DNA from: Geovibrio thiophilus
GTDB lineage: Bacteria; Chrysiogenota; Deferribacteres; Deferribacterales; Geovibrionaceae
Assembly: GCF_004087915.1 (NCBI RefSeq)
Contig: NZ_CP035108.1
Span: 186,001 to 250,000, forward strand
Direction: 5' to 3'
Length of the DNA stretch: 64,000 nucleotides
Part shown: one piece after another, positions 1-64,000 of the stretch
Position numbering within the stretch: the first letter of the stretch is position 1
How the letters are laid out: each line of letters opens with the position of its first letter
Translations under genes and position numbers: made by a program
The notes under the pieces: model-generated
Databases searched by the model: none
What the model saw: only the letters and a program-made list of their open reading frames with translations
Told to the model about the DNA's origin: nothing

Positions 1-2265
1 AGCCGCCTTCTCCTTGTCCACAGTGAAACCGAGCTGGCGCATGTCCGCCTCTTCGTAAGTGTCTATATCCACAACGCCTTCAGTGTCATGGAAGACCTTT
101 AGAACCTTAGAGGCAATATCAGCTCTTGTTTCTGCATCGGGACCGTAGATCTCCGCAACAAGTGTGGAAAGAACCGGAGGACCGGGCGGAACCTCAGTCA
201 TTTTAACATTGGCGCCGAAACGGTTTGCTATCTCCTGAACAGGGGTACGGAGCTTCTTGGCGAGGTCGTGGCTCTTAAGCTTTCTCATGTCTTTGTCCAC
301 GAAGTTCACCTGAATGTCCGCCATGTTCGGGGCGTTTCTGTGGAAGTAGTGGCGCACAAGTCCGTTAAAATTTATGGGAGCATGGGTGCCGGAATATATC
401 TGATAATTGTCCACCTCAGCAACTGTTGAGAGGTAGGCGCCGATCTCAGCGGCAACAAGAGTCGTCTGCTCAAGGGGCGTGCCTTCGGGCATGTCTATTA
501 TTATCTGCATCTCGTTCTTGTTGTCGAACGGGAGCATCTTCATGACAACAAGCTTGGCGGGCACAAACATGAACGCTCCTGCAAAAAGGACTAAAACCGC
601 AAGACCGAGAATAAGCCTTTTGCTCAGGCTGTGCATAAACGGAGTGAGTATGCGGTTGTAGAACTTATAGAGCTTAGTGCTTTTCACATACTCTTCCTCA
701 TCAATTTCCTGTTCGCTGTGCTTCTGCCTGCCGAGAAGCTTGTAGGCAAGCCAAGGAGTTATGATCAGCGCCACAAAGAGCGAGAAGATCATAGCCAGCG
801 AAGCGCCTATGGGCATAGGCTTCATGTAGGGTCCCATCAACCCCCGCACGAACGCCATGGGGTAAAGGGCTACAATAACCGTGACTGTGGCGAGAATAGT
901 AGGGTTGCCCACTTCTCCCACTGCGTAGACAGCACGTTTCAGCAGGTTTTTCCGGGACATCTTGAAGTGCCGCTCCATGTTCTCCACAACGATTATAGCG
1001 TCGTCCACCACAAGCCCCGTGACGAAGATAAGGGCGAAAAGCGTTACCCTGTTCAGCGTGTAGTCCAGCATGAAGTACACGAACAGCGTCAGGGCGAAGG
1101 TGACGGGCAGAGCCACGAAAACCACGGTTCCGGCACGCCAGCCCATGGTGACTGTCATAACGATGATAACCGCCAGTATAGCGCCCAGAAGGTGCTCAAG
1201 GAGAGTCATAACCTTTTCGTATGCGGTTTCGCCGTAGTTTTTTGTAACGGTAACGTTCACGCCGTCCGGAATTATGTAGCCCTTGAGACCTTCAAGCTTA
1301 TTCAGCACATTTTCGGCGACCACAACAGAGTCGCTCCCTTTGCGTTTGGAGAGAGATATTGTAACCGCCTGATACCTGTCGGCGGAGGTTTTTTCATTGA
1401 ACCCCATCATGGTGTAAGCCGAGGGGATTTCGGCTCCGTCCGTTATTTTCGCAACATCCTTCAGCAGAACCGCTTTTCCGTTGTGTGCGCCGACAACCGC
1501 GCCGCGCACTTCGTCAGGATCTTTGAAGAATCCGCCGGCGGTGATGTACAGTACCTCATTGTTCTGCACAATCTCCCCTGTGTTCAGAGATTTGTTGGAT
1601 GCCTCAAGGGCTTTGAAAAGGCTGAACAGATCAAGATTATACGCCCTGAGTTTCTCCATTTCAGGCTCTATCCTCAATACACGTTTGTAGCCGCCGAGGA
1701 TCGATGTTCTGGAAACGTCCGGCACTTCCTTGAGATATTTCTGAGCCTCAGCCGCCACACGGCGGAGCTCGAAGGCATCCAGAGTGTCAGACCAGAGAGT
1801 GATCGCCACCTGCGGAACATCGTCTATGGATTCCTTCTTGATCAGCGGAGGGAGAACGCCGTGGGGCATTCTGTCCATATTGCTGTCTATCTTCATTTTC
1901 AGATTGGTTATGCTCTCCTCTTCGTTCATGCCGACATTGAAGCGCACAATCACCACGCCCATATCATTCGCCGCGGTGCTGTAGACGTATTCCACGCCCG
2001 GAATCTCCCAGATTATCTCTTCAAGGGGTTCGGTCACGGTTTTCTCAACGTTTCTGGCATCAGCGCCCGGGTAAGGGACTATTATGTCGATCATCGGCAC
2101 GGTGATCTGCGGCTCCTCCTCCTTCGGTGTCATTATCACAGCGGCAAGCCCTATTATGAGAGTGGCAATGATGAGAAGGGGCGTAAGCTTATTCGTGATG
2201 AATGCCGAAGCCATGCGTGAGGCGAAGTTCGGCTTCTCTTCGGTTATGTCATGCTCGGGTTTCAT
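1..2265 (-). CDS. RND efflux permease (AcrB/HAE1 superfamily), C-terminus cut by window edge
   Basis: The reverse-strand frame is open from an ATG at 2265 to base 1 (755 codons), so the protein continues left of the window. It starts with a short cytoplasmic segment, then the first membrane helix (residues about 25-45) and a periplasmic porter domain rich in RND signatures. TM4 carries VDDAIIVVEN, whose acidic pair is the proton-relay signature of RND pumps. The family exports drugs, metals or lipids from the periplasm through an adaptor and TolC. The ATG overlaps the stop of the adaptor gene by one base (TAATG), so the two are translationally coupled. The ArsR-type regulator at the operon head suggests metal, thiol or oxidant induction, but the substrate cannot be told from the sequence. 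Confidence 0.93.
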   Translation of the reverse strand, partial: MKPEHDITEEKPNFASRMASAFITNKLTPLLIIATLIIGLAAVIMTPKEEEPQITVPMIDIIVPYPGADARNVEKTVTEPLEEIIWEIPGVEYVYSTAANDMGVVIVRFNVGMNEEESITNLKMKIDSNMDRMPHGVLPPLIKKESIDDVPQVAITLWSDTLDAFELRRVAAEAQKYLKEVPDVSRTSILGGYKRVLRIEPEMEKLRAYNLDLFSLFKALEASNKSLNTGEIVQNNEVLYITAGGFFKDPDEVRGAVVGAHNGKAVLLKDVAKITDGAEIPSAYTMMGFNEKTSADRYQAVTISLSKRKGSDSVVVAENVLNKLEGLKGYIIPDGVNVTVTKNYGETAYEKVMTLLEHLLGAILAVIIVMTVTMGWRAGTVVFVALPVTFALTLFVYFMLDYTLNRVTLFALIFVTGLVVDDAIIVVENMERHFKMSRKNLLKRAVYAVGEVGNPTILATVTVIVALYPMAFVRGLMGPYMKPMPIGASLAMIFSLFVALIITPWLAYKLLGRQKHSEQEIDEEEYVKSTKLYKFYNRILTPFMHSLSKRLILGLAVLVLFAGAFMFVPAKLVVMKMLPFDNKNEMQIIIDMPEGTPLEQTTLVAAEIGAYLSTVAEVDNYQIYSGTHAPINFNGLVRHYFHRNAPNMADIQVNFVDKDMRKLKSHDLAKKLRTPVQEIANRFGANVKMTEVPPGPPVLSTLVAEIYGPDAETRADIASKVLKVFHDTEGVVDIDTYEEADMRQLGFTVDKEKAA

Positions 2266-3356
2266 TACATAGCCTCTATTATGTCGCCTGTTCTGAGGGA
2301 TGAGGCATTATCCGCCACATATGTTTCCCCTTCGTTCAGTCCGCTGATTATCTCGATGCCTTCGGCGAAGGTCTGTCCGGTTTTGACTATCCGCATATCG
2401 GCGCGGCTGTCCTTCACCACGAATACCACAGAGAGCTGCCCGCGCTGAACAACGGCTGCGGAGGGCAGTATAATTTTTTTCCCTGTTCCTGTGGGGAGGA
2501 TTACTTTAACGTACATCCCTGTCACAAATCTGTCGTTTCCGTTGAGCTTTATGCGGAAGTTGCGTGTCGCAGGGTCTATGTCGGGGCTTATTTCCGTTAT
2601 TTCGCTTTCGCAGGAAAAATTTATGGATTCCGCCTCCACGCCCGCCCTCATCCCTGTTTTGAGCGAGTTGAAGAGACTTTCGTTTATGAATGCGTAAACC
2701 ACCGTGTCCTTGGAGCCTATCTTAAGTATAGGGCTGCCCGGCGCAGCAAGGTTGCCCGCATCCACCAGCTTTTCAAGCACGATGCCGTCAAATGGCGCAC
2801 GGACGCCCGTGTAGGAGAGATAGGTTTTTACTTCGGCGTACATAGCCTCCGCCTGACGTTTTTTTGTCGCCGCCTGACGCACCTGCTCCTGAGCCAGATT
2901 AAACTGAGCCTCAATCTGGTCGTATTCCTGTCTGCTCACGCTGTTGTTTTTTATAAGGTTGGAGTAGCGCTGGAAAGTCTTCTCCGCCAGAGCAAGGCTC
3001 ACTTCCGCCTGTCTCAGTCCCGTTTCGGCTTCCGCCACGGAGCTTTCGGCGAAGCGCTTTTTCTCTTCAAGCTCGCCGCTTTTTATACTGACCAGCAGGT
3101 CGCCCTGCCTGAATGAATCCCCGGGGGCAAAATGCACCGATTCGATGTAGCCGACGATCTTAGGAATGATCAGCGCGGTCTTGTTGCTTGAAACCGTAGC
3201 GGAAAACGTTCTGGATGAGGGAACCTCAGCCTTTTCGGCAACCGCTGTGTGTGCCTTCACACTGCGGGTTTCGGGTTTTGCCGCCTCATCCTTTTGCCTG
3301 TCGGAGCAGGAAACGGCAGCTAACAGCAGCACGAAAAGAAAGACTATTCTGCGCAT
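2265..3356 (-). CDS. RND periplasmic adaptor (membrane fusion protein, HlyD/AcrA family), lipoprotein
   Basis: This 363-residue protein opens with a lipoprotein-type signal (hydrophobic run ending at Cys17, LLAAVSCSD), then shows the adaptor layout. A biotinyl-lipoyl-like half (GDSFRQGDLLVSIKSGELEEKK) comes first, followed by an alpha-hairpin with heptads between about residues 85 and 165, the second lipoyl half (APFDGIVLEK) and beta-barrel segments. It should link the inner-membrane RND pump to TolC. It lies between tolC and the pump in an ArsR-headed operon. The gap to tolC is about 100 bp and AT-rich; a separate promoter or processing site could sit there. Family assignment is secure, substrate unknown. 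Confidence 0.93.
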   Translation of the reverse strand: MRRIVFLFVLLLAAVSCSDRQKDEAAKPETRSVKAHTAVAEKAEVPSSRTFSATVSSNKTALIIPKIVGYIESVHFAPGDSFRQGDLLVSIKSGELEEKKRFAESSVAEAETGLRQAEVSLALAEKTFQRYSNLIKNNSVSRQEYDQIEAQFNLAQEQVRQAATKKRQAEAMYAEVKTYLSYTGVRAPFDGIVLEKLVDAGNLAAPGSPILKIGSKDTVVYAFINESLFNSLKTGMRAGVEAESINFSCESEITEISPDIDPATRNFRIKLNGNDRFVTGMYVKVILPTGTGKKIILPSAAVVQRGQLSVVFVVKDSRADMRIVKTGQTFAEGIEIISGLNEGETYVADNASSLRTGDIIEAM

Positions 3357-3461
3357 TTTATATTCTCCTTAAATCTTAAATTCCGTTTATATAAATTTTA
3401 CGATATTTTAAGCGCACCTTAAAACAGATAGTGTCCGCTCATATTTAATTTTACACCATTT

Positions 3462-4790
3462 TTATTTCAGAATGCCTGCGGCGAAGTGGAGTCCGGCTTT
3501 GGCAACTATCAGGCTGTATTCGGACATATAGAGGGAAAGTTCCGCCTGTCTCAGTTCCACTTCCCTGTCAAGAAGTTCGGTGACTTTCGAGAGACCTTCC
3601 TTAAATCTGTTTTCTGTGATCTCAAGGGCGGAGTATGCGCTCTGCACCTGTTTTTTCGCCGCCTCAAGCTGTTTTTCCGCAGCGAGTACGGAGTGGTAAG
3701 CTCCTTTCACTTCGGATTTTATCTCAAGTTTTTTGTCGGCAATGCGGTGGAGTGCGGCGAGCTGATTTGCCTTCTCTTCCTTGACTTTGTTATAATCCGA
3801 GCCGCCTCTGAAGAGGTTCAGGCTCATCTGAGCGCCGAAGGTGTACCCTTCGCCGTTGTTTCCGAGGAGCTCATCGTCATTGCGCTGGTAGTCCGCAAAG
3901 AGAGCAACCTGCGGAAGGAACGCCGATTTGGATTTTTTAAGCTCAAAGTCCGCTGTTTCGGCGTACTGCTCCATGGCTTTCAAGTCCTGCCTGCCGCTTT
4001 CGGCTAGGGAGATATACTTGTCCAAGTTCTCTTCAAAGCTGAACCCCGGGTCTTCCCATATGACGGCTATTTCGTTATCCGTGTCCAGAAGCCGCTGAAG
4101 CTGACTTGAGGCGACTGCGAGGTTCTTCTCAGCCTCTTTTACCGCCTGATCGTTCATGAGCAGGTAGGTCTCCGCTACAAGAAGATCGCTCATCACTATA
4201 AGTCCGTTGTCGTAGAAGTCCTTTGTCATGGAGTAGTATTTCGATGTTCTGCCGTAGGAAACCTTCACTGTGGAAAGTGCCTTGTCCGCCAGAGCGAGAC
4301 CGAAGAAGGCTCTGTTGAAATTGTATACTGTGCTCTGGCGCACTCTCTCCGCTGTTTCGAGGGATGCTCTGTGCATGGCGTCCGCCTGTTTTACGCCGTA
4401 GTGAATCTGACCGCCCGCGAGGATCGGCTGAACAATCTCAAGCTTCGTCCTGTAGTTTGTTATTCTGTCCGAAGGATCTGCCAGCTCATCCATGAAGTAC
4501 TGCATGTCAAACCTGCCCTGTGCCATTTTGGCGAAGGCAGCGCTTGAGGGTTCATCCGTATTCATCCATGTTTCGCTCAGCGTAACCTGCGGCATGTACC
4601 CGCCGATTGCCTGCTGTCTGCGGTACTGAGCGCTTTCCGCGTCCGCCTCATATGCCTTAATCAGCCTGCTGCCTGAGAGGGCTTTTGCCTTGCCCTCTTC
4701 ATAGCCGAGGCGTTCGGCCCCCTGAGCGGAAGCTGAAAAAAGCAGCAGAAGGGCTATCAGTCCTCCGGATGGCAGTCTCCCAAATCGCAT
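3462..4790 (-). CDS. TolC-family outer membrane efflux protein
   Basis: I start this gene at the ATG at 4790, not at the longer open frame reaching 4970, because GGAGG lies just upstream and the protein then begins with a clear signal peptide (MRFGRLPSGG, a leucine-rich core, ending ASAQGAE). The resulting 442 residues match the usual TolC length. Two repeats of long alpha-helical heptads with an internal YDNGLIVMSDLLVAETYL-type segment are typical of the periplasmic tunnel. The start lies 34 bp inside the end of the ArsR gene, so the regulator and tolC share a transcript. It is the probable exit duct for the RND pump downstream, and perhaps also for the pump at 10.9-15.0 kb, which lacks its own tolC. 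Confidence 0.92.
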   Translation of the reverse strand: MRFGRLPSGGLIALLLLFSASAQGAERLGYEEGKAKALSGSRLIKAYEADAESAQYRRQQAIGGYMPQVTLSETWMNTDEPSSAAFAKMAQGRFDMQYFMDELADPSDRITNYRTKLEIVQPILAGGQIHYGVKQADAMHRASLETAERVRQSTVYNFNRAFFGLALADKALSTVKVSYGRTSKYYSMTKDFYDNGLIVMSDLLVAETYLLMNDQAVKEAEKNLAVASSQLQRLLDTDNEIAVIWEDPGFSFEENLDKYISLAESGRQDLKAMEQYAETADFELKKSKSAFLPQVALFADYQRNDDELLGNNGEGYTFGAQMSLNLFRGGSDYNKVKEEKANQLAALHRIADKKLEIKSEVKGAYHSVLAAEKQLEAAKKQVQSAYSALEITENRFKEGLSKVTELLDREVELRQAELSLYMSEYSLIVAKAGLHFAAGILK

Positions 4791-5065
4791 CCCGTTTCCT
4801 CCATGAGTATTTTGAGCATTTTCTTGATCGCTTCGTCCTCTATGCTGTAGCAGATGCTTGTGCCGTCTCTGCGTCCTTTGATTATCCCTTTGTTTTTGAG
4901 AATAGCCAGATGCTGGCTTGTGGTTGCCTGAGGAATTTTCAGCCCCTTGCATATTTTGGTCACGTTGCACTCATTCCCCATGAGCCCCATCACAAGCTTA
5001 AGCCTCACGGGGTGTCCCAGCGCCTTAAGCTTTTCAGAATAGATGTCAAGCCATGATAAATCCAT
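4757..5065 (-). CDS. ArsR/SmtB-family winged-helix repressor
   Basis: This 102-residue protein has the ArsR layout: an N-terminal helix (LKALGHPVRLKLVMGL), the recognition helix (QATTSQHLAILKNKG) and a beta wing (GRRDGTSICYSI). Family members release DNA on binding metal or on thiol modification. The usual ELCVC metal motif is replaced by ECNVTKIC (Cys33, Cys39), and a further pair, Cys93 and Cys98, sits at the tail (CDLGDC). Five cysteines in all suggest a soft-metal or thiol/persulfide sensor, which is inference. It heads the tolC-adaptor-RND operon, overlaps tolC, and has a palindrome immediately upstream that is a likely autoregulatory operator. Confidence 0.92.
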   Translation of the reverse strand: MDLSWLDIYSEKLKALGHPVRLKLVMGLMGNECNVTKICKGLKIPQATTSQHLAILKNKGIIKGRRDGTSICYSIEDEAIKKMLKILMEETGCDLGDCHPED

Positions 5066-5077
5066 ATTCTCCTCCGA

Positions 5078-5093
5078 ATAAACATTAGTTTAT
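5078..5093 (-). promoter_or_regulatory. Candidate ArsR operator
   Basis: A perfect dyad, ATAAAC-ATTA-GTTTAT, lies 13 bp upstream of the arsR start, inside a very AT-rich stretch that should contain the promoter. The position and an AT-rich dyad of this size fit autoregulation by an ArsR-type repressor. A second AT-rich stretch with TATATATA runs just upstream (to about 5117). Binding is not demonstrable from sequence alone. Confidence 0.45.
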
Positions 5094-5265
5094 ATATGGA
5101 TATTTATATATATAACATGAGACAAAAGTCAACCTGAATTATTAAAAATGTAAATCAGATGCGGTTTTTTGTATTTCACACATAAAGCTTTTCAGGCTAA
5201 GTAAAATTTTGCCGAATGTAATCTGTTTTTCAGCCGATTTGTTTCTGGTAAACTTAAGGCAGTAT

Positions 5266-5559
5266 ATGGAAACCGTATTTATAAAAGTCGACAAGGCACT
5301 CCTGCCCTATGCGCAGGGCTACATCGAACATGTGAGAAAAGTCTGCTCCGATATTGTCTTCCTCGCGTCAAACGGCGGTTTTGAGGATATAGCTCTGCTC
5401 GCCCACAGAATGAAGGGTGAAGGCGGAGCCTACGGACTGGATGAGGTGAGCGCGGCGGGACGTGAGATAATGAACCTGACAGAAGCCGGGGACACGGAAG
5501 GGCTGAAAAGCCGCGCCCTGTCCTTATCCCTGTATCTTGATAGAGTTAAGGTGATCTGA
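5266..5559 (+). CDS. Stand-alone Hpt (histidine phosphotransfer) domain protein
   Basis: The protein is 97 residues and is little more than a four-helix Hpt domain, with the phospho-acceptor motif LLAHRMKGEGG (His47). Hpt proteins relay phosphate between response-regulator receivers. The ATG at 5266 is preferred over an in-frame start at 5209 because AAGG lies at a suitable distance and the helical domain begins there. The stop overlaps the next gene's ATG (TGATG). The Hpt module is therefore translationally coupled to an SDR-fold enzyme, an unexpected pairing. The motif resembles that at the end of the split REC-Hpt protein 5 kb away, so the two may belong to one relay, which is inference. 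Confidence 0.88.
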   Translation: METVFIKVDKALLPYAQGYIEHVRKVCSDIVFLASNGGFEDIALLAHRMKGEGGAYGLDEVSAAGREIMNLTEAGDTEGLKSRALSLSLYLDRVKVI

Positions 5560-6926
5560 TGGCTGTTTTCAGAAAAAGAAAGTCCTTCGACTGCCCCAGA
5601 GAGCAGCTTTTCGACTGGCACGGGCGCTATGGCGCAATCGGCAGACTTGTACCCCCGTGGGAGGAGGTGCATGTTCTGGAGCGAATGGGCGGAATAGCCG
5701 ATGGTTCAACCGTTAAAATGAAAGTTAAAGCGGGACCGGTCAGCACAGAGTGGCATGCGCTTCATAAGAATTACAATTATCCCGAAGAATTTACGGATGT
5801 GATGGAGAAGGGTCCCTTCAAGGAGTGGGAGCACCGCCATGTCTTTTTTGAATGCGGCGGGGGCAGCGCCCTTGAGGACTGCATAACCTATAAGCTGCCC
5901 TTCTCTCCATTGTCAGATATTATAGCGGGCAGATACGTTACGGATAAGCTGGAGCGTATGTTCTCCTACCGCCACAGGGTGACGGAGGGGGACATTAACT
6001 TCATTAATAAATACAAGCCGCGCAGGCTGAATATAGTCGTCTCCGGTGCCGGAGGTCAGGTTGGGCGGTACCTTGTGCCTTTCCTCACAACGCAGGGGCA
6101 CAGTGTGAAAAGACTCGTGCGCCGCAGGAGCGATTCCGAGTTTGAGTTTTCATGGAACCCCGATACCTGCGAGATAGACAACTGCTTCGGCGGCTGCGAC
6201 GCAGTGATACACCTCGCCGGAGAGCCCATAGGCGACGGGCGCTGGTCAAAATCAAAAAAGAAGAAAATCACCGGCAGCCGTGTGGAGGGCACAAGGCTGA
6301 TAGCTGAATATATATCAAAAATGGACAGTCCGCCCCCCGTGCTGATATGCGCATCCGCCATAGGCTATTACGGCGACTGCGGCACAGAGATTCTGGATGA
6401 GCACTCCCCCGCGGGGGAAGGCTTCATCGCCGATGTGTGCAGGCAGTGGGAGGAAGCGGCAAAGCCCGCCGCTGACCGCGGAGTAAGGGTGGTTTTAATT
6501 CGCATAGGCGTTGCTCTCACCCCTTCCGGCGGCGCATTGCAGAGGTTTCTGCCGTTTTTCAGAATGGGTCTGGGCTGTTATCCGGGCAGAGGGGATCAGG
6601 TGCTGAGTTGGGTTGCCATGGACGATGTCGTGCGGGGCATAGCTCACTGCATACACAGCGAAGAGACTGAGGGTGCTGTAAACCTCACAGCGCCTGAGCA
6701 GGTGACAATGAAAGAGTTCGCCCGCACTCTCGGCAAGGTGTTGGGGAGAAAGGCGCGGTTCAGGATTCCCGCATGGCTGATAAAGCTTATCTACGGGCAG
6801 ATGGGCAGGGAAGTCCTGCTCTCCGGAGCAAGGGTTGAGCCGAAGAAAATGATGGATACGGGATATGAATTCGGCTACCCTAAGCTTGAGAGCGCCTTAA
6901 GGCACCTCCTCGGAAGGATATTATGA
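5559..6926 (+). CDS. SRPBCC domain fused to a TIGR01777-type SDR epimerase-like protein
   Basis: The first ~145 residues look like an SRPBCC (START-like) lipid or ligand-binding domain (CPREQLFDWHGRYGAIGRLV). From about residue 150 follows an NAD(P)-binding Rossmann fold (VVSGAGGQVGRYL, then VIHLAGEPI) of the extended SDR class with a C-terminal DUF1731-like tail. The TIGR01777/YfcH family is widespread, but its reaction is unknown. Bacterial fusions with an SRPBCC domain exist, suggesting a hydrophobic substrate presented to the dehydrogenase. It overlaps its upstream Hpt and downstream membrane-protein neighbours, so the four-gene run 5.27-8.90 kb is probably one operon. Confidence 0.85.
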   Translation: MAVFRKRKSFDCPREQLFDWHGRYGAIGRLVPPWEEVHVLERMGGIADGSTVKMKVKAGPVSTEWHALHKNYNYPEEFTDVMEKGPFKEWEHRHVFFECGGGSALEDCITYKLPFSPLSDIIAGRYVTDKLERMFSYRHRVTEGDINFINKYKPRRLNIVVSGAGGQVGRYLVPFLTTQGHSVKRLVRRRSDSEFEFSWNPDTCEIDNCFGGCDAVIHLAGEPIGDGRWSKSKKKKITGSRVEGTRLIAEYISKMDSPPPVLICASAIGYYGDCGTEILDEHSPAGEGFIADVCRQWEEAAKPAADRGVRVVLIRIGVALTPSGGALQRFLPFFRMGLGCYPGRGDQVLSWVAMDDVVRGIAHCIHSEETEGAVNLTAPEQVTMKEFARTLGKVLGRKARFRIPAWLIKLIYGQMGREVLLSGARVEPKKMMDTGYEFGYPKLESALRHLLGRIL

Positions 6927-8035
6927 CACATAACATAAAGCTTCTCTTCTCGGTAATGATGACTGTCGCCCTGCTTTTCGGATATATGTTTCACTTTTTT
7001 CCGGAATACCACTTTGAGAGGCTCCATATATTTCTGTTTAATCTCTGCACAGGGGGAACAATAGTCCTCTATTTTACTGAGGGTCTGGGAGCGCCCAGCG
7101 TGAGGGTGAAGGCGTTTTTCGTGCTTTCGTTCATATACGCCGTGCTCTCCTCAATGGAGCTTTACGCCCCTGCCATAGCGGTTTCTCTGTGCATGATCCC
7201 CATTGTGGAATACATAAGAGTCAAGAAATTTTCGCTGTTCCCCAAAGATTTTTTTACAACCAAGACACCCACTGCTGTGAAATTTCATCAGGCGTCTCTT
7301 TTATGCCTGTCCATGGGTCTTCTTATATCCGCGTTCGCCATAGTGAATGAGGAATACTGCCGTGTGCTCGATTTTGAGAAGCTCACGCTGAATACATTCT
7401 TCCTCGGGTTTTCCTTTCCTTTGTCACTGATTACTTTCAGTCTGATATTCACGCTGATGCACAAGGGGCGCACTCCGTTCAAAAGGTTTCTCAAGCTCAT
7501 GAGCTTCTGGGTGATAAACATGGGGGTTATCATATTCTTCGTGTTCATACTCATGGAATCCGTCGTGCTTGAGCTTGTCGTCTCCTCCGTGCTGTTTATA
7601 GCCGTCTGCAATGTGCTGATCATGTATGTCACCCTCGGGATGAAAGAGCAGCAGAAGTCGTTCCTCACCTCGGGGATATTCTTCCTGATGGTTACAGCGG
7701 TAACGGGCATAGTCTATATTCTGCTTTACACCTTCAGCCTCAACAGTCCCGAGAACAAGGCGCTGGTGCTGAACTACCACCGCATAGCTGCTCTTTACGG
7801 CTGGAACCTCAGCGGGCTTGCGGTAATATGCAGGTTCAATGACTTTCCGATCAGGCTTCACTCCGGAAAAACGATACTGCTTCACTGGGTGATAGTTATG
7901 CTGCTGGCGCCGCTGGGGTATTATTCCGTTCTCGCCGGAATCGCCGCCGTGATAGGCTATGCCTTCTTTCTTCGCAGTCTGTTTTTCAGCACCGGAACGG
8001 AGAAAATACCCGCTTTTGAAAGGAATGAAGCTTGA
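6923..8035 (+). CDS. Polytopic membrane protein of unknown function
   Basis: The gene starts within the stop of the SDR gene (ATGA overlap). The 370-residue product is hydrophobic almost throughout, with roughly ten predicted membrane spans and short charged loops. A charged stretch at about residues 90-110 (EYIRVKKFSLFPKDFF) and a loop near residues 285-300 are the longest soluble parts. I recognise no family motif. The overlaps on both sides tie it to the SRPBCC-SDR enzyme and the EamA transporter, which suggests a membrane-linked metabolite or lipid task for the cluster, but no reaction can be named. Confidence 0.8.
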   Translation: MTHNIKLLFSVMMTVALLFGYMFHFFPEYHFERLHIFLFNLCTGGTIVLYFTEGLGAPSVRVKAFFVLSFIYAVLSSMELYAPAIAVSLCMIPIVEYIRVKKFSLFPKDFFTTKTPTAVKFHQASLLCLSMGLLISAFAIVNEEYCRVLDFEKLTLNTFFLGFSFPLSLITFSLIFTLMHKGRTPFKRFLKLMSFWVINMGVIIFFVFILMESVVLELVVSSVLFIAVCNVLIMYVTLGMKEQQKSFLTSGIFFLMVTAVTGIVYILLYTFSLNSPENKALVLNYHRIAALYGWNLSGLAVICRFNDFPIRLHSGKTILLHWVIVMLLAPLGYYSVLAGIAAVIGYAFFLRSLFFSTGTEKIPAFERNEA

Positions 8036-8904
8036 GCGGCACAATAAAATCTCCCCTTGCCGCTCTGACGGCAGGGGCTTTCATAATCAGCTTTTCGTCA
8101 ATCTTTGCCCGCCTTTCCACGGAAACTCCGGTGGTAAACGGCTTTTACCGGATGATGTTCGGCGCTGTGTTCCTTACCGCTCTGGCTTTTCTCAGCGGGA
8201 GCCGCTTCAGGCTCGGGCGTTCAGCGCTTTATTCGGCTTTCGCCGGTGTGCTTCTCGGAACCGATATGGTGTTCTGGCATACGGGCATAGATTATGTCGG
8301 TCCCGGGCTTGCAACTCTGCTGGCGAATTTTCAGGTGTTTTTTCTGGCGGTGTATGATGTAACTGTTGAGAAGAAGCCCATATCAAGGCGGCTGTTTTTT
8401 GCCATGCTTCTTGCCGTGTCGGGGCTTTATCTTCTTGTAAGCCCGGGGTGGAGCATGGAAGGCGGCAGCTTCCGCACGGGTGTGGCGGCAAGCCTTATAG
8501 CCGGAGTGTTCTATACCGGATTCACCATCTTCATCAAAAAATCCTCTCAGACGGTGAACCCGCTGGACAAGACAGCATCAATAGCCTCCGCCTGTGTTGC
8601 GAGTGCTGTTTTCCTCTGTATGGCGGTTTTTGCCGCGGGCGAGAACCTTGTCGTGGAGAGTCCTAAGGATCTGGGCATACTGATTGTTTACGGCGTGATC
8701 TGTCAGGGTGTGGGCTGGGTGCTTATCACCGGAGCAATAAGGGCGGTGCGCCTCAGCGTTGTCGGGCTTGTACTCCTGCTTCAGCCTACTCTTTCGTGGG
8801 TGTGGGAAGTGCTGATATTCTCAAAACCGGTGATCTTTACAGATTTGGCGGGAGCCGCCCTCGCTATGGCAGCCATATATCTCGGGAGTGTTTCAAAAAA
8901 TTAG
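8032..8904 (+). CDS. EamA/DMT-superfamily transporter
   Basis: Translation most likely starts at TTG 8032, whose bases overlap the preceding TGA stop (TTGA) with AAAGGAA just upstream. The 290-residue protein has about ten membrane helices in two EamA repeats: FSSIFARLSTETPVVNGFYRMMFGA near the N-terminus, and a second copy from about residue 150 ending in the typical LLLQPTLSWVWEVLIF signature. DMT carriers export amino acids, nucleobases or other small metabolites by proton exchange. The substrate is not predictable. It closes the four-gene overlapping run that starts with the Hpt protein. Confidence 0.9.
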   Translation: MSGTIKSPLAALTAGAFIISFSSIFARLSTETPVVNGFYRMMFGAVFLTALAFLSGSRFRLGRSALYSAFAGVLLGTDMVFWHTGIDYVGPGLATLLANFQVFFLAVYDVTVEKKPISRRLFFAMLLAVSGLYLLVSPGWSMEGGSFRTGVAASLIAGVFYTGFTIFIKKSSQTVNPLDKTASIASACVASAVFLCMAVFAAGENLVVESPKDLGILIVYGVICQGVGWVLITGAIRAVRLSVVGLVLLLQPTLSWVWEVLIFSKPVIFTDLAGAALAMAAIYLGSVSKN

Positions 8905-8981
8905 CAGCTGCGGTTATTTTTCCCTACAGCTCGCGAAAATAGTTATTTAATGCTAAACTTATAGAATAAGAGAGCCGCTTC

Positions 8982-10361
8982 GTGAAAAGAAATTTTTTTA
9001 TTCTCAATTTTATCACAGCTTTTATTCTCGTCTCCGCCGCCAGTGCTTTCATACTTCATAAAGCGGACATATCAGTCCGCCGGATTATCAATGAACAGAG
9101 AAAGACTGTCCGCGCTCAGATAGGGGATAAGCTGAAAAGCTTCGATCTTTTTATGCTTGTTATGGCAGACAGAATGGAGGAGCGTGCCGGACAAGCCCTG
9201 CGTGAGATAGATGCCGTTCTGGGCGAATCCGCCGCAAAGGGCATTCCCGCTGATCCTGAAACTCTGCGCAGGCTGGCGGATGAAAAGGGTGTGGGGGAGA
9301 TTTATCTCATCAACTCAAACGGAGTGGTTTTCAGCACCTCAAACCGCAGAGAGCAGGGGGTCAGCCTGACAAAAGCCGGAAAGAGTCTGGCTGATTTCAT
9401 AAACTCCCTTTACGGAACCGGAACATTCTCGCACGGAAGACTCAGTGTCGGAATGGTCACGGGCAGACCGGCTATGTTTTCCTACTACAGTCCGAAGGGC
9501 AGCTCATACATTACGGAAACCGCCGTCTATCTTGAAGACTTTATATCCGAAAGCCACGGCAGAAATGTTTACGAGTATTACTTCAGAGACTATTTCAGTG
9601 AACTGGTAAATTCCTGTGCTTATACCCGTAATATAGATGTCTTCACCAAATTCAGCGTTTCCGGCTACTCTCTTTTCAATTTCCGGCGGGAGTTTCCCCT
9701 TGAGCCCTCATCCGCTGACCGCCTGAAAAACGGAGAAATGATAGAGAAAAGGGATGGCGGAAGGCTTTATGAATATTCGGCTTTCAGGCTGAAAAATTCC
9801 GAAGGAGACTTTGCCGAGACATACTATCTGGAGGTTGTTTATGATTTCTCCGGTGTCGGTGATTCGGTAATGAGGTCCGCGTATGCGGCTATTTTTTCGG
9901 TTTTTCTCAGCGGCGTTCTCCTGTTTTTCATGCTGAACTGTCTGACCTCAAAGAAAAAGTGCGCTGAGAGCGGAAACGCTGATTCCGGTTTGAGCCCGAT
10001 TCCGGGTTCCGAGCCGCAGACAGCAGACGGCGGGTCCGGACTTTTCCAGCCGCAGGCGGGTCATAAAGGCTACAGGATACTTCTGGCGGACGATTCGGAG
10101 TACAACAGGTTCGTAACAGAGTCCTATATAGAGGGCTCCGGCTGCGTACTAGACTATGCCGACAGCGGCTTTGCGGCTCTGGAGCTTTTTTCCAAAAACA
10201 GATACGACATGGTGCTTACGGACATTCAGATGCCGAAGATGAACGGGTACGAGCTTACGAAAGAGATACGCGCCTTGGAGGAGAGCACGGGAATGAAGCG
10301 CACTCCGGTTATCGCCATAACCGCCTATGACCTTGAGCGCGAGAGGAGAGCACGGGAATGA
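8982..10361 (+). CDS. Membrane-anchored receiver protein, N-terminal part of a gene split by a 65-bp duplication
   Basis: The protein has an N-terminal membrane helix, a periplasmic sensor region of about 270 residues resembling Cache-type domains, and a second helix near residues 300-320. A linker then leads to a CheY-like receiver (ILLADDSEYNR, phospho-acceptor Asp414 in VLTDIQMPKMNG). No histidine-kinase core lies between membrane and receiver, which is unusual. An exact tandem duplication of 65 bp (10278-10342, repeated from 10343) shifts the frame and ends the ORF after AYDLERERRARE, before receiver beta5. Removing one unit restores a 601-residue sensor-REC-Hpt protein. The stop overlaps the ATG of the downstream fragment (ATGA). 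Whether this is a real allele, a phase switch or an assembly error is open. Confidence 0.85.
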   Translation: MKRNFFILNFITAFILVSAASAFILHKADISVRRIINEQRKTVRAQIGDKLKSFDLFMLVMADRMEERAGQALREIDAVLGESAAKGIPADPETLRRLADEKGVGEIYLINSNGVVFSTSNRREQGVSLTKAGKSLADFINSLYGTGTFSHGRLSVGMVTGRPAMFSYYSPKGSSYITETAVYLEDFISESHGRNVYEYYFRDYFSELVNSCAYTRNIDVFTKFSVSGYSLFNFRREFPLEPSSADRLKNGEMIEKRDGGRLYEYSAFRLKNSEGDFAETYYLEVVYDFSGVGDSVMRSAYAAIFSVFLSGVLLFFMLNCLTSKKKCAESGNADSGLSPIPGSEPQTADGGSGLFQPQAGHKGYRILLADDSEYNRFVTESYIEGSGCVLDYADSGFAALELFSKNRYDMVLTDIQMPKMNGYELTKEIRALEESTGMKRTPVIAITAYDLERERRARE

Positions 10362-10408
10362 AGCGCACTCCGGTTATCGCCATAACCGCCTATGACCTTG
10401 AGCGCGAG
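10278..10408 (+). repeat. Exact 65-bp tandem duplication inside the receiver domain
   Basis: The bases 10278-10343 recur exactly at 10343-10408, an offset of 65 bp. Because 65 is not a multiple of three, the duplication breaks the reading frame. The span 8982-10852 is 1871 bp; minus 65 it is 1806 bp, exactly 602 codons including the stop. Both copies contain the codons for MKRTPVIAITAYDLERE. The second copy's ATG (10358) follows GGAG at a workable distance and so can serve as a new start. Confidence 0.97.
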
Positions 10409-10852
10409 GCGAAGCGATGCCTTGAGGCAGGCTGCGACGCTTACGTTGCCAAGCCGCTGAACAGGGACATGCTGCTGAAAACCATGTCTATCTTCCGTGA
10501 CGGGCAGATAGAAAAGCCCTCAATGCCCGAGGAGGGGGAGGACGGCTTCATCTCTCTGAGTGTGCGCCCTGAATTCGCCGAGGTGACGCCTCTGTTTCTT
10601 AAGGATCTGAAGCAGGCGCCGCAGAAGATACGGGAATTTCTGGAAAAGGATGATTTTGAGTCGATCCAATTCATAGGTCACAGACTCAAGGGCGAGGCAA
10701 AAACATTCGGCTTTGAACCTGTCAGCGATTATGGGCTCTATATTCAGGGAGCCGCCATACGCAGAAACCGTCAGAAGATAGAGGAAACGGCGGAAGCTCT
10801 GAACGAATACGCATCAAAAATAAGGCTTATTTTTGACAAAAAAAGTGTATGA
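10358..10852 (+). CDS. C-terminal receiver fragment plus Hpt domain (downstream part of the split gene)
   Basis: This frame carries the end of the receiver, including the conserved Lys32 of DAYVAKPL, then a linker and an Hpt domain with FIGHRLKGEAK (phospho-acceptor His108). It is the continuation of the upstream ORF after the 65-bp duplication. The ATG at 10358 overlaps the upstream stop as ATGA and has GGAGAG 9-13 bp before it, so translation by re-initiation is plausible. The two fragments could then reassemble into one receiver. If the duplication is an artefact, the true gene is one 601-residue protein. The adaptor gene at 10892 begins 40 bp further on. Confidence 0.85.
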   Translation: MKRTPVIAITAYDLEREAKRCLEAGCDAYVAKPLNRDMLLKTMSIFRDGQIEKPSMPEEGEDGFISLSVRPEFAEVTPLFLKDLKQAPQKIREFLEKDDFESIQFIGHRLKGEAKTFGFEPVSDYGLYIQGAAIRRNRQKIEETAEALNEYASKIRLIFDKKSV

Positions 10853-10891
10853 TTCTGTTCGGAAACAAAGTTGCACTGATACGGAGAATCC

Positions 10892-11926
10892 ATGAGACTA
10901 TTAACAGCAGTTTTTTTAAGCTTAATTATTGCCGGCTGCGGCGGACAGAATCCCGAGCAGACCGAAACCCGCAGAAACGAAGAGAAGCCCGTCGATGTGC
11001 GGACTGCCGTTCTTGAGAAAAGAAGCATACCCGATTATTTTACCCTGCCCGGAACAGTTGAGGCTTGGGAATCTGCCACAGTTTCCGTGGACCTTGCGGG
11101 GACAGTGATAAAAACCTACGCAGAGGAAGGGGAAAAGTTAACCAAGGGCTCCTCCGTCATCAGTCTTGACACATCCACTTATAAAGCCGCCGCGGACAAC
11201 AGCAGGGCGACTCTCGCGCTTGCCGAGAAGGAATATGCCCGCGCTAAGCTTCTCTACGAAAGCGACGCTGTGAGCAAGCAGACCTATGATCAGGCGCTTG
11301 CAGCTCTGGAGCAGGCGGACGCTGATCTCCGCTACAGCGAGGCGCAGCTGGGGAAGGCGGTGCTGAAAAGCCCCATAACCGGCTGGCTGGACAGACGCTA
11401 TATTGACACAGGTGAATATGTCGCCCCGGGTGATCCGGTCGCGGTCATAGTTAACACTGACAGGATGCGGCTCATTGTCGATGTGCCTGAGAAGGATGTG
11501 CGTTTCCTTAAAGAGGGAACGGAGGTTGAGCTCTTCGAGGCACAGGTGAATAAGGACGGAGCGGAATACAAAGGGAAAGTGCTTCACGTTGCAAAGCAGG
11601 CGGAAGCCGCCACCAAGACCTACAGAGTGAAGCTTGAGATAACCGGCGGCAAAGAAAAGCTCCGCCCGGGGATGATAATCCGCGCAAGGTTTCTCCGCAG
11701 GGAGTTTGCGGATGTGTTTGTCATTCCTGTTTTCAGCGTTGTGGATAAACAGGAAGGCAAGGTGGTCTTTGTGGAAAAAGACGGCAGAGCCGTACAGATT
11801 CCCGTTGCTGTTTCCGCCGTAGTCGGGGAAAACGCCGTGATAGAAAACGGGCTCAACGCAGGAGACAGGCTGATTATAAAGGGTCAGCAGTTTGTGGCTG
11901 ACGGTTCAAAGGTTCAGGCGGAGTAA
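10892..11926 (+). CDS. RND periplasmic adaptor lipoprotein (second pump)
   Basis: The 344-residue protein begins with a lipobox (LSLIIAGCGG, acylated Cys17). Then come the adaptor elements: an N-terminal lipoyl half (VDLAGTVIKTYAEEGEKL), a short alpha-hairpin with YARAKLLYESDAVSKQTYDQ, the second lipoyl half (SPITGWLDRRYIDTGEYVAPG) and C-terminal barrel domains. It belongs to the RND/HlyD adaptor family. The permease gene follows after six bases, so the pair is one unit. It differs clearly from the adaptor at 2265-3356. Confidence 0.94.
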   Translation: MRLLTAVFLSLIIAGCGGQNPEQTETRRNEEKPVDVRTAVLEKRSIPDYFTLPGTVEAWESATVSVDLAGTVIKTYAEEGEKLTKGSSVISLDTSTYKAAADNSRATLALAEKEYARAKLLYESDAVSKQTYDQALAALEQADADLRYSEAQLGKAVLKSPITGWLDRRYIDTGEYVAPGDPVAVIVNTDRMRLIVDVPEKDVRFLKEGTEVELFEAQVNKDGAEYKGKVLHVAKQAEAATKTYRVKLEITGGKEKLRPGMIIRARFLRREFADVFVIPVFSVVDKQEGKVVFVEKDGRAVQIPVAVSAVVGENAVIENGLNAGDRLIIKGQQFVADGSKVQAE

Positions 11927-11932
11927 TATTTT

Positions 11933-14900
11933 ATGCTTATCACTGACGCCGCCTTAAAAAGAAAAAGCACGGTCTTTGTGCTGATGATTCTGTTTATAAT
12001 CGTCGGCTTGTATTCATACATCACCCTCCCCCGTGAATCGGATCCGGACATTACCATACCTTACGTGCTCGTGGTTACGGAGTATGAGGGAGTTGCTCCG
12101 GAGGATATTGAGAGTCTTATCACTCTTCCCATTGAGCGCAAGCTTAAGGGGATCAAGAATGTTAAAGAGATAAGAGCCACAAGCTCCGAAGGGGCTTCGA
12201 TAATCGTTGTGGAGTTCATAGCCGATACCGATATAGACAACGCCATGCAGTGGGTTCGGGACAAGGTTGATCAGGCGAAGGGAGACCTGCCGACGGATCT
12301 TGAGAATGATCCAATGATCATGGAGATCAATCTTTCCGAGTTTCCCATAATGAAGGTCGCCATCCACGGAGATGTGCCCGAATACATCCTTAAGGAGGTC
12401 GCGGAAGATCTCAAGGATGAACTTGAAAGCGTTCAGGGAGTGCTTGAGGTCGTCATTAACGGCGGGCGTGAGCGGGAGATCCGTGTTGTTTTCGATCAGG
12501 AGCGCCTCACCGCCTACGGGCTTTCCTTCAGCGAGATAGCCTCTGCTGTCCAGAGGGAGAATGTCAACATCCCCGGCGGAACAATGGATATGGGCGGCGG
12601 AAAATATCTGCTGCGCATCCCGGGCGAGTTCAAGGATCCGGCGATAATCGACAATCTCGTGCTTCTTTCCAGAAACGGCAAGCCGATCTATCTAAAGGAT
12701 GTCGCTCATGTGGAGGACACATTTGAGGATCGTGAGAGCTACTCCCGTCTCAACGGCGATTTGGCAGTTTCAATTGAGATAAAGAAGCGTGCCGGCGAAA
12801 ATATAATAGAAGTTTCAGACCATGTTAAGGCTATTCTTGAGATAGCCCGCACCCTTGTTCCCGCCGGCGTGAGCCTTACCGTGACCGAAGACCAGTCGGA
12901 CGACATAAGGCTTATGGTTGAGGAGCTTGAGAACAACATAATGTCCGGTCTTGTGCTTGTGGTGCTTGTGCTGTTCATGTTTCTGGGCAAAAGAAGCTCG
13001 TTTTTCGTCGCCGCGGCAATACCGTTTTCCATGCTGCTGTCATTTGCGGTGCTTCAGATAATGGGAATCACGCTGAACATGGTTGTTCTTTTCAGCCTCA
13101 TCCTTGCTCTGGGCATGCTTGTGGATAACGCCATAGTTATTGTGGAAAACATCTACCGCCACATACAGGAGGGCAGGGAGAAGAATGAGGCTGTGTCAAT
13201 AGCGGCCTCCGAGGTTGGCTGGCCTATCATAAGCTCAACCGTGACAACGCTCTGCGCATTTGCGCCCATGCTCTTCTGGCCGGATATAATGGGAGAGTTC
13301 ATGAAGTTTCTCCCCCTTACGCTGATAATAACCCTTACCTCTTCGCTGTTTGTGGCGCTGGTGTTCAATCCCGTGATATGCGCTGTTTTCATGTCCGGTA
13401 AAAAGGACAAAGCGTACGAAGACGATGGAAAGGACTCACTTTTTATGCGGATGTATCTGAAAAGTCTGGACTTCTCTCTGCGACGCAGATGGGTTGCGGT
13501 CTTAGGAGCATTCGGCGGAATGCTTGTGATACTTATGCTGTTCGGCGCCTTTAACAGCGGTGTGGAGCTCTTCCCCGACGCTCAGCCGAAAAGGGCTTAC
13601 GTGGGCGTAAAGGCTCCCGAAGGAACAAGGCTTGAAGTGACAGACAGTTACGTGAACATAGTCGAGCAGATGGTGATGGCTGAGCCGGACGTGAAATACA
13701 TCATAGCTGACAGCGGCATAACCCCCAGCGGAGAGGAGGGCTCCAGCAGACTCTCAAACCACGGGCGGGTGAGCATCCGCTTCCATGAAAAGGATGACCG
13801 TGAAGGGAACAGCAGTGATGTTCTGGACAGGCTGAGGGAAAAATTACAGTTTTTTCCCGGAGCCGAGATAAAGGTTGAGAAAGAAGAGAACGGACCGCCT
13901 GTGGGCGATCCTGTGAGCATAGAGATAGGCGGAGAGGACGTGAATATCCTTGAGCGTCTGACGAATCAGGTAAAGGCTGAGGTGAAGGAAGTCTACGGCA
14001 TAGTGGATCTCAAGGACAATCTAGTGAAGTCCAAGCCTGAGATAAGGGTGCGTGTGGACAGGGAAAAGGCGGCTCTTCTGGGGCTTTCCACCTCTGATAT
14101 ATCGTACACCCTCAAGGCTGCCATAGGCGGGTACAAGCTCGGAGTATACCGTGAGGGGGACGATGAGTACGATATTATCGCCCGTCTGCCGGAGGATAGA
14201 AGAAGGAGCGTGGCGGATATAGCGAACCTTCTTGTGCCCAACTCAAACGGAGATCCCGTGCCCCTGTCGGAGATCGCAAAGGTCGAGACAGGCACAGGCT
14301 ACGGCTCCATCAAGCGCAAGGACGGTAAAAGAGTCGTGACGGTCAGCGCCGGAGTTGAGGGACGCAACAGCAACGATGCTCTGCATGAGATTATGCAGAA
14401 GGTTGCCAAAGTGGAGCTGCCGAACGGTTACAGCATAAAATATTCCGGCGAACAGGAGGAGCAGCAGAAGGCTACGGCTTTTCTCGGAAAGGCTTTCATT
14501 GTGGCGCTGTTTCTGATCGCTCTGGTGCTTGTGACTCAGTTCAACTCCATACGCCAGTCGGGAATAGTGCTTACCTCTGTGGTGCTTTCGCTCTCTGGCG
14601 TGCTTATGGGGCTTTTGATAATGCGGATGCCCTTCGGGATAATAATGACCGGTGTCGGCGTTATCTCCCTTGCCGGAGTGGTGGTTAACAACGCAATAGT
14701 GCTGATAGACTACGCCAACCAGCTCCGCGCGTCGGGTATGGAACCTGATGAGGCAATACGCACAGCGGGCAGGACACGTCTGCGTCCGGTGCTTCTCACC
14801 GCTGTGACGACAATCCTCGGCATGCTTCCTATGGCGACAGGCATAAGCTTCAGCTTCAGAAGGCTTGCGTGGGAAATAGGTTCGGAAACGGCTGAATGGT

Positions 14901-15022
14901 GGAGCTCAATGGCGGTTGCGATAATCTTCGGTCTCGGCTTTGCGACGGTGCTCACGCTGATCGTTGTTCCGGTTCTGTATTCGTACGCGTCAGCAGGACT
15001 TTTCAGAAGGAAGAAAGCCTGA
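11933..15022 (+). CDS. RND efflux permease (AcrB/HAE1 superfamily), complete
   Basis: The 1029-residue length and two-fold repeat are typical of RND pumps. A first helix and porter half are followed by TM2-TM6 with the signature LVDNAIVIVENIYRH (about residue 400), then the second helix, second porter half and a C-terminal bundle with GVVVNNAIVLIDYANQLR. It should pump compounds from the periplasm or outer leaflet, driven by protons. It is coupled to the lipoprotein adaptor upstream. No tolC lies in this locus; the TolC at 3462-4790 is a candidate partner. It ends one base before the convergent MocR gene. Confidence 0.95.
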   Translation: MLITDAALKRKSTVFVLMILFIIVGLYSYITLPRESDPDITIPYVLVVTEYEGVAPEDIESLITLPIERKLKGIKNVKEIRATSSEGASIIVVEFIADTDIDNAMQWVRDKVDQAKGDLPTDLENDPMIMEINLSEFPIMKVAIHGDVPEYILKEVAEDLKDELESVQGVLEVVINGGREREIRVVFDQERLTAYGLSFSEIASAVQRENVNIPGGTMDMGGGKYLLRIPGEFKDPAIIDNLVLLSRNGKPIYLKDVAHVEDTFEDRESYSRLNGDLAVSIEIKKRAGENIIEVSDHVKAILEIARTLVPAGVSLTVTEDQSDDIRLMVEELENNIMSGLVLVVLVLFMFLGKRSSFFVAAAIPFSMLLSFAVLQIMGITLNMVVLFSLILALGMLVDNAIVIVENIYRHIQEGREKNEAVSIAASEVGWPIISSTVTTLCAFAPMLFWPDIMGEFMKFLPLTLIITLTSSLFVALVFNPVICAVFMSGKKDKAYEDDGKDSLFMRMYLKSLDFSLRRRWVAVLGAFGGMLVILMLFGAFNSGVELFPDAQPKRAYVGVKAPEGTRLEVTDSYVNIVEQMVMAEPDVKYIIADSGITPSGEEGSSRLSNHGRVSIRFHEKDDREGNSSDVLDRLREKLQFFPGAEIKVEKEENGPPVGDPVSIEIGGEDVNILERLTNQVKAEVKEVYGIVDLKDNLVKSKPEIRVRVDREKAALLGLSTSDISYTLKAAIGGYKLGVYREGDDEYDIIARLPEDRRRSVADIANLLVPNSNGDPVPLSEIAKVETGTGYGSIKRKDGKRVVTVSAGVEGRNSNDALHEIMQKVAKVELPNGYSIKYSGEQEEQQKATAFLGKAFIVALFLIALVLVTQFNSIRQSGIVLTSVVLSLSGVLMGLLIMRMPFGIIMTGVGVISLAGVVVNNAIVLIDYANQLRASGMEPDEAIRTAGRTRLRPVLLTAVTTILGMLPMATGISFSFRRLAWEIGSETAEWWSSMAVAIIFGLGFATVLTLIVVPVLYSYASAGLFRRKKA

Positions 15023-15023
15023 T

Positions 15024-16457
15024 TCAGGCTCCGCCGCCTGACAGTCCTGCCGCCATGGCGCCCAGCTTTCTAAGGGCGTCAATGTGTTTTTTATCCAGAG
15101 GACTGCCGCAGTTCAGGCGGATGAAGTTTCTGTATCTGTCCTGAGCCGTGAAGAGGAAGCCCGGAACTATGCCTATCCCCTCCTTCATCGCAGCTTCATA
15201 GAGCCGGAACGAATCAACGGTCTCAGGCAGCTCCATCCAGAGGATATATCCGCCCTTGGGGTTTGAGGCTCTTGTCCCCTCGGGGAAAAACTCCATAACA
15301 TATGAGCGGTAAGCCGCGACCTGATTGCGGTACATTCTTCTGACCCTGTTAAGGTACCTGCTGTATTTGCCCGAAAGGAGATAGTCAGACAGGGCGAGCT
15401 GAAGCAGACGGGAGGTGTCTAGAACTGTGGAGATTTTCTTATCCATTACCTCCTTGTAATATCTGCCGGGGCAGATCCATCCGACCCTGAATGACGGCGA
15501 TATTGTTTTTGTGAATGAGGACAGGTAGATCACGTTTCCGTCCTTATCAAAAGAGGAGAGGCATTTCGGTCTGTGCCCTTCGTGGCAGAGCTCGCCGTAT
15601 ACGTCATCCTCTATTACGGGAACATTTTTCGCGGCGCAGATTTCCACTATTCTTTTCTTATCCTCATTCGGGAGTATGCCGCCCAGCGGGTTGCTGAAAT
15701 TCGGCTGAATGAGCAGCGCCTTCACATCGTATTTATCCAGAGCGTCCTTCAGCCTGTCCGGATCCATGCCGCAATCAGGGCGTGAGGGCACTTCTATAAC
15801 GTACATTCCCATTGATTCCAGAGCGTGGAGATGTCCGAAATGAAGGGGTGACTCAACAGCTATACAGTCGCCGGGCTTCGCCACCACACGCAGTATGTGG
15901 CTGAGGCTTTCAGTGGCTCCGGTAGTTATTATTATTTCGTTCGGAGAAATCTCAAGTCCGGCGGAAAGCATCTGCATGGAGATACAGCTTCTCAGCTGGG
16001 CATTGCCTCTGAAAATTTCAAATGAGTTAAAGTCCGGGTTGTGGTTGAGTATATGCTTCATGGTTTTGGCTAGCTCTGCGGAAGGGAGCATGGACAGGCA
16101 TGGGGAAGCACCGCCGAACTGAATGAGGCTTCTGTCCGCCATGGCGTTGCAGACATTGTATATCATGCTGAATTTATCCACACGGGCGACGGTGATTTTT
16201 TTCTCCGCTGAGATTTCAAGGCTCGGTATAGAGTTGTCCGCGGAAACATAAAACCCTGACTGCGGGCGTGATTCCAAAACACCCTGACGCTCAAGCTCAA
16301 CATACGCCTTCATTATTGTGGAGACGCTTAAGCCCGCGTCCGTGCTCATTTTCCTGATTGAGGGAACCTTGTCCCCTGTTTTCAGCCCGTTTTCAGAGAT
16401 GATCTTTTTTATGAGGCTCTGCACCTCTTCGTATTTATAAACATTCTGCTGTTCCAT
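15024..16457 (-). CDS. MocR-family regulator (GntR winged helix fused to an aminotransferase fold)
   Basis: The 477-residue protein starts with a GntR DNA-binding domain (GDKVPSIRKMSTDAGLSVST, residues about 27-46). It continues as a fold-type-I aminotransferase with the PLP-lysine region SSFTKTISPSFRVGW and the NFSNPLGG motif that contacts the cofactor. MocR proteins bind PLP and control transporters or vitamin B6 and amino-acid genes, usually from divergent promoters. The divergent neighbour is the DUF2917 gene, and a 9-bp-arm dyad with extra ACTGT half-sites sits between them. The target is therefore probably that gene or autoregulation. Confidence 0.93.
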   Translation of the reverse strand: MEQQNVYKYEEVQSLIKKIISENGLKTGDKVPSIRKMSTDAGLSVSTIMKAYVELERQGVLESRPQSGFYVSADNSIPSLEISAEKKITVARVDKFSMIYNVCNAMADRSLIQFGGASPCLSMLPSAELAKTMKHILNHNPDFNSFEIFRGNAQLRSCISMQMLSAGLEISPNEIIITTGATESLSHILRVVAKPGDCIAVESPLHFGHLHALESMGMYVIEVPSRPDCGMDPDRLKDALDKYDVKALLIQPNFSNPLGGILPNEDKKRIVEICAAKNVPVIEDDVYGELCHEGHRPKCLSSFDKDGNVIYLSSFTKTISPSFRVGWICPGRYYKEVMDKKISTVLDTSRLLQLALSDYLLSGKYSRYLNRVRRMYRNQVAAYRSYVMEFFPEGTRASNPKGGYILWMELPETVDSFRLYEAAMKEGIGIVPGFLFTAQDRYRNFIRLNCGSPLDKKHIDALRKLGAMAAGLSGGGA

Positions 16458-16498
16458 AAATTGCCTCGCGCTGAAAACTGTTATGTGTTCATTTCTAA

Positions 16499-16528
16499 AA
16501 AACTGTAACTGTTATTGTGTACAGTTTT
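16499..16528. promoter_or_regulatory. Candidate MocR operator in the divergent promoter region
   Basis: A perfect inverted repeat of AAAACTGTA (16499-16507) and TACAGTTTT (16520-16528) lies 41 bp from the MocR start and 53 bp from the DUF2917 start. Further ACTGTTA half-sites occur at about 16476 and 16508. Several direct and inverted half-sites between divergent genes are typical of MocR/GntR operators. Confidence 0.6.
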
Positions 16529-16581
16529 ATTATATTTATTCTCAAGGGTAAAGATAAAAATAACGCAGGGAGGGCGCGGAG

Positions 16582-16806
16582 ATGAGCGTGAAAAGTTTTA
16601 AGATGACTCTGGGGAAAGATAAAATGATGTCAGTCAACGGCGCAAAAAGCGCAAGTCTTTCCTGCGAAAAGGGGAAGCTGTGGATAACCGGAACCAGAGA
16701 AGGCGATCTTATGGTCGACTGCGGACAGAAGATCAGGCTCCGTCCGGTGGATGCTCTGGTGATTCAGAGCATGGATGATTCGCTGTTTACTATGGATGTG
16801 AAATAA
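16582..16806 (+). CDS. DUF2917-family small protein
   Basis: This is a 74-residue soluble protein. Its core (GKLWITGTREGDLMVDCGQKI, then RLRPVDALVIQ) matches the beta-strand pattern of DUF2917 proteins, a small cupin-like family of unknown function often found beside MocR/GntR regulators. Translation starts at an ATG with GGAGGGCGCGGAG upstream. It is divergent from the MocR gene and is its probable regulatory target. Confidence 0.75.
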   Translation: MSVKSFKMTLGKDKMMSVNGAKSASLSCEKGKLWITGTREGDLMVDCGQKIRLRPVDALVIQSMDDSLFTMDVK

Positions 16807-16809
16807 TTA

Positions 16810-16980
16810 TCAGCCGCCGGAGCTGATGCGATCTGCTGTTTCTGCGGCGCTGCATCCTTTTTTCATGGCGGAGCAGCCTCCGCAGGAGCCGCCGCACCCG
16901 TCTGCCGGTTTTGTGTAGTGTCTGTAAAGGTAAACTGCGGCTGCGGTTATTATCGCCGCGGTTATTATCATATCTGCCAT
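16810..16980 (-). CDS. FeoB-associated Cys-rich membrane protein (56 aa)
   Basis: Reading the reverse strand from ATG 16980 gives a 56-residue protein. A single membrane helix (MADMIITAAIITAAAVYLY) is followed by a short basic segment and a Cys/Gly cluster with DGCGGSCGGCSAMKKGC. This is the layout of the small FeoB-associated Cys-rich proteins, thought to help ferrous iron uptake. It lies 10 bp downstream of feoA in the same direction. No feoB is present nearby, so either FeoB is encoded elsewhere or the pair has another role. Confidence 0.8.
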   Translation of the reverse strand: MADMIITAAIITAAAVYLYRHYTKPADGCGGSCGGCSAMKKGCSAAETADRISSGG

Positions 16981-16990
16981 TTTTCCCTTC

Positions 16991-17275
16991 TTATCTGTGT
17001 CTGCCGTGCCTGTGTCTGCACGGTGTAATGTTTATTTTACTGGATAGGTTCCCGCATATGCAGAGCCTGTTCCCTTCGAGATCCACCGTGAGGTTTCCGT
17101 CGCCGGCATCCTCAACAATTTCAAGAGTGCGCCCTTTTATGAAGCCGAAGTCAATGAGCCTGCGCACGGACTGTCTGTCACAGCATTTGCAGAAGCCGGC
17201 TATTTCGCACTTCTCCCCTTTTTTCGCGTCGGCAAGGCATATAGTGCCTTCTGCCGTAATAAAGTTGCTGCACAT
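16991..17275 (-). CDS. feoA: FeoA-like SH3-fold protein, Cys-rich
   Basis: The 94-residue protein has the FeoA core (VRRLIDFGFIKGRTLEIVEDAG, then LTVDLEGNRLCICGNLSSKI). The usual first strand is followed by a Cys-rich insertion, EIAGFCKCCDRQS. The C-terminus ends in a His/Arg string (CRHRHGRHR). FeoA proteins assist the ferrous-iron channel FeoB. The extra cysteines and histidines suggest metal binding. The gene is transcribed with the FeoB-associated small protein and is divergent from fur across 227 bp of AT-rich DNA. Missing feoB is the odd point. Confidence 0.82.
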   Translation of the reverse strand: MCSNFITAEGTICLADAKKGEKCEIAGFCKCCDRQSVRRLIDFGFIKGRTLEIVEDAGDGNLTVDLEGNRLCICGNLSSKINITPCRHRHGRHR

Positions 17276-17502
17276 TTAACACCCCGGACGGGCTTAGAAC
17301 CCAGTTGTATAGTATTATATTGTAATCCATTAACATAGTTTGTCAATGTGAACATCATAAGCGCTGAAGAACCTGTCATTGAAATGTTTTTTCTAAAAAG
17401 GTCAGACCGTAAAAAAATATTGATTATTTTTACTAAAACTAATAAGTTTTTTATAGAGGCTGTTGATATGCGGTCTTAATACACAAGAAGACGGTTGTTA
17501 TT

Positions 17503-17946
17503 ATGAAAAAAGAGACAAAGAACATCGCCCTGAAAAGGCTCTCTGAGCATTTATCCGAAAAGAAACTCCGTGCCACAAGCCAGAGGGAAATCATCCTCGG
17601 CACCTTCATCGATCTTGGCAGGCACACCACAGCGGAAGAGCTTTATGAGGCTCTCAAAAAGTTCGATTCCAGCATAGGACACGCCACTGTTTACCGTGCG
17701 CTCAGGCTTTTTGTCGATGCGGGAATAGCCCGTGAGCTGAACTTCAACGACGGTTCTGTGCGCTATGAAAGCGTAATCGGCAAGGAACCCCATGACCACA
17801 TTATCTGTAAAAAATGCGGGGCTATGGTGGAGTTTCTGGATGAAAAAATCCGTGAGGCTCAGGACGAAATAGCAAAAAAATACGGCTACTCCATTAAAAA
17901 CAGAAGCCATATTCTCTTCGGCATATGCCCTAAGTGCCGCAGGTAA
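17503..17946 (+). CDS. fur: Fur-family metal-responsive repressor
   Basis: The 147-residue protein shows the Fur fold: a winged helix (LRATSQREIILGTF, then TAEELYEAL) and the metal-binding part with EPHDHIICKKCG and C-terminal CPKC. The two CxxC pairs form the structural zinc site. Length and motifs fit Fur more than Zur or PerR, but the subtype cannot be settled by eye. It faces feoA divergently and is followed by mntP, so this small region groups iron and manganese functions. The upstream AT-rich tract may contain its own operator, though I could not find a clean Fur box. Confidence 0.88.
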   Translation: MKKETKNIALKRLSEHLSEKKLRATSQREIILGTFIDLGRHTTAEELYEALKKFDSSIGHATVYRALRLFVDAGIARELNFNDGSVRYESVIGKEPHDHIICKKCGAMVEFLDEKIREAQDEIAKKYGYSIKNRSHILFGICPKCRR

Positions 17947-17977
17947 GCGTTTCCCTGTAATATTTTCCAGAAAACAG

Positions 17978-18058
17978 TCAGGCGGATTTTTTTACCCTGT
18001 TTCGTATTTTACGGCTTAAGGGCTTGAAAGATTCCGCCTGATAGCCTATTCTAAGCCG
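17978..18058 (+). other. Structured leader of mntP with interleaved inverted repeats (possible pseudoknot)
   Basis: Two inverted repeats overlap in A-B-A'-B' order. TCAGGCGGA (17978-17986) pairs with TCCGCCTGA (18033-18041). CGGCTTA (18012-18018) pairs with TAAGCCG (18052-18058). In RNA these would form either two competing hairpins or an H-type pseudoknot, ending about 20 nt before the mntP start. Manganese exporter genes often have yybP-ykoY riboswitches, but I do not see that element's conserved core here. Confidence 0.45.
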
Positions 18059-18079
18059 CAAAATTCCACAGAGGTAAAT

Positions 18080-18646
18080 ATGAATTTCCTTGAGGTTTTC
18101 TGGATTGCGGTCGGGCTTTCCATGGACGCTTTCGCTGTGTCCATAGCATGCAGCGTGCTTCTTTGTCATGTTTCCTTCAGACATATATTCCGCCTCGGAT
18201 TCCATTTCGGTCTCTTTCAGGCGGTCATGCCTGTCATAGGATGGATAGCCGGAAGAAGCGTCAGTGAATACATCAGCGCGTGGGATCACTGGGTGGCGTT
18301 CGGACTTCTTTCTGTGATAGGGCTTAAGGCACTTAAGGAATCTTTCAGCGATGATGACGGGGAGAACAGCGTAAAAGGCGATCCCACCAAGGGCTTAAGC
18401 CTTATCCTGCTCTCCGTTGCCACCAGCATAGACGCACTCGCCGTTGGCGTGAGCCTTGCCGCGGTTAATGTAAGCATTTTTCAGCCGGCGCTGCTCATCG
18501 GCATAATAACCGCCTGTTTTTCAGTGGTGGGAACCGTATACGGCTGCCGCATAGGAGCCCGTTTCGGCAAAAAGGTTGAAGCCGCAGGCGGGATAATACT
18601 GATAATAATAGGTTTTAAGATCCTTCTGGAACACCTCCTCTCTTGA
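18080..18646 (+). CDS. mntP: MntP-family manganese efflux pump
   Basis: The protein is 188 residues with six predicted membrane helices and the duplicated DUF204/MntP motifs: GLSMDAFAVSIACS at residues about 12-25 and SVATSIDALAVGVSLA in the second half. The conserved aspartates in these helices are needed for Mn2+ export in characterised members. Length matches the family. The start has GAGG at the right distance. It follows fur after 133 bp of leader containing interleaved inverted repeats, suggesting its own regulation. Confidence 0.92.
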   Translation: MNFLEVFWIAVGLSMDAFAVSIACSVLLCHVSFRHIFRLGFHFGLFQAVMPVIGWIAGRSVSEYISAWDHWVAFGLLSVIGLKALKESFSDDDGENSVKGDPTKGLSLILLSVATSIDALAVGVSLAAVNVSIFQPALLIGIITACFSVVGTVYGCRIGARFGKKVEAAGGIILIIIGFKILLEHLLS

Positions 18647-18692
18647 GACCCCCTTTTTTTTAAAATCTTTGATAATTTCCGACAGTTTACTC

Positions 18693-18724
18693 TTGACTGG
18701 CGCTATATAGTGATCTATATAGCG
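18693..18724 (+). promoter_or_regulatory. Promoter overlaid by a perfect palindrome, upstream of the TonB-dependent receptor
   Basis: TTGACT (18693-18698) and TATATA (18716-18721) are 17 bp apart, a good sigma-70-type promoter. A perfect inverted repeat with arms CGCTATATAG (18701-18710) and CTATATAGCG (18715-18724) and a 4-bp centre covers the spacer and the -10 box. A protein bound there would block polymerase. The motif is not a classical Fur box; the regulator is unknown. Confidence 0.7.
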
Positions 18725-18770
18725 TATGAGCGTTATGTACCAAAGGGAATAACGATATGGAGAAACTGAA

Positions 18771-20783
18771 ATGTTCAATCAAAGAAGAATTCTGACTGCC
18801 GCGTGTCTGGGCGCGGCTCTGGTATTCAGCTCCGCCGCAAAGGCAGAGGAGCATATCTATAAACTCGGGGAAATAGAGATAACCGATTCCTCTTCATGGC
18901 TTAATGCAAAGCCGATGCAGGAAGTGACTTCCGAAGAAATTGAGGCTGGGTCGGTCTCAAGTGTTGCGGAAGCGCTCAAGCAGCTTCCTTCCGCATCCTT
19001 CGCTCCCAACTCAAAAGGGGAGAAGCGTCTTAATATCAGGGGTTTTTCAGACAGATACATTCAGGTGTATTTTGACGGTATTCCCGTTGCCCTGCCCTAC
19101 GAAGCGTATATTGATCTGGGCAATTACAACACATTCGGGATTGATAAGATCGAAGTTGAAACAGCAGGCGGCTCAGTTCTCTTCGGACCGAACGCCGCGG
19201 GAGGCGCGGTCAATATTGTCACCGCGAAACCTGAAAAGGCTTTTGAATCCGCCGTTGAGCTTATGTACAGAACCAACAACACATATCAGACAAGAATCGG
19301 CGTGGGAAGCAAGATAGGCAAAGCTTACGGAATGATTTCTCTTGCTTATGAGGATTCAGAAGGCTTTATGCTTCCGGACGGATACAGCGAGCTCAATGAA
19401 AACGGCGGTCTGCGTGACAACACAGGCTACCGGAGAGCAACTGTAACCGGTAAAATCGGCTACGAGTTCGCGAAGGGAAGTGAGGTTGCCTTCGGTATAA
19501 ATCATATAGAGAGCAGCCTTGAGCTTCCTCCTAACACAAAGGAAACGGACAACGGCAGAAACAACAGCCCCGTTCGTTACTGGAACTACGAAGACTGGGA
19601 CAAAGATACATACTATCTCCTCGGAAGCCTGAGAAAAGACAGCTACACGGTCACTGCAAGGCTTTACAGGGATGAATACTACAATGTGATGAACCGTTAC
19701 ACTGACGCTTCATACAGCGAGTGCTTCAGCGCCTCATGGTGCGACAGCGCTTATGATGATTACTCCAACGGCGTTATCCTCAATACTGAGCTGAAAACCG
19801 GAGCAATCAATACCGTTATCCTCAGCGGACAATACAAAAAGGATGTTCACCGCACCAAGAACGCCTCCATGACAGAATGGGAAAAGGATGTGGCGGAAAC
19901 CTACTTCGCCGGTGTTGAAGACAGGATTACTCTGGGCAGGTTCATTGTCAGCCTCGGCGGCAGCTATGAGGTCAACAACGCGATCTCTTCGGACAGCAAG
20001 GATGAACTTAACGACGATATAAAGGTTTTCAATCCGCAGGCTACGGTAATATACAATTTGTCTCCTGAAACTGTGTTTCATGTGAAGGCAGCGCGTAAAA
20101 CACGCTTCCCCTCAATGAAGGAGCTGTACTCCAGTTATTCATATAATAACGGCGGACAGACAACTTATTTCGCCAACCCCGGGCTTAAGGAAGAAACCGC
20201 TATGAACTATGAGGCAGGTATTAAGCAGTCCCTGTTTGACACCGTTCTTCTTCAGGCGAATATCTTCTATTCAAAGATTGATGACAAAATCAACACTAAA
20301 GCGCCTTACACCGGCAGTGATCCGGATGCCTCATCAGACGCGCAGACTTCAGACAACATAGATGACGTGACAATGAAGGGCTTCGAGGTGATGTTGGGCG
20401 GCGATTTCACCGAGAACACCACCACTGTAGCGTCTTATGCCTACATCGACGCGGAAAAAAGCATAGAAGGCGATGATTCCGATACTGTTGCTGATGTGCC
20501 TGAGCACAAGCTCTATCTGGATCACTCATACAGAATAGGAAAAATGTTTGTTCTCGGCGGCAGGCTGAATATGGAAAAAGGACGCTGCTCGCAGAAGTCC
20601 GATTACAGCTACACCGAGCTGGACACTTACTGGACGGCAGATCTCAGAGCCGAGATTATCCCGGTTAAGTACACCACCATTGAGGTCGGCGTGGAAAATG
20701 TGGCGGATGAGGAATACGAGCTTTCATACGGTCTGCCGCAGGCGGGAAGAACATACTACGCCAAGCTTAAAATGAAAATTTGA
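18771..20783 (+). CDS. TonB-dependent outer membrane receptor
   Basis: The 670-residue protein has a signal peptide (cleaved after SSAAKA), a short TonB-box-like stretch (GEIEIT) and a plug domain with RLNIRGFSDRYIQVYFDGIP and GGSVLFGPNAAGGAVNIV. The C-terminal beta-barrel ends in an aromatic residue pattern (TYYAKLKMKI). Such receptors import siderophores, cobalamin, metals or other scarce ligands with energy from TonB. A dedicated TonB gene starts one base after its stop. The tight palindrome over its promoter and nearby Fur, FeoA and MntP genes suggest a metal-related ligand, which is inference. Confidence 0.95.
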   Translation: MFNQRRILTAACLGAALVFSSAAKAEEHIYKLGEIEITDSSSWLNAKPMQEVTSEEIEAGSVSSVAEALKQLPSASFAPNSKGEKRLNIRGFSDRYIQVYFDGIPVALPYEAYIDLGNYNTFGIDKIEVETAGGSVLFGPNAAGGAVNIVTAKPEKAFESAVELMYRTNNTYQTRIGVGSKIGKAYGMISLAYEDSEGFMLPDGYSELNENGGLRDNTGYRRATVTGKIGYEFAKGSEVAFGINHIESSLELPPNTKETDNGRNNSPVRYWNYEDWDKDTYYLLGSLRKDSYTVTARLYRDEYYNVMNRYTDASYSECFSASWCDSAYDDYSNGVILNTELKTGAINTVILSGQYKKDVHRTKNASMTEWEKDVAETYFAGVEDRITLGRFIVSLGGSYEVNNAISSDSKDELNDDIKVFNPQATVIYNLSPETVFHVKAARKTRFPSMKELYSSYSYNNGGQTTYFANPGLKEETAMNYEAGIKQSLFDTVLLQANIFYSKIDDKINTKAPYTGSDPDASSDAQTSDNIDDVTMKGFEVMLGGDFTENTTTVASYAYIDAEKSIEGDDSDTVADVPEHKLYLDHSYRIGKMFVLGGRLNMEKGRCSQKSDYSYTELDTYWTADLRAEIIPVKYTTIEVGVENVADEEYELSYGLPQAGRTYYAKLKMKI

Positions 20784-20784
20784 T

Positions 20785-21645
20785 ATGTCACTGGCCGACA
20801 GCAGCGACGATAAATGGAGAAAAGGAGCCATAGCGGGGGGCGTCTGGGGGACCTCCGAGATGACCCTCGGCTCTTTTCTTCATAATCTGCGATTCCTTTT
20901 CTTGGAAAGACAGGCAGACAGGCGCGATGACGGAAACTTCCGCCTGATTATTTTCACCGGTGTTTCCGTTCTGGTTCATATTCTGGTTCTGCATCTTGCG
21001 GATCCGATTCAGATACAAAGTACAGCGGAATCTGGGGGTTCCGTTGCCGTAACACTCATAAGCAGATACAGGGCGGCGGAGCCTAAGCATGAGTTCCTCG
21101 TCTCAGAAGCAAAAGCTCCGTCCTCCTCTGCCTCTGTATCCCGAAAACCGAAACCTCCCGCAGAGCATCCCGCTGTTTCAGCGAAAGTCGTTGAGCAGGT
21201 GTTCCACGAAGAGCCTGATGAATCCGGTGCGGAAATTACTTCAGGAACAGAGGAAAAAACAGAAGGAGAGTCTGAGCCCGCTGAAAAACCGGCGGCACTG
21301 CATTCCCCCTCCGCTCCGTTCGCGGAATCAGCGCCTGAGCCTGCCGCTCCCGCTCTTACCGAACAGGAAATGAGCTTTCTCACCGAACACATGCGGCAGA
21401 AGGTACGCTCGCAGCTTGCTTATCCGAAATTGGCAAGGAGAATGGGCTGGAACGGAACAGTTATGCTGAGGGTTTACCTCACGGAAAACGGCGGAGTTGA
21501 AAAAACAGAGATCATACGAAGCTCAGGCTTTAAGGCTTTGGATAAAGAGGCGTTTGAGAGCGTGTACCGTGCTGCGCCATACGAAAACCGCACCGGAGAA
21601 GAAGTCACTGTTGAGCTTCCCGTGCGCTTCAGCCTCAGCGGCTGA
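20785..21645 (+). CDS. tonB: TonB energy transducer with unusual N-terminal extension
   Basis: A membrane helix (LIIFTGVSVLVHILVLHLA, about residues 53-71) precedes a Pro/Glu/Ala-rich periplasmic linker and a C-terminal TonB domain (YPKLARRMGWNGTVMLRVYL, then VTVELPVRFSL). It should couple the proton motive force to the receptor encoded just upstream. Before the helix are about 50 extra residues containing GVWGTSEMTLGSFLHNLRF. That resembles the start of a separate family of small integral membrane proteins I recall from anaerobes, so this may be a fused remnant. The ATG directly after the receptor stop supports the long form; an internal start nearer the helix is possible. Confidence 0.88.
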   Translation: MSLADSSDDKWRKGAIAGGVWGTSEMTLGSFLHNLRFLFLERQADRRDDGNFRLIIFTGVSVLVHILVLHLADPIQIQSTAESGGSVAVTLISRYRAAEPKHEFLVSEAKAPSSSASVSRKPKPPAEHPAVSAKVVEQVFHEEPDESGAEITSGTEEKTEGESEPAEKPAALHSPSAPFAESAPEPAAPALTEQEMSFLTEHMRQKVRSQLAYPKLARRMGWNGTVMLRVYLTENGGVEKTEIIRSSGFKALDKEAFESVYRAAPYENRTGEEVTVELPVRFSLSG

Positions 21646-21710
21646 TAAACAGAAGTGTTTGTTTTTTTATCGGTTTGACTTAATTCCTCATCTGGTATTA
21701 TCATTCATTC

Positions 21711-23540
21711 ATGAGCAAAAAACTTGCGGTATGGATCAGCATTCTTGTCACAGTGGTTCTTGTTTTTTCCACAGGTGTTTATTATTCTCAGTCGCAGAAG
21801 GCTGTCCTTTTTGAAATACAGAAACGCGCCGCCGAGCTTCTCCGGGCGGACAAACGGACGGTTTCCGATTTCCTCGGGCATATCCGCTCCGTAACCTACG
21901 GTCTTTATACCAACCCCGTTAACAGCCGCTTTATTTTCCACGGTGAAGGAAAGGAGCGTGCCGAAGCCCTTTTCATGGACTACTGCAATAATGTCCGTGA
22001 GGTTCAGGCTATACGTCTGGTTGACAGGGAAGGGATGATTCAGGTCTTTATGCGGGAGTGCGTGAATCTTTCCGGCGAGCCGGATTACGAGCCCATTGAC
22101 ATAGCATCCAAGGACTTCATAGAGGACGCCGCGGCTCTTGATAAACCGGAGATCCTTTTCAGCAAGTTTGAGCGGGGGTTTCTCCCCGATGCGGTGAGCT
22201 TCTGCCCGTCAATGATACGCACTGTCGTCCCTTATTTCGCGGGCGGCGGACATGCGGGCTATCTGGTGGTGAACTACTGGGGCGAGCGACTCGGCGAGGT
22301 GGTGAACAGGCTGAACCGTGATGAGGGGCATTCCTTCATAGTGGAGAAAAATAAAATTAACCCTGAGCGCCACGGAATTTTCCTTTTTCATAAAAACAAA
22401 AGCTACGAATTCGCAAACCAGATGCAGCATGAGCACCGCTTTCAGACTGTCTACGGTGCCGAAGTTTTTGATGAGGTGGTCAAGGGGCTGGACGGCATAA
22501 TCCGCCTGAAAAACGGCGATTTCCTCGGCTACACCACTGTCTACCCCTATGAAGGCACTGATATTTCATGGAAAGTTTGTACTGTTATAGACGCCAAGTA
22601 CGCCTTCCGCAATCTCCGCGCTCTTAAAACGGGATTCATGCTTGTCCTTTCCCTGTCAGTCTTTCTGGCTGTGCTCACTGCCTTTATATTTGCCGAAAGA
22701 TTCCTGAAACCGCTTGGAGGACTGAAAGCGGCACTGGAAAACTACGGCAGGGGAAATCTGGATTACGAGATAAAAGAGGACTATACAGACGAACTGGGGG
22801 ACATAGCCGCCAAGGTTCAGGAAATGGCGGTTTCCCTGCGGAATCATATAAAAGAGCGGGAAACGGCACAGAAAAGGATGGAGCTTGCAGACAGGCTTTC
22901 ATCATTAAGCATACTCAGCGCCGGAGTTTCTCATGAGCTTTCAACACCGCTGAACTCAATCCTCCTCGCGGCGGGGCTGATAGAGAAGGAATGCGGCTCC
23001 ACCGAAGAGGTGCGTGCGGTTAAGACACAGGCGGAAAGGTGTGTCGGAATCATCGCTTCCATGAAGCGCCTCGTGGCGGACGGTTATGACAGCTGCGCAA
23101 AGGAGCGGCTGAACCTTAAGGAAATAGTCGGCGAAACAGTGCGGTTCATGCGGGCAGGCGGCGGAGTCGTCATAGAAACCGTGCTTGAGGACGCATACAT
23201 AGACGGCTGCCGGACACTGATAAATCAGGCGTTTCTTAATATCGCAGTTAATGCGGTGGATGCTGTTTTCCCATCCGGCAAAGTTGTGTTCAGGCTTTTC
23301 AGGAGTGGCGGAAAGGTTATTCTTGAGGCTGAGGACAACGGCAGCGGCATTGAGCCAGAAAAGCTTGAGAAGATATTCGATCCGTTCTTCACAACAAAGT
23401 CACCGGATAAGGGAACAGGTCTGGGGCTTTCCATTACCCACAGAATAATAACCGAGCACGGCGGCAAAATCAGCGTTAGAAGCGAAAAAGGGAAAGGAAC
23501 TGCGGTAAGGTGTGAATTTAATGAAAGTAGTTATAGTTGA
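21711..23540 (+). CDS. Sensor histidine kinase (periplasmic sensor, HAMP, HisKA, HATPase)
   Basis: The 609-residue protein has an N-terminal membrane helix, a periplasmic sensor of about 265 residues resembling a double Cache fold, a second helix near residues 307-327 and a HAMP linker (RFLKPLGGLKAALENYGRGNL). The HisKA box is AGVSHELSTPLN (His408), and the HATPase has N, G1 and G2 boxes (NIAVNAVDAV, DNGSGI, GTGLGLSITHRI). It overlaps the NtrC-type regulator by 20 bp and should phosphorylate it. Nothing shows the ligand. The sigma-54 promoter 2 kb downstream is a candidate target of the pair. Confidence 0.93.
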   Translation: MSKKLAVWISILVTVVLVFSTGVYYSQSQKAVLFEIQKRAAELLRADKRTVSDFLGHIRSVTYGLYTNPVNSRFIFHGEGKERAEALFMDYCNNVREVQAIRLVDREGMIQVFMRECVNLSGEPDYEPIDIASKDFIEDAAALDKPEILFSKFERGFLPDAVSFCPSMIRTVVPYFAGGGHAGYLVVNYWGERLGEVVNRLNRDEGHSFIVEKNKINPERHGIFLFHKNKSYEFANQMQHEHRFQTVYGAEVFDEVVKGLDGIIRLKNGDFLGYTTVYPYEGTDISWKVCTVIDAKYAFRNLRALKTGFMLVLSLSVFLAVLTAFIFAERFLKPLGGLKAALENYGRGNLDYEIKEDYTDELGDIAAKVQEMAVSLRNHIKERETAQKRMELADRLSSLSILSAGVSHELSTPLNSILLAAGLIEKECGSTEEVRAVKTQAERCVGIIASMKRLVADGYDSCAKERLNLKEIVGETVRFMRAGGGVVIETVLEDAYIDGCRTLINQAFLNIAVNAVDAVFPSGKVVFRLFRSGGKVILEAEDNGSGIEPEKLEKIFDPFFTTKSPDKGTGLGLSITHRIITEHGGKISVRSEKGKGTAVRCEFNESSYS

Positions 23541-24804
23541 GGACGACAGAACTCTCTGCGGTCTGCTGAAAAAAAGCCTTGAGAACGAGTTTAACGTTAC
23601 GGCGTTCTACGAGCCCGCCGCAGCGCTGGCACATATAAAAAGCTCCGGCGCGGACGCTGTGGTGTCCGATGTGCGTATGCCGGGGATGACCGGTTTTGAG
23701 CTTCTGGAAGCTCTGCGTGAGGAGATGCCCGAGGTGCGCCTCATACTCATGACAGGCTACGGAACCGTCACAGAATCGGTAAATGCAATCAAAAGCGGTG
23801 CTTATGACTATATACTCAAGCCTGTTGATCCAGAGATTCTTATAAAAAAGCTGGAGCAGATACGTATACTGCTGGATTTCGGCAGGCAAATAGCCGGAAG
23901 TTTCGCTCCTGTCTATAAATCACGCAGGTTTGACGATATAATGCAGCTTGCTGCCCGAGCAGCCAAGGCGGACAGCGGTGTGCTCATCACGGGGGAGACG
24001 GGCAGCGGAAAGGAGGTCATAGCCCGCTTCATTCACGGCGTATCCTCACGGAGGACAGCGCCCTTCGTGGCTGTGAACTGCGGCAATATGCAGGAGCAGC
24101 TTTTTGAGAGCGAGCTTTTTGGCTACCGCAAAGGCGCGTTCACCGGAGCTGATTCCAACAAGCGGGGACTTGTATCCGCGGCGGAGCGGGGAACACTCTT
24201 TCTGGATGAGATAGGCGAGCTTCCCCTTCCTTCTCAGTCAAAGCTTCTGCGCTTCATAGAGACAAAAACCTACTATCCTCTGGGCTCCGTGGAGCAGAAA
24301 ACGGCAAATATACGCTTCATCGCCGCCACAAACCGCAATCCGGCAGAAGAAGCAGAAAACGGCACATTCCGCAAGGATTTGTATTATCGGCTGAACGTGG
24401 TGGAGATTAAGGTTCCGCCGCTTAGGGATAGAAGAGAGGATATAATGCCGCTGGCGGAGTATTTTCTCGGCAGGTTCCGCCACATAAACCCGAAGATAGA
24501 GGGCTTCTCGGCAGATTCCGTGAGGTTTCTGGAAAATTATTCATATCCGGGCAATGCCCGCGAACTCTCTAACATCATAGAACGGGCGGTGATACTGGAA
24601 AACGGGCATATAATATCCCCTGCGTCACTTCATATGCAGGGTCCGGCAGGGAGTACAAACTCCAGAAGGCTTGATGACGTTATTCGGGAACATATCTTAG
24701 CCGCTCTGACCGAAGCCGGAGGCAGCAAGACAAAAGCCGCCGAAATTCTCGGCATAGACGCTTCCACCATATACCGCAGACTCAAGGAATACGGCATCGG
24801 ATAG
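23521..24804 (+). CDS. NtrC-family sigma-54-dependent response regulator
   Basis: The ATG at 23521 (AAGG upstream) is preferred over GTG 23512. The 427-residue protein has a receiver (phospho-acceptor Asp50 in VVSDVRMPGMTG). Its AAA+ domain has Walker A GETGSGKE, the sigma-54 contact loop GAFTGA, Walker B LFLDEIGEL and the FRKDLYYRLNV motif. A Fis-type helix-turn-helix closes it (SKTKAAEILGIDASTIYRRL). It activates sigma-54 promoters in response to the overlapping kinase. Paired direct repeats upstream of the consensus sigma-54 promoter at 25509 are plausible binding sites. Confidence 0.95.
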   Translation: MKVVIVEDDRTLCGLLKKSLENEFNVTAFYEPAAALAHIKSSGADAVVSDVRMPGMTGFELLEALREEMPEVRLILMTGYGTVTESVNAIKSGAYDYILKPVDPEILIKKLEQIRILLDFGRQIAGSFAPVYKSRRFDDIMQLAARAAKADSGVLITGETGSGKEVIARFIHGVSSRRTAPFVAVNCGNMQEQLFESELFGYRKGAFTGADSNKRGLVSAAERGTLFLDEIGELPLPSQSKLLRFIETKTYYPLGSVEQKTANIRFIAATNRNPAEEAENGTFRKDLYYRLNVVEIKVPPLRDRREDIMPLAEYFLGRFRHINPKIEGFSADSVRFLENYSYPGNARELSNIIERAVILENGHIISPASLHMQGPAGSTNSRRLDDVIREHILAALTEAGGSKTKAAEILGIDASTIYRRLKEYGIG

Positions 24805-24836
24805 AGCGGTGATAATGTTAACATGAGGTTGGTTTT

Positions 24837-25370
24837 ATGAGTATCACACCTGAATGGCTTTCTGCAATTGCGATTTATGTATATTTTACTATTCAACTTG
24901 CTAAAGAAACAAAAAAGCTAAGGGAAGTTGAAACAAGTCCTCTTATTACAGTATATTTGCAGAGTTTTAAACGAACACAATATATGGAACTGGTTATAAA
25001 AAACATTGGTAAGGCTCCCGCTTATGACATTGAAATATATTTTGACAAAACATTTACAGAAAAGCTAAAGGAGATAAAACAAAATATACCAATACACATT
25101 GATATAAACTATTTCTCACCGGAACAGTCAGTGGTCTACTTTGCCGGAGATTATGAAGCATTAAAACAAATTCCAGAACAATCATTTAAGGTTCACCTCA
25201 GCTACAAGGCAAAAGATAGAAAAGAATTTACTGAGACAATCCATTACAATTATTCCTTTTACGCAACGAGCGATGTTTCAAAAACATATGAAATAGAAGA
25301 GCTAAATAGAATGTTTGAAAAATTAGGTAACACAATAGATAAAAGTATATCTTGCATAGCGAAGAAATAA
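24837..25370 (+). CDS. Hypothetical protein, AT-rich, probably acquired
   Basis: The 177-residue product has one hydrophobic N-terminal segment (LSAIAIYVYFTIQLA) followed by a soluble beta-rich region with ELVIKNIGKAPAYDIEIYF. That pattern recurs in hypothetical proteins of mobile regions and suggests an immunoglobulin-like fold. I recognise no named family. Base composition and codon use are clearly more AT-rich than both neighbours, which argues for horizontal transfer. It lies between the NtrC-type regulator and the sigma-54 promoter of the multiheme cytochrome. Confidence 0.72.
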   Translation: MSITPEWLSAIAIYVYFTIQLAKETKKLREVETSPLITVYLQSFKRTQYMELVIKNIGKAPAYDIEIYFDKTFTEKLKEIKQNIPIHIDINYFSPEQSVVYFAGDYEALKQIPEQSFKVHLSYKAKDRKEFTETIHYNYSFYATSDVSKTYEIEELNRMFEKLGNTIDKSISCIAKK

Positions 25371-25386
25371 GTAATGAATATATTTT

Positions 25387-25423
25387 TTGCAAATTGCAAG
25401 AAACGGCATTCGCAAAATGCAAG
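25387..25423 (+). promoter_or_regulatory. Candidate enhancer-binding sites (tandem repeats) for a sigma-54 activator
   Basis: Two similar 13-bp elements, TGCAAATTGCAAG (25388-25400) and CGCAAAATGCAAG (25411-25423), lie 23 bp apart. They sit about 90-120 bp upstream of the sigma-54 promoter, the usual place for an NtrC-type upstream activating site. Two helical turns of spacing fit binding of adjacent dimers. Confidence 0.55.
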
Positions 25424-25508
25424 ATTCCTATAGAAAAACTAGCCTTTGCTGAAATCATAAACGTATATTAAATCAGATAAATTTCTCTCATAATCTTTTC
25501 TGTTTCCG

Positions 25509-25524
25509 TGGCATGGGTGTTGCT
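25509..25524 (+). promoter_or_regulatory. Sigma-54 (-24/-12) promoter of the multiheme cytochrome
   Basis: TGGCATGGGTGTTGCT matches the RpoN consensus TGGCAYRNNNNTTGCW at every defined position. The start codon of the cytochrome is 34 bp downstream of its end, with ACGGAGG in front. Confidence 0.85.
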
Positions 25525-25557
25525 CAATAAATAACAGCATACACGGAGGTTTATTTT

Positions 25558-27465
25558 ATGAAGAAACTTATAATTGTCTGTCTTATGATGCTTTTCTGTT
25601 TCGGCGCCGCGCAGGCCGCGGAAAAGTCATCCTGCATCGCCTGCCACGGAAGCAAGGCGGAGATGGAAAAACTCGGTTACCCTCAGCTTTATCTTGATCC
25701 GGCTGAGGTAGAGAAGGAAGTGAACATGGGCGAAGTCGCCTGTGAGGACTGCCACCTCGGTAACTCTGCGGAAATGACAGCTGAAAAGGCGCATGAAGGC
25801 ATGCCACGCCCCTTTTACGCCGCTGTGGGCAAAAACCACAAGTATCAGGCGGTAGGCAGAGACATCACAAATTATGACCCCATTCAGCCGCAGGGGAAGG
25901 TTCCCTTCGCATACCTGATGAGAAAGCCTGACCCCGAAAAAGCGAAAGCTCAGGGGATTGCTGTTCTCGCACAGCTTTTTTATCATGATCACGATCCCGA
26001 AACCATGGCGTACAACCCTTCCGTTGCGGAACAAACCTGCGGAAAATGCCACGAGAACGAAGTTAAGCAGTACAATGTTTCCGGTATGGGGCAAAACAGA
26101 TACCAGAGAGGATATAAAACATTCAGCGATCTGAAGCCCGGTCCTCAGAACTGCGGAGCATGGTTCGGCGACAACCACGGAGAAATAAGCGGCGAGCTTG
26201 CTGTGGAGTACCCCAAAGCGCACAGCGACGCATCCGCCAGAAACTGCAACCAGTGCCACGCAAGCTGTAACGACTGTCACTATCAGGGCTATAAGGCATC
26301 AAACGCCCGCCACACCTTCAAAAAAGATCCCGAACCCCTTTCATGCTACGGCAACGGCAAAGGCACAATCTGTCACGCCGGACCCATGGACAGGAGAAGA
26401 GGAGCAGGCTACATGAGAGGCGCCTTTGCGTTCCCCGTGAACGAGCTTCCCGATGATGTGCACATGGCAAACGGTGTAACCTGCAACGACTGCCACAAAA
26501 TGGAAAACCACAGCTACGGTCATCTTAGTTCCGAGTCCGCCCGCGAATCCTGCAAAAGCTGCCATGAGGACATATATCTGGCTGCGCTTGAGAGTGAGGA
26601 ACACGGCAACGTGGACTGCACATCCTGCCATATACAGGCTGTGGGGGCATATCAGTTCACCTTCTGGGGTCCCGGCAAGCAGGAGGGGCAGGTAAAGGCG
26701 CTCACCAAACATAAGGAATACTACGGCACAAGAAGCCAGCCCACGCTTGTGAAACACCCCGAAAGAGGCGTGTGGATACCTATGAAGCCTTATCCCATGG
26801 CGGTATTGAATATCAAAGAGGATGTGAAGAAGGTCAACAAGCTCATTCTCCGTGAGATAGAGCCTGCGACTGTCAAAGGCAATGCCAGACTCAGCGAAAA
26901 GGACTTTTCTGTCGAGAGGAAGCCGGATGAAGTGAACGATATGTACATCATGAACGGCACATCCAAGCTGAAAAAGAACGACAGGATGCTGGCGTGGATT
27001 CAGATGGACAAAATGAGCCACTCAATAGGCAAAGCGAGAGACTGCGACTCGTGCCATTCATCACATGACCAGATAGCCACCTCTTGGTGGACATACGACA
27101 ACATGAATGATGTGAAGAAAACCTTTAACGGAAGCTACACCATTAAAGCCACCAAAAAAGGCATGTTTTTCACCGACTGGAAGAACGAAACACCTGTTAC
27201 CGTTGATGACAGGGACGTTGAGGACTTTATGCCCTTCGTAAATTCGGGCAATGTGTGGGATGTCAAAGGGATAGACTTCTCTATTCCGTTCGATGAGAAA
27301 AAATACGCGGGAGCCAGAGGCGATTACAATCTTCTTTACGCCAAGCTCCACAGGCTTGAGCTTGCTAATAAGAACGACAGGGAGAAGCTGGAGAAGGTTA
27401 AGCTTGCCAGAAAGATCCTTCCGCACAACCCTAAGAAAGCCGCGGAGATGATCAGCGGGCTTTAG
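25558..27465 (+). CDS. Periplasmic multiheme cytochrome c (nine CxxCH sites plus one possible CX8CH)
   Basis: The 635-residue protein has a signal peptide (cleaved after AAQA). Nine canonical heme-binding sites follow: CIACH, CEDCH, CGKCH, CNQCH, CNDCH, CNDCH, CKSCH, CTSCH and CDSCH. The segment CYGNGKGTICH fits an atypical CX8CH site. The last ~135 residues lack hemes and are rich in charged helices. The layout suggests a terminal reductase or electron conduit akin to octaheme oxidoreductases, but I cannot name the electron acceptor. A consensus sigma-54 promoter and tandem activator-type repeats precede it, so it is probably switched on by a specific signal. It appears to be a single-gene unit ending at a hairpin. 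Confidence 0.9.
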   Translation: MKKLIIVCLMMLFCFGAAQAAEKSSCIACHGSKAEMEKLGYPQLYLDPAEVEKEVNMGEVACEDCHLGNSAEMTAEKAHEGMPRPFYAAVGKNHKYQAVGRDITNYDPIQPQGKVPFAYLMRKPDPEKAKAQGIAVLAQLFYHDHDPETMAYNPSVAEQTCGKCHENEVKQYNVSGMGQNRYQRGYKTFSDLKPGPQNCGAWFGDNHGEISGELAVEYPKAHSDASARNCNQCHASCNDCHYQGYKASNARHTFKKDPEPLSCYGNGKGTICHAGPMDRRRGAGYMRGAFAFPVNELPDDVHMANGVTCNDCHKMENHSYGHLSSESARESCKSCHEDIYLAALESEEHGNVDCTSCHIQAVGAYQFTFWGPGKQEGQVKALTKHKEYYGTRSQPTLVKHPERGVWIPMKPYPMAVLNIKEDVKKVNKLILREIEPATVKGNARLSEKDFSVERKPDEVNDMYIMNGTSKLKKNDRMLAWIQMDKMSHSIGKARDCDSCHSSHDQIATSWWTYDNMNDVKKTFNGSYTIKATKKGMFFTDWKNETPVTVDDRDVEDFMPFVNSGNVWDVKGIDFSIPFDEKKYAGARGDYNLLYAKLHRLELANKNDREKLEKVKLARKILPHNPKKAAEMISGL

Positions 27466-27490
27466 TACCATAAATCTGATAACTTATATA

Positions 27491-27518
27491 GAAATGCCCC
27501 CTGAAAAGGGGGCGTTTC
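27491..27518 (+). terminator. Hairpin after the multiheme cytochrome
   Basis: GCCCCCT-GAAA-AGGGGGC forms a seven-pair stem extended by GAAA/TTTC, 25 bp after the stop codon. It is followed by GTTTCTG, so the T-tract is weak. Confidence 0.6.
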
Positions 27519-27542
27519 TGCGTTTCAGGCAGTATAAACGAA

Positions 27543-27574
27543 AAAAGCCCGACTCCGTGAGGAATCGGGCTTTT
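27543..27574 (-). terminator. Bidirectional terminator after tRNA-Asn
   Basis: A stem of AAAAGCCCGA(C/T)TCC with a 4-nt loop carries T-tracts on both strands (GGGCTTTTTT on the minus strand). It lies 9 bp beyond the tRNA-Asn 3' end and also backs up the cytochrome terminator on the plus strand. Confidence 0.8.
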
Positions 27575-27582
27575 CTTTTAAG

Positions 27583-27655
27583 CTCCCTGAGCAAGACTCG
27601 AACTTGCAACCTAATGATTAACAGTCATTTGCTCTGCCGGTTGAGCTATCAGGGA
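27583..27655 (-). tRNA. tRNA-Asn (GTT)
   Basis: The minus strand folds into a 73-nt cloverleaf. The acceptor TCCCTGA pairs with TCAGGGA, the D-arm is AGCTCAACCGGCAGAGC, the anticodon loop contains GTT (ACTGTTAATC), and the T-arm has GTTCGAGTC. The discriminator is G; CCA is not encoded. A consensus promoter and a terminator flank it. Confidence 0.96.
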
Positions 27656-27676
27656 ATATAACCGTAACGAGAGACG

Positions 27677-27705
27677 AATATAACAACAGCGGATTTGTTT
27701 GTCAA
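27677..27705 (-). promoter_or_regulatory. Promoter of tRNA-Asn
   Basis: On the minus strand TTGACA (27705-27700) and TATATT (27682-27677) are 17 bp apart, ending 22 bp before the tRNA 5' end. Confidence 0.75.
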
Positions 27706-27752
27706 TATGATTTGTCAAAAAAATATCTGCGATTATATCTTATTGTCACGGC

Positions 27753-28262
27753 TTATTTTTCCAGAGAAAACTCCATCATGTCAAACCAGAATCCGTCCTG
27801 CTGAATGAACTGAATTTCTGCCTGAAGAATGTCATAATGCTTCTGCTCAACAGCGGCGAGATCACTGAACAGCTTTTTCGCCTGAAGGTTGTCCGTTTTC
27901 TGAGCCTGTTCAATATAAAAGAGACGCGCCTTTTCCTCATGTGCAAGGGCAATTTTCAATGCGTCCAGATCGCCCACACAGGCTTTGTCCAGCTTCTGGA
28001 GGCTTGCGTCCGCAACCTTGGGCATAAACTTGTCCAGCCTTGCCTTCGGCACATCCACCGTCTGGTAGACTTCGCCTTTCAGCATGCGTTCCATAAACCT
28101 GTTGATGAGCTCCATATGGTCAATTTCGTCCATGGCAAGCTGAATAAGGATGTTTTTGCCGCCTGCAACCTGTGTTTGTTTGGCGAAGTTGAGGTAGGAC
28201 CTCATCCCCTCCACCTCTGCGTCGTGTGCCGTCTTTAGTGCCTGAAGTAGTTCAAGATTCAT
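27753..28262 (-). CDS. Ferritin-like diiron protein (rubrerythrin/bacterioferritin-type)
   Basis: The 169-residue protein is an all-helical bundle with paired metal-ligand motifs: AEVEGMRSY and MDEIDHME in the first half, AHEEKARLFY and VEQKHYDIL in the second. This is the ferritin-like diiron arrangement. It lacks a rubredoxin CxxC tail, so it is not a classical rubrerythrin. Likely roles are peroxide or oxygen detoxification or iron handling. It is transcribed alone from a promoter in the AT-rich region shared with the divergent aminotransferase, where TATAAT-like boxes occur on both strands. Start: GGAGGAACC precedes the ATG. Confidence 0.88.
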   Translation of the reverse strand: MNLELLQALKTAHDAEVEGMRSYLNFAKQTQVAGGKNILIQLAMDEIDHMELINRFMERMLKGEVYQTVDVPKARLDKFMPKVADASLQKLDKACVGDLDALKIALAHEEKARLFYIEQAQKTDNLQAKKLFSDLAAVEQKHYDILQAEIQFIQQDGFWFDMMEFSLEK

Positions 28263-28392
28263 CCGGTTCCTCCGTGGGTGATAGTGTTATGCTCATACAC
28301 AGTATAATATTCTTCTTTTAAATTGTGTATAATTTTTGTATATTCGCAACTGTTAAAACCACCCGTAGCATGCGTTAATTGGAGGCAATATA

Positions 28393-29703
28393 ATGAACGC
28401 TCTCGCAAAAGAACTTAACGAGATTATAGCCGGAGTAAACCCAGCCGTTTACGAAATGCTTTCCGACCTCGGAAAGAATATTTACATGCCCAAAGGCATC
28501 ATCACACAGTCGGCTGAGGCTAAGGAAAAGGCTCATAAGTTTAACGCTACCATAGGCATAGCAATGGAGAAGGGCGAGCCCATGTATCTCCAGTGCATCT
28601 ATGACCATCTCAAAGGGCTGCCCGCTAAGGATGTTTTCACCTATGCGCCCTCTTCCGGCAAGCCTGAACTGAGAACGAGATGGAGAAAAAAAATATACGA
28701 TGAAAACCCCGCTCTCGCAGGGAAAAATATAGGTTCGCCCGTTGTAACAAACGCGCTCACCCACGGTCTTAACATTGTTGCGGATATGTTTCTTGATAAA
28801 GGTGATTATGTCGTTCTCCCCTCCATGTTCTGGGGCAACTACAGGCTGACATTCTCCGTTATCAACGGGGCAGAGATCGCCACTTACGAAACCTTTACCG
28901 AGAAAGGCGGCTTCAATGTTCAGGCTCTGCTTTCCAAGGTTGAGGAATGCGGAAAAATAAAAGGAAAGGCTGTTGTTATCCTCAACTTCCCCAACAACCC
29001 CTCCGGCTACACTCCCTTGCCTGCTGAGGCGAAGGCAATTGCCGACGGTCTCACAGCCATAGCCGAGAAAGGCATTAAGCTTGTTGTGGTTACTGACGAT
29101 GCTTACTTCACACTTTTCTATGAAGACAGCATAACCGAATCGCTTTACGGTCAGCTTGTGAGCAGGAGCAAAAACCTTCTTCCCATCAAACTTGATGGAG
29201 CGACTAAAGAGGAGTTCGTGTGGGGCTTCCGTGTTGGCTTCATAACCTTCGGTGCCACAAGCAGCGCAGACGAATCCAAAATGTTTGCCGCTATAGAGAA
29301 AAAAGTGACAGGACTTATAAGGGGAACAATCTCCAACTGCCCCCACCCCTCACAGACTCTTGTTCTCAAATCTCTGGAACATCCCGACTTCGAGAAACAG
29401 AGAAAACAGAAATTTGAAGTGCTCAAGGAAAGAGCGCTTAAATTTAAAGAAATACTGGGCAGAGGCGAATTCACAGACCAGTTCACTTACTACCCCTTCA
29501 ACTCAGGCTACTTTATGTGCCTTAAGCTGAATACTGTGGACGCTGAGGAACTCCGCATACACCTGCTGGATAAATACGGTATAGGCACTATCTCCTCCAG
29601 CAAAACAGACCTGCGCATCGCCTTCTCATGCGTTGAGGTCGGCGACAGCGAAGAGCTCTTCAAATGCATCTATCAGGCATGCAAAGAACTCGCCGCCAAG
29701 TAA
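28393..29703 (+). CDS. Class I/II aminotransferase (PLP-dependent)
   Basis: The 436-residue protein has a fold-type-I core: GKPELRTRWRKKIYDE near residue 85, the cofactor motif NFPNNPSGYT, the substrate-side region VVTDDAYFTLFYED and the PLP-lysine segment DGATKEEFVWGFRVGF. The Lys-Glu-Glu context and overall spacing resemble aminotransferases acting on aromatic or branched amino acids in anaerobes. The exact substrate cannot be assigned. GGAGG stands before the start. A strong terminator follows, so it is a single-gene unit, divergent from the ferritin-like gene. Confidence 0.9.
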   Translation: MNALAKELNEIIAGVNPAVYEMLSDLGKNIYMPKGIITQSAEAKEKAHKFNATIGIAMEKGEPMYLQCIYDHLKGLPAKDVFTYAPSSGKPELRTRWRKKIYDENPALAGKNIGSPVVTNALTHGLNIVADMFLDKGDYVVLPSMFWGNYRLTFSVINGAEIATYETFTEKGGFNVQALLSKVEECGKIKGKAVVILNFPNNPSGYTPLPAEAKAIADGLTAIAEKGIKLVVVTDDAYFTLFYEDSITESLYGQLVSRSKNLLPIKLDGATKEEFVWGFRVGFITFGATSSADESKMFAAIEKKVTGLIRGTISNCPHPSQTLVLKSLEHPDFEKQRKQKFEVLKERALKFKEILGRGEFTDQFTYYPFNSGYFMCLKLNTVDAEELRIHLLDKYGIGTISSSKTDLRIAFSCVEVGDSEELFKCIYQACKELAAK

Positions 29704-29730
29704 GCGGACTTGTTTAAGAAAACTTCCAGA

Positions 29731-29761
29731 GGGGAGCCGGAAATCCGGTTCCCCTTTTTTT
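29731..29761 (+). terminator. Rho-independent terminator of the aminotransferase gene
   Basis: GGGGAGCCGG pairs with CCGGTTCCCC around an AAAT loop and is followed by seven T residues. Confidence 0.93.
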
Positions 29762-29782
29762 GTGGATGATCAGGGGACGGGG

Positions 29783-29860
29783 CTGCGCCGTGCGTAGCGA
29801 AGGCAGGATTCTCCCTGCAGCGAGCGTGCATCCGAAATTTTCATGGATGATAAATTTCCG
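29783..29860 (+). repeat. Single diverged copy of the structured repeat found in triplicate at 49.3 kb
   Basis: This 78-bp segment keeps the unpaired parts of the 49.3-kb repeat: CTGCGCCGTGCG, then AGCGAAG, GAGCGTG and the loop CATGGATG. Both hairpin stems differ in sequence but still pair. Stem 1 is GCAGG/CCTGC here and GCCGCA/TGCGGC there. Stem 2 is GAAATTT/AAATTTC here and a GCTGAATT/AATTCAGC pair there. It ends 7 bp before the tRNA-Leu promoter. Confidence 0.8.
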
Positions 29861-29867
29861 TTGGTAA

Positions 29868-29896
29868 TTGACACACAATACAATTCAGCATATAAA
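29868..29896 (+). promoter_or_regulatory. Promoter of tRNA-Leu
   Basis: TTGACA (29868-29873) and TATAAA (29891-29896) are separated by 17 bp and end 24 bp before the tRNA. Confidence 0.8.
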
Positions 29897-29920
29897 ACTA
29901 AACCGATTCTATAAGGTTTA

Positions 29921-30005
29921 GCCCGAATGGCGGAATAGGTAGACGCAAGGGACTTAAAATCCCTCGGAATTTAATTCTGTGCCGGTTCGATTCCGGCTTC
30001 GGGCA
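29921..30005 (+). tRNA. tRNA-Leu (TAA), integration site of the genomic island
   Basis: An 85-nt class II tRNA. The acceptor GCCCGAA pairs with TTCGGGC, the anticodon loop CTTAAAA contains TAA, a long variable arm (TCGGAATTTAATTCTGT) follows, and the T-arm has GGTTCGATTCC. The discriminator is A; CCA is not encoded. Its 3' part is duplicated exactly at 34192-34250, marking it as the attachment site of the element. Confidence 0.97.
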
Positions 30006-30008
30006 CTT
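29950..30008 (+). repeat. attL, 59-bp direct repeat within tRNA-Leu
   Basis: Bases 29950-30008 are identical to 34192-34250. The repeat begins in the anticodon stem and ends three bases beyond the tRNA 3' end, typical for tyrosine-integrase elements that rebuild the tRNA on insertion. Confidence 0.95.
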
Positions 30009-30026
30009 ATATATATCAATAACTTA

Positions 30027-30063
30027 CAAAGGGCAGTCCTTGTTATGGGGCTGCCCTTCTTTG
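30027..30063. terminator. Terminator hairpin just inside the left end of the element
   Basis: AAGGGCAG(T)CC pairs with GG(G)CTGCCCTT around a 7-nt loop, followed by CTTTGTTTC. It can end tRNA-Leu transcripts on the plus strand and the element's own operon on the minus strand. Confidence 0.7.
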
Positions 30064-30089
30064 TTTCTGTGTTGTAAAAATGTTGTATT

Positions 30090-30317
30090 TTATTTTGAAG
30101 AAAAAACTTCTGATAGCCTGTCGGGAAGGTCAGGATATTTCTTAAAGACTCGCCACCATCTTTTGAGATCAGCATGAAAGAGCTTAAAGTTTTCATCTCC
30201 CAAACGCCATGAGCCCATAATAATATCAATTTCATTATTATCATACTCTTCAAATCTAATTTCTTTCTTAGGGCTAAGCTCTAGTGTCAAATGTCTAATT
30301 ACTTCTCTTTCTCTCAT
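30090..30317 (-). CDS. Small hypothetical protein of the element (75 aa)
   Basis: The gene starts within the stop of its upstream neighbour (4-bp overlap), which supports its being real. The product is charged and soluble, with LTLELSPKKEIRFEEYDNN and a Trp-rich segment ADLKRWWRVFKKYPDLPDRL. I recognise no family. As the last gene of the rep operon it may serve copy control, packaging or host takeover, but there is no evidence for any of these. Confidence 0.65.
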   Translation of the reverse strand: MREREVIRHLTLELSPKKEIRFEEYDNNEIDIIMGSWRLGDENFKLFHADLKRWWRVFKKYPDLPDRLSEVFSSK

Positions 30318-30556
30318 AAGTCATCACCAAAGACTGATATTACTGATGAAGCAGTCGGCAGTTCATCAATAATACTTTTAATTGTTTTATTTTCTGATAA
30401 TCCCGGATGTTCAAATTGAAATTCAAGGTCAGAAAAATCAAAAGTTCCAAGCAATTCATTTGCCCTGAAAATATCAACTGTTTCGTTTTCATAGAGAACA
30501 AATTTGTAATCAATGTCTTTTTCTGTTTTTAAAACACATATGCTATTTACTTTCAT
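30314..30556 (-). CDS. Small hypothetical protein of the element (80 aa)
   Basis: An acidic 80-residue protein (MKVNSICVLKTEKDIDYKF), predicted mostly beta with a helical C-terminal part. Its start overlaps the end of the Rep gene by 14 bp and its stop overlaps the next gene by 4 bp. Tight coupling in rep-X-Y order is common in filamentous-phage-like and rolling-circle elements, where such proteins bind single-stranded DNA or regulate Rep. No motif proves this here. Confidence 0.65.
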   Translation of the reverse strand: MKVNSICVLKTEKDIDYKFVLYENETVDIFRANELLGTFDFSDLEFQFEHPGLSENKTIKSIIDELPTASSVISVFGDDL

Positions 30557-31772
30557 GGCTCATTTCTCCTTGTTCTATGACAGAATACTTTCCACTACTC
30601 CATTCAAAACAATCATCATCTACAATCAAAGTTAGATTAAGCGGGCTTTTATCATCTTTGCGGTAAACTTCATAGTCTGCCCTGCCAGATTCAATCATTT
30701 TTGTTAATTCATACAGAGTGATATTGCGTTCCTTCAATTCTTTATAAAAGCGGCTAAAAACGAAGAAAGGAGCGAGAGTTTTTGAATAGGTTATCATTCT
30801 AAGATTATTAAATTTTATGAGCCTTTCTTCGGTGCGCTCACGCTCGTTACCTGAACCATCTGATTTTATGCCCGCACCTTTCATTACATACTTGCTGATG
30901 TACCTCATGACTTGCATATAATAATCATTTTGATATTTTGTCTCATCATGTATGAATTTGATATAAAGGAAATCTCCAGAAGAAATGTTGAAGTTTTCAA
31001 GAGCATAGCAATCAGGCTTTCTATTATCGAATGGTTTGAAAGGAAATTGCTTTAAATAGGGCTCATAGTATTTTTTAGGAATAACTACTTCTGTCCGCCC
31101 TATTTCAGAAAAATGAGCTTTTTTTCTTTCAATGACCTCAAAAAAATTAAGAAAAGCCAACTTTTCATCTGGTACATAATAAGCACAATGAGAATGAAGC
31201 GTATAATCTTTCTGAAACTCAAGTGTATAGATATACTGAAAGAAGTCAGATGAAATATAATACCAATCTTGAGAAATTCTTAAAGCCTTCTTGCGTGTCT
31301 CGGTTGGCTCCCTGAATAAATTATCGTCCCTTAATGCGCGGTGAAAATTTCTAAGCAATGCAGATTGTTTTTTTACGATAGAAACATCTTCTTGATTAAA
31401 ACGAGAAGATTTCAATGTGGCAGTAACAAAAATCATTGCTAGGTTCTTTTCCTGAGCAAGGCTATTAAATGAGTCAATAAGATTTAAGTATTGAGCATAT
31501 CTTCTGAACCTCAGATGCTCAACAAGCTCGTATAGAGATATAAAAGTTTCATTAATTTGGATGCCATGCGTTAATAAATACGAAAGATTTTTTTTATCTT
31601 TGCTGTCATAAATCAAGTTCAGTAATTTTAATGAAACTCCTACTCCCATCATTGCTACCGCACTTGGTGTATAACTAAACAAGGGGCGGTTTTTTTCGCT
31701 TGCGCTCATGCCTTCGCTTACGCTTCGGCAGTCATCACCGCAAGGCGCACCGCTAGCAAAAGAAGAGGTCAT
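30543..31772 (-). CDS. HUH-type rolling-circle replication initiator (Rep)
   Basis: The 409-residue protein has the motifs of HUH endonucleases. A strand MIFVTATLKSS matches motif 1, LHSHCAYYVP gives the His-x-His metal site (motif 2), and MRYISKYVMKGAG gives the YxxKYxxK catalytic tyrosine/lysine region (motif 3). Such enzymes nick the origin and start rolling-circle replication of plasmids, inoviruses and phage satellites. The first ~25 residues are encoded by an unusually GC-rich block holding an 18-bp imperfect direct repeat (31695-31730). A start at the internal Met22 is possible. It overlaps the excisionase-like gene upstream by 4 bp and the small gene downstream. Confidence 0.8.
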   Translation of the reverse strand: MTSSFASGAPCGDDCRSVSEGMSASEKNRPLFSYTPSAVAMMGVGVSLKLLNLIYDSKDKKNLSYLLTHGIQINETFISLYELVEHLRFRRYAQYLNLIDSFNSLAQEKNLAMIFVTATLKSSRFNQEDVSIVKKQSALLRNFHRALRDDNLFREPTETRKKALRISQDWYYISSDFFQYIYTLEFQKDYTLHSHCAYYVPDEKLAFLNFFEVIERKKAHFSEIGRTEVVIPKKYYEPYLKQFPFKPFDNRKPDCYALENFNISSGDFLYIKFIHDETKYQNDYYMQVMRYISKYVMKGAGIKSDGSGNERERTEERLIKFNNLRMITYSKTLAPFFVFSRFYKELKERNITLYELTKMIESGRADYEVYRKDDKSPLNLTLIVDDDCFEWSSGKYSVIEQGEMSHESK

Positions 31773-31975
31773 ATTATACCTCTTGCTTTAACTGTATTTG
31801 ATGTGATGAGATTCTCTAGAGTGTCTCTTGAAATAAAGACACGCCGAGAGATTTTGACGTGTTCAATCTTCCGCTTATAAATCCAGTCATAAAGAGTATG
31901 TTCGGAAAAACCAGTATAGGCGGCGGCTTCCTGAATAGAAAAAAGTCGTTTCTCAATGCCTGTTCCAACTGACAT
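31769..31975 (-). CDS. Excisionase-like helix-turn-helix protein (MerR/AlpA type)
   Basis: The 68-residue protein is a single winged-helix module with the hallmark FSIQEAAAYTGFSEHTLYDW and the wing VKISRRVFISRDTLENL. Proteins of this size act as excisionases (Xis/AlpA), directing integrase toward excision, or as small repressors. It stands at the head of the rep operon, just after the largest non-coding gap of the element, so it probably controls excision and replication together. An 8-bp inverted repeat (CTCCGTAT/ATACGGAG, 31982-32004) lies right before its start. Confidence 0.88.
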   Translation of the reverse strand: MSVGTGIEKRLFSIQEAAAYTGFSEHTLYDWIYKRKIEHVKISRRVFISRDTLENLITSNTVKARGII

Positions 31976-32065
31976 AATGCCCTCCGTATGCGTTTGATAC
32001 GGAGAACTTAGGCTATTTCAGTTGGTCAAAGCAAAGCTACATGACCAAGAAAATTAAAGGTCGCT

Positions 32066-32108
32066 AAATAAAATTACGCCAATTTTATAAATTGTCATAA
32101 TTTTATTT
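32066..32108. other. Nested AT-rich cruciform, candidate replication origin of the element
   Basis: AAATAAAATTA (32066-32076) and TAATTTTATTT (32098-32108) are perfect 11-bp arms. Inside them CAATTT (32080-32085) and AAATTG (32089-32094) form a second 6-bp stem with a 3-nt loop. The whole lies in the 204-bp gap of the element, near the rep operon. Extrudable hairpins are the usual nick sites of HUH initiators. A transcription-control role is the alternative. Confidence 0.5.
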
Positions 32109-32136
32109 ATAAGCTCCATGGAAAGGCGAACAGATA

Positions 32137-32179
32137 CCTTTCTTTCCTCCTGTTTTTTGTGAAGGAGGGAAAGAAAGGG
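32137..32179 (-). terminator. Large hairpin after the integrase operon
   Basis: CCTTTCTTTCCTCC (32137-32150) pairs with GGAGGGAAAGAAAGGG (32164-32179) with one bulged base and a T-rich loop. It begins directly after the stop of the 32180-32971 gene, so it may end that transcript, although no clear T-tract follows. A single-strand origin is the other possibility. Confidence 0.5.
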
Positions 32180-32971
32180 TTAAGGTTTGATTACTTTCCT
32201 GACAGTATCCAAAGAGCGCTTTAAGTCAAGATTTTTAATAACAATTCTTGCAACAGCAGAATCATTATCAGGTTCAAAAATAGTTTTTCGTACACTTTCA
32301 GCTTCTTGTCTCCAGCGTTCATGTTCTTCATTTACAGGAGAGCCGTCACGTTGACCACCGTTTGACTTACATTGTCTTTGTGTTTTTACATATTGGAATA
32401 TCGTATCTTCATAATTAAGTTCTTTTGCCCCAAATGCCCCTGACAGGATTTCCATTTTATAGAAGGCATCAAGCATTGCAATTATGCTCAGTTCGACATT
32501 AGAAGATATATTACGTTCAATTTGTGTAAGATGAATCAATGCCTCATATGCGAATTGTACGTTTAAGGGGTGTTCAGGGTGTATGTATTCTTCTCCGTAT
32601 ATGATTTCTTGGTTCTCGGCAGCCATTAATTCATCAATAGAAACTCCTTCTGTTCTTTTATAATAAATATTTTCAAGGTCAGCATTTGAAGTTCTATCAA
32701 ATAAATCTATCTCTTCTTCACCGAGAACTAAACTAATCTTACGTTTGAAGTAATTAAGGGCTTCTGTAAGATTATGAAAATTATGAGTTCCAAGTTTGAA
32801 AAGTTCAAAATTATCTATCTCAAGTTCTTCCGCCTCGTTACTTCGTCTGAGAACCATTCTATCAAAATATTCAGGAGGGCGGGTGCAGAATCTTCTATGG
32901 TGCCAGTATCGTAATGATCCAATAATTTTAATCCACCATATGAAACAGAAGTATTTAATTCTCTTCAACAC
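32180..32971 (-). CDS. Hypothetical protein of the element (263 aa)
   Basis: The gene starts 16 bp inside the end of the integrase gene and is transcribed with it. The product has a hydrophobic, aromatic N-terminus (CFIWWIKIIGSL) that could be a membrane anchor. A long acidic, helical soluble part follows with LGEEEIDLFDRTSNADLENIYY and a region around QFAYEALIHLTQIERNISSNVEL. I recognise no family. Genes directly behind integrases are often cargo for immunity or maintenance, but the sequence gives no direct evidence for such a role. Confidence 0.72.
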   Translation of the reverse strand: MLKRIKYFCFIWWIKIIGSLRYWHHRRFCTRPPEYFDRMVLRRSNEAEELEIDNFELFKLGTHNFHNLTEALNYFKRKISLVLGEEEIDLFDRTSNADLENIYYKRTEGVSIDELMAAENQEIIYGEEYIHPEHPLNVQFAYEALIHLTQIERNISSNVELSIIAMLDAFYKMEILSGAFGAKELNYEDTIFQYVKTQRQCKSNGGQRDGSPVNEEHERWRQEAESVRKTIFEPDNDSAVARIVIKNLDLKRSLDTVRKVIKP

Positions 32972-34034
32972 TTAAATAGCTCCCCAGACGCTCTATGGTA
33001 CGCTTAGATTCTTTCAGACCTACATGGGTATAGCGTTCAATCATCTTGGCGGTTTTATGCCCTGAAATCTGCTGAATTTCGATGATACTTGCTCCTGATG
33101 CCGCAAGTCTGGTTATCATTGTATGTCTTAGTTCGTGAAATACGATGTTCAGTTGCGCACGTTCGACAGCCTTTTCAAAACCACCGCTTAAATCCTTTAA
33201 TCTTTGTCCGTCAGTGGGGCGGGAGAAAATATATTCATACTTGCCAGTAAGGGAATGAAGTTCGATTAAAACGGGTTTTAAAGAGTTTATGATGGGTATT
33301 TCTCTAGGTTGGTTATTCTTGGTTTTGTAAATTCTGATGCTGTTTTCTTCAAAACTGATGTTGCTCCATTTAAGGTTAATAACCTCGCTGTATCTCATGC
33401 CAGTATAAAGAGCCACCATAACGAAATGATAAAGAATAGGACTTCTGGAATTGCGACATTCTGCAAGGAGTTTTTTTTCATCTGCACTGCTCAAGACATT
33501 TCTTTCTTTTGGCTGTTCCTGAAGCATTGGAAGTTTTCTTACTGGATTACGGTCTATCAGCTCCAATGATTCAGCATAGTTGAAAGCGAATTTAACTACT
33601 TGAAGGTATCTATTGACCGTGGCAGGCGAGCGCTTCCCGTTATTGATAAAGTTTCTATAGTTTTCAATATCGGTTCTGCTGATGTTATTCATGGATTTGT
33701 CAAAATCTTTGAAATCTCTTGCCGACTCAAAGCGTCCACGGTGAAAATCTGTAAGATGGTTTTTGTAATAATCCTTGTAGTAAGTATTAAAAAAGGTTTT
33801 CCATAGAATAGTTTTTGTGATTCCAAAAAAACGATTTTCACGTACATCTGTTTTACGTTTTGCCAGAGCTTCACGAGCATACCCGATGCTATCGCCGATT
33901 TTCTCGGTTTTCCGTTTTCCATCAATAGAATATTGTATATAGTAATTCTTGCTTAGTTTCTCGCCGCATGATTTGCAGTTTTTTGACTGTGTACTGTTGA
34001 AGGTTCGACATTCGCATCTGTTGAATATTGCCAT
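32955..34034 (-). CDS. int: Tyrosine-recombinase integrase with N-terminal zinc ribbon
   Basis: The ATG at 34034 (GAGG upstream) is chosen over an upstream open frame reaching 34151. The 359-residue protein begins with a CxC...CxxC zinc-ribbon-like segment (CECRTFNSTQ, then KNCKSCGEKL). A core-binding domain and catalytic domain follow. Catalytic residues are visible: Arg in YTGMRYSEVI, His-x-x-Arg in HELRHTMI, the second His in SGHKTAKM and the nucleophile Tyr in IERYTHVG. It should recombine the 59-bp tRNA-Leu att sites. It lies next to attR and reads into the element. Confidence 0.93.
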   Translation of the reverse strand: MAIFNRCECRTFNSTQSKNCKSCGEKLSKNYYIQYSIDGKRKTEKIGDSIGYAREALAKRKTDVRENRFFGITKTILWKTFFNTYYKDYYKNHLTDFHRGRFESARDFKDFDKSMNNISRTDIENYRNFINNGKRSPATVNRYLQVVKFAFNYAESLELIDRNPVRKLPMLQEQPKERNVLSSADEKKLLAECRNSRSPILYHFVMVALYTGMRYSEVINLKWSNISFEENSIRIYKTKNNQPREIPIINSLKPVLIELHSLTGKYEYIFSRPTDGQRLKDLSGGFEKAVERAQLNIVFHELRHTMITRLAASGASIIEIQQISGHKTAKMIERYTHVGLKESKRTIERLGSYLSVEEN

Positions 34035-34191
34035 TGAAGCCTCTGTGATGTGTGGTGTTGTAAAAATGTTGTAAAATAATAGAAACACCACCGTGAATTC
34101 TCCGTAATTCAACGATACCACAAAAGATAAAAAATGCAATATAACATGCACTTAAATAAGTCATCCTGAATTGTCGTGAATGCTTAAAAAA

Positions 34192-34250
34192 GGACTTAAA
34201 ATCCCTCGGAATTTAATTCTGTGCCGGTTCGATTCCGGCTTCGGGCACTT
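34192..34250 (+). repeat. attR, 59-bp copy of the tRNA-Leu 3' part
   Basis: It is identical to 29950-30008 and not preceded by the 5' half of a tRNA. It marks the right end of the integrated element, 158 bp upstream of the integrase start. Confidence 0.95.
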
Positions 34251-34288
34251 TTTAAAAGACTTGATTTTTTATAATTGAATTATTGGCA

Positions 34289-34708
34289 TTAGTCTTGATT
34301 TCTTTTATTAACATCATTGTCATTAAAGCGAACCCATGTGACATTGCCTTGAATGTGTTTTAAGTTGAGTGATTTTCTAAGGCTGTCTCTTAAAGAGTTG
34401 ATCAAGGGGTCAAGCTCAAAAATACCGCCTTCGGCTATATCATATGCAAGCTTTTTAGCTAACTCAATTTGTTCTTCATTTCCAAATAATTGAATTGCTC
34501 CAATGAGACTTTCAAGTTTCTTATTACGTTCTTCAGTTGATTTTCTGTGTGCGACTTCATTGTTTAATATTCTATAAGCATCAATTAAATGGCTTGTAAT
34601 TATTTTTCTTTTATCATCCTGAACAGCTCTTTTAGATGACCACCAACCGTTGAATATCCAGCCTGCTATAACTATCAGGCTGCTGATTATGAGTTCGATT
34701 TCTTTCAT
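34289..34708 (-). CDS. Hypothetical membrane-anchored protein outside attR, AT-rich
   Basis: The 139-residue protein has one N-terminal membrane segment (LIISSLIVIAGWIFNGWW) followed by a helical, charged cytoplasmic part (HLIDAYRILNNEVAHRKSTEE). I recognise no family; similar short anchor-plus-helix proteins are common in mobile regions. Its AT-rich composition matches the element rather than the chromosome, yet it lies beyond attR. It may be left from an earlier insertion at the same tRNA. Confidence 0.7.
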   Translation of the reverse strand: MKEIELIISSLIVIAGWIFNGWWSSKRAVQDDKRKIITSHLIDAYRILNNEVAHRKSTEERNKKLESLIGAIQLFGNEEQIELAKKLAYDIAEGGIFELDPLINSLRDSLRKSLNLKHIQGNVTWVRFNDNDVNKRNQD

Positions 34709-34825
34709 GCGATATTATAAATTGAGTTTGTGATTTTCTCCAACAGAATAAACATAAATTGTTAAATTGATATTTACATTGAATTACGTATAATTATGCG
34801 TAATATTGTCTGTAAGAGGTGCAGC

Positions 34826-35110
34826 ATGTATGGTGTAAAGTATGAGCTTAATGAAATGATGAGTGCCAGCAGCTTTTCAAGAAATATGAATAAAGTCGCA
34901 GATCTCCTCAGAGATAAAAACCGCGTTGTGGTGCTGAGAAACAATAATCCCGAGATGATTGTACTCCCTGTACAGGAATACGAACTTATGAAGTCTGTCA
35001 TGGATTTGGCAGAACATGTTGAAATAGCTCAGCTTATTGAGGAAAGAAAAAATTCGGAAAAGGTTCCTTTGGACGAAGCACTGAAAAGACTGGGCTTAGA
35101 AGATGAGTAG
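34826..35110 (+). CDS. Phd/YefM-type antitoxin
   Basis: The ATG at 34826 has GAGG six bases upstream and is preferred to an earlier in-frame start at 34796. The 94-residue protein has the Phd/YefM fold: ASSFSRNMNKVADLLRDKNRVVVLRNNNPEMIVLPVQEYEL, in pieces the N-terminal DNA-binding strand-helix unit, then an acidic C-terminal tail that should wrap the toxin (VPLDEALKRLGLEDE). It overlaps the toxin gene by 8 bp. The complex probably represses its own promoter. Confidence 0.9.
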   Translation: MYGVKYELNEMMSASSFSRNMNKVADLLRDKNRVVVLRNNNPEMIVLPVQEYELMKSVMDLAEHVEIAQLIEERKNSEKVPLDEALKRLGLEDE

Positions 35111-35420
35111 CACCTACAATGTTTCTCTTTCTGAAAAAGCTGTTGAGGATATAGGGAGGCTTGACGGCAGCATAAAGAAACTGGTGGCTAAACAGCTTCA
35201 GGCTCTTCGGAGCAATCCTTTCAAAGGCGAATCACTGGGAAGCAAGGCAGGAATTGATCTGAACGGCTGTTATAAGCTCTATGTCCATAAAAAGCAGGTC
35301 AGAATCGTCTATCAGGTAATAGATGATGAGCTTCTGGTGTTTGTTGTCGGCATCGGGAAGAGAGAAAATTTAGAAGTATATAAAGAAATATTCAAAAGAC
35401 TGCAAAGCGGACAGAGTTAG
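35103..35420 (+). CDS. RelE/ParE-superfamily toxin
   Basis: The 105-residue basic protein shows the RelE/ParE fold: YNVSLSEKAVEDIGRLD, LRSNPFKGESLGSKAG, and the strand pair YKLYVHKKQVRIVYQVIDDELLVFVVGIGKREN, quoted in part. Family members are mRNA interferases or gyrase inhibitors; Arg and Lys in the VRIVY strand fit an RNase. It is translated with its Phd-type antitoxin. The pair sits next to an integrative element, where such modules often stabilise DNA. Confidence 0.9.
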   Translation: MSSTYNVSLSEKAVEDIGRLDGSIKKLVAKQLQALRSNPFKGESLGSKAGIDLNGCYKLYVHKKQVRIVYQVIDDELLVFVVGIGKRENLEVYKEIFKRLQSGQS

Positions 35421-35578
35421 AACTGTCTGTCGGCTCTGTGTCTCAATAAATTTAATCTTTGCCCCCCCAATCCCGCAGTCTGATTGACAATTATTCATAA
35501 ACGGTGTATTTTTTAACCATATACAAGACTTACGCCGTCCGAATTTTTCTGTCGGCGCAGTTCATTGCAGAGGCCGCT

Positions 35579-36949
35579 GTGTTAAAAAGATTCCTGCTGT
35601 TGATCCTCCTTCTGTCCGTCTGCTCCCCTGCTTTTGCTCTGGAATTTACCTCTGCGGAAGAGGAATACATAAAAAACAATCCCGAAGTGCGTCTTTGTGT
35701 TGATCCTGACTGGGTTCCTTTCGAGCGGATAAACGAAGACGGGAAACATGAGGGCATAGCGGCGGATCTCCTTGCGCTTATAAGCAGCCGCACAGGCATA
35801 ACGTTTACCCTTGTCCCGACGAAAGACTGGGATGAGAGCCTTGCTCTGTCAAAAAGCGGCGGATGCGATGCGCTCAGCTTTCTGAACAGCACTCCTCAGC
35901 GGGAGGAGTGGCTTATCTTCACAGAACCTCACTTCACAGATTCCAATGTGTTTGTAACCCGTGAGGAGCATTCCTTCATAGCAGACCCTGCCGATTTGCC
36001 TGATGAAACCATAGTCTTCCCGAAAGGAACGGCAATGGAGGAGCTTATCCGCAGGGATTACCCCAATCTGAAAATAATCCTCACCGATTCTGAGATAGGC
36101 GCATTCAACATGGTCTCCGACCGCAAGGCGGATATGACAATGCGCTCTCTCATTATGGCGGCATACACCATAAAAAAACAGGGGCTCTTCAATCTGAAGA
36201 TCTCCGGCAGGCTGCCCGGATACAAAAACTATCTCCGCATGGGAGTGGTTAAGGAGAAATCGATGCTCCGCGGAATTCTCAATAAAGGCATAGCCACAAT
36301 AACCAATGCCGAGCGTGAGGAGATTATCAACCGCCATGTGTCTATAAACGTGCAGACTCCGGCAAACTACAGGCTTCTGATGCAGATTTTTGCCGTTGCC
36401 GCCGTCCTGCTGATTATTTTTATAAGATGGAACATGAAGCTCAGAGAGCTGAACAAAAGGCTTGAAAAAGCATCTCAGACCGATGTACTCACCGGACTTT
36501 ACAACAGGACAATGATAGATTCAAGGTACTATGGGGAATTTGAGCGTTCCAGAAGGTACGTCCGTCCTTTTTCTGTTATAATGTTTGATGTTGACCATTT
36601 CAAAGAGGTCAATGACAAATTCGGGCATCTGGAAGGTGACAAGGTTCTGGTGAAGATTGCTGCGGCACTTAAGGAAACAGTGCGCAATTCCGACATAGCC
36701 GGACGCTGGGGCGGCGAAGAGTTCCTTATTCTCTGCCCTGAGACAGCCGCAGATGACGCGGTAATACTCGCCGAAAGAATCAGAGCCGCGGTAAGGAGCC
36801 TCGGAAACAGAGACCCTCAGCAGGTCACAGTTAGCCTCGGCATAGCTCAGTCCGAAGAATCGGACACGCCGGACACCCTTCTTCTCCGTGCCGATAAAGC
36901 TCTTTATCAGGCGAAAAATTCAGGCAGAGACAGAGTCTGCCGCATCTGA
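35579..36949 (+). CDS. Solute-binding (SBP3) sensor linked to a GGDEF diguanylate cyclase
   Basis: I start at GTG 35579 (AGAGG upstream), which puts a signal peptide at the N-terminus (LLLILLLSVCSPAFA). The periplasmic part is an SBP_bac_3 domain (VRLCVDPDWVPFERI, then DALSFLNSTPQR). A membrane helix near residue 290 leads to a GGDEF domain with the active-site motif RWGGEEFLILCPE and LTGLYNR. An RxxD inhibitory site is not obvious. It should make c-di-GMP in response to a small ligand such as an amino acid. No EAL domain is present. The heme-sensor kinase follows 64 bp later. Confidence 0.92.
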   Translation: MLKRFLLLILLLSVCSPAFALEFTSAEEEYIKNNPEVRLCVDPDWVPFERINEDGKHEGIAADLLALISSRTGITFTLVPTKDWDESLALSKSGGCDALSFLNSTPQREEWLIFTEPHFTDSNVFVTREEHSFIADPADLPDETIVFPKGTAMEELIRRDYPNLKIILTDSEIGAFNMVSDRKADMTMRSLIMAAYTIKKQGLFNLKISGRLPGYKNYLRMGVVKEKSMLRGILNKGIATITNAEREEIINRHVSINVQTPANYRLLMQIFAVAAVLLIIFIRWNMKLRELNKRLEKASQTDVLTGLYNRTMIDSRYYGEFERSRRYVRPFSVIMFDVDHFKEVNDKFGHLEGDKVLVKIAAALKETVRNSDIAGRWGGEEFLILCPETAADDAVILAERIRAAVRSLGNRDPQQVTVSLGIAQSEESDTPDTLLLRADKALYQAKNSGRDRVCRI

Positions 36950-37013
36950 AAATTTATTTCTGAAAGCCTTTTTCCGGCAAAAACATAAAATCCGGTATGA
37001 TAGGGAGCAGAAT

Positions 37014-38555
37014 ATGAAACTCAAATACCTTATCCCCGTTTTGCTTATTGCTTTTTTTGCTGTTTCCGCATGTCTCTTTGAGCTTTACAGGGCAAGAACC
37101 GTTTTCAGAAACTCAGCACTGGCGCAGACAAAGCAGATATACGATATACTTCTCGCCACAAGGCAGTGGAATGCCATGCTCGGCTGGATATACGCTCCGG
37201 TGAGCGACGACTGCCCGCCGAACCCTTATCTTCAAGTTGACAACAGGGATGTGCGTACGGAAAGCGGTGAGCTTCTGACCATGGTAAACCCCGCCTATAT
37301 GACGAGGCAGATAGGTGAAATAATCAGCCGCAGAATCAATATCCGGATCAAACTCACAGGAAATAACCCTCTTCGTCCGGAAAACGCTCCGGCTCCTTGG
37401 GAAGCGGAGGCTCTGAAAAGGTTTGAGCAGGGGCAGAAGGAATACTACCTCTGGGAAGAGGACAACGGATCCCACTACATCAGATACGCCGCTCCGCTCT
37501 TTGTTCAGGCGGAGTGCCTGCACTGCCACGACGGCTACAGTCCCGGGGAGGTTCTGGGCGGTCTGAGCATAGTACGGAACCTTGATATGCTGCGCAGTTC
37601 GCATATGGCGAAAAATCAGTGGACAGTTTCTCTGATGTTTATTTTCGGCAGTCTGGCGGTCGCGGTAATCTATCTCCTCCAGAAAAAGCTTGAAAAGGCT
37701 GATTCCACGCTGGCTCAGAAGGTTGAGGAGCTTAATGTTGAAATCAAGAGAAGAGAGGAGAGCGAAGCCGCGGTAACGAAGCAGACGAGGCTGAACAACA
37801 TGACGGAGATTCTTCGTTCCATAGCGCACCACTGGCGCCAGCCGATGAACTCGTTCTGCGCCACGGTTCAGCATCTTCAGGATTCATACCCGCTGAACAG
37901 GGAAGACAATGAACTGGTTGAGGAAACTCTGGCTTCGGTTGTGGCTCTTTCCGGAACGATAGACAACTTCACTAAGGTTTTCGCGCGGACAGAGCAGTCC
38001 GCAGTATTTGACCTCTGCGAGGCACTGGTGGACATCGCGAGGATTTATGAGCCTTATTTCAAGGAGAATAATATCCGTATGACGATAAAACGTGGGCTGG
38101 ATACTGTGCCTGCCGAGAGCCTGAGCCTTGCGGGACCCGTGTACGAGTGCGGAATCTTTGCGGAGTGCAGTTTCGGCTGTCTGGACGGAAAGGCAATGCG
38201 CATAAAAGGAGATCTCGGGGAGTTCCGTCATCTGATTTCGTTTTTCATTACCAACGCCATCGAGTCGGTTCAGGAGAGAAAGCTTCGTGAAAAGAAGATT
38301 TTATCTCATGTGGATATTGAATATTTCCGCTCGGAGGGGTATTACTGTATAAGAATTGCCGACAACGGAACAGGCATAAGTAATGAAAACTTCGGCAGGC
38401 TTTTTGAACCCTATTTTTCAACCAAAGGGTGCGGATCCGGCAGAGGTTTGGGGCTGTACATGGCTTCCGATATAGCGGACAAATGCTTCGGCGGCTCGGT
38501 GCATGCCGAAAAGGTTTCCGACGGGGCTTCATTTATTATACAACTTCGGGGCTGA
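37014..38555 (+). CDS. Heme-containing (DUF3365) sensor histidine kinase
   Basis: ATG 37014 with GGAG upstream starts a 513-residue protein. An N-terminal membrane helix and a periplasmic DUF3365/Tll0287-like domain are followed by a second helix near residue 210, a coiled linker, a HisKA-like box (IAHHWRQPMNSFC) and a HATPase with NAIES, DNGTGIS and GRGLGLYM motifs. The sensor contains CLHCH at Cys168, a c-type heme site, so it probably senses redox state or a gas. It lies between two diguanylate cyclases and has no cognate receiver nearby. Confidence 0.92.
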   Translation: MKLKYLIPVLLIAFFAVSACLFELYRARTVFRNSALAQTKQIYDILLATRQWNAMLGWIYAPVSDDCPPNPYLQVDNRDVRTESGELLTMVNPAYMTRQIGEIISRRINIRIKLTGNNPLRPENAPAPWEAEALKRFEQGQKEYYLWEEDNGSHYIRYAAPLFVQAECLHCHDGYSPGEVLGGLSIVRNLDMLRSSHMAKNQWTVSLMFIFGSLAVAVIYLLQKKLEKADSTLAQKVEELNVEIKRREESEAAVTKQTRLNNMTEILRSIAHHWRQPMNSFCATVQHLQDSYPLNREDNELVEETLASVVALSGTIDNFTKVFARTEQSAVFDLCEALVDIARIYEPYFKENNIRMTIKRGLDTVPAESLSLAGPVYECGIFAECSFGCLDGKAMRIKGDLGEFRHLISFFITNAIESVQERKLREKKILSHVDIEYFRSEGYYCIRIADNGTGISNENFGRLFEPYFSTKGCGSGRGLGLYMASDIADKCFGGSVHAEKVSDGASFIIQLRG

Positions 38556-38592
38556 GAAGAGCTTGCACTCCGCCCCGCAGACGGGCGGTTTT

Positions 38593-41500
38593 ATGGTTAA
38601 GTCCATCAGAAGTATAAGGAAAAACACAGCTATACTCCTTGCGTCGGTTCTGGCATTCTTTGCGCTTGTTTTTTCCTCTCTGCTTTATTTTGAACAGAGA
38701 AGTGTTCTTGAAACGAAGGTAACCGAAGCCGATAAAAAGATGGTAATGCTTTTCGAGAACCACCTGAAAAGGCTGGCAAGGGTTTATCTTACCCGTTTGT
38801 CCGAAATTTCCGATTCCGAAGAGTTCACTGCCGCCCTTGCCGCTGAGGACAGGGAAAAGGTCATCAGAATACTCACTCCCAAATACGAAGCGCTGAAAAG
38901 AAATAATCCCTATCTCAATATTATGCACGTTCATACGCAGGATTCCCGTTCATTCGTGAGAATGCACATGCCGGATAAATATGGTGACAGCCTGAGCGCC
39001 TACCGTGATTCAGTGAGCGAGGTGAACTCCGGTCTCCATCCGGTTTACGGTTTTGAAGTCGGTGCGGGGGGGCTGTATTACCGTGTGATACGTCCGGTGA
39101 TAGACAGCAAAGGCAGGCATCTGGGCAGTATAGAGGTGGGCATAGAGCCTCAGTATTTTTATGAAACAGTCAGAGAGTTCATGCCGGAGCTCATTCCGTA
39201 TATAAGTGTCGCCAAAAGCAGCCTCAGCCCCACTGACGCAGGAGCCGAAGGAAGGATATACCATTCCGGCGGGGAAAATGCCCTTCTTATCGAGGAATAT
39301 GCCGATACTGACAAAGAAATGATAGAGTCAGGCTCTAAAATCTATGCAGTCTGCCGCGGCGCTGTTTTCAATAACTTCAGGGGACATGAGGCGGCTGTGC
39401 TCAGGGCGTTTTATGATGTCACTGATGCCCGTCTGGTTATAGCGGAGAAGACATTCCTCTTTTTTTCCCTTTCAGTTCTGCTTTTCATTCTCCTCTACCT
39501 GATAATGCGAAAAGGCTTTGAAAGCTTCCTGAGCTACTACAGCAGCAGAAATACGGAGCTGGACAGCCTCTACGCCCTTTTTGATGAGGGATCCACTGTA
39601 ATATTCCGCTGGAACAATACCCTGAACTGGGATGTGACCTTCTGCACAGGCAATGTCCGCCGGATTTTTGGCTACGAACCGGAAGATTTCTGCTCCGGTT
39701 ATGTGAAGTATGTCTCTGTTATACATAAAGAGGATCTGGGCAGAGTGATAGGAGAGGTCAAAAGCTCGGTTGAAAGCGGAGTCGAAAGCTTTATCCATGA
39801 ACCTTACCGCATAGTTTCCAAAAACAAAGGAGCGAGATGGGTTTTTGACTCTACAAAAATTATAAGGGACGAAAGCGGCAAGGCTCTTCATTTTCAAGGC
39901 TATATATGTGACATAACAGATCTTTACACTGAAACAGACGAACTGAAGGCAAACCTGAGCAGGTACAAGCTCGCGGTCGATGCCTCAGGCATTGGTCTCT
40001 GGGACTGGAACCTTCTGACGGACGAGGTCAGCTTCTCTCCCGAGTGGAAAGCCATGCTCGGCTACGATGAGAAGGAGATCAAGGGCAGCTCGCAGTCATG
40101 GCGGGATCTGCTCCATGCGGCAGACAGGGATAAGGTGGCGGTGGAAGTGGGGAAAATGCTCTCCGGAGAATCAGAGCGTCTTGCCTATGAATTCCGGATG
40201 AAATGTAGGGACGGTTCATACAGGTGGGTGAGCTCTTTTGCGAAAACGATTTTCAGTGAAGACGGGAGACCCTTGCGGGCTGTGGGTCTGCATATAGATA
40301 TAACAGACAGAAAGCTGCTTGAAATAAGACTGGACGACAACGGCAGATTCCTTGAGGTTTTGCTGGAAAATCTCCCTGTCCCCGTATTCTATAAGGATCG
40401 CAGCCTGAAATACATCGGCTGCAATCAGCGTTTCCTTGAATTTATGGGCGCGCAGTCCAAGGATGAGATAATAGGTCACAGGGATTTCAATTTCCTTGAC
40501 GCCAAGCAGTCGGACATACAGAGCAGCTACGACAAACTTGCGCTGGAAGACACGGGCAGAATGCACGAATACGAAGTTGATCTCACCACACTGCGTGGAA
40601 ACAGAAGAAAGGTAATCATCTATAAACGCGCCTTCAAAAACTCCGCGGGCGAACCGGCAGGCGTAATAGGCGCCTTCGCGGATGTCACGGAGATGAAATC
40701 GCTCCAGCGGATGCTGATGAACAACGCCGAAGAGGTTCACAGGGCAAAGAAAGATCTGGATGACGCTCAGGCGCTGGCGAAGATAGGAAGCTGGCGCTAT
40801 GAGATCGGCACGGGGCGTATGGTCTGGTCAGATGAGCATTACAGGATTCTGGGGCTTGAGAGCGGAAGCGTAATCCCCTCTTTCGAGCTTTTCCTTGAGT
40901 TTGTGGGCAAAAGAGACAGAGACAGGATCAAGGAAGTAATAGACGGCGCCCTGAAAGAAAGAAAAGCGTTCAGTGAGGAGCATGTTCTCAATATTCCCGG
41001 ACAGGAGCACAGGCATGTGCATATGCGGGGCAGCGTAATAACCGGAGAAAACGGATCTCCTGTTGCGCTCATAGGCACTCTTCAGGATGTCACGGATATA
41101 AAGAACGCTCAGCTCGCGCTGGACAGAATGAACCGGATGCTCTCTGAATACACTGAGATAGTTGATAAAAATGTCATAGTTTCAAGAACTGACTTAAACG
41201 GCAGGATACTTTACGTGAGCGAGGCTTTCTGCCGTGCCGCCGAGCTCCCACGTGAGGAGCTGATCGGCAGAACGCACAGCGTACTCTCTCACCCTGACAT
41301 GGACAGGGAAGTCTACAAAGATCTCTGGGAGACCATAACATGGGGCAATGTATGGAAGGGTGAGCTTAAAAACCGCAGCGGAAAAGGGAACGATTACTGG
41401 ATCTACGCTACCATATCGCCGACATACGGCAAAAGCGGCAGAATAAACGGGTACACTGCGGTAAGCACTGACATAACCGTGAAGAAACAGATGGAGAGGC

Positions 41501-41994
41501 TCTCCGTCACAGACCCTCTCACCGGACTTTACAACAGGCTGAGGCTGGACACTGTTTTCAGAAAAGAGCTTGAAAGATGTGAGCGCTACGGCTGCGCTCT
41601 TTCTGTGATTCTTATAGATGTTGACGGCTTCAAGTCTATAAACGACAGCTACGGTCACCAGACAGGTGACATAGTTCTTCGTGAGGCGGCAGAGGTTCTC
41701 AGGAATAACATCAGGAAAACAGACACGATCGGGCGCTGGGGCGGTGAGGAGTTTCTTATTATCTGCCCCGAGACCGATCTTGAGGGTTCCGTAAGGCTGG
41801 CTGAAAAGCTCCGCACCGCTGTGGCAGGCTATGAATTTATGATAGTGGGCAGCGTTACATGCAGCATAGGCGTTACAGAATACGAAGAGAACGCAGGGGA
41901 AAGCGTTATGATGAAGGCTGCGGATCAGGCTCTCTATCAGGCAAAAAGAGAGGGGCGCAACCGTGTTGTATCCCGCAGTGTTGTGGCGGGCTGA
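38593..41994 (+). CDS. Multi-PAS diguanylate cyclase with periplasmic sensor
   Basis: The ATG at 38593 starts a 1133-residue protein. Two membrane helices (near residues 12-32 and 287-307) enclose a Cache-like sensor with YGFEVGAGGLYYRVIRPV. At least five PAS modules follow: around FGYEPEDF, GLWDWNLLTDEVSFSPEW, PVPVFYKDRSLKYIGCN, GSWRYEIGTGRMVWSDEH and DLNGRILYVSEAFC. A C-terminal GGDEF domain has the intact site RWGGEEFLIICPE near residue 1050. It should synthesise c-di-GMP under control of periplasmic and cytosolic cues. The ribosome-binding site is weak (GGGCGG), so expression may be low or coupled to the kinase gene 37 bp upstream. Confidence 0.92.
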   Translation: MVKSIRSIRKNTAILLASVLAFFALVFSSLLYFEQRSVLETKVTEADKKMVMLFENHLKRLARVYLTRLSEISDSEEFTAALAAEDREKVIRILTPKYEALKRNNPYLNIMHVHTQDSRSFVRMHMPDKYGDSLSAYRDSVSEVNSGLHPVYGFEVGAGGLYYRVIRPVIDSKGRHLGSIEVGIEPQYFYETVREFMPELIPYISVAKSSLSPTDAGAEGRIYHSGGENALLIEEYADTDKEMIESGSKIYAVCRGAVFNNFRGHEAAVLRAFYDVTDARLVIAEKTFLFFSLSVLLFILLYLIMRKGFESFLSYYSSRNTELDSLYALFDEGSTVIFRWNNTLNWDVTFCTGNVRRIFGYEPEDFCSGYVKYVSVIHKEDLGRVIGEVKSSVESGVESFIHEPYRIVSKNKGARWVFDSTKIIRDESGKALHFQGYICDITDLYTETDELKANLSRYKLAVDASGIGLWDWNLLTDEVSFSPEWKAMLGYDEKEIKGSSQSWRDLLHAADRDKVAVEVGKMLSGESERLAYEFRMKCRDGSYRWVSSFAKTIFSEDGRPLRAVGLHIDITDRKLLEIRLDDNGRFLEVLLENLPVPVFYKDRSLKYIGCNQRFLEFMGAQSKDEIIGHRDFNFLDAKQSDIQSSYDKLALEDTGRMHEYEVDLTTLRGNRRKVIIYKRAFKNSAGEPAGVIGAFADVTEMKSLQRMLMNNAEEVHRAKKDLDDAQALAKIGSWRYEIGTGRMVWSDEHYRILGLESGSVIPSFELFLEFVGKRDRDRIKEVIDGALKERKAFSEEHVLNIPGQEHRHVHMRGSVITGENGSPVALIGTLQDVTDIKNAQLALDRMNRMLSEYTEIVDKNVIVSRTDLNGRILYVSEAFCRAAELPREELIGRTHSVLSHPDMDREVYKDLWETITWGNVWKGELKNRSGKGNDYWIYATISPTYGKSGRINGYTAVSTDITVKKQMERLSVTDPLTGLYNRLRLDTVFRKELERCERYGCALSVILIDVDGFKSINDSYGHQTGDIVLREAAEVLRNNIRKTDTIGRWGGEEFLIICPETDLEGSVRLAEKLRTAVAGYEFMIVGSVTCSIGVTEYEENAGESVMMKAADQALYQAKREGRNRVVSRSVVAG

Positions 41995-42234
41995 AAAACG
42001 TCCGCTCCTCATGTAATTTTTTTAAATACAGTTTTACCAAACCCCGCCATACAAACAGCGTTCAATAAATCATGACGAAAATTGTCTTTTTTCAACAGAA
42101 ACATACTGATTTGCTAGGGCATAAAGAATGTAAAGAAACAGCTTTGCAATCTTAACCGCCGATATACAAGATTAAAACCCCCTTAACATTCTTGGATCTA
42201 TAGTAACACTAGAGTAAACATCAGGAGGTCCAGA

Positions 42235-42588
42235 ATGTTTAATTTTATTAAGGTCGGCTTCATCGCGCTGACGTTATTCCTCACGGCTTTCGCCGTTTAT
42301 GCGGATAAGCATCCTGAGGAGATAGGGAACAAGGACTGTATGGAGTGCCATGCTGAGGTGACTCCCGAGACGGTTCAGCAATGGGAAGAGAGCGCACACG
42401 GCTTCACAGGCGTTAAGTGCGGAGTATGTCACGGTGACGAGTTTAATTTCAAAAAAATTCCCGCAAACGAAACCTGTCGGGGCTGCCACGCAGAACAGGT
42501 GGAAAACAACTTCATGGCGGACAAGCCATGCGCCATGTGTCATCCGGCTCACACTTTCACCGTACATAAACAGAAAGACTACAAATAA
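42235..42588 (+). CDS. napM: Tetraheme cytochrome c, NapM-like electron donor
   Basis: The 117-residue protein has a signal peptide (cleaved after AVYA) and exactly four CxxCH sites: CMECH, CGVCH, CRGCH and CAMCH, with additional histidines for bis-His ligation. A small tetraheme protein directly before napA is the arrangement described for Desulfovibrio-type nap clusters, where NapM feeds electrons to NapA in place of NapB. It lies 12 bp upstream of napA and shares its transcript. The AGGAGG ribosome-binding site is strong. The 240-bp leader holds no other gene; I see no clean FNR site in it. Confidence 0.85.
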   Translation: MFNFIKVGFIALTLFLTAFAVYADKHPEEIGNKDCMECHAEVTPETVQQWEESAHGFTGVKCGVCHGDEFNFKKIPANETCRGCHAEQVENNFMADKPCAMCHPAHTFTVHKQKDYK

Positions 42589-42600
42589 CGGAGATTTATT

Positions 42601-44982
42601 ATGAATGTTTCAAGACGGGATTTTATAAAGCTTACAGCCGCAGCGAGCGCAGCGGCGGCAGCGGGCATCTCTTTCCCCGAAGCCGTGCAGGCGGAGGAAA
42701 AAGCGGATGTTGATAAATGGGTAAAAGGCGCATGCCGTTTCTGCGGAACAGGCTGCGGTGTTTATGTGGGCGTTAAAAACGGCAAGGCGGTCGCGATAAA
42801 AGGAAACACCGATGCCAAGACAAACTTCGGGTTTCTCTGCGTTAAGGGTTTTCTCGCTTTTAAATGTATGTACCACAAGGACAGGCTGAAAATGCCCCTT
42901 GTCCGCCAGAAGGACGGCAAATTCAAAGAGACTTCATGGAACGAGGCGCTTGATCTCGTGGCAAATAAATTCAAATACCTCCGTGACAAATACGGCAAGG
43001 ACGCTGTGGCTTACTACGGCAGCGGTCAGTGCACCACGGAAGAAACATACACATTCAACAAACTCTGGAAAGGCGGCTTCCGCAGCAACATGGTGGAAGG
43101 AAACCCCAGACTCTGCATGGCGTCCGCTGTTGCGGGATATGTCTCAACCTTCGGTTCAGATGAGCCCATGGGCAGCTATTCAGACATAGAAAGCTCAAAA
43201 TGTATCTTCATCACCGGTTCAAACATGAGCGAATGCCACCCTGTAATCTACAGAAGGGTAATGCGCCATAAAATGAAAAACCCCGATGTGAAGATAATCG
43301 TCTGCGAACCCAGAAGAACCAGCACATCAAAAATAGCCGATCTCTGGCTTCCGAATGACCCGGGCACAGACCTTGCTGTTTTCCACGCTATGGCGAATGT
43401 TATCATCACCAAAAACCTGCACGACAGGGACTTCATCGCCAAACACGCCCGCATCACTACAGGCAAGGATGTTGTGGATTTTGAGGAGTATAAAAAATTT
43501 CTCGCGCAGTTCACCCCCGAGGCGGTGGAAAAGCTCACCAGATGTCCGGCAGACCATATAGTGAAGGCTGCGGAATGGTTCGCCACAAGCGGCGCTACCA
43601 TGTCCATGTGGTGTATGGGTCTTAACCAGCGTAAAAGAGGGATGTGGGCAAACAACCTTGTGCATAACCTTCACATCATCACGGGGAATATGGGCAAGCC
43701 CGGGGCGGATTCCTTCTCGCTTACAGGTCAGCCCAATGCCTGCGGCGGCGTGCGTGAAACAGGCGCCCTCTCCCACCTTCTGCCCGGTACTAAGCCGGTG
43801 GCAAATGATAAATGGCGTGCCCATGTGGAAAAAGCTTGGGACATTCCGGCAGGTACAATAGACCCCAAGCCCGGGTTCCACACCATGCTGATGTTTGAAA
43901 AACTCGGCGCTGAGAGCGATGCTGAGAAACCTGTAAAAGGCATGCTGGTCAGCACCACCAACCCAGCTCAGTCTCTGCCCAATCTCAATAAATATATCAG
44001 GGGTATGCAGGACAGCTTTTTGGTGGTTCTGGATATTTTCCCCACGAGAACAACCCAGCTCGCGGATGTGATACTTCCTGCCGCTTTCCTCTATGAAAAA
44101 GGCGGCGTATTCGGCTGCTCCGAACGCAGAAGCCAGCTTACGGAAAAAGCCGTGGAACCCATAGGGCAGGCTAAGCCCGACCTGTGGATAGTCGCGCAGA
44201 TAGCCAAAAGAATGGGCTTTGAAAAGCTCATTCCATGGAACGGCAATGATTCCATGAAGGCAAACGAGCAGGCATGGACAGATTATATAACAGTGACAAA
44301 GGATACCGAACACACTCTCTGGGGCGCCACATACGACAGACTGAAAAAAGAGAAGGCGGGTCTCCAGTGGCCCTGCCCGTCCGTGGAGCACCCGGGAACG
44401 GAGAGACGCTATGTCAGAGGGCTTGACCCGATGTTTGAGCATCCGGCGGAAAAAGGCAATATTCCCGACAGCGCTCAGGTCTACTTTTATGCGGATGCGA
44501 AGAAGGAGGGCAAGCTGAATCTTTTCCTCCGCCCCTATGAAGGTCCCGGTGAAATGCCCGACAAGGATTTTCCCTTCTTCCTCACTACAGGAAGAGTCGT
44601 GGAGCAGTGGCACACGGGAACCATGACAATGCGTATTCCCGAAATAGCGAGAACTCACCCGAACGCATATATAGAACTGCATCCGGATGATGCAAAACAG
44701 CTCGGTATAACCGCAGGGGACATGGTGGAGATCGTGAGCAGAAGGGGCAGAAGTTCTATGCCCGCAAGAATAACAAAAGGGACTCTCCCGGGTGTTGCCT
44801 TTGTTCCTTGGCATGATCAGGCAATGGCAAGAATGATTAACTTTGTGTGCAATGACGTGGTTGACCCCGACTCAAAGGAACCTGAGTACAAGGTAGCCGC
44901 TGTGCGCATTAACAAAATAAGCGGACCGAAAGACGTTGCCGACAAATACATAATCAGTGACGTAAACGCTCCTTTCGCTTAA
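42601..44982 (+). CDS. napA: Periplasmic nitrate reductase catalytic subunit
   Basis: The 793-residue molybdoenzyme begins with a Tat signal (SRRDFIKLTAAASAAAA). A [4Fe-4S] site follows as CRFCGTGC at Cys45, Cys48 and Cys52 with the fourth ligand Cys80; the 27-residue gap equals that of NapA proteins. The molybdenum ligand is Cys172 in PRLCMASAV. Later motifs such as GQPNACGGVRETGALSHLLPG and TGRVVEQWHTGTMT fit bis-MGD nitrate reductases. It reduces nitrate to nitrite in the periplasm. It is followed by napD, napG and napH but not napB or napC. A hairpin after its stop may protect the upstream transcript. Confidence 0.95.
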   Translation: MNVSRRDFIKLTAAASAAAAAGISFPEAVQAEEKADVDKWVKGACRFCGTGCGVYVGVKNGKAVAIKGNTDAKTNFGFLCVKGFLAFKCMYHKDRLKMPLVRQKDGKFKETSWNEALDLVANKFKYLRDKYGKDAVAYYGSGQCTTEETYTFNKLWKGGFRSNMVEGNPRLCMASAVAGYVSTFGSDEPMGSYSDIESSKCIFITGSNMSECHPVIYRRVMRHKMKNPDVKIIVCEPRRTSTSKIADLWLPNDPGTDLAVFHAMANVIITKNLHDRDFIAKHARITTGKDVVDFEEYKKFLAQFTPEAVEKLTRCPADHIVKAAEWFATSGATMSMWCMGLNQRKRGMWANNLVHNLHIITGNMGKPGADSFSLTGQPNACGGVRETGALSHLLPGTKPVANDKWRAHVEKAWDIPAGTIDPKPGFHTMLMFEKLGAESDAEKPVKGMLVSTTNPAQSLPNLNKYIRGMQDSFLVVLDIFPTRTTQLADVILPAAFLYEKGGVFGCSERRSQLTEKAVEPIGQAKPDLWIVAQIAKRMGFEKLIPWNGNDSMKANEQAWTDYITVTKDTEHTLWGATYDRLKKEKAGLQWPCPSVEHPGTERRYVRGLDPMFEHPAEKGNIPDSAQVYFYADAKKEGKLNLFLRPYEGPGEMPDKDFPFFLTTGRVVEQWHTGTMTMRIPEIARTHPNAYIELHPDDAKQLGITAGDMVEIVSRRGRSSMPARITKGTLPGVAFVPWHDQAMARMINFVCNDVVDPDSKEPEYKVAAVRINKISGPKDVADKYIISDVNAPFA

Positions 44983-44996
44983 ACCTCCATCTCTTC

Positions 44997-45026
44997 GGAT
45001 CCGCCTCTTCGACCTGAGGCGGATCC
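44997..45026 (+). other. Strong intercistronic hairpin between napA and napD
   Basis: GGATCCGCCTC (44997-45007) and GAGGCGGATCC (45016-45026) form a perfect 11-bp stem with an 8-nt loop, 15 bp after the napA stop and 23 bp before napD. It lacks a T-tract. It probably stabilises the napMA message or lowers expression of the downstream genes. Confidence 0.75.
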
Positions 45027-45048
45027 TGCCTTGTAAGGAGAATTTATT

Positions 45049-45372
45049 ATGATATTCACAGGCAGCATCATCAATTTTGAAGACGGAAAAAAGGAAGCGG
45101 CGCTTGAAGTGCTTAAAACCTGTCCGCAGATAGAAGTTCACACCTTTTCGGAGGATGGGCGCAGCGCCGTGGTCTCCATAGAGACCGAAGACAGCAAAGA
45201 GCTGGAAGCTATCACGGACAGGCTGAAAAAAGAAAGCAGCATAAAAGATATAGCTCACCATTACATGTACTTCGGAGAGGAGACGGAAAAGCTTCTTTCA
45301 GAGAGTGCGCAGTCCCCTGAGCTCGGTGAATTTTTTAAAAGCGCGAGGACAAAAAACGGCAAAGCTGTATGA
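45049..45372 (+). CDS. napD: NapA maturation chaperone
   Basis: The 107-residue protein has the NapD ferredoxin-like fold pattern: MIFTGSIINF, the alternating strand AVVSIETEDSKELEAITDRL, and ends with a helical tail. NapD binds the Tat signal of NapA and holds it back until the cofactor is inserted. A 4-bp overlap joins it to napG. The C-terminal extension (about 20 residues past the fold) is slightly longer than in enteric NapD. Confidence 0.88.
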   Translation: MIFTGSIINFEDGKKEAALEVLKTCPQIEVHTFSEDGRSAVVSIETEDSKELEAITDRLKKESSIKDIAHHYMYFGEETEKLLSESAQSPELGEFFKSARTKNGKAV

Positions 45373-46121
45373 GTCTTCGTGAAAAGGTAAAAAACTACCT
45401 CAGCAAAAACCCGTTCAAGGGTTACTTCAAACGAAACAGACTCCGTCCGCCCGGCGCGGTGACGGAAGAGAGGTTCATGGAGCTCTGCATCCGCTGTGCG
45501 AGGTGTATCGAGGTCTGTCCTTACGAATCCGTTAAAAGAGCGGATCTCTTCGACAGGCTCCAGATCGGAACCCCGTACATATACGCTGATGAGAGGGCAT
45601 GCTATCTCTGCATGCTCTGCCCCTCCGTGTGCCCCACTGGAGCCCTTGATCCCAAGCTTAAGGAGCCTGAAAAGGTGCGCATGGGTCTTGCCTACATAGA
45701 GCAGGACAAGTGCCTGAACTACCTCTACGTAAAGGACGAAAACGCAGGCGGAACCCAAGGGTTCGCCACCATCTGCTCCACATGTTACAACACCTGCCCC
45801 TACACGGATGAGGCGATCAGGATGGAGCAGTTTCTACTCCCCGTGATAACCGACAAATGCACGGGCTGCGGAATCTGTGTGGAGAAATGTCCCACCGATC
45901 CGAAGTCCATAAGCATTATTCCCGCCGGAATGGGGAACGAAGACTTGGCAGGGCTTTATTATCAGCGCTCCCGCAAAAATTTCAAAAAGGCTGAGGAAGC
46001 CGAAGGATACAGCGGGGACGACGCCATAAAGAAAAAAATGAGCATAGACACGGCGGGCGAAAAGCCTGAGTTCAAATTTGATTATGAAACCACGGATAAG
46101 ATAGATGGCTGGACAGAGTAG
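45369..46121 (+). CDS. napG: NapG-like ferredoxin without a Tat signal
   Basis: The 250-residue protein carries four ferredoxin-type clusters: CIRCARCIEVCPY, CYLCMLCPSVCP, CSTCYNTCPY and CTGCGICVEKCP. It also keeps the NapG landmark RLRPPGA near residue 27. Classical NapG has a twin-arginine signal before this landmark. Here the start overlapping napD gives only 25 basic residues with no RR-signal or hydrophobic core. It therefore appears cytoplasmic, where it could pass electrons from the cytosol to NapH. It overlaps napH by 17 bp. Confidence 0.9.
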   Translation: MSLREKVKNYLSKNPFKGYFKRNRLRPPGAVTEERFMELCIRCARCIEVCPYESVKRADLFDRLQIGTPYIYADERACYLCMLCPSVCPTGALDPKLKEPEKVRMGLAYIEQDKCLNYLYVKDENAGGTQGFATICSTCYNTCPYTDEAIRMEQFLLPVITDKCTGCGICVEKCPTDPKSISIIPAGMGNEDLAGLYYQRSRKNFKKAEEAEGYSGDDAIKKKMSIDTAGEKPEFKFDYETTDKIDGWTE

Positions 46122-46938
46122 AATAAAAAAATACAGGCGGCTCGTGCAGACTGCGGTTTTTTTGATGATGTTCATCATCCCGCTGCTGAACATGTTTGAG
46201 ATATATTTCATCAAGGGAACCTTTTATTCCATTGATGTGGGCAGCGCGGCGGCGGCGGATCCGATCGCTGTTTTTCAGGCGGCGATGTCGTCGAAATCAG
46301 TGAATGTTTACATGGCGCTCTCGGTTGTGATACCGATACTGCTGATGCTGCTGGCGGGGCGTGTGTGGTGCTCATGGATGTGCCCCTATCATTTCATAGC
46401 CGAGGGTGTGAGCTTCATTAAGAAAAAACTCGGCATGAAAAAGAGCTTTCCAGTTTATTCTCCCGCCGCCAAAAGGCGGACAGAGAACCAGAGGCTTATT
46501 ATTCTCGTATGTTTTATCGCCCTTGCCGGAGTTGCGGGCATTCCTCTTTTGAACCTTATATCAGCTCCGGGTGTCATATCATCACAGGCGCTTGTGCTGG
46601 TTAAATTCCGATATGTCACATTTGAGCTGGTGTTTATCTTAGCGCTGATAACCGCCGAGTTTGTGCTTTTCCCTTTCTTCTGGTGCAGGCTTTTCTGCCC
46701 CACGGGAACATTCCTATCTCTGTTTAAGACGGAGCGGGGGATGCACCTGAAAAGAACGGCTGAAAGCTGCTCCATGTGCGGCTCATGCAGAAAGGTATGC
46801 CCTATGGGGCTTGACCCTGTGACAGACGGCAGCAGCCTCCTGTGCCACAACTGCGGTGACTGTATTGACGCCTGTCCCGACAACAGAAAAAAAGAAACCC
46901 TCCGCTTCATAAGCGGCAGGCAGAACTTCCCCTCATAG
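46105..46938 (+). CDS. napH: NapH-like membrane iron-sulfur protein
   Basis: The 277-residue protein has an N-terminal membrane helix and about four in total. The conserved CxxxCP motifs next to helices are present (WCSWMCPYHF and WCRLFCPTGTF), and two C-terminal [4Fe-4S] sites follow (CSMCGSCRKVCP, CHNCGDCIDACP). NapH oxidises quinol with NapG, or passes electrons to NapM/NapA. In the absence of napC it is the only membrane component of this operon and thus the probable quinol dehydrogenase. A terminator follows 15 bp after the stop. Confidence 0.92.
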   Translation: MAGQSRIKKYRRLVQTAVFLMMFIIPLLNMFEIYFIKGTFYSIDVGSAAAADPIAVFQAAMSSKSVNVYMALSVVIPILLMLLAGRVWCSWMCPYHFIAEGVSFIKKKLGMKKSFPVYSPAAKRRTENQRLIILVCFIALAGVAGIPLLNLISAPGVISSQALVLVKFRYVTFELVFILALITAEFVLFPFFWCRLFCPTGTFLSLFKTERGMHLKRTAESCSMCGSCRKVCPMGLDPVTDGSSLLCHNCGDCIDACPDNRKKETLRFISGRQNFPS

Positions 46939-46952
46939 ACTTCTCCTTACAG

Positions 46953-46991
46953 CTTCCCTTCTTTCCGAGGCATCGGGAAGAAGGGTTTTTC
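46953..46991 (+). terminator. Terminator of the nap operon
   Basis: CCCTTCTTTCCGA pairs with TCGGGAAGAAGGG around GGCA (one G-T pair) and is followed by TTTTTCTT. Confidence 0.9.
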
Positions 46992-47101
46992 TTATTCACT
47001 CTGAAAGCTGTTTCCGCACTTGTTTAATCTGTTTATAAATAAGAACATTCTTCCTGCAAGCGGAATAAAAGACTTGATCTTGCGTATAAAAATGCTTTAT
47101 A

Positions 47102-47146
47102 TATCAAATATAGCAATAACCAATATTCAGTTATTCATATTTGATA
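47102..47146 (+). promoter_or_regulatory. Long nested dyad before the ABC importer, overlapping a candidate promoter
   Basis: TATCAAATAT (47102-47111) pairs with ATATTTGATA (47137-47146). Inside, AATAAC (47115-47120) pairs with GTTATT (47130-47135). A possible promoter, TTGATC (47074-47079) with TTATAT (47097-47102), runs into the left arm. The dyad ends 13 bp before the start codon. It may be an operator or an RNA hairpin that responds to osmotic state. Confidence 0.5.
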
Positions 47147-47159
47147 AGGACAAGGTATT

Positions 47160-48347
47160 ATGTGTAAAATTGAGGTTAAAAACCTTTATAAACTCTTCGG
47201 TGAAAATGTCTCCCATGCCATTAATGACATGAAAAAGGGCAAGGGAAAAGAGGAGATTATGAAGAAGCACGGCGCTGCCGTGGGACTTGACAATGTGTCC
47301 TTCTCAGTAAAAGAGGGGGAGATTCTTGTGGTTATGGGGCTTTCCGGCTCGGGCAAATCCACGCTGATACGCTGCCTTAACAGGCTCATAGAGCCAACAG
47401 AGGGCGTGATCACCATCGATGGGCAGGACATCACCCGCTTTAACAAGGATCAGCTGCGGGAACTGCGCTCAAAAAAGTTCGGTATGGTTTTCCAGCGCTT
47501 CGCACTCTTCCCTCACAAAAGTGTCATCGAAAACGCCGCTTACGGGCTTGAGGTGCAGAATGTGCCCAAGGAGGAGAGGCTTAAGCGTGCGGCGGACTCC
47601 CTTGAGCTTGTGGGTTTAAAGGGTTGGGAGGAGTATTATCCCGAAAACCTCAGCGGCGGTATGCAGCAGAGGGTGGGACTTGCCAGAGCCCTTGCCGTGG
47701 AGCCGGACATTCTGCTCATGGACGAGGCGTTCAGCGCTCTTGATCCGCTGATAAAGCGTGAGATGCAGGATGAACTGCTCTCTCTTCAGGCGAGGGTTAA
47801 CAAGACTATAGTTTTCATCACCCATGATCTGGACGAGGCTCTGAAGCTGGGCGACAGGATTGTCCTGATGAAGGACGGGCGTGTGGTGCAGATAGGCGAA
47901 CCCGAGGAGATACTCACAAACCCCGCAAACATGTACGTGGAAAAGTTTGTGGAGAATGTGGATCTTTCCAAGGTTCTTACCGTTTCCAGCGTGATGATAA
48001 AACCCTTCGCCGTAACCTATCCGAAGGACGGTCCCAAGTCTGCGCTTCTTAAGATGAAGGAGGCGGGTATATCGTCCGTCATGGTGGTTAACAGGGAAAG
48101 GCAGTTCATGGGCATAGTCCATGTGAAGGACGTGCGCAAGGCGGCGGAGCTTAATCATAAGACTCTGGAAGAGGTTCTGGACAGAGATGTTGTGAGCGCT
48201 CTGCCGGATGAGAACATAAGCGGGCTTTTCACGGCGGCTAAGTTTCCCATAGCCGTTGTGGACGAAAAGGGCGTGCTGAAAGGCGCTGTTGTGAGGGGTT
48301 CGCTCCTCTCCGCGCTATCATTTGAAGGTGGCGTAGGCAATGGATAG
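47160..48347 (+). CDS. proV: Glycine betaine/proline ABC importer ATPase with CBS domains
   Basis: The 395-residue ATPase has the ProV/OpuAA layout: an N-terminal extension of about 40 residues, Walker A GLSGSGKST, Q-loop, signature LSGGMQQRVGLARAL, Walker B ILLMDEAFSALDP and H-loop THDLDEA. Two C-terminal CBS repeats (from residue about 280) usually sense ionic strength. It powers uptake of compatible solutes together with the permease overlapping its end by 8 bp and the binding protein further on. AAGG precedes the start. Confidence 0.93.
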   Translation: MCKIEVKNLYKLFGENVSHAINDMKKGKGKEEIMKKHGAAVGLDNVSFSVKEGEILVVMGLSGSGKSTLIRCLNRLIEPTEGVITIDGQDITRFNKDQLRELRSKKFGMVFQRFALFPHKSVIENAAYGLEVQNVPKEERLKRAADSLELVGLKGWEEYYPENLSGGMQQRVGLARALAVEPDILLMDEAFSALDPLIKREMQDELLSLQARVNKTIVFITHDLDEALKLGDRIVLMKDGRVVQIGEPEEILTNPANMYVEKFVENVDLSKVLTVSSVMIKPFAVTYPKDGPKSALLKMKEAGISSVMVVNRERQFMGIVHVKDVRKAAELNHKTLEEVLDRDVVSALPDENISGLFTAAKFPIAVVDEKGVLKGAVVRGSLLSALSFEGGVGNG

Positions 48348-49173
48348 CATACCGAAGTTTCCCCTCGGGGATATAATTGAAAAATTTATCGATTTTACCA
48401 CTGAGCATTTCTCCGATTTCACAAGGGCAGTGTCTGATATAACGGAAACCGCTCTGGATAACCTCATAGACGGGATGCTGTTTTTTCATCCCATATTGTT
48501 CATCGCCGTTGTCGGCGGGCTTCTGTTTAAGTTTTCAGGCAGAAAAATAGCCATAGGCAGTGTGGCGGGCTTGCTGTTTATACTGAATCTGGGACTTTGG
48601 AACGCAACAGTCTCAACTCTTGCTCTCGTGCTGTCGGCGACTCTGGTATCAATTGCCGTGGGCATACCTTTGGGTATTATGGCGGCGCTCTACAGACCGT
48701 TCAACAGGGTGCTTATGCCTCTGCTCGACTTCATGCAGACTATGCCCGCTTTCGTTTATCTGATTCCCGCTATTCCGTTTTTCGGTCTGGGTCCCGTGTC
48801 TGCCATTTTTACGACTGTGATATTCGCTATGCCTCCGTCCATAAGGCTCACCTGTCTCGGAATAAGTCAGGTTCCCTCAGAGCTCATTGAGGCTGCGGAT
48901 GCGTTCGGCTCAACCAAAAAGCAGAAGCTGTTCAAGCTTCAGCTTCCCCTTGCCATGCCTACCATAATGGCGGGCGTGAACCAGACAATCATGCTGGCGC
49001 TCTCCATGGTGGTTATCGCCGCTATGATCGGCGCGGGAGGACTTGGCGGAGAGGTCTGGAGAGCTATACAGAGACTCTGGATGGGCAGAGGCTTTGAGGC
49101 GGGTATTGCGGTGGTGATCATTGCGATGATCCTTGACAGGGTCACGCAGAGAACAGCAGTTAAAAAGAAATAG
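48340..49173 (+). CDS. proW: Glycine betaine/proline ABC importer permease
   Basis: The 277-residue protein has about seven membrane helices and the coupling (EAA) loop ELIEAADAFGSTKKQKLFKLQLPLAMP, quoted in part. ProW features include IPLGIMAALYRPFNRVLMPL and MIGAGGLGGEVWRAIQRL. The long N-terminal segment before helix 1 is typical. It overlaps proV. The next gene of the operon, the binding protein, begins 472 bp later, and the gap is filled by repeats that may set different expression levels for the two. Confidence 0.93.
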   Translation: MDSIPKFPLGDIIEKFIDFTTEHFSDFTRAVSDITETALDNLIDGMLFFHPILFIAVVGGLLFKFSGRKIAIGSVAGLLFILNLGLWNATVSTLALVLSATLVSIAVGIPLGIMAALYRPFNRVLMPLLDFMQTMPAFVYLIPAIPFFGLGPVSAIFTTVIFAMPPSIRLTCLGISQVPSELIEAADAFGSTKKQKLFKLQLPLAMPTIMAGVNQTIMLALSMVVIAAMIGAGGLGGEVWRAIQRLWMGRGFEAGIAVVIIAMILDRVTQRTAVKKK

Positions 49174-49198
49174 AGGATTGCTCAGTGTTATTTCGCGG

Positions 49199-49226
49199 TC
49201 ATTGCGAACGAAGTGAAGTAATCTCT
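49199..49226 (+). repeat. GTCATTGCGA-type short dispersed repeat
   Basis: GTCATTGCGAACGAAGTGAAG and the bases after it resemble a motif (GTCATTGCGAGCGAAGCGAAGCAATC, from memory) that occurs as intergenic repeats in many bacteria. It sits just after proW and is followed by a GCGTCAA/TTGACGC hairpin at about 49229-49262. Only one copy is seen in this window. Confidence 0.5.
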
Positions 49227-49268
49227 TATGCGTCAATCAGGCAGAATGTGCGGGTTGACGCTGTTAAA

Positions 49269-49635
49269 ACAGTTCCAAGTATGGAACTGCGCCGTGCGAA
49301 GCGAAGCCGCATTCACTGCGGCGTGAGCGTGTATGCTGAATTTCCATGGATGGAAAATTCAGCATTATCAATACATGGCGTTTGCGGAAACGCAACTACA
49401 GTTCCAAGTATGGAACTGCGCCGTGCGAAGCGAAGCCGCATTCACTGCGGCGTGAGCGTGTATGCTGAATTTCCATGGATGGAAAATTCAGCATTATCAA
49501 TACATGGCGTTTGCGGAAACGCAACTACAGTTCCAAGTATGGAACTGCGCCGTGCGAAGCGAAGCCGCATTCACTGCGGCGTGAGCGTGTATGCTGAATT
49601 TCCATGGATGGAAAATTCAGCATTATCAATAAAAG
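49269..49635 (+). repeat. Three tandem 129-bp units of a structured repeat between proW and proX
   Basis: Units start at 49269, 49398 and 49527; the third stops after about 109 bp, just before the proX ribosome-binding site. Each unit contains four hairpins in order: AGTTCCA/TGGAACT, GCCGCA/TGCGGC, a long stem GCTGAATT.../...AATTCAGC capped around CATGGATG, and GCGTTT/AAACGC (the last missing from unit 3). The units are virtually identical, so the array expanded recently. In the operon's RNA it would form an array of about eleven hairpins before proX, as REP-like elements do when they stabilise upstream mRNA. Confidence 0.93.
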
Positions 49636-49645
49636 GAGGAAACTT

Positions 49646-50503
49646 ATGAAGAAGATTACAAAGTTATTTACAGCGGCGCTGCTCAGTCTCGTGATTTTCA
49701 CGGGTGCGGCACAGGCTAAGGAAAGGGTGGAGCTTGTATATGTGGAATGGGCAAGAGCCGTTGCCATAACCCATGTGGCGGGGGTATTGCTTGAGGAGAT
49801 GGGATACGATGTCAAAACCAGCTCAGTGGCAAACGCCGCCATGTGGGCTTCGGTTGCGGAGGGTGATTCCGATGCTCTTCTCTGCGCTTGGCTGCCCGTT
49901 ACCCATGCGGATCTTTACACTAAGTACAAAGAAAAAATAGTCGACCTCGGTCCCAACTATGTTGACGCCAAGCTCGGTTTTGTTGTTCCAGCTTATGTCA
50001 CAATCAACTCTGTCAGAGAGATGGGCGCGAACATAGACAAATTCAGAGGGAAAATAATCGGTATCGATCCCGGCGCGGGCATGTCAAAAGCCGCTGAGGA
50101 AGCTATAGCAAAAAATACCGCAGGCATCGGCAAGTTTGAATATGTCTCCGGCAGCGATGCGATAATGGTAGCCTCGCTCTCAAACGCCATTAAAAGAAAG
50201 GAATGGATAGTCGTTCCCGGCTGGCAGCCCCACTGGATGTTCGGCGAATGGGATCTTAAGATACTCGATGATCCGGATAAAATATTCGGCGGTGCGGAAA
50301 CAATCAACACAGTCGTGAGAAAGGGTCTGGATAAGGATATGCCCGAAGTCTACACTTTCTTAAGTAAATTCGACTGGAAGCAGATTGATCTCAGCAGCGC
50401 CCTTGTGGACAACAAAAACGGCATGGACCCCAAGAAAAGCGCCGAAAAATTCGTAAAAGCCAACAGAGCCAAGATAGACGAACTGCTGAAAGCAGTGAAG
50501 TAA
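49646..50503 (+). CDS. proX: Glycine betaine/proline-type substrate-binding protein
   Basis: The ATG at 49646 has a perfect AAGGAGG and yields a signal peptide (LFTAALLSLVIFTGAAQA). The 285-residue protein is an OpuAC/ProX-type binding protein: YVEWARAVAITHVAGVLLEEMGY, quoted in part, DALLCAWLPVTHADLY, and the aromatic-rich region VVPGWQPHWMFGEWDLKIL that forms the cation-pi box for quaternary ammonium ligands. It is the periplasmic receptor of the importer encoded just upstream. A hairpin array precedes it and two very stable hairpins follow it. Confidence 0.93.
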   Translation: MKKITKLFTAALLSLVIFTGAAQAKERVELVYVEWARAVAITHVAGVLLEEMGYDVKTSSVANAAMWASVAEGDSDALLCAWLPVTHADLYTKYKEKIVDLGPNYVDAKLGFVVPAYVTINSVREMGANIDKFRGKIIGIDPGAGMSKAAEEAIAKNTAGIGKFEYVSGSDAIMVASLSNAIKRKEWIVVPGWQPHWMFGEWDLKILDDPDKIFGGAETINTVVRKGLDKDMPEVYTFLSKFDWKQIDLSSALVDNKNGMDPKKSAEKFVKANRAKIDELLKAVK

Positions 50504-50535
50504 GCTTTTCAGGAAGAAAAGCCGCATTAAGATAC

Positions 50536-50577
50536 TTGAGAAGACCTTTCTTTAATGAAAAAGAAAGGTCTTCTCAA
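50536..50577 (+). terminator. 18-bp perfect hairpin after proX
   Basis: TTGAGAAGACCTTTCTTT pairs perfectly with its complement after a 6-nt loop. No T-tract follows, so it may serve as a stabiliser or weak terminator rather than a classical one. Confidence 0.6.
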
Positions 50578-50647
50578 ACTCTTCCCAAAGAAACCAGATT
50601 TTTGAAAGAGTACAAAAGCTTTGAATAATATTCGGTTTTTTGAAGGG

Positions 50648-50685
50648 TTAGGGAAACTTTTTTGCCGTAAAAAAAGTTTCCCTAA
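50648..50685. terminator. Second long hairpin between proX and the MarR gene
   Basis: TTAGGGAAACTTTTTT and AAAAAAAGTTTCCCTAA pair over 16 bp around GCCGT. The inner A/T blocks give T-rich ends on either strand. It lies between convergent genes and could terminate both. Confidence 0.6.
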
Positions 50686-50711
50686 AAAGTTTAGAATATA
50701 AAAAGCCTATT

Positions 50712-51161
50712 TTACAGGTCTATCTTTTTAACTTCGGGATCAAGCAGGCTGATTATCTTGCCCAGATTCTGGAGAAGATCCCCTGTTTCCTGCTCCGTTA
50801 CCTTTGTATTGTCAAAAAAACAGTCATGATCAAATATCTGCAGCGATTTTTCCGCAAAGATTTTCCCTTCCTCAGTGAGGCGGAGGTGGATTGCTCTTCT
50901 GTCTTTTCCGGTTTTAACCCTCTGAACATAGTTCTTAAGCTCCAGCCTGTCTATTATGCCTGTGATTGCGCTGTTGTTGAGGTTCAGGCGTCTGGTAAGC
51001 TCAGTGAGGTTCAGCTCAGGCTCTGCACGGAGCTCATTCAGACAGAGGAGCTGCGGAAGCGTGATATGATACTTGTTGCTGAGGTATTTTGAATATTTGT
51101 CCAGATAGCGGGAAAGTTTTCTTATTTCGTTTATAATGCTCACAGTGGTTTCGGTGTTCAT
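50712..51161 (-). CDS. MarR-family transcriptional regulator
   Basis: The 149-residue protein is a MarR-type winged helix: ITLPQLLCLNELRAEPELNL, the recognition helix region LTRRLNLNNSAITGIIDRLE, and the wing VQRVKTGKDRRAIHLRLTEEG. Such dimers usually repress a neighbouring transporter or stress gene and respond to phenolic or amphipathic ligands. The nearest gene upstream is the radical SAM gene, in the same direction with about 97 bp between them. A binding site could lie in that AT-rich gap, though no clear palindrome is visible. Confidence 0.88.
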   Translation of the reverse strand: MNTETTVSIINEIRKLSRYLDKYSKYLSNKYHITLPQLLCLNELRAEPELNLTELTRRLNLNNSAITGIIDRLELKNYVQRVKTGKDRRAIHLRLTEEGKIFAEKSLQIFDHDCFFDNTKVTEQETGDLLQNLGKIISLLDPEVKKIDL

Positions 51162-51258
51162 CTAAAAAATACCTCGTTCAAATGGTGATGTTGTAAGATT
51201 TCCTGTTATAAAAGTCAACAGAATTAGGGAAAACCGAAAGAAAGAGGTTTTTTGAAGG

Positions 51259-52512
51259 CTATTTTGTGGTTTTAAAACGTGACATTTTGGTGAAGTCCGG
51301 CTTCTCTCTTCCGTTGAAGAAACCGCAGGCGGAATAGTAGCGTATGTCCTCAAGCCAAAGGCGGAAAAATTCCCTGTCGTTGGCGAAGCGGCTTAAGAGC
51401 CCCGCCGGATGTTCAAAAAACTCCGTCACAGGTCCCAGAAGGGTTGAGGGATCACGGAAACATTCCCAGTCGCACTTGCGGCAGGATGCTTTGATACCGA
51501 AGCCTTTTGCCTCAAACTGTTCATACGCTCCCATGTCCTCTCCCTCTCTGAAGCCGCAGGGGTGAGCGTGACCGTTTTTCCCGTCTATGTAGAAGAAGTC
51601 TATGCCGCCTCTGCATCCGTAGTCGGCGGTTTCATCTCCTTTGTATTGTCTCAGAAGGCTCAGCAGGGAGGAACGGGGAGTGAATATCCTGAGGCGAGAG
51701 CGGTATTCGGGTATGGCTTCAGAAAGAGCTGTGAACAGCTCGATCTTCTCCTCTACAGTAAATTTTACTATGCGGTCTGCGGATTCCGCCCTGTAGACGG
51801 TATTTCCGTCAGCGCTCATGGGATAACAGGCGTTGACAATGGTAAACCCCAGATTCTCCGCAAAGGAGTAGAAGCGCCTGAATCCTTCCATAAAGCTTTC
51901 CCTGAAAACAGCCTTTGATTCGCCGGAGGTCAACTCAGGAATGTCCCCGAAGGAGACATTCCTGTTTATGCCGAGATTGGCAGAAGGATATATTCCGTAT
52001 TCGGCAAAGATAGGCAGCGCCTTTTCCATACCTTTTACAACGCCCCTGAGCCCCCGCATTTCCTCGTGAAGCTCTGCGTTCCACGTGTCCAGACTGAACC
52101 AGATCGTGTAAAGCTTCGTTGCGGCTATCCTCTCCGCCATGCGTTTCACTTTATCGGTGAAGTCGGGCTTGTCATGCCCTGTGAGGAAATAGGCGTTTGT
52201 GCCTGTGCGGATAAATTTTATGCCGTTTTCGGATGAACGGTTTACACAGTTTATCAGAGTATCGGTGTGGAGGAAGGGCTCGCCTCCGGTAAAGGATATT
52301 GCGTTTACTCCGTTTTCCGCAGCGCGGTCTATCATGGCGAAAAGTCTTTCATCGCTCAGGCGGTGGCGGTCAAACTTCTCCTGTACACGCATGCCGCATT
52401 GAGGGCATCTGGCGTTGCAGTGGTCTGTGAGCTGTATTATTGCCTGCCCGGGCGCCCTGCCCTTGAGGAAGGTTCCGGTGTTTCTGAGGAAATCGCTGAG
52501 CTTCAGTGACAT
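51259..52512 (-). CDS. Radical SAM protein with C-terminal SPASM-like cysteines
   Basis: The 417-residue protein has the radical SAM cluster motif CNARCPQC at residues 32-39, the GGEP motif (ISFTGGEPFLHTDTL) and a C-terminal set of cysteines (GCRGGIDFFYIDGKNGHAHPCGF, quoted in part, then SCRKCDWEC). These resemble SPASM/Twitch auxiliary clusters. Members modify peptides, sugars or lipids. The start overlaps the stop of the PHP-glycosyltransferase gene (TGATG), so the two are co-translated. Together with olsBA across the divergent promoter this suggests envelope-lipid or glycan work. The reaction is unknown. Confidence 0.88.
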   Translation of the reverse strand: MSLKLSDFLRNTGTFLKGRAPGQAIIQLTDHCNARCPQCGMRVQEKFDRHRLSDERLFAMIDRAAENGVNAISFTGGEPFLHTDTLINCVNRSSENGIKFIRTGTNAYFLTGHDKPDFTDKVKRMAERIAATKLYTIWFSLDTWNAELHEEMRGLRGVVKGMEKALPIFAEYGIYPSANLGINRNVSFGDIPELTSGESKAVFRESFMEGFRRFYSFAENLGFTIVNACYPMSADGNTVYRAESADRIVKFTVEEKIELFTALSEAIPEYRSRLRIFTPRSSLLSLLRQYKGDETADYGCRGGIDFFYIDGKNGHAHPCGFREGEDMGAYEQFEAKGFGIKASCRKCDWECFRDPSTLLGPVTEFFEHPAGLLSRFANDREFFRLWLEDIRYYSACGFFNGREKPDFTKMSRFKTTK

Positions 52513-54923
52513 CAGGCAACCGAGGCGGAAATTTCCCTGAGCCTGCCATCGCTTTTTTCAGGGAGGCTTTCGGGTTTATTCTTTGCGAAAAGATCACGCA
52601 GCACTTTGTCCCAGTTGAACACAGACATGACTCTTGAACGTGCCGCCTCTGAGAACCTGCGGTATTCTGCGGGTTTTGCCGCCGCAAGATCTATCATTCG
52701 GGATGCCTTGTGCAGCCAGTCTTCCATATCGTTCGCGTAGGCGACCAGTCCGGTTTCCTTATCGGCGATTATCTCCTTCGGTCCGCCCTCATCGGAGACA
52801 ATGGCGGGAACGCCGCACGCCTGCGCCTCCAGAACCACCATGCCGAAGGTGTCCGTTGTGCTGGGGAAGAGAAACAGATCCGCCATTGCATATACCTCCG
52901 GCATTCTGGCATGTTCTATTTCATTGAGAATAACCACGTTAGGCATACCAGCCGTTTTGCTTTTTAATTCATCGAGATAGGGACCGTCACCCGCCATCAC
53001 CAGACGGAGACTGCTGTATTTCTCATTCAGTCTGCCGAAAAGCTCAAGCAGGAAGTCGAGGTTTTTGTCCTTAGAAATTCTGCCCGCGTATGCGAGGGTG
53101 AATAAGCCTTCCTCCTGCTTTTTCATCGGGCAGAAAAGCCTTGCGTCTATTCCCCTGTGGAAGACGCTCATTTTGTGGCGCGCCATGCCCCGTTCCGAAA
53201 GCAGGCTCATGTATTCGGCTGAGGTTGTCTTAAGCTCTGAGACGGAGTCAAAGAACCAACGGGTGTAAGTTTCCACAAGTACCTTGAGGGAGTCGTTGGA
53301 GGTTATTTCATAAACTTCCTTGGTGAAGTCGGTGTGGTATATGCCTGAACTCTTCACATTGAGCAGCTTTGCCGCCAGAAGCCCCACCAGTCCCACCGGT
53401 CCCGGGGTGGAGATGTACACTTCATCGGGATCGAAGGCATAAATATCCTCAAGCGCCTTGAGCACGGAGGGTATCTTCACAGTGAGCTTTTCGTAGTACG
53501 GCATGGAAAATGAGTATATGGGCTTAAGGTTCACATAGTTCGGAGGCAGGCGGTGGTCTATCTCGTCCTCAGTGAGGCAGGAGATTATTTTGAGGTCGTA
53601 CCCCTGCTCGTGCGCCAGTCTGCCTATGGTGCGCAGAGTGACCGAGACTCCGTTAAGGTCGGTGATGGTATCCGTGAACCAGAGTATCTTCTTCTTTGCT
53701 CTGCCGGAGCGTACGGAGAAGCGCTGCTCTATCTCATCCACAAGGTGGCGATCCTTATACATATGCCCGAAGGAGGTGAAGAAAGGAACGCTTAAGAATA
53801 TTCCCGGCAGAGAGGAGGTAACACTGCGTACCAGCTCTTCCGGTCTGTAGTTTTTCGCGTCTCCGGTGAGCCCTGAGAGAGCCATCTTGGTGTATTCGTC
53901 GGCAATATCTGTTGCTTTTTCATAAACAACGGAGAGCTTGCGGTTTATATTGCCGTCCGTGAGACCGCGCACATCCTCTATGAGCTCGGTCACAAGACGT
54001 TTTACCTTGCTTCCGTCTGCGGATTTGCGCATCTTCATGCTCTTCAGCTTAAGGCGTTCAAGGAGAGTGGGCTTTTTGTCTTCAAAAATGTATGAGGTTA
54101 TATTGTTGAAGAGCCCCTGAGCGCCCGCCATGTTTTTGTGATTTCGGGTGAAGTCGTAGGCTATTTTGTAAACTGTGAAGGCAAGGGAGTGAAAGCTGCT
54201 GTAGTTTCCGGAGTGTCTGGTCTGCTTGGTTCTTATTTTTTCCAGAAACTCCTGCGGTGACGCCGCTTTTGTGATTGTGTAGGTGTTGCCGAGGAACAGA
54301 CCCGCATGGTCGTCAGAGCCTCCGGTGAAGCCCTTTATCCACGGGCACGAACCGAAGGTCTTAATTTTATGCTTGGCGGTGAGGTCGTCTATTTTATCGG
54401 GAGAGAGCCCCTCAAGGGCGTTTACCCATGTTGTGTTGTGAAGTTTGCCCCGTCCGCCGTTTATCCCCTCAAAAACATCAAAGAGGAGTACAAGCTTTTC
54501 AAGGTGTTCAATATTGAGCCTGCTGTTCACTGAGTATGTGGCGTGGGCGACCGAGTAGGCGATGTTCTGTTCTTTTATGTAGTCACGGAAATCGTAAATA
54601 TCACGCCGTATTTTCTGTATCATCGCGAACTGGCTTTCATTGAGTCCGTAGACGAGGCAGTGTATCTTGCAGCCGTCCTCAGGGAAGTACACGGTGGATT
54701 CCACTCCGGTGAAGGTGTCTTCGGGGTATTTCTCATTGAGAATGAGAGAAGCCTCCATCTTGTTATGGTCTGTGACGGTAACAAAGTCCATCCCTCTGTC
54801 TTTCATGGTGCGGTATATGTATTCGGGTTCTGTGTATGATTCGGCGGAGCCCAGTCTCTGTAGAAACCATTCTGTCGGGTGGTTGGAATATTTGGAGTGA
54901 CAGTGCAAATCTGCTTTTGCCAT
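52512..54923 (-). CDS. PHP-domain phosphoesterase fused to a GT4 glycosyltransferase
   Basis: ATG 54923 follows AGGAG, giving 803 residues. Residues 1 to about 300 form a PHP hydrolase with metal ligands in ADLHCHSKYS, TVTDHNKME and a later GGSDDHAG. From about residue 395 follows a GT-B glycosyltransferase of family 4 (ILWFTDTITDLNGVSVT, then AYAGRISKDKNLDFLLELF and EAQACGVPAIVSDEGGPKEI with the nucleotide-sugar Glu). Similar PHP-GT4 fusions are thought to build glycolipids such as glucuronosyl or mannosyl diacylglycerol. The neighbours olsB and olsA support a membrane-lipid role. The acceptor is unknown. Confidence 0.9.
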   Translation of the reverse strand: MAKADLHCHSKYSNHPTEWFLQRLGSAESYTEPEYIYRTMKDRGMDFVTVTDHNKMEASLILNEKYPEDTFTGVESTVYFPEDGCKIHCLVYGLNESQFAMIQKIRRDIYDFRDYIKEQNIAYSVAHATYSVNSRLNIEHLEKLVLLFDVFEGINGGRGKLHNTTWVNALEGLSPDKIDDLTAKHKIKTFGSCPWIKGFTGGSDDHAGLFLGNTYTITKAASPQEFLEKIRTKQTRHSGNYSSFHSLAFTVYKIAYDFTRNHKNMAGAQGLFNNITSYIFEDKKPTLLERLKLKSMKMRKSADGSKVKRLVTELIEDVRGLTDGNINRKLSVVYEKATDIADEYTKMALSGLTGDAKNYRPEELVRSVTSSLPGIFLSVPFFTSFGHMYKDRHLVDEIEQRFSVRSGRAKKKILWFTDTITDLNGVSVTLRTIGRLAHEQGYDLKIISCLTEDEIDHRLPPNYVNLKPIYSFSMPYYEKLTVKIPSVLKALEDIYAFDPDEVYISTPGPVGLVGLLAAKLLNVKSSGIYHTDFTKEVYEITSNDSLKVLVETYTRWFFDSVSELKTTSAEYMSLLSERGMARHKMSVFHRGIDARLFCPMKKQEEGLFTLAYAGRISKDKNLDFLLELFGRLNEKYSSLRLVMAGDGPYLDELKSKTAGMPNVVILNEIEHARMPEVYAMADLFLFPSTTDTFGMVVLEAQACGVPAIVSDEGGPKEIIADKETGLVAYANDMEDWLHKASRMIDLAAAKPAEYRRFSEAARSRVMSVFNWDKVLRDLFAKNKPESLPEKSDGRLREISASVA

Positions 54924-54977
54924 TTGTTTTCTCCTATGTATTGTCATCTGTTTGCTAATGTTTTCTATAAGCCCCCT

Positions 54978-55090
54978 TTGTCAGTTTTATGTCGCAACTG
55001 TGTAAAACAAATGTCAGGTTTATTTTATTTGAAGAATTTCTTACAACGGACGCAATAATTCCTGACAACAAAATAATATCCTCCTGACAT
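54978..55090 (+). promoter_or_regulatory. Four TGTCAG/CTGACA motifs in the PHP-GT/olsB divergent promoter
   Basis: TTGTCAG (54978-54984), ATGTCAGG (55011-55018), CCTGACAA (55061-55068) and CCTGACAT (55083-55090) lie between the divergent genes. The outer pair ATGTCAGG/CCTGACAT is a perfect inverted repeat and the last two are direct repeats 22 bp apart. This looks like a cluster of binding sites for one regulator, perhaps phosphate- or stress-linked. The regulator is not identified. Confidence 0.45.
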
Positions 55091-55113
55091 AAGAAAACAT
55101 ACGGAGTGGCAGA

Positions 55114-55995
55114 ATGAATGCTGTTAAGAAAGGAAAAATCAGAAAAGCCGCGGATTTTCTTCAGGAGCTCTCCAAAAAGTTCAGGTTCCGCCTGAGAACC
55201 TACAGACCGAATGTCACAATTAGTTTGGATTCACGCAAATATCTTGTTAAGACTGTGGAAAACGGAGACGAGCTCGGCGATGTTCTCCGCCTGCGCCACG
55301 AAGTTTTTTACCGCGAGCTGCTGGAAAAGAAGCGCTTCCGCGGGAAGGACGTTGATAAATATGACTTTCAGTTCGATCACTTAGTTGTCATAGATAAGGA
55401 GGCGGGGCAGATAATCGGCACGTACAGGCTGAACAGCTCCCTTTTCAGCGATAAGTTTTACTCCTGCTCCGAGTTTAAGATGGATAACATAGTGTCTCTT
55501 CCCGGGGTTAAGCTTGAACTGGGCAGGGCGTGCATACATCCCGACTACCGCAGCGGAGCGACAATAGCCGCTCTCTGGAAGGGGTTAGGCACATACATAA
55601 GCGAAACAGCCACAGACTGCCTTTTCGGATGTTCATCCGTTAAAACCACAGACAACCTCACCATCGCCCTTGTGCACTACTACCTTGAAAAAAACTTTCT
55701 GGCGCCGGAGGAACTTAGGGCTATGCCTAAGGCGAAGTTCCGCACGGATAAGTATCACAAAATGCTGGACATGATTCAGGAGAAGCGCTTTGCCCCGTTC
55801 CGTGAGGCAGCGGAGAACCTTGTTCCCCCGCTGATGCTCTCATACTTCAAGGCGGGCGGAGTTATCTGCGGAGAACCGGCTTACGACAAGGCTTTTAAAT
55901 GCTATGATTACCTCACATATCTTGATATAAAAACCATGGACGAATCGTTCAGAAAGAAATTCACGGAGAAGAAAAATGAGGAAGTATGCTGTTAA
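55114..55995 (+). CDS. olsB: OlsB-like ornithine N-acyltransferase (GNAT fold)
   Basis: The 293-residue protein matches the OlsB/hemolysin-like acyltransferase family: LRLRHEVFYRELLEKKRF, FDHLVVIDKEAGQIIGTYRL and LELGRACIHPDYRSGATIAALWKG, each quoted in part. OlsB transfers a 3-hydroxyacyl chain from ACP to ornithine to make lyso-ornithine lipid. The next gene, an O-acyltransferase, overlaps by 20 bp and would finish the lipid. The pair implies phosphorus-free ornithine lipids in this organism. The promoter region carries four TGTCAG-type motifs. Confidence 0.85.
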   Translation: MNAVKKGKIRKAADFLQELSKKFRFRLRTYRPNVTISLDSRKYLVKTVENGDELGDVLRLRHEVFYRELLEKKRFRGKDVDKYDFQFDHLVVIDKEAGQIIGTYRLNSSLFSDKFYSCSEFKMDNIVSLPGVKLELGRACIHPDYRSGATIAALWKGLGTYISETATDCLFGCSSVKTTDNLTIALVHYYLEKNFLAPEELRAMPKAKFRTDKYHKMLDMIQEKRFAPFREAAENLVPPLMLSYFKAGGVICGEPAYDKAFKCYDYLTYLDIKTMDESFRKKFTEKKNEEVCC

Positions 55996-56725
55996 GTTCC
56001 TCATATACCTGCATATAATAACAGGGAAGCTCACGTGCTTTTTTGTGCGGGACGAACTTAAAAAACGAAAGACGCTGAACGCCAATACATCCTTTTTCTG
56101 CCGTACAGGGCTTAAGCCTCTTGGTTTAAAGCCCGTTTTCAGCGGGGAGGAAGGGCTTAAGAAAGCGGGCGGCTGTCTGGTTGTCTGCAATCATATGTCA
56201 TATCTGGATATTATAATAATGGCGTCCATGCGCCCCTTCGTGTTCGTCTCATCCGTGGATATGCGGGAAACCCCGTTTGTGGGGATGATGGCGGAGCTGG
56301 GCGGAACATACTTTGTGGAGCGGCGCAATGCCTCCCGCCTCAGGGAGGAGATTAAGGAGCTTGCAGCGCTGATGGAGGCGGGCTTTGCGGTGGTTCTGTT
56401 TCCTGAAGGCACAAGCACCGACGGTTCAAGAGTGCTTCCTTTCCGCGCGCCGTTCATAGAATCCGCAAGGAAGGCAGGCGTTCCGGTTTATCCGGCATGC
56501 CTGAAATACGAGAGCGTAAACGGCGAGCCATTCGGCGAAAAAAACAGGGATCTGGTCTGCTGGTACGGAGATATGGCGTTTGAGCCTCATTTCGAGTCGC
56601 TTTTCAGGATGGATTCGGTGACGGCGTCGGTGAGGATTATGGACCCTGCCGATGCCTCGCATGCTGACAGAAAGGAGCTTGGGGACTATCTGTTCTCTGA
56701 GGTGGCTTCGGCTTACTACGCCTGA
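55976..56725 (+). CDS. olsA: OlsA-like 1-acyl lysolipid acyltransferase (PlsC family)
   Basis: The 249-residue protein has an N-terminal membrane helix and the four acyltransferase blocks: CNHMSYLD (catalytic NHx4D), GGTYFVERRNAS, VLFPEGTSTDG and VPVYPACLKY. Coupling with olsB marks it as the enzyme that acylates lyso-ornithine lipid on the hydroxyl group, though PlsC proteins can also make phosphatidic acid. GGAG stands before the ATG. Its end overlaps the convergent kinase gene by 10 bp. Confidence 0.87.
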   Translation: MRKYAVKFLIYLHIITGKLTCFFVRDELKKRKTLNANTSFFCRTGLKPLGLKPVFSGEEGLKKAGGCLVVCNHMSYLDIIIMASMRPFVFVSSVDMRETPFVGMMAELGGTYFVERRNASRLREEIKELAALMEAGFAVVLFPEGTSTDGSRVLPFRAPFIESARKAGVPVYPACLKYESVNGEPFGEKNRDLVCWYGDMAFEPHFESLFRMDSVTASVRIMDPADASHADRKELGDYLFSEVASAYYA

Positions 56726-58746
56726 TACGGGGTGCTCAGGGGAAGGCATATCTCAAACACGGTTCCCTTCCCTTCCTCGCTGGTGCAGCTTATGCCGCCG
56801 CCGTGCTGTCTTATGATGCCGTAAACTATTGAAAGTCCGAGACCCGTTCCCTTGCCCGGGTCTTTTGTTGTATAGAACGGATCGAATATGCGGTTTTTAA
56901 TCTCCGGAGACATTCCGCAGCCGGTATCCTCAAACAGAATACAGGCAAATTTCCCTTCGGCGCATTCTTTTATGAATGATGTTATGGTGAGCGTGCCGCC
57001 GTCCGGCATGGCGTCTTTGGCGTTGGAGGCAAGGTTCATCAGCACCTGTTCAAGCTGTATGTAGTCCGCCATCACGGGCATGTGCTCCTCCGAGAGATGA
57101 AGAACGACACTGACGTGCTCATCCACTATCTTCTCTATCAGATCAACATATTCCCGCAGAAGAATATTCATTTCCAGACATTCAGGGTGGTTGGGCTGCT
57201 TTCTTCCGAAAGTGAGCAGACCGTTTGTGAGCTTCGCCGCTCTGGTTACCGCTTTCATTATATGCACAACGTACTCGTGTTCGGGGGATTTTTCATCCAG
57301 CTTTTTCTGAAGCCTGTTTGCGAACCCGCCTATGACTAGGATTATGTTTTTGAGATCGTGGGCGAAGCTGCCCGCCATCTCTCCTATGATGTTCAGCCTC
57401 TGGGCGTGGCGCACCTGTTCCTCAAGGATTTTCTTGTCGGTGATGTCTTCCTTGAGCCCGATGTAGTTTACTATTTCCCCGCTCTGATCCTTCACGGGGA
57501 AGATTATGGCAGATTCCCAGTAGAGCTCGCCGCTCTTCTTTTTATTACAGAACTCGCCCTTCCATATTCTGCCGCCGGAGATCATCGCCCACAGGTCTAT
57601 GAAGACCTTAGGATCCATTTTATCGGATTTGAGTATTCTGGGGTTCTGCCCTACAACCTCGTCTGCCGAGTATCCTGTGAATTTTTCAAAAACGGGGTTG
57701 ACGTACTCTATGCTGCCGTCCTTATCGGTTATCACCACAGAGACAGTGCTGTGTTCAATGGCGTTTTTCAGCAGATTAAGCTGTTTTATTGTGCGTATTT
57801 TCTCAGTGATGTCCCGAACAATGGAGACTATATATTTGTTTTTGCCCATGGAGAAGGTGTGGCAGCTTATGCGCACGGGAAGGAGCGCGCCGGATTTGCA
57901 TTTTATGAGTGCCTCTATATGCGCATGTCCTGTTTTGAGGAGTATTTTAGAGGTTTCCCCCATGTCAAACTTGCCGCAGGGGTAGTTAAGTATCTCGGGG
58001 CTGAGGCTCATGAACTCTTCCTGAGTGTAGCCGAGTTTTTCGGAGGCGGATTTGTTTACCTCTATGAATCTGCCGCTGAGGACGTTATCTTCGGGCATTT
58101 CATGAACAAAGATAGCGTCAGAGGTGTTGTTGAAGAGGACGCCGAATTTTTCGATTAAATCTTTATTGCCTGATTCGGCTCCGATGATTCTGCTTCTGGC
58201 GGAGACAGCGCTCATGCAGGCGGCGGTCTCTTCGGTTATCTCCTTCAGCAGGCTGATTTCCTCGGGGCAGAACCGGTTTTTTTCACGGCTGAGAACGGTG
58301 AACACCGCTGTAACCTTGCCGCCTGTTTTTACGGGAATCGAGCAGAAGGAATTGATACCGCATTCCAGTGTTTTGTACTGCCAGAAGGAGAAGTCTTCCA
58401 TTGCGGAGATGTCGTTCACGGCGACTTCGTGCTCCTTGATCACAGCCTCGCCCACGGGACCGCAGTTGGGGTCGTTGCAGCATATACATATTTCGTGGGG
58501 GTTTATGTAGTCTTCGTATTCGCCGGAATATGAGGAGGGGATGATGCGCTTATCGGTGAATTCAACAATGAAGCCCGCCCATGCCGCTTCGTAGCCCATC
58601 AGCTCCGCCGACAGACGGCAGAGGGCATCCAGCAGTTCGCCCTCATCGCAGGCGCCTGCCGCCGCACGGCTGAGACTTTTGTAAAACTCAGCCGCTTTCA
58701 CGCTCAGTAACTTGTTCTTATCCGCCGGAGAAGGTTTAATGTTCAT
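56716..58746 (-). CDS. Cytosolic sensor histidine kinase (GAF-PAS-PAS-HisKA-HATPase)
   Basis: The 676-residue protein has no membrane helix. A GAF domain covers residues about 30-185 and contains a Cys cluster (HEICICCNDPNCGPVGEAV). Two PAS domains follow (FGVLFNNTSDAIFVHEMP, VSVVITDKDGSIEYVNPV). Then come a HisKA box (GSFAHDLKNIILVIGGFA) and a HATPase (NLASNAKDAM, DTGCGMS, GTGLGLSIVYGI). The cysteines in the GAF domain could bind a metal or an Fe-S centre, which is inference. No response regulator lies beside it; it may act through the Hpt or receiver proteins elsewhere in the window. Confidence 0.92.
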   Translation of the reverse strand: MNIKPSPADKNKLLSVKAAEFYKSLSRAAAGACDEGELLDALCRLSAELMGYEAAWAGFIVEFTDKRIIPSSYSGEYEDYINPHEICICCNDPNCGPVGEAVIKEHEVAVNDISAMEDFSFWQYKTLECGINSFCSIPVKTGGKVTAVFTVLSREKNRFCPEEISLLKEITEETAACMSAVSARSRIIGAESGNKDLIEKFGVLFNNTSDAIFVHEMPEDNVLSGRFIEVNKSASEKLGYTQEEFMSLSPEILNYPCGKFDMGETSKILLKTGHAHIEALIKCKSGALLPVRISCHTFSMGKNKYIVSIVRDITEKIRTIKQLNLLKNAIEHSTVSVVITDKDGSIEYVNPVFEKFTGYSADEVVGQNPRILKSDKMDPKVFIDLWAMISGGRIWKGEFCNKKKSGELYWESAIIFPVKDQSGEIVNYIGLKEDITDKKILEEQVRHAQRLNIIGEMAGSFAHDLKNIILVIGGFANRLQKKLDEKSPEHEYVVHIMKAVTRAAKLTNGLLTFGRKQPNHPECLEMNILLREYVDLIEKIVDEHVSVVLHLSEEHMPVMADYIQLEQVLMNLASNAKDAMPDGGTLTITSFIKECAEGKFACILFEDTGCGMSPEIKNRIFDPFYTTKDPGKGTGLGLSIVYGIIRQHGGGISCTSEEGKGTVFEICLPLSTPYQA

Positions 58747-58786
58747 AACAGTTTGTATTTTCGGGGATAGTCATCCCGTTTGCAAG

Positions 58787-59527
58787 CTATTTCACGTCAA
58801 AATTGAAAAAAGTCTTGGGAAACGGTTCCTTTTCAAGGGTGTAGTGCCACCACTCCTTTTCATAGTTCACAAAACCGTACTTTTTCATCAGATCCTTAAG
58901 CAGAAACCTGTTTGAGAGCTGCTTTTCCGTCAGAGACTCATTCTCCGTGGCGGAAAGCGGACTGAAGCAGTCAAACCCTGTGCCCATGTCTATGCTGTTG
59001 TCGCCGAAGCGGCTTGCAGCAGTGTTTTCACAGCTTCGCAGCTTGATATGGGGTATGTACTCCTCCTGCTCGGAGGCTTCATAAGGGATAATGGTGAGAT
59101 CCACTGTGCTCCCCCGGGAATGACCGGATTTCGAGGCGATGAAGCCTTTTTTGAAGAGAGTCTCCTTTGCCTCTCCGGGGTAAAATTCCGCCTTGGTTTT
59201 TGTGTCTTTCGGATCCTTTGCCCAGCGGACGAAGTGGTCTACCGCTTTCTGCGGTCTGTAGCAGTCGTATACTTTCAGGGAAAAGCCTATGAGCTCAAGA
59301 TCCTGCTGAACCCTGCCAAGGGCTTCCGCCGCCTGACGGGTGAGTATGCAGACCGGGGAGAGATAGCCGTCAACCCTTGTTCCGACAAAATTGTGGGAGG
59401 ACTGATAGCGTATCTCCTGAACAACTGAGGAATTAACATCGGAGAGGTAGACAAATCCCTTGGGCAGCTCGGCGTGAGCCTGCCGGAATACTGTAAGAAC
59501 GGATAAAATAAGAAACAGTTTTTTCAT
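58787..59527 (-). CDS. VanX-like D-Ala-D-Ala dipeptidase (peptidase M15D), exported
   Basis: The 246-residue protein has a signal peptide (cleaved after RQAHA). Its zinc site has the family motifs SGHSRGSTVD (His136, Asp143) and EWWHY (His228 with catalytic Glu). VanX-type enzymes split D-Ala-D-Ala; chromosomal, exported forms without van genes nearby, as here, are thought to recycle peptidoglycan dipeptides. It is alone on the strand, with its promoter in the AT-rich gap before the hybrid kinase. There is no sign of a vancomycin resistance cluster. Confidence 0.9.
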   Translation of the reverse strand: MKKLFLILSVLTVFRQAHAELPKGFVYLSDVNSSVVQEIRYQSSHNFVGTRVDGYLSPVCILTRQAAEALGRVQQDLELIGFSLKVYDCYRPQKAVDHFVRWAKDPKDTKTKAEFYPGEAKETLFKKGFIASKSGHSRGSTVDLTIIPYEASEQEEYIPHIKLRSCENTAASRFGDNSIDMGTGFDCFSPLSATENESLTEKQLSNRFLLKDLMKKYGFVNYEKEWWHYTLEKEPFPKTFFNFDVK

Positions 59528-59711
59528 TTAGGAGTACCTCCCCGCCTCAGCATGCGTCTTGTCATTAAAGTATTTCTCATAAAAGCACCGCAGTCAACCT
59601 ATTTGCCTCAAGCGGGTTTATCCGCATAGGCTCAATTATTTGACTGTATGCGGGGCGGTTTTTGCTGTATCATTTATATGTAAAGCTCATGGGTTTATAC
59701 GAGGTTCGGGG

Positions 59712-62700
59712 TTGGTTCGCAAATCTATAGCGGTTTTGTTGCTTTTTATTGATATTGCCGGCTGTATTTTTTTGTACGGCAAGCTTCAGGAATCCCGCGA
59801 AAACGCGCTGGGAAACGCTGCTTCCATGCTGAGGAGCGAATATGAACGCTCCCTTTCCATGTACTCTCGCCATGTTGACGAGGTTTACCAGTCCATAGTA
59901 AATATTCCCGGGCTTACCGAATCAGTCGCCGAGGCGTGGCTCCACCCGGAAAAGCGGGATGCGATGCGTGAGGATGCGGTTCAGAAAACCTCAGTTATTT
60001 ACAACACCGTGGAAAGGCTGGGCTACACAAAAATCCAGTTCCATTTTCCCGATACGGTGAGCTTTCTCCGCCTTCACGAACGGCAGTTCTACGGGGATGT
60101 TCTCGGCGATAAAAGATACTCCGTCTACATAGCGAATATCAAAAACGGCTTCACCGAAGGGCTGGAAATGGGCAGAAGCGGGAATGCCTTCCGTTTCGTC
60201 TATCCTCTCTCCCATGGAGGAGTTCATGTGGGAACCCTTGAGATAAGCCTTGATGTGAAAGGCTTCATCACCGGAATGCTTGAAAGCTACGGCAACTACT
60301 ACTCCATGGGAGTCAAAAAGGAGGTGGCCGAGAGGAAGCTTTTCGCAGATTTTCTTAAGAACTCCGCCTCTTCGGCTTTTTCCGATGACTACATCACCGA
60401 GGGTGATCTCACAGGCTATGACTTTGACCTTTCGCAGGACATAATGCCGGCGGAAACATTCACCGCGGTAAACGACAGCCTCAGACAGAGCGTTGCGGAA
60501 AGGCTTGCCGCCCATGAAACATTCTCTGTTTATCATAAAGAGCGGGGCATAGGGGTTATCGCGTCTTTTATGCCCATAAAAAGCGTTTCGGGCGATTATG
60601 AAACCTATCTGGTGAGATACGCCATAGACACTGAGTTTGACGCTGCGTACATGCGGTTTGTCAAGCAGGCGGTGTCATTTAACCTCACTGTGCTTCTTTT
60701 GCTTATGGTTCTTCTTGTTATGGATTCAAACAGGCAGAAGGTTGTACTGGCAAACAGCGAACTGGAAGAGAAGATCAAAGAACAGGAAGAGTTTGAAAAG
60801 GAACTGAAAAAAGCCAAAGAGGAAGCGGAAGTGGCAAGCATGTCCAAGGACGTGTTTCTGGCGAATATGAGCCACGAGATCAGAACGCCGATGAACGGTA
60901 TAATAGGCATGAACAGCCTGCTGCTGAATACAAAGCTTACGGACGAGCAGCGTGAATACGCAGAAACCGTCGCCACATCAGCGGAGGCGCTGCTTGTGGT
61001 CATAAATGATATACTCGACTTCACCAAGATAGAGGCGGGGCAGCTTGAGCTTGAGTATCTGGATTTTTCCGTGAGAGAGGTTGTGGAAAACAGCGTGGAT
61101 TCCATCGCCTACAAAGCCTTTCAGAAGGATCTGGATATGGCTTTTAATGTTGACGGAAAGGTTCCCCGGCTTCTGGCGGGAGATCCGTGGAGGCTGAGGC
61201 AGATTCTGCTTAACGTAATCGGAAACGCCGTGAAATTCACCCACGAGGGAACCGTTTCCATAGATGTCAGGCTCCAGAAGGAAACCACCGGATATGTGAA
61301 GCTGCTGTTCAGGATTAAGGACACAGGCATAGGCATACCGGAAAACAGGATGGGCAATCTTTTTGACTCGTTCTCGCAGGCGGATCTCTCCATGTCGCGA
61401 AAATACGGCGGTACAGGGCTCGGTCTTGCCATAGCCAAACGCCTCACGGAGATGATGGGCGGCGAGATAGGCTGTAAAAGCCGCGCGGGGGAAGGCTCGG
61501 AGTTTTGGTTCTCCGCAGTTTTTGAAAGGGTCGCCTCAGCGGGGGCTGTAAGGGAAACAGACAGAAGGCTGGATAAGCGCCGCATCCTGATTGTGGACGC
61601 AAATGAGTTTGCGGCCTCATCCGGCGCGGACAAGCTCCGGTCTCTCGGCGCTGCCGCTGAAAAAGCGCTCAGCCTGAAAGAGGCTTCGGAGATGATACAC
61701 ATATCCGCCGCCGGAAACAAAGCCTTTGAGGCTGTGCTTATCTCCGATTCCCTGATTAAAAAAGGCGAGGCGGAATTTGACGCTCTCATGAAGGAGATAA
61801 AGCATTATCCGGGCACAAGGACAGTTCTGGCTTATCCCATGGGGCAGCATGTGTCCGCGGACTACCTCACGGAGAAGGGCTTCAACGGGCGCATCTTCAA
61901 GCCGCTGAAAGCAAACCATCTCAAAAAATGTCTTCTGGAGCTTTTCGGGTATGAGGCGGAGAACGACACTCCTCACGGAATGAACGGCGGCAGTTTTGCT
62001 CCCTATTCCTCAGAGGCGAGGAATAAGAAGATTCTCCTTGCCGAAGACAATATAGTCAACCAGAAGCTGGCGGTGACTATTTTTGAGCGTCTCGGTTATA
62101 AGGTCACAGCGGCGGAGAACGGCTTTAAGGCTCTGGAAGCAATGAGAAACGATGATTTTGACATAGTTTTCATGGATATACAGATGCCTGTAATGAACGG
62201 AATAGAAACAGTGCAGGCGATAAGGAGCGGCGAAAGCGGTGTCCGCAGAGCCGATATACCGATTGTGGCAATGACAGCGCATGCGCTCAAAGGCGACAGG
62301 GAAAAATTCATAAGCGCCGGAATGAACGACTATCTCTCCAAACCCTTCAGACATGAAGAGCTTGTGGCGATACTAAACAGATTCCTTTACAGCACCGATA
62401 TAAATGAGATCCCTTCGGAGCGCAGAAGCGGGACTTTCAGCCCGGATGAACTGATGTCCATAATGGGAGACAGGGAGTATTTTGTTGAAGTTCTTGAAAT
62501 ATTCATAAACGACACCGAAAAGCAGCTTGACGAGCTCAGGCGCGCCATTGCGGAGGCCAGTCCATGGAGAGTTATTGAGCTTGCGGTTTACCTCAAGTCT
62601 TCCTCCGGAGATCTTACCGCCTACGGGCTTGAGAGCATAGCTGCCCGAATGGAAAAATGCGCCGACGCAGAAGACATTGCGGGTGCAGAGGACTGCTACA

Positions 62701-62780
62701 ACGCCTTCGTGAAGGAATTTTATGATTTCAGAAAGGAAGCTTCCGTATATACAGAAAAACAGGACAGAGTAAATTCCTGA
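59712..62780 (+). CDS. Hybrid histidine kinase with two receivers and a degenerate Hpt domain
   Basis: I start at TTG 59712 with GAGG seven bases upstream; an in-frame TTG at 59640 has no such site. The 1022 residues comprise a membrane helix, a periplasmic Cache-like sensor, a second helix near residues 320-340, HisKA ([13 protein letters not shown], His388) and a HATPase ([22 protein letters not shown]). A first receiver-like domain lacks the acidic pocket (ILIVDANEF). The second is complete (LLAEDN, Asp822 in [12 protein letters not shown]). In the C-terminal Hpt-like domain the phospho-His is replaced by Val959 ([13 protein letters not shown]). The relay must therefore leave through a separate Hpt protein. 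Confidence 0.92.
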
Positions 62781-62891
62781 TTTTATTTTTTTTCATCTTA
62801 ATGAAGTTTTTTATCAGCATTGATATTCATTTGTGCTATTGTTAAATATACGTTGTTAAAAATACGTGTGATTAAAAAACGGAGGCGTTAA

Positions 62892-64000
62892 ATGCGCGGT
62901 ATTCGGGTATTGTTATTGTGTGTGGTATTTTCAGTTTTTCTTGTTATGGGCTGCGGCGGAAGCAGCAGTTCATCAGGATCTACTTCGGAGAAGGGTGTTT
63001 TTACGGATGCGCCTGTTCAGGGACTCTCTTATTCCGCTGAGCCCAGCGGTCTTTCAGGCGTTACAAACGAAAAGGGCGAGTTTGATTTCCTTGAAGGGGA
63101 TAATGTAACCTTCAGAATCGGCAATTTGGTTCTCGGCTCTGTGCGGGCAACGGCGTTTGTGACTCCGTTTGACATAGCCGATTATGATAATGCGGTGGAT
63201 ATAGCCCGTCTTCTCCAGAGTGTGGGCAGCGTGAGCAGCGGAGTAATAGTTCTGGACTCTCAGGGCGCATCCTCCGTGAACGGCATAGTCAGTGATAATA
63301 TGACTCTCAGGGACGCTCTGGATGCCCTTGAAACAGGCAATGTTATTACAACGTCCGCAGAGGATGCGCTGGAGCATATGAACTCCCGTTCGATCTACGG
63401 CGCATACAGCGGCTACACCGCGCTTCGCTGCGAGCCTGACGGTTATAAGTCGGTTGATTCCGTTATGGTTTTTGACAAGGGAAAGACATTTGCTTTTAAT
63501 GTCGGAGGCTATGAAGTTTTAGACTTTCCGGATTCCGTTTCAACACCTTCTGTGGCACTGAGGAGAACTGTCAAAGTCTACAGCGGCAAAAGAACTTCTC
63601 AGGATTCTTTCAGGTTTACCGGCCTTGCCGACGAATCGGAGCTTATTTATAACATTTCCGCAAGCTCCGCTGAGGTTTTCAGCACAAGCGTATCATCTCC
63701 GGATAATTCGTGCAGCGGCACGGGGTTCATGGTGAGGGTGGCTGATGCGAAAAACGACAACGAATCCTGCGTTATGCCTGAAGAAGGTGATGATGCGGAA
63801 TACGGCATCGAGCTGTTATCCTCAAATGTATACAGCGAGGACAACTACACCGACATTCCCCGAGATATTCTGCTTAGCGTAAGTGTCAGCGGATGCAGCA
63901 TAACAGCGGAAGCGGATTTCATGGGTTATGATGAGTCTGACAACTACACAGTACTGCATAAAAAAAGCCTCAAAGGGTATGCCGACATGAGCAAACGCAG
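62892..64000 (+). CDS. Surface lipoprotein with repeat-type N-terminal domain, cut by window edge
   Basis: An ATG after GGAGGCG begins a frame open to the window end (369 codons and part of the next). The lipobox is SVFLVMGCGGSSSSSG (Cys21), followed by a Ser-rich linker and a domain starting VFTDAPVQGLSYSAEPSGLSGVTNEKGEF. That pattern, a substituent-like Ig/cna-B domain, is widespread in secreted proteins of Deltaproteobacteria and relatives. The rest is beta-rich, with several scattered cysteines. It is probably an exposed or secreted protein of unknown role. Confidence 0.85.
   Translation, partial: MRGIRVLLLCVVFSVFLVMGCGGSSSSSGSTSEKGVFTDAPVQGLSYSAEPSGLSGVTNEKGEFDFLEGDNVTFRIGNLVLGSVRATAFVTPFDIADYDNAVDIARLLQSVGSVSSGVIVLDSQGASSVNGIVSDNMTLRDALDALETGNVITTSAEDALEHMNSRSIYGAYSGYTALRCEPDGYKSVDSVMVFDKGKTFAFNVGGYEVLDFPDSVSTPSVALRRTVKVYSGKRTSQDSFRFTGLADESELIYNISASSAEVFSTSVSSPDNSCSGTGFMVRVADAKNDNESCVMPEEGDDAEYGIELLSSNVYSEDNYTDIPRDILLSVSVSGCSITAEADFMGYDESDNYTVLHKKSLKGYADMSKR

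Follow-up and report, generated by a model that had tools for sequence, protein, structure and literature searches.

A 4.2-kb integrative element with a probable HUH-type initiator at a tRNA-Leu gene of Geovibrio thiophilus

Among mobile elements described so far, the PICMIs of Vibrionaceae come closest to the locus analyzed here. According to the portion of the PICMI report available to us (PMC10803314), their genes are ordered int, iolg (which overlaps int), alpA, prim and then defence genes; alpA is sufficient for excision and iolg is required; and PICMI115, with six genes in about 6.1 kb, is called the smallest satellite with characterized activity. A second point of reference is the inovirus prophage Pf4, for which the available text of PMC7379572 describes an integrase (Int), XisF4, which is 30% similar to an AlpA, and the initiator PA0727, located next to a tRNA-Gly gene.

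The stretch of G. thiophilus DNA that we analyzed (the window, 64,000 nucleotides) holds a 4,242-bp unit between perfect 59-bp direct repeats spaced 4,242 bp apart, bearing out the original prediction of a 4.3-kb element with att repeats of that length at tRNA-Leu. The left repeat (attL core, 29950..30008, + strand) is the 3' end of a tRNA-Leu(UAA) gene (29921..30006, +; found by ARAGORN and, as the sole Rfam match above threshold, scoring 60.6 bits), which the element restores, and the right repeat (attR core) lies at 34192..34250 (+). The whole 2,997,552-bp genome holds no third att copy, since the tRNA as query matched only itself, the attR fragment and, weakly, one stretch of 37 nt. An occupied site with direct att repeats plus an integrase places the unit among integrative elements, and its GC content is foreign to its surroundings (35.9% versus 47.0% and 49.6% in the flanks). 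Its six genes, all in one orientation (−), encode a tyrosine integrase, a 263-aa orphan, an AlpA-like protein, a divergent HUH-type Rep and two small orphans. Family and profile searches found no packaging, capsid or relaxase genes among the six, in agreement with the earlier statement that recognizable packaging or mobilization genes are missing.

The resemblance to PICMIs, as far as the available text describes them, extends to the size class, the six genes of PICMI115, the lack of capsid remodelling genes and the gene order, which runs int, an int-overlapping orphan, alpA, a replication gene, an accessory or defence slot and att. The 359-aa integrase (32955..34034, −) matches PF00589 (7e-30), and the 68-aa AlpA-like protein (31769..31975, −), a putative excisionase/activator, matches HTH_17 (PF12728, 4.4e-12), phrog_66 (1e-9) and TIGR01764 (excise); a tyrosine integrase and an AlpA-type protein are also among the features by which PICMIs are recognized. 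A PADLOC match of AlpA to mad1 was given no weight, being a generic HTH match. In contrast to PICMIs as presented in that text, the element has an HUH-type Rep in place of a DUF3987/DUF5906 primase (no match to PF13148 or PF19263 at E≤1 in the six genes), its host belongs to the Deferribacterota, and it and its relatives sit at tRNA-type sites, not next to fis. Because it is without the primase and sits at a tRNA gene and not at fis, we place it outside the PICMIs. The zinc ribbon previously suggested for the integrase is consistent with four N-terminal cysteines (C7, C9, C20, and C23) that are invariant in an alignment of four integrases, but the match to the zinc-ribbon model of Pfam is not significant (E 0.73).

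The 263-aa gene (32180..32971, −) shares 17 nt with the end of int, the position of iolg in PICMIs, and the 80-aa gene (30314..30556, −) overlaps rep by 14 nt and the 75-aa gene (30090..30317, −) by 4 nt. All three were said to be unrecognized, and their products indeed showed no significant family match and no relatives among phage or plasmid records; the 263-aa protein was found in its own genome only among 59 genomes, and neither it nor the 80-aa protein has a relative in viral contigs, where the integrase pair gave two distant matches (29 to 31% identity). A similarity of the 75-aa protein to the defence protein Csx19 (E 0.029) was rejected as chance. By position, the cargo role suggested for all three is plausible for the two small genes, but the 263-aa gene more likely belongs to the core, because relatives of the element hold an unrelated ~300-aa gene there and PICMIs an excision-essential int-overlapping gene. 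That the 263-aa protein might be a diverged form of this ~300-aa regulator was unsupported (hhalign E 0.49).

Three such relatives (sister elements, 6.3 to 7.7 kb) occur in other genomes of the family (G004, G009, and G011) at tRNA-Leu(CAA) or tRNA-Phe-type sites, with perfect att repeats of 44 bp in G004 (tRNA-Phe) and 58 bp in G009 (tRNA-Leu(CAA)). Their gene order is Int, (TA), ~300-aa gene, AlpA, HUH Rep, cargo and tRNA-type att, and they share Int (at 59 to 64% identity) and AlpA with the window element, along with its gene order and arm sites. At E≤1e-60, the integrase has homologues in 4 of 49 genomes; for AlpA the figure is 4 of the 12 family genomes. Both counts include the window element's own genome, and both point to the same four loci. 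What varies among the elements is the type of Rep and the cargo slot next to the tRNA; defence-type genes occupy three of the seven left-end slots examined (HamB, 3e-57; AbiU, 1e-42; PDC-S14, 1e-88). For the gene of 233 aa that adjoins HamB in G004, an identity as HamA was considered, but no HamA model supports it, and we regard the gene as a partner by position only. Among the papers accessible to our literature search, none on satellites in Deferribacterota was listed.

The arm sites, absent from the original description, are a 19-nt perfect repeat near each inner end (left, GTGTTGTAAAAATGTTGTA, 30069..30087, +; right, 34055..34073, +), with two copies in the element versus none in 100 shuffles. 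The pair looks like a putative integrase arm site, and the sisters' arm motifs match it. Just within the left end lies an intrinsic terminator with a 12-bp stem (30029..30058, +), read as a hairpin from the sequence; a comparable hairpin follows the tRNA-type core in G004 and G011. Relics carrying both terminator and arm site also follow tRNA-Leu in two genomes of the same genus (G001 and G002), raising the question of whether these features are native to the site. We rejected this origin because a different sequence lies right of attR, because the arm motif also lies within the element's right end, and because the sisters show the same layout at other tRNA-type sites. A clean empty tRNA-Leu site, which the original prediction led one to expect in relatives, was not found; G001 and G002 instead keep these left-end relatives without Int, AlpA or Rep, in one of the two split by a prophage. 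Decay at the site is thus common, as would be expected if the element were an immobile remnant, i.e., an integrated rolling-circle plasmid or satellite that was retained for its cargo and has lost excision. With all six genes open, the 59-bp repeats perfect and the arm repeats identical, however, we regard this as distinctly improbable.

The 409-aa protein (30543..31772, −), originally called an HUH initiator, is probably a divergent HUH Rep. Across 20 aligned Reps, H193 and H195 of its HUH motif (H193-S-H195, codons 31188..31196, −) and Y291 of its YxxKY motif (Y291-I-S-K-Y295, codons 30888..30902, −) are invariant, and K294 and Y295 nearly so. Against this call, the motif has a serine in the U position, and the match to PF23343 (REP_ORF2-G2P; E 0.0047, 17.6 bits) falls under the curated cutoff of 27.8. 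In the same slot, G009 and G011 carry canonical Reps that are clearly rolling-circle initiators of the HUH type (PF23343, 82.8 and 78.1 bits, 2e-23 and 7e-22; phrog_3419, 3e-27 and 5e-28), and that of G004, 53% identical to the window Rep, matches PF23343 and RepSA (1.8e-4) and phrog_3419 (6e-4). A first structure model was unusable (pLDDT 39); a better one (mean pLDDT 57, with blocks of 81 to 88 over about residues 181 to 260) matches phage replication proteins (4e-5 and 7e-4), canonical HUH Reps in its alignment leaning it toward the HUH fold. This model aligns to AAV Rep with a Z score of 8.1 (rmsd 4.2, 133 aligned residues), near the scores of PDB entries with unrelated folds, and Foldseek gave no match to the PDB at E≤0.001. 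By profile, the window Rep was found across 384 genomes in its own and G004 only, and tblastn against 50,697 phage records and 72,556 plasmid records found no relatives. A search of genome contigs was likewise negative, and also missed the known sister in G004, which may not be part of that collection. Neither the window Rep nor the ~300-aa regulator has a relative in 2.9 million viral contigs, a result that offers no hint of packaged copies; scans of this kind, however, detect mainly close relatives.

One Rep relative (41% identity), in a Paceibacterota contig, adjoins a Zot-like gene and coat-like open reading frames, as read from the sequence. One alternative is a filamentous phage satellite, whose Rep would make circular single strands for secretion by a helper inovirus, as happens with RS1 of CTXphi, or a Pf-like inovirus now stripped of coat genes. 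The element sizes (4.2 to 7.7 kb) lie within the inovirus range. RS1 and pDolos, like the element, carry replication genes without particle genes; RS1 uses XerCD, whereas the element encodes a tyrosine integrase and an AlpA of its own. Both are named, as inovirus satellite and plasmid, in the accessible part of PMC11389934. Pf-type prophages likewise combine an integrase, an AlpA-like excisionase that activates the initiator, the initiator itself and insertion next to a tRNA gene (PMC7379572, in the text available). This likeness is one of gene layout; the element, however, is without coat, Zot or secretion genes, its six genes including no Zot/pI or coat family. Zot (PF05707) is absent from all four element-bearing genomes and occurs, marginally, in 1 of the 12 family genomes, and we consider a filamentous satellite rather unlikely.

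The coupling protein of type IV secretion (PF02534) is present in three of the four element genomes, so a conjugative helper is possible. Rep-type proteins can act as relaxases, as the Rep_trans-related MOBT relaxases do, and the element could accordingly be mobilizable, its Rep doubling as relaxase while a co-resident conjugative system provides coupling protein and pore. The AICE pSAM2 resembles it in having int, an excisionase and a replication protein, and the sister Reps show weak Pfam similarity to its RepSA. Yet the six genes include no FtsK/SpoIIIE-type transfer gene of the AICE kind and no relaxase family at E≤1, and the Rep similarity is to phage and plasmid initiators, making this alternative unlikely. 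An integrated Enterococcus element (L064) also joins a PF23343-like Rep, an HTH protein and an adjacent tyrosine integrase in one orientation, but differs in its CI-like regulator, its order and the absence of a match to a narrow AlpA model.

We therefore lean, with slightly more confidence than doubt, toward a small helper-dependent integrative element that acts like a minimalist phage satellite, copied by an HUH Rep and equipped with a swappable slot. Counted in favor were the att repeats, arm sites, single orientation, foreign GC, PICMI parallels and sisters; counted against were the Rep's subthreshold Pfam score and serine, the lean of its structure model toward the fold of the Reps aligned with it, the lack of relatives in viral contigs, the coupling-protein genes of three element genomes, and the unrelatedness of the 263-aa protein to the sisters' ~300-aa proteins. 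As the original prediction held, the element would excise, replicate by rolling circle and rely on a helper, to which the anatomy and the three related tRNA-site elements point, the missing clean empty site standing against it. To judge from the sequence, Int inserted the element at the tRNA-Leu 3' end, restoring the tRNA and supplying a terminator of its own. At rest, alpA would be kept off, partly perhaps by a leader hairpin over its ribosome-binding site, until a signal from the helper turns it on; AlpA, Int and probably the 263-aa protein would then excise the element as a circle, which Rep, to judge from its motifs and relatives, would nick to give rolling-circle multimers or single strands. 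Because the element makes neither particle nor conjugation pore, these copies would need the helper's machinery and exit through it, whether that of a tailed phage, a filamentous phage or a conjugative system; in our view a phage is likelier than a conjugative element. Between rep and the tRNA lies a slot for exchangeable, often anti-phage genes, occupied here by the 80/75-aa pair.

The hairpin in question (31979..32007, −; 11-bp stem) buries the alpA Shine-Dalgarno sequence, and a second (31763..31784, −) spans the alpA stop and the overlapping rep start (ATGA, 31769-31772), burying the rep ribosome-binding site. All four element leaders bury the alpA site in a hairpin (stems of 11, 9, 11, and 7 bp), with accessibilities of 0.005, 0.000, 0.001, and 0.201 versus a control median of 0.39. 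Among controls, 15 of 167 starts had accessibility ≤0.05 and 21 of 129 a stem ≥7; these frequencies, and the accessibility of about 0.20 in G011, weaken the hairpin as a strong signal. Alternatively, it may be an AlpA operator or origin structure and not an RNA switch. An AT-rich 21-nt inverted repeat upstream of alpA (32065..32109, no strand assigned) is a further candidate operator or replication-origin structure. The literature search, within the papers accessible to it, listed none on an alpA leader hairpin.

Taken further, and only tentatively since we think it falls short of probable, the four elements may form a Deferribacterota family of minimalist phage satellites with PICMI-like order and an HUH initiator in place of the primase. 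Arm-site and integrase modules would be fixed, tRNA target, Rep type and defence cargo exchanged, a hairpin-gated alpA switch would have rep coupled behind it, and the 80/75-aa pair would be an undescribed anti-phage module. If mobile, the 4.2-kb element would be smaller than PICMI115 at about 6.1 kb, the size given in the available text, and would bear on how few genes suffice for a hitchhiker. If Deferribacterota have a rolling-circle variant, this would point to the layout of int, int partner, alpA, replication and defence genes having arisen or travelled across phyla with replication genes that can be exchanged. The cargo slot offers a defined place for seeking new small defence genes.

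The element predicted at tRNA-Leu lies between two perfect repeats. The tRNA-Leu(UAA) gene is at 29921-30006 (ARAGORN), and the 57 nt at its 3' end, together with the 2 nt beyond, make up a 59-nt sequence (29950-30008) that recurs without mismatch at 34192-34250 with a spacing of 4,242 nt; across the whole genome (2,997,552 bp), the tRNA as query returned these two att places and one weak 37-nt match. A 19-nt perfect repeat sits just inside each end (30069-30087 and 34055-34073; 0 occurrences in 100 shuffles), and the GC content is 35.9%, versus 47.0% and 49.6% in the flanks. The six genes share the minus strand, mostly with overlaps between neighbors: 17 nt for int/263-aa, 4 for alpA/rep, 14 for rep/80-aa, and 4 for 80/75-aa. 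Of the integrase, AlpA-like protein, and HUH initiator named in the original prediction, the first two have significant profiles, namely, a phage-type tyrosine recombinase (PF00589, 7e-30; phrog_1, 6e-67) and an AlpA (HTH_17, 4e-12, with an additional excisionase-family match); the 409-aa Rep stayed under the cut-off (PF23343, E 0.0047). As had also been proposed, the other three genes are unrecognized: Pfam, PHROGs, NCBIfam, and PADLOC returned no significant family for the 263-, 80-, or 75-aa protein. Right of attR (34289-35420), we noted an orphan gene of 139 aa and two paired genes that we read as resembling a toxin-antitoxin module, with a near-identical copy of the pair in the same-genus genome G002. 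A candidate REP/BIME-like family is formed by an ~80-nt repeat dispersed between genes: it occurs at 29775-29857, three more times in the window at a spacing of 129 nt (49287-49359, 49416-49488, and 49545-49617), and in many copies in both G002 and the other same-genus genome, G001.

Searches with the individual genes placed the element in a family. A search of 59 genomes and a profile search of 384 found the same single sister of the window Rep, in G004 (different genus, same family), where a 7.7-kb element lies in tRNA-Phe between 44-bp repeats. The integrase query passed E<=1e-60 in 4 of 49 genomes, its own included, and AlpA homologues were found in the same four among 12 family genomes. 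The remaining two carry a 6.4-kb element in tRNA-Leu(CAA) with perfect 58-bp repeats (G009) and an element of ~6.3 kb with a clearly tRNA-Phe-type right core, a decayed left core, and no tRNA found in that stretch (G011). The order Int, ~300-aa gene, AlpA, Rep, cargo, att is conserved, with a toxin-antitoxin (TA) pair after Int in G004 and G011; in G011, a further gene (295 aa) separates that pair from the ~300-aa gene. Arm-like TTGTAAA/TGTTGTA repeats mark both ends of the window, G004, and G009 elements and occur in diverged form in G011. In the three sisters, the ~300-aa proteins are mutually related (20-35% identity to the G009 protein), with one marginal match outside them in 384 genomes; the window 263-aa protein showed no detectable relationship to them. 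The complete G011 element is adjoined by the left end of another, in tandem at the tRNA-Phe-type core and carrying an AIPR/AbiU-type gene (contig stretch L044, 14776-16863). In G004, tandem units of ~183 nt, each with a terminator-like hairpin, directly follow attR (stretch L006, 10885-11312).

The Rep proteins fall into two types. Those of G009 and G011 are short, canonical HUH initiators (PF23343, 2e-23 and 7e-22; phrog_3419, 3e-27 and 5e-28), and those of the window and G004 are long and divergent, with the G004 protein bridging both (PF23343 and RepSA, 1.8e-4; phrog_3419, 6e-4). Aligning long against short with hhalign gave a single 24-residue stretch (E 0.058) that paired H-S-H with H-Y-H; H193, H195, and Y291 of the window Rep are invariant across a 20-sequence alignment. 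AlphaFold reached pLDDT 39 for the window Rep from a two-sequence alignment and 57 overall from the 20-sequence one, where values of 80-88 cover much of the core. In a viral library, the latter model matched the replication proteins O36160 (4e-5) and phage G4 A* (7e-4); VIA-align placed AAV Rep on top (Z 8.1, rmsd 4.2, 133 aligned), narrowly ahead of unrelated folds. This model backs an HUH fold as support, not proof, because canonical HUH Reps sat in its alignment. When genomes were scanned with the short Reps, 23 loci came back, of which four beyond the sisters were read: L053, an inovirus-like contig that has a Zot-like gene; L051, a small contig carrying another replication-like gene; L054, an Actinobacteria contig; and an integrated element of Enterococcus canintestini with a PF23343-like Rep, an HTH protein, and a tyrosine integrase side by side (L064, 6371-9459). 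Loci resembling the last occur in several Enterococcus genomes. Beyond the two sister loci, the integrase HMM matched in 10 of 29 loci scanned, all Firmicutes. A motif common to G009 and G011, TTATAGTGATTAATAAGCAGAAA, follows a GC-rich stretch immediately 3' of the short rep (L043, the G009 stretch, about 7985-8100; L044, about 9750-9840) and marks a candidate rolling-circle origin.

The slot between rep and the tRNA also varies. Among seven left-end slots (window, G004, G009, two in G011, G001, and G002), three hold a strong PADLOC match: HamB (3e-57, G004), PDC-S14 (1e-88, G001), and AbiU (1e-42, second G011 slot). The G002 slot encodes a control-protein-like HTH (5e-12), and PADLOC gave no strong defense match for the G009 slot (a PAS/GGDEF protein), the first G011 slot (373 aa), or the window 80/75-aa pair. 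Defense cargo is therefore common in these slots, not universal; any role given to the window pair is guesswork based on its position. In G001, a left end comes after the tRNA-Leu (88% identity across 227 nt, tRNA included) with the arm repeat unchanged, and then the 283-aa PDC-S14 gene and chromosome; there is no integrase at E<=1e-60 and no second core. In G002, phage tail and other genes, in our reading a prophage, come between the tRNA and a 49-nt piece of the same left end (96%); three genes and the chromosome matching window 34678 onward follow. Given these layouts, related left ends are present in all three same-genus genomes, with no clean empty tRNA-Leu site among them.

The 204-nt gap 5' of alpA folds far more stably than shuffles (z -8.5). 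In all four elements, the alpA ribosome-binding site is sequestered in a hairpin (11, 9, 11, and 7 contiguous pairs; among 129 control starts, at least 9 pairs in 5 and at least 7 in 21), and in three columns immediately internal to the GGAGG pairs both partners change, in a register placed by hand. Accessibility of the site is 0.005, 0.000, 0.001, and 0.201, versus a control median of 0.39 (<=0.05 in 15 of 167); E. coli K-12 alpA has a weak stem of 6 pairs. The window rep start is buried too (0.005), in a hairpin spanning the alpA stop, as would be expected if rep translation needed that of alpA. Judged from sequence, these leaders may be regulatory.

Which helper might move the element is not named by genome content, because coupling proteins (three of the four element genomes) and terminases (all six genomes searched) both occur. 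T4SS coupling-protein genes lie ~10-11 kb or less from a tRNA-Leu match at G011:C15:167160-183063 and G004:C3:34884-46162; the G011 locus has a 3' tRNA fragment on its opposite side, as if a conjugative element had used the same tRNA. Terminase_6N is present as one gene per genome in all six family genomes searched (G000:C1:2630917-2631600, and single matches in five other genomes) and could be a conserved prophage or gene-transfer-agent-like locus. The rival reading, a Pf-like inovirus that lost its coat genes, would also account for an integrase, an AlpA-type Xis, and a Rep at a tRNA (PMC7379572), yet Zot was found in none of the four element genomes.

Phage-inducible chromosomal minimalist islands (PICMIs) of Vibrionaceae offer a closer comparison. 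Their description (PMC10803314) gives the order int with overlapping iolg, alpA, (up1), prim, and a defense slot; alpA alone sets off excision and iolg is required, and replication is driven by prim, with Southern blots compatible with rolling circle. The window element is not a PICMI, since it lacks a primase and is not at fis. Insertion at a tRNA, the gene set, a family, and exchangeable Rep and cargo can be read from sequence; excision, rolling-circle copying, transfer by a helper, and hairpin control would be the steps by which the element acts. By analogy, we think that it functions like a PICMI, because its gene order is identical, with an HUH Rep in the place of prim.

Follow-up and report, generated by a model that had tools for sequence, protein, structure and literature searches.

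The gap between the proW and proX genes of Geovibrio thiophilus probably carries copies of a mobile-like RNA module with predicted CsrA sites, which would act in cis upstream of proX and serve as a sponge at other sites. The array before proX consists of three copies of a modular RNA element, composed of hairpin H1, a conserved core with a variable hairpin H2, and hairpin H3. The preliminary description of this array overlooked two features: the near-invariant GGA of the loops, whose match to the CsrA consensus points to a possible effector, and the fixed distance of the loops to the Shine-Dalgarno box. The features are listed in Table 1, with positions given in the window, that is, the whole stretch of 64,000 nucleotides that was analysed.

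Tandem Repeats Finder places the array at 49269-49631 with a period of 129, 2.8 copies, 100% matches and no indels. It lies between the stop of proW (49173) and the start of proX (49646), and its last unit adjoins the Shine-Dalgarno box of proX, AAAGGAGG (49632-49639). Thus both the tandem 129-bp units between the two genes and the end of the array at the proX ribosome-binding site are as first described. The genes were identified by Pfam domains: PF00005 and CBS in proV, PF00528 in proW and PF04069 in proX. A single unit has a folding energy of -55.2 kcal/mol compared to -36.1 kcal/mol in shuffled sequences (z -5.8), and the entire gap also folds better than its shuffles (z -7.65), in agreement with the structured RNA suggested earlier. 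The units are identical, which supports the proposed recent local expansion. Of the four hairpins initially counted in each unit, H1, H2 and H3 do constitute the element, whereas the fourth belongs to the local spacer and is absent after unit 3. In all three copies the H3 loop is intact (ATGGAT), and the H1 loop is mutated (AAGTAT) with loss of GGA. The decayed hairpin directly upstream of the array is likely an older copy of the element. The other dispersed repeat in the same gap also occurs upstream of proX in a congener (G002), and its relatives are found inside spacers of several other arrays.

Table 1. Features of the proW-proX region (positions in the window)
Feature	Position	Strand	Remarks
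proW permease	48340-49173	+	5' of the array
Copy of another dispersed repeat, CATTGCGAACGAAGTGAAGTAATCTC	49200-49225	+	
Type B H3-like hairpin GCAGAATGT	49230-49261	+	decayed, GGA changed to GAA; directly 5' of the array
Array unit 1	49269-49397	+	element and array-specific spacer
H1 hairpin CAGTTCC[AAGTAT]GGAACTG	49270-49289	+	repeats at +129 and +258; family consensus loop ANGGAN
Conserved core CGCCGTGCGAAGCGAAG, variable hairpin H2 (49307-49321), then CGTGAGCGTGT	49290-49332	+	repeats at +129 and +258
H3 hairpin, predicted CsrA site	49333-49365	+	loop region CCATGGATGG at 49344-49353; repeats at +129 and +258
Spacer hairpin GCGTTTGCGGAAACGC	49378-49393	+	array-specific, outside the dispersed element; repeats at +129
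Array unit 2	49398-49526	+	same sequence as unit 1
Array unit 3	49527-49631	+	without spacer; end adjoins the proX Shine-Dalgarno box
Third H3, predicted CsrA site adjacent to the Shine-Dalgarno box	49591-49623	+	loop region 49602-49611
proX Shine-Dalgarno box AAAGGAGG	49632-49639	+	its GGA is the proposed second contact of CsrA
proX, OpuAC glycine betaine-type binding protein	49646-50503	+	

On the motif strand, the element consists of H1, the core CGCCGTGCGNAGCGAAG, the variable hairpin H2, GCGAGCGTGT, H3 and, usually, TTATNAA. The stems of all three hairpins vary freely in sequence, with compensation. Pairing holds in 96.9% of cells across H1, the core and H2; the number of compensatory cells is 179, compared to 45.5 in shuffled versions (0/500) and 18-34 in slid versions. 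The stems of type B H3 hairpins are paired in 92.4% of cases, as opposed to 55% when the arms are shuffled among elements. The loops, in contrast, are nearly fixed. In the hexaloop ANGGAN of H1 the A is found in 52, the two G in 54 and 53, and the last A in 57 of 59 elements, with variable N positions. H3 has loops of two types. In type A, CC[ANGGAN]GG, each of the A, G, G and A is present in 31/31 elements and the N are free. In type B, RC[AGGAN]GY, the C, A, first G and final A are present in 28/28 and the second G in 27/28. In both types one unpaired base comes next. Helix 2 contains near-invariant G-U pairs, which become C-A on the opposite strand, so that only the motif strand can form the structure.

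The array also lies within an open frame of 154 amino acids (49185-49649) and its period of 129 is divisible by three, as would be expected of a protein with 43-aa repeats. This reading has practically no chance of being correct. It was rejected because the periods of other arrays (such as 91, 94, 103, 142, 145 and 158) are mostly not multiples of three and break the frame, and because the substitutions compensate one another in RNA pairing.

Copies of the element are scattered over the genome. The refuting condition named in the preliminary description, a lack of further copies, is thus contradicted. BLAST yields 103 matches in this genome (3.0 Mb, one contig), and a covariance model based on 59 elements yields at least 150 copies. 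The same model finds 128 and 149 copies among the matches listed for two congeners (G001 and G002) and 21 copies in the sister genus (G003). A single genome from a third genus has 6 copies, and the remaining genomes searched have at most one each. The loop region CCATGGATGG occurs 85 times in the genome compared to one occurrence of the reversed control, and CCANGGANGG occurs 355 times compared to 39 for its control. A scan of genome contigs with the exact core retrieved only Deferri_01 loci and one chance match in Variovorax, the G. thiophilus genome itself being perhaps outside this collection. Rfam produced chance matches only, with no match to the CsrB or RsmX/Y/Z families even at E up to 1. 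No literature linking CsrA sites to dispersed repeats was found, which is weak evidence, as subscription papers were mostly beyond the search. The repeat family appears to be undescribed.

Among 147 copies gathered from stretches of the genome, groups of two to eight copies occur at 43 of 61 places. The copy spacings are specific to each place and range from 84 to 243 bp, and the 13-kb array repeats the end of the gene upstream. We infer that local arrays arose via tandem duplication including the flanking DNA. At three places (L050:2383, L058:2058 and, on the minus strand, L010:1470) the first H1 is preceded, at about 15 bp, by a box ATTGTGAT.ATCCTAAGAAT, which may be a promoter or an additional module. 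Two elements (L055 and L067, genome positions 843767 and 2523067) are interrupted by related inserts of about 40 bp (CAGCAAGCTTGGTACAGAAACCGCCG and relatives), which represent another small nested repeat.

The loops agree with the known binding preferences of CsrA and its homologs. In the SELEX consensus of CsrA, RUACARGGAUGU, ACA and GGA are invariant and AC pairs with GU (PMC7652899). RsmE contacts the A and GGA of an ANGGAN hexaloop, and the repeats of CsrB are CAGGA(U/A/C)G within hairpin loops (PMC7652899). The loops of the element match this CsrA/RsmA consensus in the A(N)GGA loop, the C-G closing pair and the AC/GU pairing. The exception is the type B loop, which has no R between ACA and GGA, as is also the case in CsrB repeats. 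Most SELEX ligands have shorter stems than the element, a difference that may weaken CsrA binding. The genome encodes, by Pfam, adjacent fliW and csrA genes, in this order. The CsrA protein has the residues L4 and R44 of the RNA-binding surface, and the solved structures related to it include that of RsmE (2jpp). Judging from the sequence, H1 and H3 are candidate CsrA/RsmA-binding sites.

The position of the element relative to genes was classified with a codon-usage gene finder made for this analysis. Among 75 places, 27 are convergent, 27 co-directional sense, 13 co-directional antisense, 5 divergent and 3 undetermined. Overall there is only a mild excess of sense over antisense (one-sided p about 0.02). 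Many copies lie just downstream of stop codons, and those near stop codons in this genome are of mixed orientation (28 sense and 22 antisense). When an element lies no more than about 35 nt from a start codon, it is always in the sense orientation: 12/12 in this genome, 10/10 in G001 and 1/1 in G002. A few of these 23/23 cases are orthologous, which makes them not entirely independent. For 11 of the 12 start-adjacent cases of G. thiophilus, the loop GGA lies 26-31 nt upstream of a Shine-Dalgarno-like motif, and the GGA of the H3 loop is retained in 12/12. The downstream genes are, by Pfam, proX, lexA, dnaG, prfB, purD and an OmpH/Skp-like gene, and, by sequence, a uracil permease gene and a sensor kinase gene. 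The observed spacing falls within the range of 10-63 nt over which CsrA can bridge two sites, with an optimum above 18 nt. Sense-only placement near Shine-Dalgarno boxes could in part reflect an insertion preference.

A known case of such an arrangement is glgC, which is repressed by CsrA via a pair of sites, one in a hairpin and the other in the Shine-Dalgarno box. Leaders of the glgC type share with the element the hairpin just 5' of the Shine-Dalgarno box (the high-affinity site in glgC) and the second GGA in the box itself. The difference is that here the hairpin is supplied by a repeated element at unrelated genes (proX, lexA, dnaG, prfB, purD and the skp-like gene). By analogy, CsrA would bind the GGA loop of H3 in the mRNA, and a CsrA dimer would bridge this loop and the GGA of the proX Shine-Dalgarno box about 27 nt downstream. 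Such bridging would block access of the ribosome, as at glgC, and lower proX translation, whereas withdrawal of CsrA by FliW or by competing sites would relieve the block. Copies that follow stop codons or form long arrays would serve mainly as CsrA sponges. The element itself would have been spread by some mobilising activity, and tandem duplication would then have multiplied it together with local flanking DNA. From these sequence data we infer that CsrA binds the element and represses proX, that other copies act as sponges, and that the element was mobilised. The influence of the array on proX expression that was suggested at the outset is thus predicted, and we count it as likely. Transcription as an independent RNA from its own promoter is possible only for some arrays, for example the one at 571913-572905.

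One could also consider a general element of mRNA processing or stability, formed by hairpins that stabilise 3' ends or are processed by RNases, which would raise the level of proX mRNA through structure and independently of CsrA. The strong hairpins, the location between the genes for the permease and the binding protein, and the many copies just past stop codons would fit such a role. On the other hand, structure alone leaves unexplained the near-invariant A and GGA beside free N positions, as well as the fixed distance to the Shine-Dalgarno box, and we consider this explanation quite improbable.

Comparison of orthologous sites is informative with regard to the candidate CsrA sites. In the gap between proW and proX, the array is absent from G001 and from the sister genus G003, and G002 has one different element. 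The hairpin adjacent to the proX Shine-Dalgarno box has the loop CCATGGATGG in G. thiophilus and TCAGGATGA on a different stem in G002. G. thiophilus and G001 differ at the uracil-permease-like gene, with an adjacent H3 of type A in the former and of type B in the latter. Upstream of dnaG, the stems of H1 and H2 are wholly different between G. thiophilus and G002, and the H3 loop is retained. Thus the loop types are exchanged and both the GGA and its distance to the Shine-Dalgarno box are kept, which we regard as the best evidence that selection targets the GGA loop. In G001, the site at 1.94 Mb is empty.

Empty sites in congeners, together with the high copy number, the intergenic bias, the tandem arrays with locus-specific spacers and the mixed orientation near stop codons, are also what would be expected of a selfish DNA repeat of the REP/BIME or MITE type, whose hairpins are read as single-stranded DNA by a transposase or another DNA enzyme. 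In that case the loop would be the recognition site for the enzyme, and effects on genes would be incidental. This explanation is unlikely, as the Y1_Tnp domain (PF01797) is absent from the genome, the same search being positive in 10 control genomes. Moreover, the loops are fixed while the stems are not conserved and the loop types are interchangeable, the near-invariant G-U pairs impose strand specificity, and all start-adjacent copies are in the sense orientation, with fixed spacing among those of G. thiophilus. The element does share with REP/BIME sequences, and with REPINs and their RAYT (TnpA_REP) transposases, the high copy number, intergenic location, palindromic structure and tandem arrays with repeated spacers, so the earlier suggestion of a REP-like element is correct insofar as this is a dispersed repeat. 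REP/BIME proper was rejected on the features tested: no Y1 transposase was found in the genome, the arrays are almost all direct, each unit has three different hairpins, and the stem sequences are not conserved and covary freely. Likewise, MITEs and the enterobacterial RU-1, RU-2 and RU-3 repeats resemble the element in length (about 100 bp), lack of coding capacity, number of copies and empty sites in relatives, and differ in that the element is constrained at the level of the loops. Alignment A1 has no inverted termini, and the empty sites show no clear target duplication.

The co-occurrence of csrA and the GGA-loop motif was compared within this phylum only. Most genomes without csrA have no excess of the motif, and many relatives with csrA are without the element. 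G003, which has csrA, contains an analogous element, with 316 occurrences of CCANGGANGG compared to 48 for the control; among its classifiable copies examined, 0/25 are start-adjacent. In G018, a genome of another family in which csrA was looked for and not detected, the motif is in excess in a different repeat. This repeat is longer, palindromic, has two GGA-loop hairpins, and is present in about 20 copies (L186-L205). The similarity of its loops in a genome without detected csrA is the main evidence against the CsrA reading and a further point in favour of a selfish repeat. The csrA-bearing relatives without the element, the mixed orientation near stop codons, the antisense copies at 13 co-directional places, the G003 copies away from starts and the lost GGA of H1 before proX likewise speak against CsrA. 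The G018 repeat may descend from a csrA-bearing host, or the GGA loops may have another reader. One copy of it adjoins a gene end resembling an IS110-type transposase.

If the predicted CsrA sites are functional, the closest counterparts of the element are the gammaproteobacterial sponges CsrB/CsrC and RsmX/Y/Z. They have in common the repeated GGA-loop hairpins, variable stems, the CAGGAUG/ANGGAN motifs and many sites per RNA. In contrast to these RNAs, the element has at least 150 dispersed copies in mRNA leaders, operon gaps and 3' regions, occurs in a FliW-containing phylum, has no Rfam match, and contains a conserved core between the hairpins. CsrA-antagonist RNAs have been described in gammaproteobacteria. 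To our knowledge, no such RNA is known in bacteria of the FliW type. The FliW-containing phyla, including Deferribacteres, are thought to depend on FliW (PMC4682653). Tentatively, and with somewhat less than an even chance judging from the sequence patterns, the element may be a mobile, or once mobile, module that spreads CsrA hairpins, wires proX, lexA, dnaG, prfB and purD into the control by CsrA via their Shine-Dalgarno boxes, and forms a distributed sponge in a bacterium of the FliW type. If so, hundreds of CsrA sites per genome would provide a different route for titrating CsrA and for drawing genes into its regulon, and a repeat family would be evolving under selection at the RNA level for a host protein. 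The prediction is that proX and roughly a dozen further genes are controlled in their expression by the GGA of the loop, and not by the sequence of the stem.

Two further features were observed in the window. At 10278-10408, an exact tandem duplication of 65 bp, not a multiple of three, cuts a sensor/response-regulator gene into two parts (8982-10361 and its continuation, 10358-10852); the resulting frameshift is possibly reversible. A 62-bp copy of the 3' end of tRNA-Leu(taa) at 34189-34250 marks an integrative element of 4.2 kb (29921-34250), which carries an integrase-like ORF on the minus strand (32955-34151).
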